From contig CAMEOC010000014.1 of assembly GCA_945929285.1 (NCBI GenBank), positions 1-10,589 of the forward strand: a stretch of DNA of 10,589 bases. Reading direction: 5' to 3'. The notes under the pieces were generated by a model. The model saw only the letters and a program-made list of their open reading frames with translations, did not search any database and was not told the origin of the DNA. Shown in pieces: positions 1-10,589 of the stretch. Both the position numbers and the translations under genes were made by a program. Within the stretch, counting starts at the first letter, position 1; the number at the start of each line of letters is the position of its first letter. Origin of the DNA: an uncultured Mucispirillum sp. (GTDB lineage Bacteria; Chrysiogenota; Deferribacteres; Deferribacterales; Mucispirillaceae).

Positions 1-1767
1 ATCAAAATGTTTTACAAAGTTTGTGGTGGCTATAAATACACCTTTATACCTATCAAGCTGAGCTAAAAACTCATTTATTTGGGAAACTTCCCAGCTGCGA
101 GTTGCCCCTCGCCTGTCTGCAAGCAGAGAATCTGCCTCATCAAATATCAATACTATATTGTATTTAGTGGCTTCTTTAAATGCTTTTGCAATTTTTGATT
201 CTGTTTCACCTACATATGGAGATAAAAAATCAGAAATAGATACTGTTTTATGGTCAAAGCCTGTTAATTCTGCTAAATAACGGGCAAATTCTGTTTTACC
301 TGTTCCCGGCTCTCCATGGAAAAGTATGGCACAGCGTTCTTTTTTATCCATCTTTTTATAATGCTCAATGTATGATTTAATATTATCTGCTGAAATATCT
401 GTATTTAAAAACTCCATACTAAAGTTTGATTTTGGCTCAAACTTTGAATTACTTTTCTTATTTCTTAAATTATTATGGCTTTCTAATATACTTTCCAGCA
501 TTTTTTTGCGTTTTTCTTTACTTCTATAACAACTTACAGCACTATCAACTGCTTTTGAAACAATACCAATTGGCAGGCTGTATTTTTTTGCATGTTCTTG
601 TATTTCCTGTTCCGTTAATATTTTTTCAATATCTATAATATTTTTTTGCCAAAGCATTGCATTTTCTTTTTCAGATAAATCAGGAAATTTTATAATATAG
701 TTAAAGCGCCTTAAAACAGATTTATCTGCAGATTTTAATGTGTTTGTAATAAATATGCAGGGTTTATCAATATCATCTAAATCTTTATTAAGTTTTGCTT
801 TTTTGCTGTCTTTCATAAAAGAAAACATACCTTCATTTAATAAATCATCTGCTTCATCAATAATTAATACTTCATCATATGATATACACCTTGAAGCAAT
901 CCATAAGTTTTCATTTTCATCAAGGATGTAAGGTATTTTATTAGAAGATTCTACCAAACTTTTTGCAAAAGAAGTTTTACCTGTGCCTGAAGCACCATAA
1001 AGCAGTATTTTTACATCTGGCACTTTTTTCATCATGGTTATGGCATTATTTCTTATTTGTTCATCAAGAAAAAAGCTTTCTATATCATAATCGCCATACT
1101 CTTTTGTGCATAGGTAGTCTAAAAGGCTGCTGCTGTCTGTGGATAAATATTCCATCATAGTTTCAGATAAGGCAAAATCATTATTCTTACTTATTATCTC
1201 ATTATACATAAGGGTGTTTTTATAGCTTAACAGCTTTTTTATATTGCTGTTTGGGATATTTAAAAAGTTTTCTATGGATTGGTCCCTGTCAAACTCATAT
1301 CCACAAAAATCCCATTCGTTAGCATTTCTTAAGTAAAAAAATGTAATAATTTCAAGTTCTTCAAGGTTTAAGTCAAATATTTTTTCAAGTTTTTTTACCT
1401 TTTTTAATACAAGATTTTTAGATTTTACAGTGTAGATATATTTTTCAATAATATCAAATATTTCTTCCTGCTCATAGTCTTCTAAATGGCTGCACTCTTT
1501 AGAAATCTTTTGATTTATAGGTAAATACTTAAAAGATTTTTTTGATATACGGCGAATTTCCCTACCTTCATCAATATATTTTTCAAGGGTTTTTTGAATA
1601 TGCCATAATACTTCTTTAGGTAAAATACTTATTATTAAAGACCAAAAATCATCACTTATTCTATAAAGGTCTATTTTGTTAAATGCGTTTTTAATGTAAT
1701 TTGTTACAATCACCTTTTCTTCTGCTGTAAAACCTTGAGTTTTCATTTCCCTTATTCCTCTTTTCAT
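1..1767 (-). CDS. Tandem AAA+ ATPase, C-terminus cut by window edge
   Basis: An open frame runs from ATG at 1767 to position 1 (589 codons, no stop), so the C-terminus lies outside. The start has a strong Shine-Dalgarno (AAGGAG, 1780-1775, 7 nt spacing). Residues 1-245 are charged, probably helical, and match no domain I recognise. Two complete AAA+ modules follow. Module 1 has Walker A GASGTGKT (258-265), Walker B VLIIDEADDL (300-309), sensor-1 FITNT (339-343) and paired arginines R353/R354. A polar Ser/Asn/Lys-rich linker (about 433-450) leads to module 2, with Walker A GEPGTGKT (485-492), YVGETESKIAKA (pore-loop/helix region), Walker B IVLIFDEAD (538-546) and sensor-1 IATTN (579-583). This is the classic AAA clade, so a hexameric remodelling or unfolding ATPase is likely; the substrate is unknown. 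It lies downstream of mcrC but behind a terminator, with its own copy of the shared palindrome, so it is probably a separate unit in the same regulon. ATPase call sure; role unknown. Confidence 0.9.
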   Translation of the reverse strand, partial: MKRGIREMKTQGFTAEEKVIVTNYIKNAFNKIDLYRISDDFWSLIISILPKEVLWHIQKTLEKYIDEGREIRRISKKSFKYLPINQKISKECSHLEDYEQEEIFDIIEKYIYTVKSKNLVLKKVKKLEKIFDLNLEELEIITFFYLRNANEWDFCGYEFDRDQSIENFLNIPNSNIKKLLSYKNTLMYNEIISKNNDFALSETMMEYLSTDSSSLLDYLCTKEYGDYDIESFFLDEQIRNNAITMMKKVPDVKILLYGASGTGKTSFAKSLVESSNKIPYILDENENLWIASRCISYDEVLIIDEADDLLNEGMFSFMKDSKKAKLNKDLDDIDKPCIFITNTLKSADKSVLRRFNYIIKFPDLSEKENAMLWQKNIIDIEKILTEQEIQEHAKKYSLPIGIVSKAVDSAVSCYRSKEKRKKMLESILESHNNLRNKKSNSKFEPKSNFSMEFLNTDISADNIKSYIEHYKKMDKKERCAILFHGEPGTGKTEFARYLAELTGFDHKTVSISDFLSPYVGETESKIAKAFKEATKYNIVLIFDEADSLLADRRGATRSWEVSQINEFLAQLDRYKGVFIATTNFVKHFD

Positions 1768-1806
1768 AAAAACACTCCTTTTATCTTTCATTTATATTCG
1801 CGTCTA

Positions 1807-1823
1807 CGACAATAGATGTCGCA
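1807..1823. promoter_or_regulatory. Palindromic operator-like element, copy 1
   Basis: The sequence is CGACAATAGATGTCGCA: perfect 5-bp arms CGACA (1807-1811) and TGTCG (1817-1821) around a 5-bp spacer. It sits 40 nt upstream of the tandem-AAA start codon, between the mcrC terminator and that gene. It matches copies 2 (read on the minus strand) and 3 at 14 of 17 positions each. I found no convincing -35/-10 pair for this gene; a TATAAA at 1791-1796 (minus strand) lacks a good -35, which would fall inside the palindrome. Binding by a dimeric regulator is inferred. Confidence 0.6.
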
Positions 1824-1880
1824 TAAAATAAATATTTTTAAAAGAGTGATAACATATTGATATTAAAGGAAATAAGGATA

Positions 1881-1931
1881 AAAAAGCATAACTTAATTTT
1901 AAATATTATTTTAAAACTAAGTATGCTTTTA
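1881..1931 (-). terminator. Hairpin terminator after mcrC
   Basis: A long A/T-rich inverted repeat pairs AAAAGCATA(A)CTTA (1882-1895, one unpaired A) with TAAGTATGCTTTT (1918-1930), and the stem may continue inward through TTTTAAA/TTTAAAA. Read on the minus strand the stem runs into CTTTTTTATCC, a short U-tract, which fits Rho-independent termination just past the mcrC stop. It separates mcrBC from the tandem-AAA gene. Confidence 0.65.
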
Positions 1932-1951
1932 ATTTTATAAAATAGAGTTTA

Positions 1952-2962
1952 TCATTTATTATCTTCAATTATTTTAGCAAAATTTTGCCAGTAGTTTTTA
2001 AATATTTTTTCTGATTTTGATATTTGCATTATAAACTGCTGCATATTATTAATATCATCACAATGTGGTATATTAAACTTATACTGGAAAATACATTCTT
2101 CTGTTTCTTTTGCATAATGAAACCTTAATTTTTTACAGTTAATTTCATTTTTAAATGATGGGTATAAAAACACACCTTTACCAAGCCCAAGTATATGCAT
2201 ATAGGATATTATCTGCATTCTATCTTCGATGGATATATTATTAATTTCTGGTGCATGTTTATATTTTGCATCCATAACTATGCTTAATTCTTTAGAATAA
2301 AAATCAGGATAAGCATGCCAGCTATCTTTTTCAAGCATAGATATTCTACCACTTTTTTCTTTATTTCTTGGGTGTTTAAAATCGCTTTCCAACTCTTTTA
2401 TGAGAGTATAGAGATATTCTTCCCACAGCCATGAAATATCAAACAATATACCGTATATTTTATTTTCTTCCCTGCCATATTTTAGCTCATCATCTTCCAT
2501 TAATATTTGCAAGCATATTTGCCTTAATGGTTCGTATTCATAGTAATAAAGGTATGGTAAAAAATGAAATACATTGTTTTTAGCTGTTGTATGCTCTAAA
2601 TTACTAAGGTTTATATTGAATACCTTTAAAAGCATATAATGAAGAAAATAATCTGTTTCATTATCTTTTGCAAACCTAGAACGAATAGAAAGCAGGGTAT
2701 TTTCTGTGCCTATAAACCCTGCAATATTATAAGTTGTTAATTTATTATCTGATATGGTAAATACACTGCTTGTTTCCACATCATCTTTTAATTTATCTTC
2801 ATTACAAAAGACTAAAAAACCATCTTTATTTTTTAAATCACCAATTTTTTTGCCAGATATTTTATAAAGTTCATTAAGAATATCTTGAGGATAATTTTCG
2901 CCAAATATTTCTTCTAACTTTACAGACTGGTTATTATCTGTAGTTGAGCCATAGAAAACCAT
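1952..2962 (-). CDS. mcrC: McrC-like restriction nuclease subunit (PD-(D/E)xK)
   Basis: The 336-residue protein is the likely DNA-cleaving partner of the McrB-like motor encoded just upstream. The nuclease core is visible in the second half: FDISWLWEEYLYTLI (174-188, with D175 and E181/E182), then AYPDFYSKELSIVMDAKYK (217-235), where D220, D231 and K233 form the PD-(D/E)xK-type site, followed by Q250 in an alpha-helix. The WLWEEYL...HPRN spacing is that of the McrC/LlaJI-like group. The N-terminal 160 residues would bind the McrB ring. Its ATG at 2962 is 11 nt after the mcrB stop, with a weak GGGT-type ribosome site, so translation may depend on mcrB. In the family the complex is a nucleotide-hydrolysis-driven restriction enzyme, often for methylated or otherwise modified DNA; the recognised modification cannot be read here. 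Length is normal and the frame looks intact. Confidence 0.88.
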   Translation of the reverse strand: MVFYGSTTDNNQSVKLEEIFGENYPQDILNELYKISGKKIGDLKNKDGFLVFCNEDKLKDDVETSSVFTISDNKLTTYNIAGFIGTENTLLSIRSRFAKDNETDYFLHYMLLKVFNINLSNLEHTTAKNNVFHFLPYLYYYEYEPLRQICLQILMEDDELKYGREENKIYGILFDISWLWEEYLYTLIKELESDFKHPRNKEKSGRISMLEKDSWHAYPDFYSKELSIVMDAKYKHAPEINNISIEDRMQIISYMHILGLGKGVFLYPSFKNEINCKKLRFHYAKETEECIFQYKFNIPHCDDINNMQQFIMQISKSEKIFKNYWQNFAKIIEDNK

Positions 2963-2973
2963 AGAGTACCCTA

Positions 2974-4758
2974 TTAGTTAGCTAATATTTCATTTACAGC
3001 ATTAAAATATGTGGTTTCTATATTAGAATAAATCTCGTCTGCATTTTTTTTGCCACGAACATATTCAAAAAACAAACCTTTTAGGTGATTATCCCATAAT
3101 TTCTTATATGCTTCTTCTGCTGTTAGATTATTATTTTCTAAATAACTATTTAATTTTAAAAAGTAAGATGCTCCAATTTGGTATATTTTCCCGAGGCCTT
3201 CAGCACTTGCAATAAAACTATTTAAAGCATTAAACACATTGTGCACACCAGCTATTTTAATATCTTTCAGTATTTCTTCTGCTGTTTCTTCTGGTGCAAT
3301 TTCTTTCCATGCAAAGCGTCTGCGTATGGCAAAATCTATGCTTTCCACACTTCTATCAATATTATTCATAGTGCCTATAATATATACATTTTCAGGTATA
3401 TAAAAACCCTTTGAAAAAATATCACCACTTTCTACTAAATTTTGATATTGAGTATCTACCATGCCTTTTTCCCCACGGTAGCCTGTATCAATTGCATAAA
3501 AAAGCTCACCTAATATTTTATTTATATCACCACGGTTTATTTCATCTATTATAAAGACAAAAGGAGTTTTATCGTCTTTATCTACTGTATAATAACTTGG
3601 AACTTGTAATTCTTTACCATATTTATCATGAAATAATCTAATAAAACCATATATATAAGTATGGCTTCCACCATAAGTAATACCTAGTGTACTATCAAAA
3701 GTTTTCATATTCTGACTTTCTTTATCAAGCTCTAAAAATTTTGTAGTATATAATAAATACCATTCTGCAATTTTATGCAAAGATGTAGAACTAATACCAT
3801 TATTACCACTAACAGTATCAACAATTATTTTTATTGTTTCATTATCTTGATTATATATTACAGTTTTTATAGGGGCAGCTGCATCTTTACTGCCTTTTAT
3901 ATTTTCTATTTTCATTGATTTATCTATAGTTTCTTTTAGTAAATATTCGCAAAATTCTTTTAATTTACTAATTAGTAACTTATTATAATCAATATTTATA
4001 TATATTGCCCTTTTGCAAAATTCTTTAAAAGTGCCGTCTTTTCTAACAAAACCATGGGAGTTATCTTCCTTTGTAACAGGTCTTATACCTTCTACAAAAT
4101 CTGTATAATCATATGATGGGTGAAACTGTACAAATTTATATTGGTATTCAAACTTTGCTTTTTTGGCTTCATCTTTTTCTATATTATCAAGTGTAATATC
4201 TTCCCCAAATATCATTTTTGCTGCTATTTGCTTAGCAAGGTATGTTTTACCAGTGCCAGGAACACCTGTTAAAATAAGATTGTGGTTGGTTGTAAGTAAA
4301 TCAAATATTTCATTTTTCATTTTATTAATCTCTTTTCTTATTATGTTATGTACTGTATTAATTATTAATTTATCGGCAGAATTAGATTCCTTTAATTGGT
4401 AAACTGCAAAAGGTCGTTTTGAAGCACCATATGCATTTTCTTCACTAAATGGAACATCATAATTTTCTAAAGATATAAAATTATCAAGATAAATATGACC
4501 TTCTATTATTTCATTATTTACTTTAAAAGCACCTTGATTACTACTTTTTGCATAACCAGCAAAAAAATATTTCTTATTTTTATTACTACCATATGCAATA
4601 ATAACTAAATCACCCTTTTTAATTTTATCGAATTCTCTTTTTATTGTTCCTGCTGGGTTATAATAAACTAATGCAACATGATATTCTGACATAATTTTTA
4701 AGTAGTAGTCCATTTTTCCACTACCGTCAACATTACTTCCAACTACAAATGTATTCAT
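2974..4758 (-). CDS. mcrB: McrB-like AAA+ restriction motor subunit
   Basis: The start is ATG at 4758, giving 594 residues. A TTG 18 nt further up is in frame but would place the Shine-Dalgarno GGAGGA (4767-4762) inside the gene, so it is rejected. Residues 1-120 contain a beta-rich segment (GDLVIIAYGSNKNKKYFFAGYA, 49-70) like PUA/EVE modified-base-binding domains and would supply target specificity. The AAA+ domain has Walker A GVPGTGKT (165-172), the McrB signature QFHPSYDYTDFVEGIRP (211-227), Walker B VFIIDEINRG (401-410) followed by INKILGELF, the family motif TMNNIDRS (463-470), and RRRF (479-482) with the arginine finger. About 150 residues (250-400) between strands form an insert larger than in compact McrB proteins. 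It should form a hexameric ring that drives the McrC nuclease on DNA; family members typically use GTP, but nucleotide choice is not visible here. Confidence 0.93.
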   Translation of the reverse strand: MNTFVVGSNVDGSGKMDYYLKIMSEYHVALVYYNPAGTIKREFDKIKKGDLVIIAYGSNKNKKYFFAGYAKSSNQGAFKVNNEIIEGHIYLDNFISLENYDVPFSEENAYGASKRPFAVYQLKESNSADKLIINTVHNIIRKEINKMKNEIFDLLTTNHNLILTGVPGTGKTYLAKQIAAKMIFGEDITLDNIEKDEAKKAKFEYQYKFVQFHPSYDYTDFVEGIRPVTKEDNSHGFVRKDGTFKEFCKRAIYINIDYNKLLISKLKEFCEYLLKETIDKSMKIENIKGSKDAAAPIKTVIYNQDNETIKIIVDTVSGNNGISSTSLHKIAEWYLLYTTKFLELDKESQNMKTFDSTLGITYGGSHTYIYGFIRLFHDKYGKELQVPSYYTVDKDDKTPFVFIIDEINRGDINKILGELFYAIDTGYRGEKGMVDTQYQNLVESGDIFSKGFYIPENVYIIGTMNNIDRSVESIDFAIRRRFAWKEIAPEETAEEILKDIKIAGVHNVFNALNSFIASAEGLGKIYQIGASYFLKLNSYLENNNLTAEEAYKKLWDNHLKGLFFEYVRGKKNADEIYSNIETTYFNAVNEILAN

Positions 4759-4789
4759 GTTTCCTCCAAAATTCAAATTTTATATTTTC

Positions 4790-4817
4790 ATTATATGCCA
4801 AAATATAATTATTTCAA
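4790..4817 (-). promoter_or_regulatory. Sigma70-type promoter of mcrBC
   Basis: On the minus strand there is a -35 TTGAAA (4817-4812), a 16-bp spacer and a -10 TATAAT (4795-4790), with initiation expected near 4783, about 25 nt before the start codon. The shared palindrome (4849-4865) is centred roughly 74 bp upstream of that start. That position suits an activator or looping repressor better than simple steric block. A second, weaker option (ATGTCG, 17 bp, TACAAT) would place the palindrome over its -35. Confidence 0.55.
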
Positions 4818-4848
4818 GGATAAATTAATTGTATAATATTTCACAATA

Positions 4849-4865
4849 TACGACATTTATTGTCA
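4849..4865. promoter_or_regulatory. Palindromic operator-like element, copy 2
   Basis: Read on the minus strand it is TGACAATAAATGTCGTA. The GACA and TGTC arms (4852-4855 and 4861-4864) are perfect inverted repeats with a 5-bp spacer. It matches copy 3 at 15 of 17 positions and copy 1 at 14 of 17. It lies upstream of the mcrB promoter and just past the stop of the small basic gene. Confidence 0.6.
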
Positions 4866-4886
4866 CACATATACATTATTATTGAT

Positions 4887-5216
4887 TTATATTTCTTCCT
4901 CACTTAGCCACCAGAAGTATTTTTTTTCTGGGTTGTTTTCATACTCTTTAGAGTAGGGAAATATGGTTATAGGTTGTTTTCTAAAAGTATCATAACATAT
5001 CATATATTCTTTTTCTTCAAAAATATATTTATAACGGCTTACTCTGTGGCTTTGTTTGTCTATTAGCTCCAGTGTACCCTTTTTTATTTGCGATGTTATT
5101 ATTTTAGGGTCCAGCACTTGCCCCAGCCTTTGCCTGCATGATTCTAAAAAGTGGGTATTTTGAGCTTTTTTCTTTGATGTTCTTCTTTTTGGTTTTGCTT
5201 TACTAAATTTTATCAT
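4887..5216 (-). CDS. Small basic protein of unknown function, possibly RelE/BECR-like
   Basis: This 109-residue frame begins at ATG 5216 behind a strong ribosome site (AGGGAGGG). I do not recognise a named family. Residues 1-20 are a very basic tail (KAKPKRRTSKKKA); an alpha-helical stretch follows (HFLESCRQRLG, 22-32, then 36-46); the end is beta-rich, with HRVSRYKYIF (57-66), YMICYDTFRKQPITIFPY (71-88) and an aromatic finish KYFWW (99-103). The layout of helix, charged loop, R-x-x-R-Y and a final strand 'vxYDxxxxxxITIFP' recalls small ribonucleases of the BECR/RelE type and DUF4258-like proteins, but this is inference. No antitoxin partner is visible beside it. It precedes mcrBC on the same strand (128-nt gap, no terminator seen) and shares the palindrome region with the divergent ADP-ribosylglycohydrolase gene. 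It could be an accessory, a DNA-binding factor or a toxin of the defence block. Confidence 0.75.
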   Translation of the reverse strand: MIKFSKAKPKRRTSKKKAQNTHFLESCRQRLGQVLDPKIITSQIKKGTLELIDKQSHRVSRYKYIFEEKEYMICYDTFRKQPITIFPYSKEYENNPEKKYFWWLSEEEI

Positions 5217-5265
5217 ATTCCCTCCCTAAAATTTATACCATTTATTTGTATATACTTTTTTGTAA

Positions 5266-5282
5266 TGAAAATAAATGTCGCA
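5266..5282. promoter_or_regulatory. Palindromic operator-like element, copy 3 (divergent region)
   Basis: TGAAAATAAATGTCGCA has an intact right half TGTCGCA, while the left arm carries one change (GAAA for GACA). It matches copy 2 (minus-strand reading) at 15 of 17 positions. It lies 50 nt upstream of the small basic gene and 70 nt upstream of the ADP-ribosylglycohydrolase gene, so one bound dimer could affect both. No clear promoter is assigned; TTGATA (5306-5311), 17 bp, TAAATT (5329-5334) is possible for the plus strand but leaves almost no leader. Confidence 0.5.
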
Positions 5283-5351
5283 CAGATAATTTATATAAAA
5301 ACTTATTGATAAAATATATTACACAGGATAAATTAAACAAGGAGAAAAATT

Positions 5352-6149
5352 ATGATTGGTGCAATTATTGGGGATATTATAGGCTCCAGGTTTGAAAGGC
5401 AGAATATAAAAACGAAAGATTTTGAATTATTTCACCCAAGGTGCAGGTTTACTGATGATAGTGTTATGAGCCTTGCAGTAGCTAAATCTTTACTTAAATG
5501 TGATAATGATTATACAAATTTCAATAATATTGCCATAAATACCATACAAAATATAGGCAGAATATACCCAAACTGTGGTTTTGGACTTGGTTTTTACAGG
5601 TGGTTAGTTAGTGAAAACCCACAGCCATACGGCAGTTTTGGAAATGGTGCTGCCATGCGGGTAAGCCCTTGTGCTTATGCTACAAAATCATTGGAAGATG
5701 CCCTGTCTTTAGCCCAAAAAGTAACTATTATAAGCCATAACCATATTGAAGGTATAAAGGGAGCAAAATCTGTTACAGCAGCTGTATTTTTAGCACTGCA
5801 AAAAGATAGTATGGAAAATGTAAAAAAGCATATTATGCAAAACTATTATAATATTGATTTTACCCTAGATGAAATAAGGCAAAGCTATAATTTTAATATG
5901 AGCTGCCAAAATTCTGTACCGCAGGCTATGCAGGCTTTTTTTGAATCAAATAGTTTTGAAGATGCTATACGAAATGCCATATCCATTGGCAGAGATAGTG
6001 ATACTATTGGTGCAATAACAAGCTCCATAGCAGCAGCATATTATGGGGTGCCAAAAGATATAAGAGAAACAGCTTTAAATTACCTAGATGATAGATTAAA
6101 AGAAATATTGGCGGAGTTTGAAAGAAGGTTTATAAATTGTAATAAATAA
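5352..6149 (+). CDS. DraG-type ADP-ribosylglycohydrolase
   Basis: The 265-residue protein belongs to the ADP-ribosylglycohydrolase (DraG/ARH) family, which removes ADP-ribose from protein side chains, nucleic acids or small molecules using a binuclear metal centre. Visible signatures are GAIIGDIIGSRFE (3-15), FTDDSVMSLAVA (33-44) with metal ligands D35/D36, GNGAAMRVSP (97-106), ISHNHIEGIKGA (127-138) and GRDSDTIGAITSSIA (213-227) with D215/D217/T218. The length is typical for a full single-domain enzyme and all metal-site motifs are present, so it should be active. Its start has GGAG 7 nt upstream. It is divergent from the defence block with palindrome copy 3 between them, and is followed by nfeD 53 nt later with no terminator seen, so read-through into the membrane-protein pair is likely. 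No ADP-ribosyltransferase is encoded in the window, so the substrate is unknown. Confidence 0.9.
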   Translation: MIGAIIGDIIGSRFERQNIKTKDFELFHPRCRFTDDSVMSLAVAKSLLKCDNDYTNFNNIAINTIQNIGRIYPNCGFGLGFYRWLVSENPQPYGSFGNGAAMRVSPCAYATKSLEDALSLAQKVTIISHNHIEGIKGAKSVTAAVFLALQKDSMENVKKHIMQNYYNIDFTLDEIRQSYNFNMSCQNSVPQAMQAFFESNSFEDAIRNAISIGRDSDTIGAITSSIAAAYYGVPKDIRETALNYLDDRLKEILAEFERRFINCNK

Positions 6150-6202
6150 CTTGCTTTATGGAAATATATAGTATATATAAAGCTCATAATGAAGGAGAGT
6201 TT

Positions 6203-6634
6203 ATGGTATTATCAGTTTTATGGTTAATACTTGTTATAATATTTATTATTGTTGAAATATCCACTGCGGCTCTTATTAGTATTTGGTTTATATTAGGTGC
6301 TGTTATTACTATGCTTTTATCATTAATCAGTGATAATATAACATTACAAATTGCAGTATTTTTAATTGTATCACTAATATCCCTTATTTTACTTAGGCCT
6401 TTTGCATTAAAATTTGCAAAACCAAGGGCAAAATCAAATGTGGAAGCTATTTTTGGAAAAGAAGGTATTGTATATGAAACAATAGAAAATACCCTAAATC
6501 AAGGTAGAATAAAGATTATGGGGCAGGACTGGGCTGCCTTATCAGAAAACAATCAAGTAATTGATACTGGCAAAAAAGTTATTGTTGTAAATGTTGCTGG
6601 CAATAAATTAATAGTTAAAGAGGTAGAGAAATGA
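6203..6634 (+). CDS. nfeD: NfeD family membrane protein (short form)
   Basis: The start is ATG 6203, with AAGGAG at 6192-6197 in front. An in-frame ATG at 6158 lacks a ribosome site and would add 15 polar residues before the first membrane helix. The 143-residue product has three hydrophobic spans (about 2-18, 22-42, 47-65) and a C-terminal OB-fold domain with the NfeD pattern G-R-I-K-I-M-G-Q-D-W-A-A (101-112) and a final GKKVIVVNVAGNKLIVKEV stretch. It lacks the ClpP-like protease domain of long NfeD proteins. Short NfeD proteins pair with SPFH proteins in membrane microdomains, and here the SPFH gene follows with a 4-nt ATGA overlap, indicating coupled translation. Confidence 0.88.
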   Translation: MVLSVLWLILVIIFIIVEISTAALISIWFILGAVITMLLSLISDNITLQIAVFLIVSLISLILLRPFALKFAKPRAKSNVEAIFGKEGIVYETIENTLNQGRIKIMGQDWAALSENNQVIDTGKKVIVVNVAGNKLIVKEVEK

Positions 6635-7578
6635 CATCTATTTATATTTTATTAGCATTACTTCTTGTAATTATTGTTGTACTTATAAAGTACATAAGAA
6701 TTGTTCCACAATCTGAGCAATTTGTTATTGAAAGATTAGGCAGCTACCATGCCACATGGGGTGTTGGTATTCATATTATGGTTCCATTTATTGACAGAAT
6801 TGTAAACAAAGTTTCTCTAAAAGAGCTTGTTATTAACTTTATGCCACAGCCTGTTATTACAAAAGATAATATTACCATGTCTATTGATACGGTTTTATTT
6901 TACCAGATAACAGATACTTTTGCATATACCTATGGAGTTCATAACCCACTTTTAGCAATTGAAAACCTTGCAACTACTACTTTGCGTAATATAATTGGTG
7001 ATCTAGAGCTTGATGAAACTCTCACATCAAGAGATATAATAAATAATAAAATGAGAGCAAATCTTGATGAAGCTACAAGCCCGTGGGGTATTAAAGTGCT
7101 TCGTGTGGAAGTAAAAAATATTGTACCGCCAAAAGATATTCAAGATACGATGGAAAAACAAATGAGAGCAGAGCGTGAAAGACGTGAGGCTATCTTAAAA
7201 GCAGAAGGTGAAAAAAAATCTGCTATTTTAGTTGCAGAAGGGCAAAAGCAAGCTAAAATATTAGAGGCAGAAGCTGAAAAGCAGGCACAAATATTAGCAG
7301 CTGAAGCTGCAAGAGAAGCAGCTATAAGAACAGCAGAAGGTGAAGCTCAAGCTATTTTAGAAGTGCAGACTGCAACTGCAAAGGGTTTAGAACTTATTAA
7401 TAAAGCAATGCCTTCAGATGCTGCTCTTACATTAAAAGCATTAGAAGCATTTGCTGCTATGGCAAATGGACAGGCTACAAAAATTATCATACCATCAGAT
7501 ATTCAGGGAATTGCAGGGCTAACAACATCAATTGCTGAAATAGCAACAAATAAACAGGGTAAATTTTCAAAAGACTAA
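6631..7578 (+). CDS. qmcA: SPFH/stomatin-like membrane protein (QmcA/paraslipin type)
   Basis: The 315-residue protein has one N-terminal membrane anchor (4-21). An SPFH (band 7) domain follows, from IVPQSEQFVIERLGSY (24-39) through GVGIHIMVPFIDRI (44-57) and NLATTTLRNIIGDLELDE (112-129) to VLRVEVKNIVPPKDIQDTME (156-175). After it comes a long Ala/Glu/Lys coiled coil (about 171-250, repeats of AEGEKKSAILVAEG and ILEAEAEKQAQ), then a C-terminal hydrophobic, Gly/Ala-rich segment. These are features of QmcA/paraslipin proteins, which build large ring- or cage-like oligomers on the membrane and influence membrane proteases and lipid microdomains. It overlaps nfeD by 4 nt and is the last gene of the unit, ending 12 nt before a strong terminator. 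The gene symbol is by family resemblance. Confidence 0.9.
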   Translation: MTSIYILLALLLVIIVVLIKYIRIVPQSEQFVIERLGSYHATWGVGIHIMVPFIDRIVNKVSLKELVINFMPQPVITKDNITMSIDTVLFYQITDTFAYTYGVHNPLLAIENLATTTLRNIIGDLELDETLTSRDIINNKMRANLDEATSPWGIKVLRVEVKNIVPPKDIQDTMEKQMRAERERREAILKAEGEKKSAILVAEGQKQAKILEAEAEKQAQILAAEAAREAAIRTAEGEAQAILEVQTATAKGLELINKAMPSDAALTLKALEAFAAMANGQATKIIIPSDIQGIAGLTTSIAEIATNKQGKFSKD

Positions 7579-7590
7579 ACAAAACATATT

Positions 7591-7620
7591 AAGCCGAATA
7601 TAAATATTCGGCTTTTTTTA
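7591..7620 (+). terminator. Rho-independent terminator after SPFH gene
   Basis: A perfect 10-bp stem AAGCCGAATA (7591-7600) / TATTCGGCTT (7605-7614) with a TAAA loop is followed by a T-run (7613-7619). It closes the ADP-ribosylglycohydrolase-nfeD-SPFH unit. Confidence 0.92.
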
Positions 7621-7701
7621 TATAAAATTAAAGTAACTTAAGAATAATAATCATCGAAAATGGGATACAAATAGTATTTGCAGTAGAATATACTGAAATT
7701 T

Positions 7702-7735
7702 AAAAACAAAAAAGCCTTGGGAAATCAAGGCTTTT
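7702..7735 (-). terminator. Terminator of the tRNA-Arg gene
   Basis: The stem AAAAGCCTTG (7710-7719) / CAAGGCTTTT (7726-7735) has a 6-nt loop. On the minus strand it is followed by TTTTTTGTTTTTAAA, a U-rich tail, and it begins 7 nt past the tRNA 3' end. It faces the 7591-7620 terminator of the convergent unit. Confidence 0.85.
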
Positions 7736-7741
7736 AATTTA

Positions 7742-7815
7742 CGCGCCCAGCAGGAATCGAACCCACAACCTTTTGATCCGTAGTCAAACGCTCTATCCAG
7801 TTGAGCTATGGGCGC
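7742..7815 (-). tRNA. tRNA-Arg, anticodon ACG
   Basis: The minus strand folds into a 74-nt cloverleaf. The acceptor is GCGCCCA/TGGGCGC with discriminator G. The D arm is GCTC...GAGC with the AACTGGAT loop, the anticodon stem is TTTGA/TCAAA around loop CTACGGA (ACG at 34-36, read as ICG), and the TpsiC loop is TTCGATT. The 3' CCA is not encoded (TAAA follows), so it must be added by a nucleotidyltransferase. A small reading frame covering this region on the same strand is a by-product. Confidence 0.95.
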
Positions 7816-7834
7816 ATTTGCAATTGAGAATGTA

Positions 7835-7863
7835 TTTATATATAATAATTTATAATTTTGCAA
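7835..7863 (-). promoter_or_regulatory. Promoter candidate of tRNA-Arg
   Basis: On the minus strand there is TTGCAA (7863-7858), a 17-bp spacer and TATAAA (7840-7835). Transcription would begin about 12 nt before the mature 5' end, which fits a tRNA gene with a short leader. Confidence 0.5.
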
Positions 7864-8023
7864 GTGTTTTTTTACTTTTTTTCATAATTTTTTATAAACT
7901 ACTTATATTTATAGTAAAATTTTATTTGTTTTAATATTTTTGTGGGGAAAATGGTGTTTATTTTAAAAAATCTTTGCAAATATTAAGAATTTAGTTTATT
8001 TTATAAGTAACTTGGAGTAAAGT

Positions 8024-8479
8024 ATGCATGAAAAAGATATTGAAAAGAACAGGGAATATTTTAAAACATTCCTTGCTACCCAAAAGTTAAGGCTTACAAC
8101 TCAACGGCAGATTATATTTGATGAGTTTATGAAATATGATTCGCATATTGATATTGATAAGCTTTATGCTATTACTAAAGAGATAGATTCTAATATTGGG
8201 CTTGCTACAATTTACAGAACTATAAAGCTTTTAATTGAAGCAGGTATAGTGCGGGAAGTGCGTTTTGGTGATGGCAGAAGTTATTATGAAGTGATTATGG
8301 GTAAAATACACCACGACCACCTAATATGTGTGGTATGTGGAAAAAATATAGAATTTAACGACCCAGATTTAGAGGCTATGCAGGAGCAGATTGCAGCTAA
8401 ATATAAATTTAAGCTGACAAACCACTATATGAACCTTTTTGGTGTATGTGAAAAATGCCGCTCTCTTGGTATGGGTTAA
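8024..8479 (+). CDS. fur: Fur family ferric uptake regulator
   Basis: The 151-residue metal-dependent repressor has the Fur layout. A winged-helix domain (about 10-90) includes LRLTTQRQIIFDEF (22-35) and the recognition helix GLATIYRTIKLL (59-70). The hinge leads to the metal-binding domain with KIHHDHLICVVCGKNIEF (94-111): H96, H97, H99 and the CxxC pair C102/C105. Then come D115/E117, the Fur-like EQIAAKYKFKLTNH ending at H134, and a second CxxC (C142/C145). Glu rather than Asp at E117 and the close resemblance to enterobacterial Fur in 117-134 favour Fur over PerR; Zur or Mur activity cannot be excluded by eye. The start has TTGGAG 6 nt upstream. The 208-bp upstream region is very A/T-rich; TTGCAA (7974-7979), 17 bp, TATTTT (7997-8002) is a weak promoter option, and I see no clear Fur box. 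It is the first gene of a five-gene operon. Confidence 0.93.
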   Translation: MHEKDIEKNREYFKTFLATQKLRLTTQRQIIFDEFMKYDSHIDIDKLYAITKEIDSNIGLATIYRTIKLLIEAGIVREVRFGDGRSYYEVIMGKIHHDHLICVVCGKNIEFNDPDLEAMQEQIAAKYKFKLTNHYMNLFGVCEKCRSLGMG

Positions 8480-8494
8480 GTATTGGAGTATTTA

Positions 8495-9067
8495 ATGAAA
8501 AAGTTATTAATTTTATTTACAGCTTTAATTATGGCTGTAACTTACAGCACAAGCTTTGCTCAAAGCAACCCAAAAGTATTAATTGATACTTCCATGGGCC
8601 AAATAGAAGCAGAACTATATCAAAAACAAGCACCTATTACTGTGCAGAATTTTTTAGCTTATGTTAATAATAAATTTTATGACGGACTTGTTTTTCACCG
8701 TGTTATTGATGGTTTTATGATTCAAGGCGGTGGCATGAATGCTGAATTAAAAGAAAAAGCTACATTAAACCCTATAAAAATTGAAAGTGATAACGGCCTT
8801 AAAAACACTAGAGGCACTTTAGCAATGGCTAGAACTCAAGTGCCAGATTCTGCTACAAGCCAGTTTTTTATAAACCTGGTGGATAACCCATTTTTAGATT
8901 ATAAAGCACCTACTGTGGCAGGCTACGGCTATGCTGTATTTGGTAAAGTTACTAAAGGAATGGATGTGGTTGATAAAATAGCAAAAGTAAAAACAGGCAG
9001 CAAAGGGTTCCATGAAAATGTGCCTTTAACACCTGTTGTAATAAAAAGCATAAAGGTAATAAAATAA
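8495..9067 (+). CDS. ppiA: Periplasmic cyclophilin-type peptidyl-prolyl isomerase
   Basis: The start is ATG 8495 with GGAG at 8485-8488; a TTG at 8483 would put that site inside the gene. The 190-residue product begins with a Sec signal peptide: KK, a hydrophobic core LLILFTALIMAV, and a likely cleavage after SFA (22). The mature part is one cyclophilin domain with FHRVIDGFMIQGGG (67-80; R69, F74, M75, Q77), RGTLAMART (106-114), DSATSQFFINLVD (118-130; Q123, F124) and GYAVFGKVTKGMDVVDKI (145-162). It should catalyse cis-trans proline isomerisation in the periplasm, assisting folding of exported proteins. It follows fur by 15 nt and overlaps the next gene by one base (TAATG). Its domain is about two-thirds identical by eye to the next protein, pointing to duplication. 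The symbol reflects the periplasmic type. Confidence 0.92.
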   Translation: MKKLLILFTALIMAVTYSTSFAQSNPKVLIDTSMGQIEAELYQKQAPITVQNFLAYVNNKFYDGLVFHRVIDGFMIQGGGMNAELKEKATLNPIKIESDNGLKNTRGTLAMARTQVPDSATSQFFINLVDNPFLDYKAPTVAGYGYAVFGKVTKGMDVVDKIAKVKTGSKGFHENVPLTPVVIKSIKVIK

Positions 9068-9705
9068 TGGCAGAAGAAAAAGATACTACTAAAAAAACAG
9101 CAGGCAAAAAAACTACTGCAAAAAAAAGCACTGCTAAAAAAACAACTGAAAAAAAAGAAAAAACACCAAAAGCTAAAACTGCTAAATCACCTAAAAAAGC
9201 AGGAAGCAATATTAACATACTTATGAAAACAAATATTGGTGAAATAGAGCTGGAATTATACCCAGATAAAGCACCGATTACTGTTGAAAACTTTGTTTCA
9301 TATATTAATGATAAATTTTTTGACGGCCTTGTTTTCCACCGTGTTATTGACGGCTTTATGATTCAAGGTGGTGGGTTTGATGACAGCCTGCACCAAAAAG
9401 AAACTAAAGCACCAATTAAAATAGAAAGTGATAACGGCCTTAAAAATGACCGTGGCACCATTGCTATGGCTCGCACCAACGACCCAAACTCTGCCACAAG
9501 CCAGTTTTTCATAAACCTAGTGGATAACGACTTTTTAGGCTTTGAATCTGCCACTATGGCAGGATACGGCTATGCTGTATTTGGTAAAGTTACAAAAGGT
9601 ATGGATTTGGTTGATAAAATAGGCACTGTTCCAACAGGCTCAATAGGCTATATGCAGGATGTGCCAAAATATTTAATACAAATTGAAACAATCACTTTAT
9701 TATAA
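9067..9705 (+). CDS. Cyclophilin with histone-H1-like Lys-rich N-terminal tail
   Basis: The 212-residue protein has no signal peptide. Residues 1-47 are a Lys/Thr/Ala/Ser-rich tail with a five-residue rhythm (KKTTA, KKSTA, KKTTE, KKEKT at 14-33, then AKSPKKAG), similar to bacterial histone-H1-like and AlgP-type tails. Residues 50-212 are a complete cyclophilin domain with FHRVIDGFMIQGGG (90-103; R92, F97, Q100), RGTIAMART, NSATSQFFINLVD and GYAVFGKVTKGMDLVDKI. It is presumably the cytoplasmic counterpart of the preceding periplasmic isomerase; the tail probably binds nucleic acid or ribosomes (inferred). Its ATG overlaps the previous stop by one base, so translation is probably coupled. Both the frame and the codon style of the domain match its neighbour, including stretches almost identical at DNA level (for example around 8925-8965 and 9563-9605), indicating a fairly recent duplication or gene conversion. 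Confidence 0.92.
   Translation: MAEEKDTTKKTAGKKTTAKKSTAKKTTEKKEKTPKAKTAKSPKKAGSNINILMKTNIGEIELELYPDKAPITVENFVSYINDKFFDGLVFHRVIDGFMIQGGGFDDSLHQKETKAPIKIESDNGLKNDRGTIAMARTNDPNSATSQFFINLVDNDFLGFESATMAGYGYAVFGKVTKGMDLVDKIGTVPTGSIGYMQDVPKYLIQIETITLL
9106..9165 (+). repeat. Degenerate 15-nt coding repeats, A-rich
   Basis: Four units of about 15 nt (AAAAAAACTACTGCA-like) encode the KKTTA/KKSTA/KKTTE/KKEKT series in the tail of the second cyclophilin. Poly-A runs of 7-8 bases, such as 9120-9127, make the stretch prone to slippage and unit gain or loss. Confidence 0.7.
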
Positions 9706-9716
9706 AATGGTGGTAA

Positions 9717-10292
9717 ATGATAAGCAATAATAATAGTAATGGAAATAATAACCAGTCTGCAATAAAATCTCACCTGCGTCCACTGCCAGATGGCTCTTAT
9801 GAAATATCTAAAAGTGAAGCAAAGGTGTTTTACTATGTGGCTGCTGCCTTTGGTTTTGCACTGGCTTCCCTATATATGCTAAAGGGGGGCTATAAAATTA
9901 TAGGCAATATTTTTCTCATAACTTTTGCAGTTGCTTCTGCCATTGCTTTAAAAATGGTGCTGTTTAAAAAAACTGTGCTTACTATAAATGATAAATTTAT
10001 TATTATAAAAAGCATAATAGGCACTTCTGAGCAGGTTTTATGGGATGATATTATTGAATTTACAGAAGTAAGAGATAATAGAAACTACTACATAGCAGTA
10101 ATGGTAAAAGACCCTGAAACCCTGCTTGAGCTGCAGCAAAATAAACTTGCTTATAAAATAATGCGTCACCATATAAAGCTTTATGGCACACCGTATTTAA
10201 TACAAACTGATACTTTAAATGCCCATAGGAAAGAAATACTTGGGCTTTTAAAACAGTTTCATACAGAATATTTAGAACATGGTGTGCTTTAA
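9717..10292 (+). CDS. Small membrane protein, STM3941-like
   Basis: This is a 191-residue protein of unknown function. It opens with an Asn/Ser-rich tail (1-14) and a short soluble segment, then two hydrophobic spans (about 37-54 and 61-82). A cytoplasmic beta-rich domain follows, with LTINDKFIIIKS (88-99), VLWDDIIEF (107-115) and YYIAVMVKDPETLL (124-137), and a helical end. This order of two helices, a 'bright PH-like' beta domain with W-(D/E)-D-I, and a 'K-P/D-P' segment resembles the STM3941 family of uncharacterised inner-membrane proteins; that assignment is by eye. The ATG has only a weak GGTGG site, 11 nt after the second cyclophilin stop. Its stop overlaps the next start (TAATG), and the next protein looks like a paralogue. 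Confidence 0.8.
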   Translation: MISNNNSNGNNNQSAIKSHLRPLPDGSYEISKSEAKVFYYVAAAFGFALASLYMLKGGYKIIGNIFLITFAVASAIALKMVLFKKTVLTINDKFIIIKSIIGTSEQVLWDDIIEFTEVRDNRNYYIAVMVKDPETLLELQQNKLAYKIMRHHIKLYGTPYLIQTDTLNAHRKEILGLLKQFHTEYLEHGVL

Positions 10293-10589
10293 TGAAAAAT
10301 ATTAAAATACACCTTTCCCCTTTTAAATTGCTTTTATATATTGCAGGCTCTGCATTTTTTGCCTTTGGGTTTTTATCTTCCATATACCATGGGCAGTTTC
10401 AAGATAACTTATTAATAAATATATTATTTATATGCGGATTTCTGCTGTTTTTTATGCTGCTTGTTTTATTTGTAGCCATGTTTTACAAATTTTCTCACCC
10501 TGTAATTATTTTTGATGATATGGGCTTTACAGCATATAATAAAGTAACTAAAAACCCAAAATATTTTATACCAAAAGAATTACTTTTAG
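10292..10589 (+). CDS. Second STM3941-like membrane protein, 3' end cut
   Basis: The frame opens with ATG at 10292, sharing one base with the stop of the preceding gene, and stays open for 99 codons to the window edge. Residues 1-10 are MKNIKIHLSP. Two hydrophobic spans follow (about 11-31 and 41-65, with GSAFFAFGFL and LLFFMLLVLFVAMF), then the start of a beta domain, HPVIIFDDMGFTAYNKVTK. The layout matches the upstream gene and the STM3941 family ('KxxLLxxxGSxxFxxxG', 'IxxDxxGF'), so the pair looks like a tandem duplication, although sequence identity is low. Function is unknown; the rest of the gene is outside the window. Confidence 0.75.
   Translation, partial: MKNIKIHLSPFKLLLYIAGSAFFAFGFLSSIYHGQFQDNLLINILFICGFLLFFMLLVLFVAMFYKFSHPVIIFDDMGFTAYNKVTKNPKYFIPKELLL

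Follow-up and report, generated by a model that had tools for sequence, protein, structure and literature searches.

A palindromic promoter box at DNA-repair and defence genes of Mucispirillum and its candidate WYL-type regulator

Three related elements in a defence block

The DNA analysed here (the window, 10,589 nucleotides) is an entire contig, C14, of a Mucispirillum-type genome of the Deferribacterota (G000), whose assembly comprises 1.42 Mb in 280 contigs and is 57% complete. It carries a block of defence genes in which a tandem-AAA ATPase gene, a pair of McrBC genes and a gene for a small basic protein lie on one strand and an ADP-ribosylglycohydrolase gene on the other (Table 1). The second AAA domain of the tandem-AAA product resembles IetA; as only this domain does so, we rejected an IetAS identity for the gene, and by eye no subtilase-like open reading frame (ORF) was found near its homologues in two further loci (L273 and L274). 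Elsewhere in the window, outside the defence block, are a Fur-family regulator gene (8024-8479), which we also weighed as a candidate for the regulator, and, at 8483-9705, two adjoining peptidyl-prolyl isomerase-like genes (family assigned by eye), which show 74-77% DNA likeness over two stretches and have the appearance of a tandem duplication.

Table 1 Features of the defence block and its promoter elements, in window coordinates
Feature	Position	Strand	Remark
Tandem-AAA ATPase gene	1..1767	-	Truncated by contig end; ORF listed to 1791
-10-like TATAAA	1791..1796	-	9 nt downstream of box 1 core
Box 1	1805..1823 (17-mer 1806-1822)	-	Exact core; homologues' promoters also boxed
McrC-like gene	1952..2962	-	Pfam McrBC
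McrB-like gene	2974..4758	-	ORF could begin at TTG 4776
-10-like TATTAT	4833..4838	-	11 nt downstream of box 2 core
Box 2	4849..4867 (17-mer 4850-4866)	-	Precedes mcrB; single mismatch in one arm; intact in L159
Small basic protein gene, 109 aa	4887..5216	-	Family searches found no family
-10-like TATATA, small gene	5249..5254	-	10 nt from box 3 core
Box 3	5264..5282 (17-mer 5265-5281)		Between divergent promoters; one arm decayed; intact in L159
-10-like TATATA, ADP-ribosylglycohydrolase gene	5292..5297	+	10 nt from box 3 core
ADP-ribosylglycohydrolase (DraG-type) gene	5352..6149	+	Pfam PF03747

An earlier note on this DNA had described three copies of one 17-bp element lying only between genes. 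Their placement, strand included, and their mutual likeness (14, 14 and 15 of 17 positions in the pairwise comparisons) proved correct, and all three are intergenic; the core of box 1 lies 38 bp upstream of the likely tandem-AAA start (ATG 1767-1765). The CGACA-N5-TGTCG palindrome attributed to all of them is exact in copy 1 and inexact in the other two, one arm being TGACA in copy 2 (one mismatch) and mostly lost in copy 3 (TGAAA). In a relative (L159 in G005), a syntenic block carries an intact box at each of the three homologous places: ahead of the tandem-AAA gene, ahead of mcrB and in the gap between the small and DraG-type genes. With the third site intact there, copy 3 most plausibly represents a box that has decayed. 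As the note had found by eye, the window holds no fourth copy at up to three mismatches. The corresponding scan gives 3 matches against 0.41 expected, with 1 of 200 shuffles reaching 3, a statistic that is circular because the pattern was derived from the same copies. In a repeat search that yielded at least 60 direct-repeat families, the element was absent from the 20 largest.

The box in promoters and its candidate targets

Loose patterns do not separate the element from background across G000: the 17-mer at up to two mismatches gave 10 matches versus 14 for the reversed control, and the arm pattern at up to three mismatches gave 86 versus 60 per strand, no clear excess. Gene context was read for the two-mismatch matches on C33 and C48, outside the window, both of which are intragenic (those on C42, C68 and C141 were left out of this reading). 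Clean sites do occur elsewhere in this genome, at C25:1126 (WYL/comEC), C59:4601 (YfbR-like/Hpt) and C107:2239 (some 45 bp ahead of an AddB-like gene), and since these and the intact L159 boxes are independent of the origin of the pattern, the copies exceed chance. The refined box is RCGWC-N7-GWCGY, and for counting we used the strict pattern RCGWCA-N5-TGWCGY. In five genomes the site of the WYL gene described below keeps RCGWC-N7-GWCGY and loses the inner A and T, so that the essential form is probably CGWC-N7-GWCG.

The earlier note had named scatter of equally good matches through coding regions as a sign against a regulatory role. The nine Mucispirillum genomes that carry the WYL gene hold 56 strict boxes, of which three were unlocated (two in G008, one in G002) and 52 distinct ones were analysed; a single one of these lies inside an ORF (L160), in loci where ORFs of at least 100 aa cover 82% of the DNA (binomial P ~4e-37), and for 51 of the 52 an ORF begins no more than 160 bp away. 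The box appears to occupy the position where a -35 element would be. Averaged by family, a -10-like hexamer follows it by 8-10 nt in 62% of 17 families (50 promoters) versus 23% in shuffles that preserve single-base composition only, and none of 1,000 shuffles reached the observed value in any window; the promoter rows were picked by hand and their start sites are unmapped. The test covers 50 of 64 rows, the 14 omitted by hand being six on the Hpt side, two on the comEC side, three further SNF2, WYL or YfbR rows, a spurious ORF, an intragenic box and an mcrB fragment. We also considered a mobile repeat and rejected it, because the sites are in promoters and conserve their arms but not their spacers or flanks. 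Its position, its conservation and the one gene that co-occurs with it show that the element is real, one instance of what these comparisons mark as a genome-wide operator.

Its distribution suggests a candidate regulon of recA, addB, a YfbR-type deoxynucleotidase gene and strain-varying defence genes (tandem-AAA, McrBC, HsdM, HKD-SNF2 and GmrSD). For DNA-damage targets we checked recA and addB, leaving out recJ, dnaG, didA and bapE. Of the eight WYL-positive Mucispirillum genomes whose recA promoter is readable, seven have a strict box there and G002 has a site with one mismatch; the recA start of G000 is truncated by a contig end, and the recA promoter of G006, a genome without the WYL gene, has no box match. 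That promoter (G006:C1, locus L090, in a one-contig genome) carries an altered palindrome, GTGATA-N5-TATCGC, either a decayed box or another site. Outside the genus, recA is boxed in 2 of the 7 WYL-positive genomes examined (G026 and G037; the recA promoters of G036, G039, G040 and G042-G044 stand outside this count), which tells against the interpretation developed below. An addB-like gene is boxed in eight genomes, seven strictly and G009 with one mismatch, and at the one locus fully read (L267) it is directly followed by a RecB/AddA-like gene, so named from NCBIfam matches that all fall below their curated cut-offs. The YfbR-like/Hpt box is found in eight Mucispirillum genomes.

Conservation at orthologues, which the earlier note had proposed as a check, is complete for one defence gene and partial for another. 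A box stands upstream of all six tandem-AAA homologues of the genus (E < 1e-90; fragments G009:C166 and G017:C115 left out), and at 5 of the 10 mcrB homologues examined, the five without one counting against the interpretation developed below; among the boxed five, the window's own has one mismatch and another is a fragment. One tandem-AAA homologue (G007:C12:7132-8915, L230 and L273) is split over two ORFs, with one TGA and three TAA codons within the second piece, and retains its box. G000 also encodes a second McrB homologue (G000:C4:9950-11542, L272) with 44% identity and no box.

The remaining defence targets vary by strain. The DraG-type gene is boxed in G004 and G005 and has a decayed box in G000; HsdM is boxed in G004, G005 and G007, HKD-SNF2 in G003, G005 and G009, endonuclease I in G007 and G009, and GmrSD together with a type II methyltransferase in G009. 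For HsdM, HKD-SNF2 and endonuclease I the family test was made on one homologue each, and HsdM in G004 and G007, HKD-SNF2 in G005 and G009 and endonuclease I in G009 were named by eye from N-terminal likeness. Genes without a family are also among the boxed Mucispirillum genes. One such gene of approximately 484 aa is boxed in G003, G004 and G008 (L143, L165 and L178; the G008 likeness by eye), has no Pfam or PADLOC family and is a candidate repair or defence gene. Beyond the genus, boxes precede Cas1 (G026), SspB/DUF4007 and ADP-ribosylglycohydrolase genes (both G036), and AddA- or AddB-like genes in the vicinity of the WYL gene (G021 and G023); several others there are intragenic or precede unrelated genes.

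A candidate WYL-type regulator

The candidate regulator is a WYL protein (Pfam WYL), a single chain of 304 aa encoded at G000:C25:160-1074 on the minus strand; its gene neighbours comEC at each locus read, namely in G000, G001 and G005, and a scan of genome contigs for relatives returned eight loci, two of them short partial matches. Among 45 genomes of the order, the strict box is present in 22 of 22 with the WYL gene and in 2 of 23 without (G020 and G041; Fisher P = 7e-11), after 17 of 17 versus 1 of 22 in an earlier, overlapping set. Raw counts alone are uninformative (109 boxes versus 105 reversed-control matches in WYL-positive genomes, 4 versus 43 in WYL-negative ones), since in WYL-positive genomes the control occurs nearly as often as the box. 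By presence, the control is found in 21 of 22 WYL-positive and 14 of 23 WYL-negative genomes (P = 0.01), a far weaker association; restricting the comparison to genomes that contain the control pattern leaves the box in 21 of 21 versus 1 of 14. Weak WYL matches (G024, G032, G035 and G038) were scored absent; rescoring them as present gives 22 of 26 versus 2 of 19. Of the two exceptions, G020 has an intragenic box, and G041, 92% complete, has three strict boxes and no WYL match, which counts against a WYL regulator; a contig may be missing, the regulator may have been lost or another factor may act there. Shared descent alone is insufficient to explain the association, because presence and absence are interleaved, both in the genus (G006) and in families f3, f4, f6 and f7.

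The WYL gene is itself a candidate target. Twenty-four of 25 WYL loci were examined (L304 is without the motif used for detection), and a core box lies within 300 bp upstream in 19 of them, against 0.03 expected from shuffles and one downstream; the five without an upstream box are a further point against the interpretation. In Mucispirillum, all nine WYL genes have a box of the core form. These comparative data point to a single WYL-type regulator outside the window acting on an inverted repeat, much as the earlier note had surmised, and neither of the two outcomes that the note had named as refuting was seen.

Although a PDB search with the single WYL sequence gave no match, a profile of 54 sequences ranked DriD first among solved structures (6.5e-13), followed by PafBC (1e-10). 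The predicted structure (pLDDT 85, pTM 0.65) places a winged helix-turn-helix, a helical linker, a WYL domain and a C-terminal domain in one chain, with helices at 9-52, 68-108 and 128-144, a barrel at 149-198 and a C-terminal part to 303. Its fold matches follow the same order, with DriD (1.7e-13) and PafBC (4.4e-10) ahead of CapW (3.7e-8) and BrxR (1.2e-7); VIA-align also ranks DriD first. The rmsd to DriD is 3.5-3.8 over the C-terminal part and approximately 12 over the 280-290 residues aligned, so the domains are placed differently from those of DriD. In the helix-turn-helix, R40, A42, Q43, R44 and Y45 are invariant in 54 of 54 sequences. Arginines of the WYL domain are reported to be needed in PafB (PMC11804915); aligned by eye, two of the three ssDNA-binding positions are R186 and R189 here, and the third, equivalent to PafB R214, is Tyr192. 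Position 189 is arginine in only 19 of the 54 relatives and position 192 in one; the tyrosine and the variability of position 189 are points against the interpretation. The candidate seems not to be a local defence repressor of the BrxR/CapW type, the example given in the note: profile and fold are nearest to DriD, the candidate regulon includes recA and addB, and the gene is not encoded locally, lying on C25 while the window is C14.

Proposed mechanism, alternatives and known systems

We propose, with a probability of about 0.65, that the box is the operator of a DriD-type HTH-WYL factor encoded elsewhere in the genome, which would co-induce recombination repair and restriction/defence on a damage signal. 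This reading is built on comparison, namely of the box, its genome-wide targets, the WYL co-occurrence, the -10 spacing, the nearest fold and a matching published site; from it we infer direct binding and dimerisation, such that a WYL dimer would bind the CGWC-N7-GWCG half-sites flanking a weak -35. With a damage signal held in its WYL domain, probably single-stranded DNA (ssDNA), the protein would recruit RNA polymerase; both the ligand, perhaps ssDNA, and the preference for activation over repression would follow the likeness to DriD. The repair genes so induced would be recA, addB (probably sharing an operon with addA), the YfbR-type deoxynucleotidase gene, the WYL gene itself and perhaps comEC, and the defence genes would be whatever the strain carries, here tandem-AAA, McrBC, the small gene and ADP-ribosylglycohydrolase.

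The same protein and box could also work in the opposite sense, as a repressor that masks the -35 until damage or infection dislodges it. CapW and BrxR are reported to be WYL repressors on palindromes in their own promoters, the Acinetobacter BrxR site overlapping a predicted -35 (PMC9122588, PMC9122589, PMC9122601), and the box seems to sit at the expected -35 position; yet fold and profile are closer to the activators DriD and PafBC, and the site is that reported for DriD, which activates (PMC12340889), so we consider repression unlikely. It is more doubtful still that another dimeric regulator owns the box and that the WYL link is indirect, for example because both are retained in the same lifestyle. 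Association differs from binding, G041 is boxed without a WYL match, and, owing to base composition, WYL-positive genomes are also somewhat richer in the control pattern; these points are set against the boxes upstream of most WYL genes and the match to the published site of the nearest studied relative. Chance resemblance, or a functionless dispersed repeat, would fit the loose patterns that match the reversed control as often, but is contradicted by intergenic position, conservation at homologous sites and co-occurrence with one gene, and we give it hardly any weight.

An SOS box bound by LexA would suit recA and addB as typical DNA-damage genes, and 8 of the 10 Mucispirillum genomes have a lexA match that exceeds the family cut-off. 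The eight lexA promoters, however, carry TGTTCTANTGAACA and not the CGWC box; G006 and G011 have lexA and no box; and in the 29 genomes examined the 300 bp preceding recA contain no GTTCN4GAAC. On these grounds we rejected a LexA operator identity as extremely improbable. TGTTCN4GAACA occurs at lexA in all eight genomes that have the gene, with further matches among them in G004 only (one some 200 bp ahead of a uvrD-like gene, the other intragenic); G002 and G008, without a lexA match, have a single match each, located elsewhere. LexA may have a wider regulon under a looser pattern.

If a DriD-type activator is indeed at work, a broader picture becomes conceivable, which we hold tentatively and at somewhat less than even odds. 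Such an activator, not LexA, would command Mucispirillum recA, with LexA controlling little beyond its own promoter; a shared ssDNA alarm would induce RecA, AddAB and a rotating set of defence genes, new ones joining by gain of a box. Damage or invading DNA would then raise repair and immunity as a single regulon, costly restriction and defence would be timed by the alarm of recombination repair, and unannotated genes behind a box would become candidates for either function. WYL regulators appear in the sources cited here as DNA-damage activators (DriD, PafBC) or as repressors of single systems (BrxR, CapW), and here one seems to serve both roles genome-wide. A literature search, mostly without subscription papers, returned no description of such a regulon for Deferribacterota, and for Mucispirillum together with LexA only a review on plant phytochemicals and gut microbiota.

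Compared with known systems, the arrangement recalls the LexA/SOS response in that recA would come under a damage-controlled operator, although the LexA of Mucispirillum has a different box. It shares with BrxR and CapW the HTH-WYL protein type and palindromes in defence-gene promoters; those repressors are tied to the system they control, whereas here a single gene is matched by boxes genome-wide and at core repair genes. In mycobacteria, PafBC is described as a WYL protein that activates DNA-damage genes, recA among them, next to a LexA system (PMC6789036, PMC11804915), and the Mucispirillum protein is likewise a WYL protein with recA among its candidate targets and LexA alongside; unlike PafBC, a heterodimer or fusion with a non-palindromic motif, it is a single chain paired with a palindromic box. 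DriD is described in a preprint (PMC12340889) as a SOS-independent DNA-damage activator of Caulobacter that is switched on by ssDNA and reads ATACGAC(X)7GTCGTAT mainly through arginine-guanine contacts, at sites that overlie the -35 and keep a fixed spacing to the -10; recA is said there to be DriD-regulated, and the site at driD to drive a divergent operon and not driD itself. Its reported targets (didA, bapE, recJ, dnaG and the operon beside driD) differ from the addB and many restriction/defence genes here, the proteins are only 14-17% identical and tyrosine replaces one of the ssDNA arginines here, but the two share a divergent gene at the regulator's own site, and the CGAC-N7-GTCG core of the DriD site, with its 7-bp gap, matches the RCGWC-N7-GWCGY that the present comparisons put forward as an operator.
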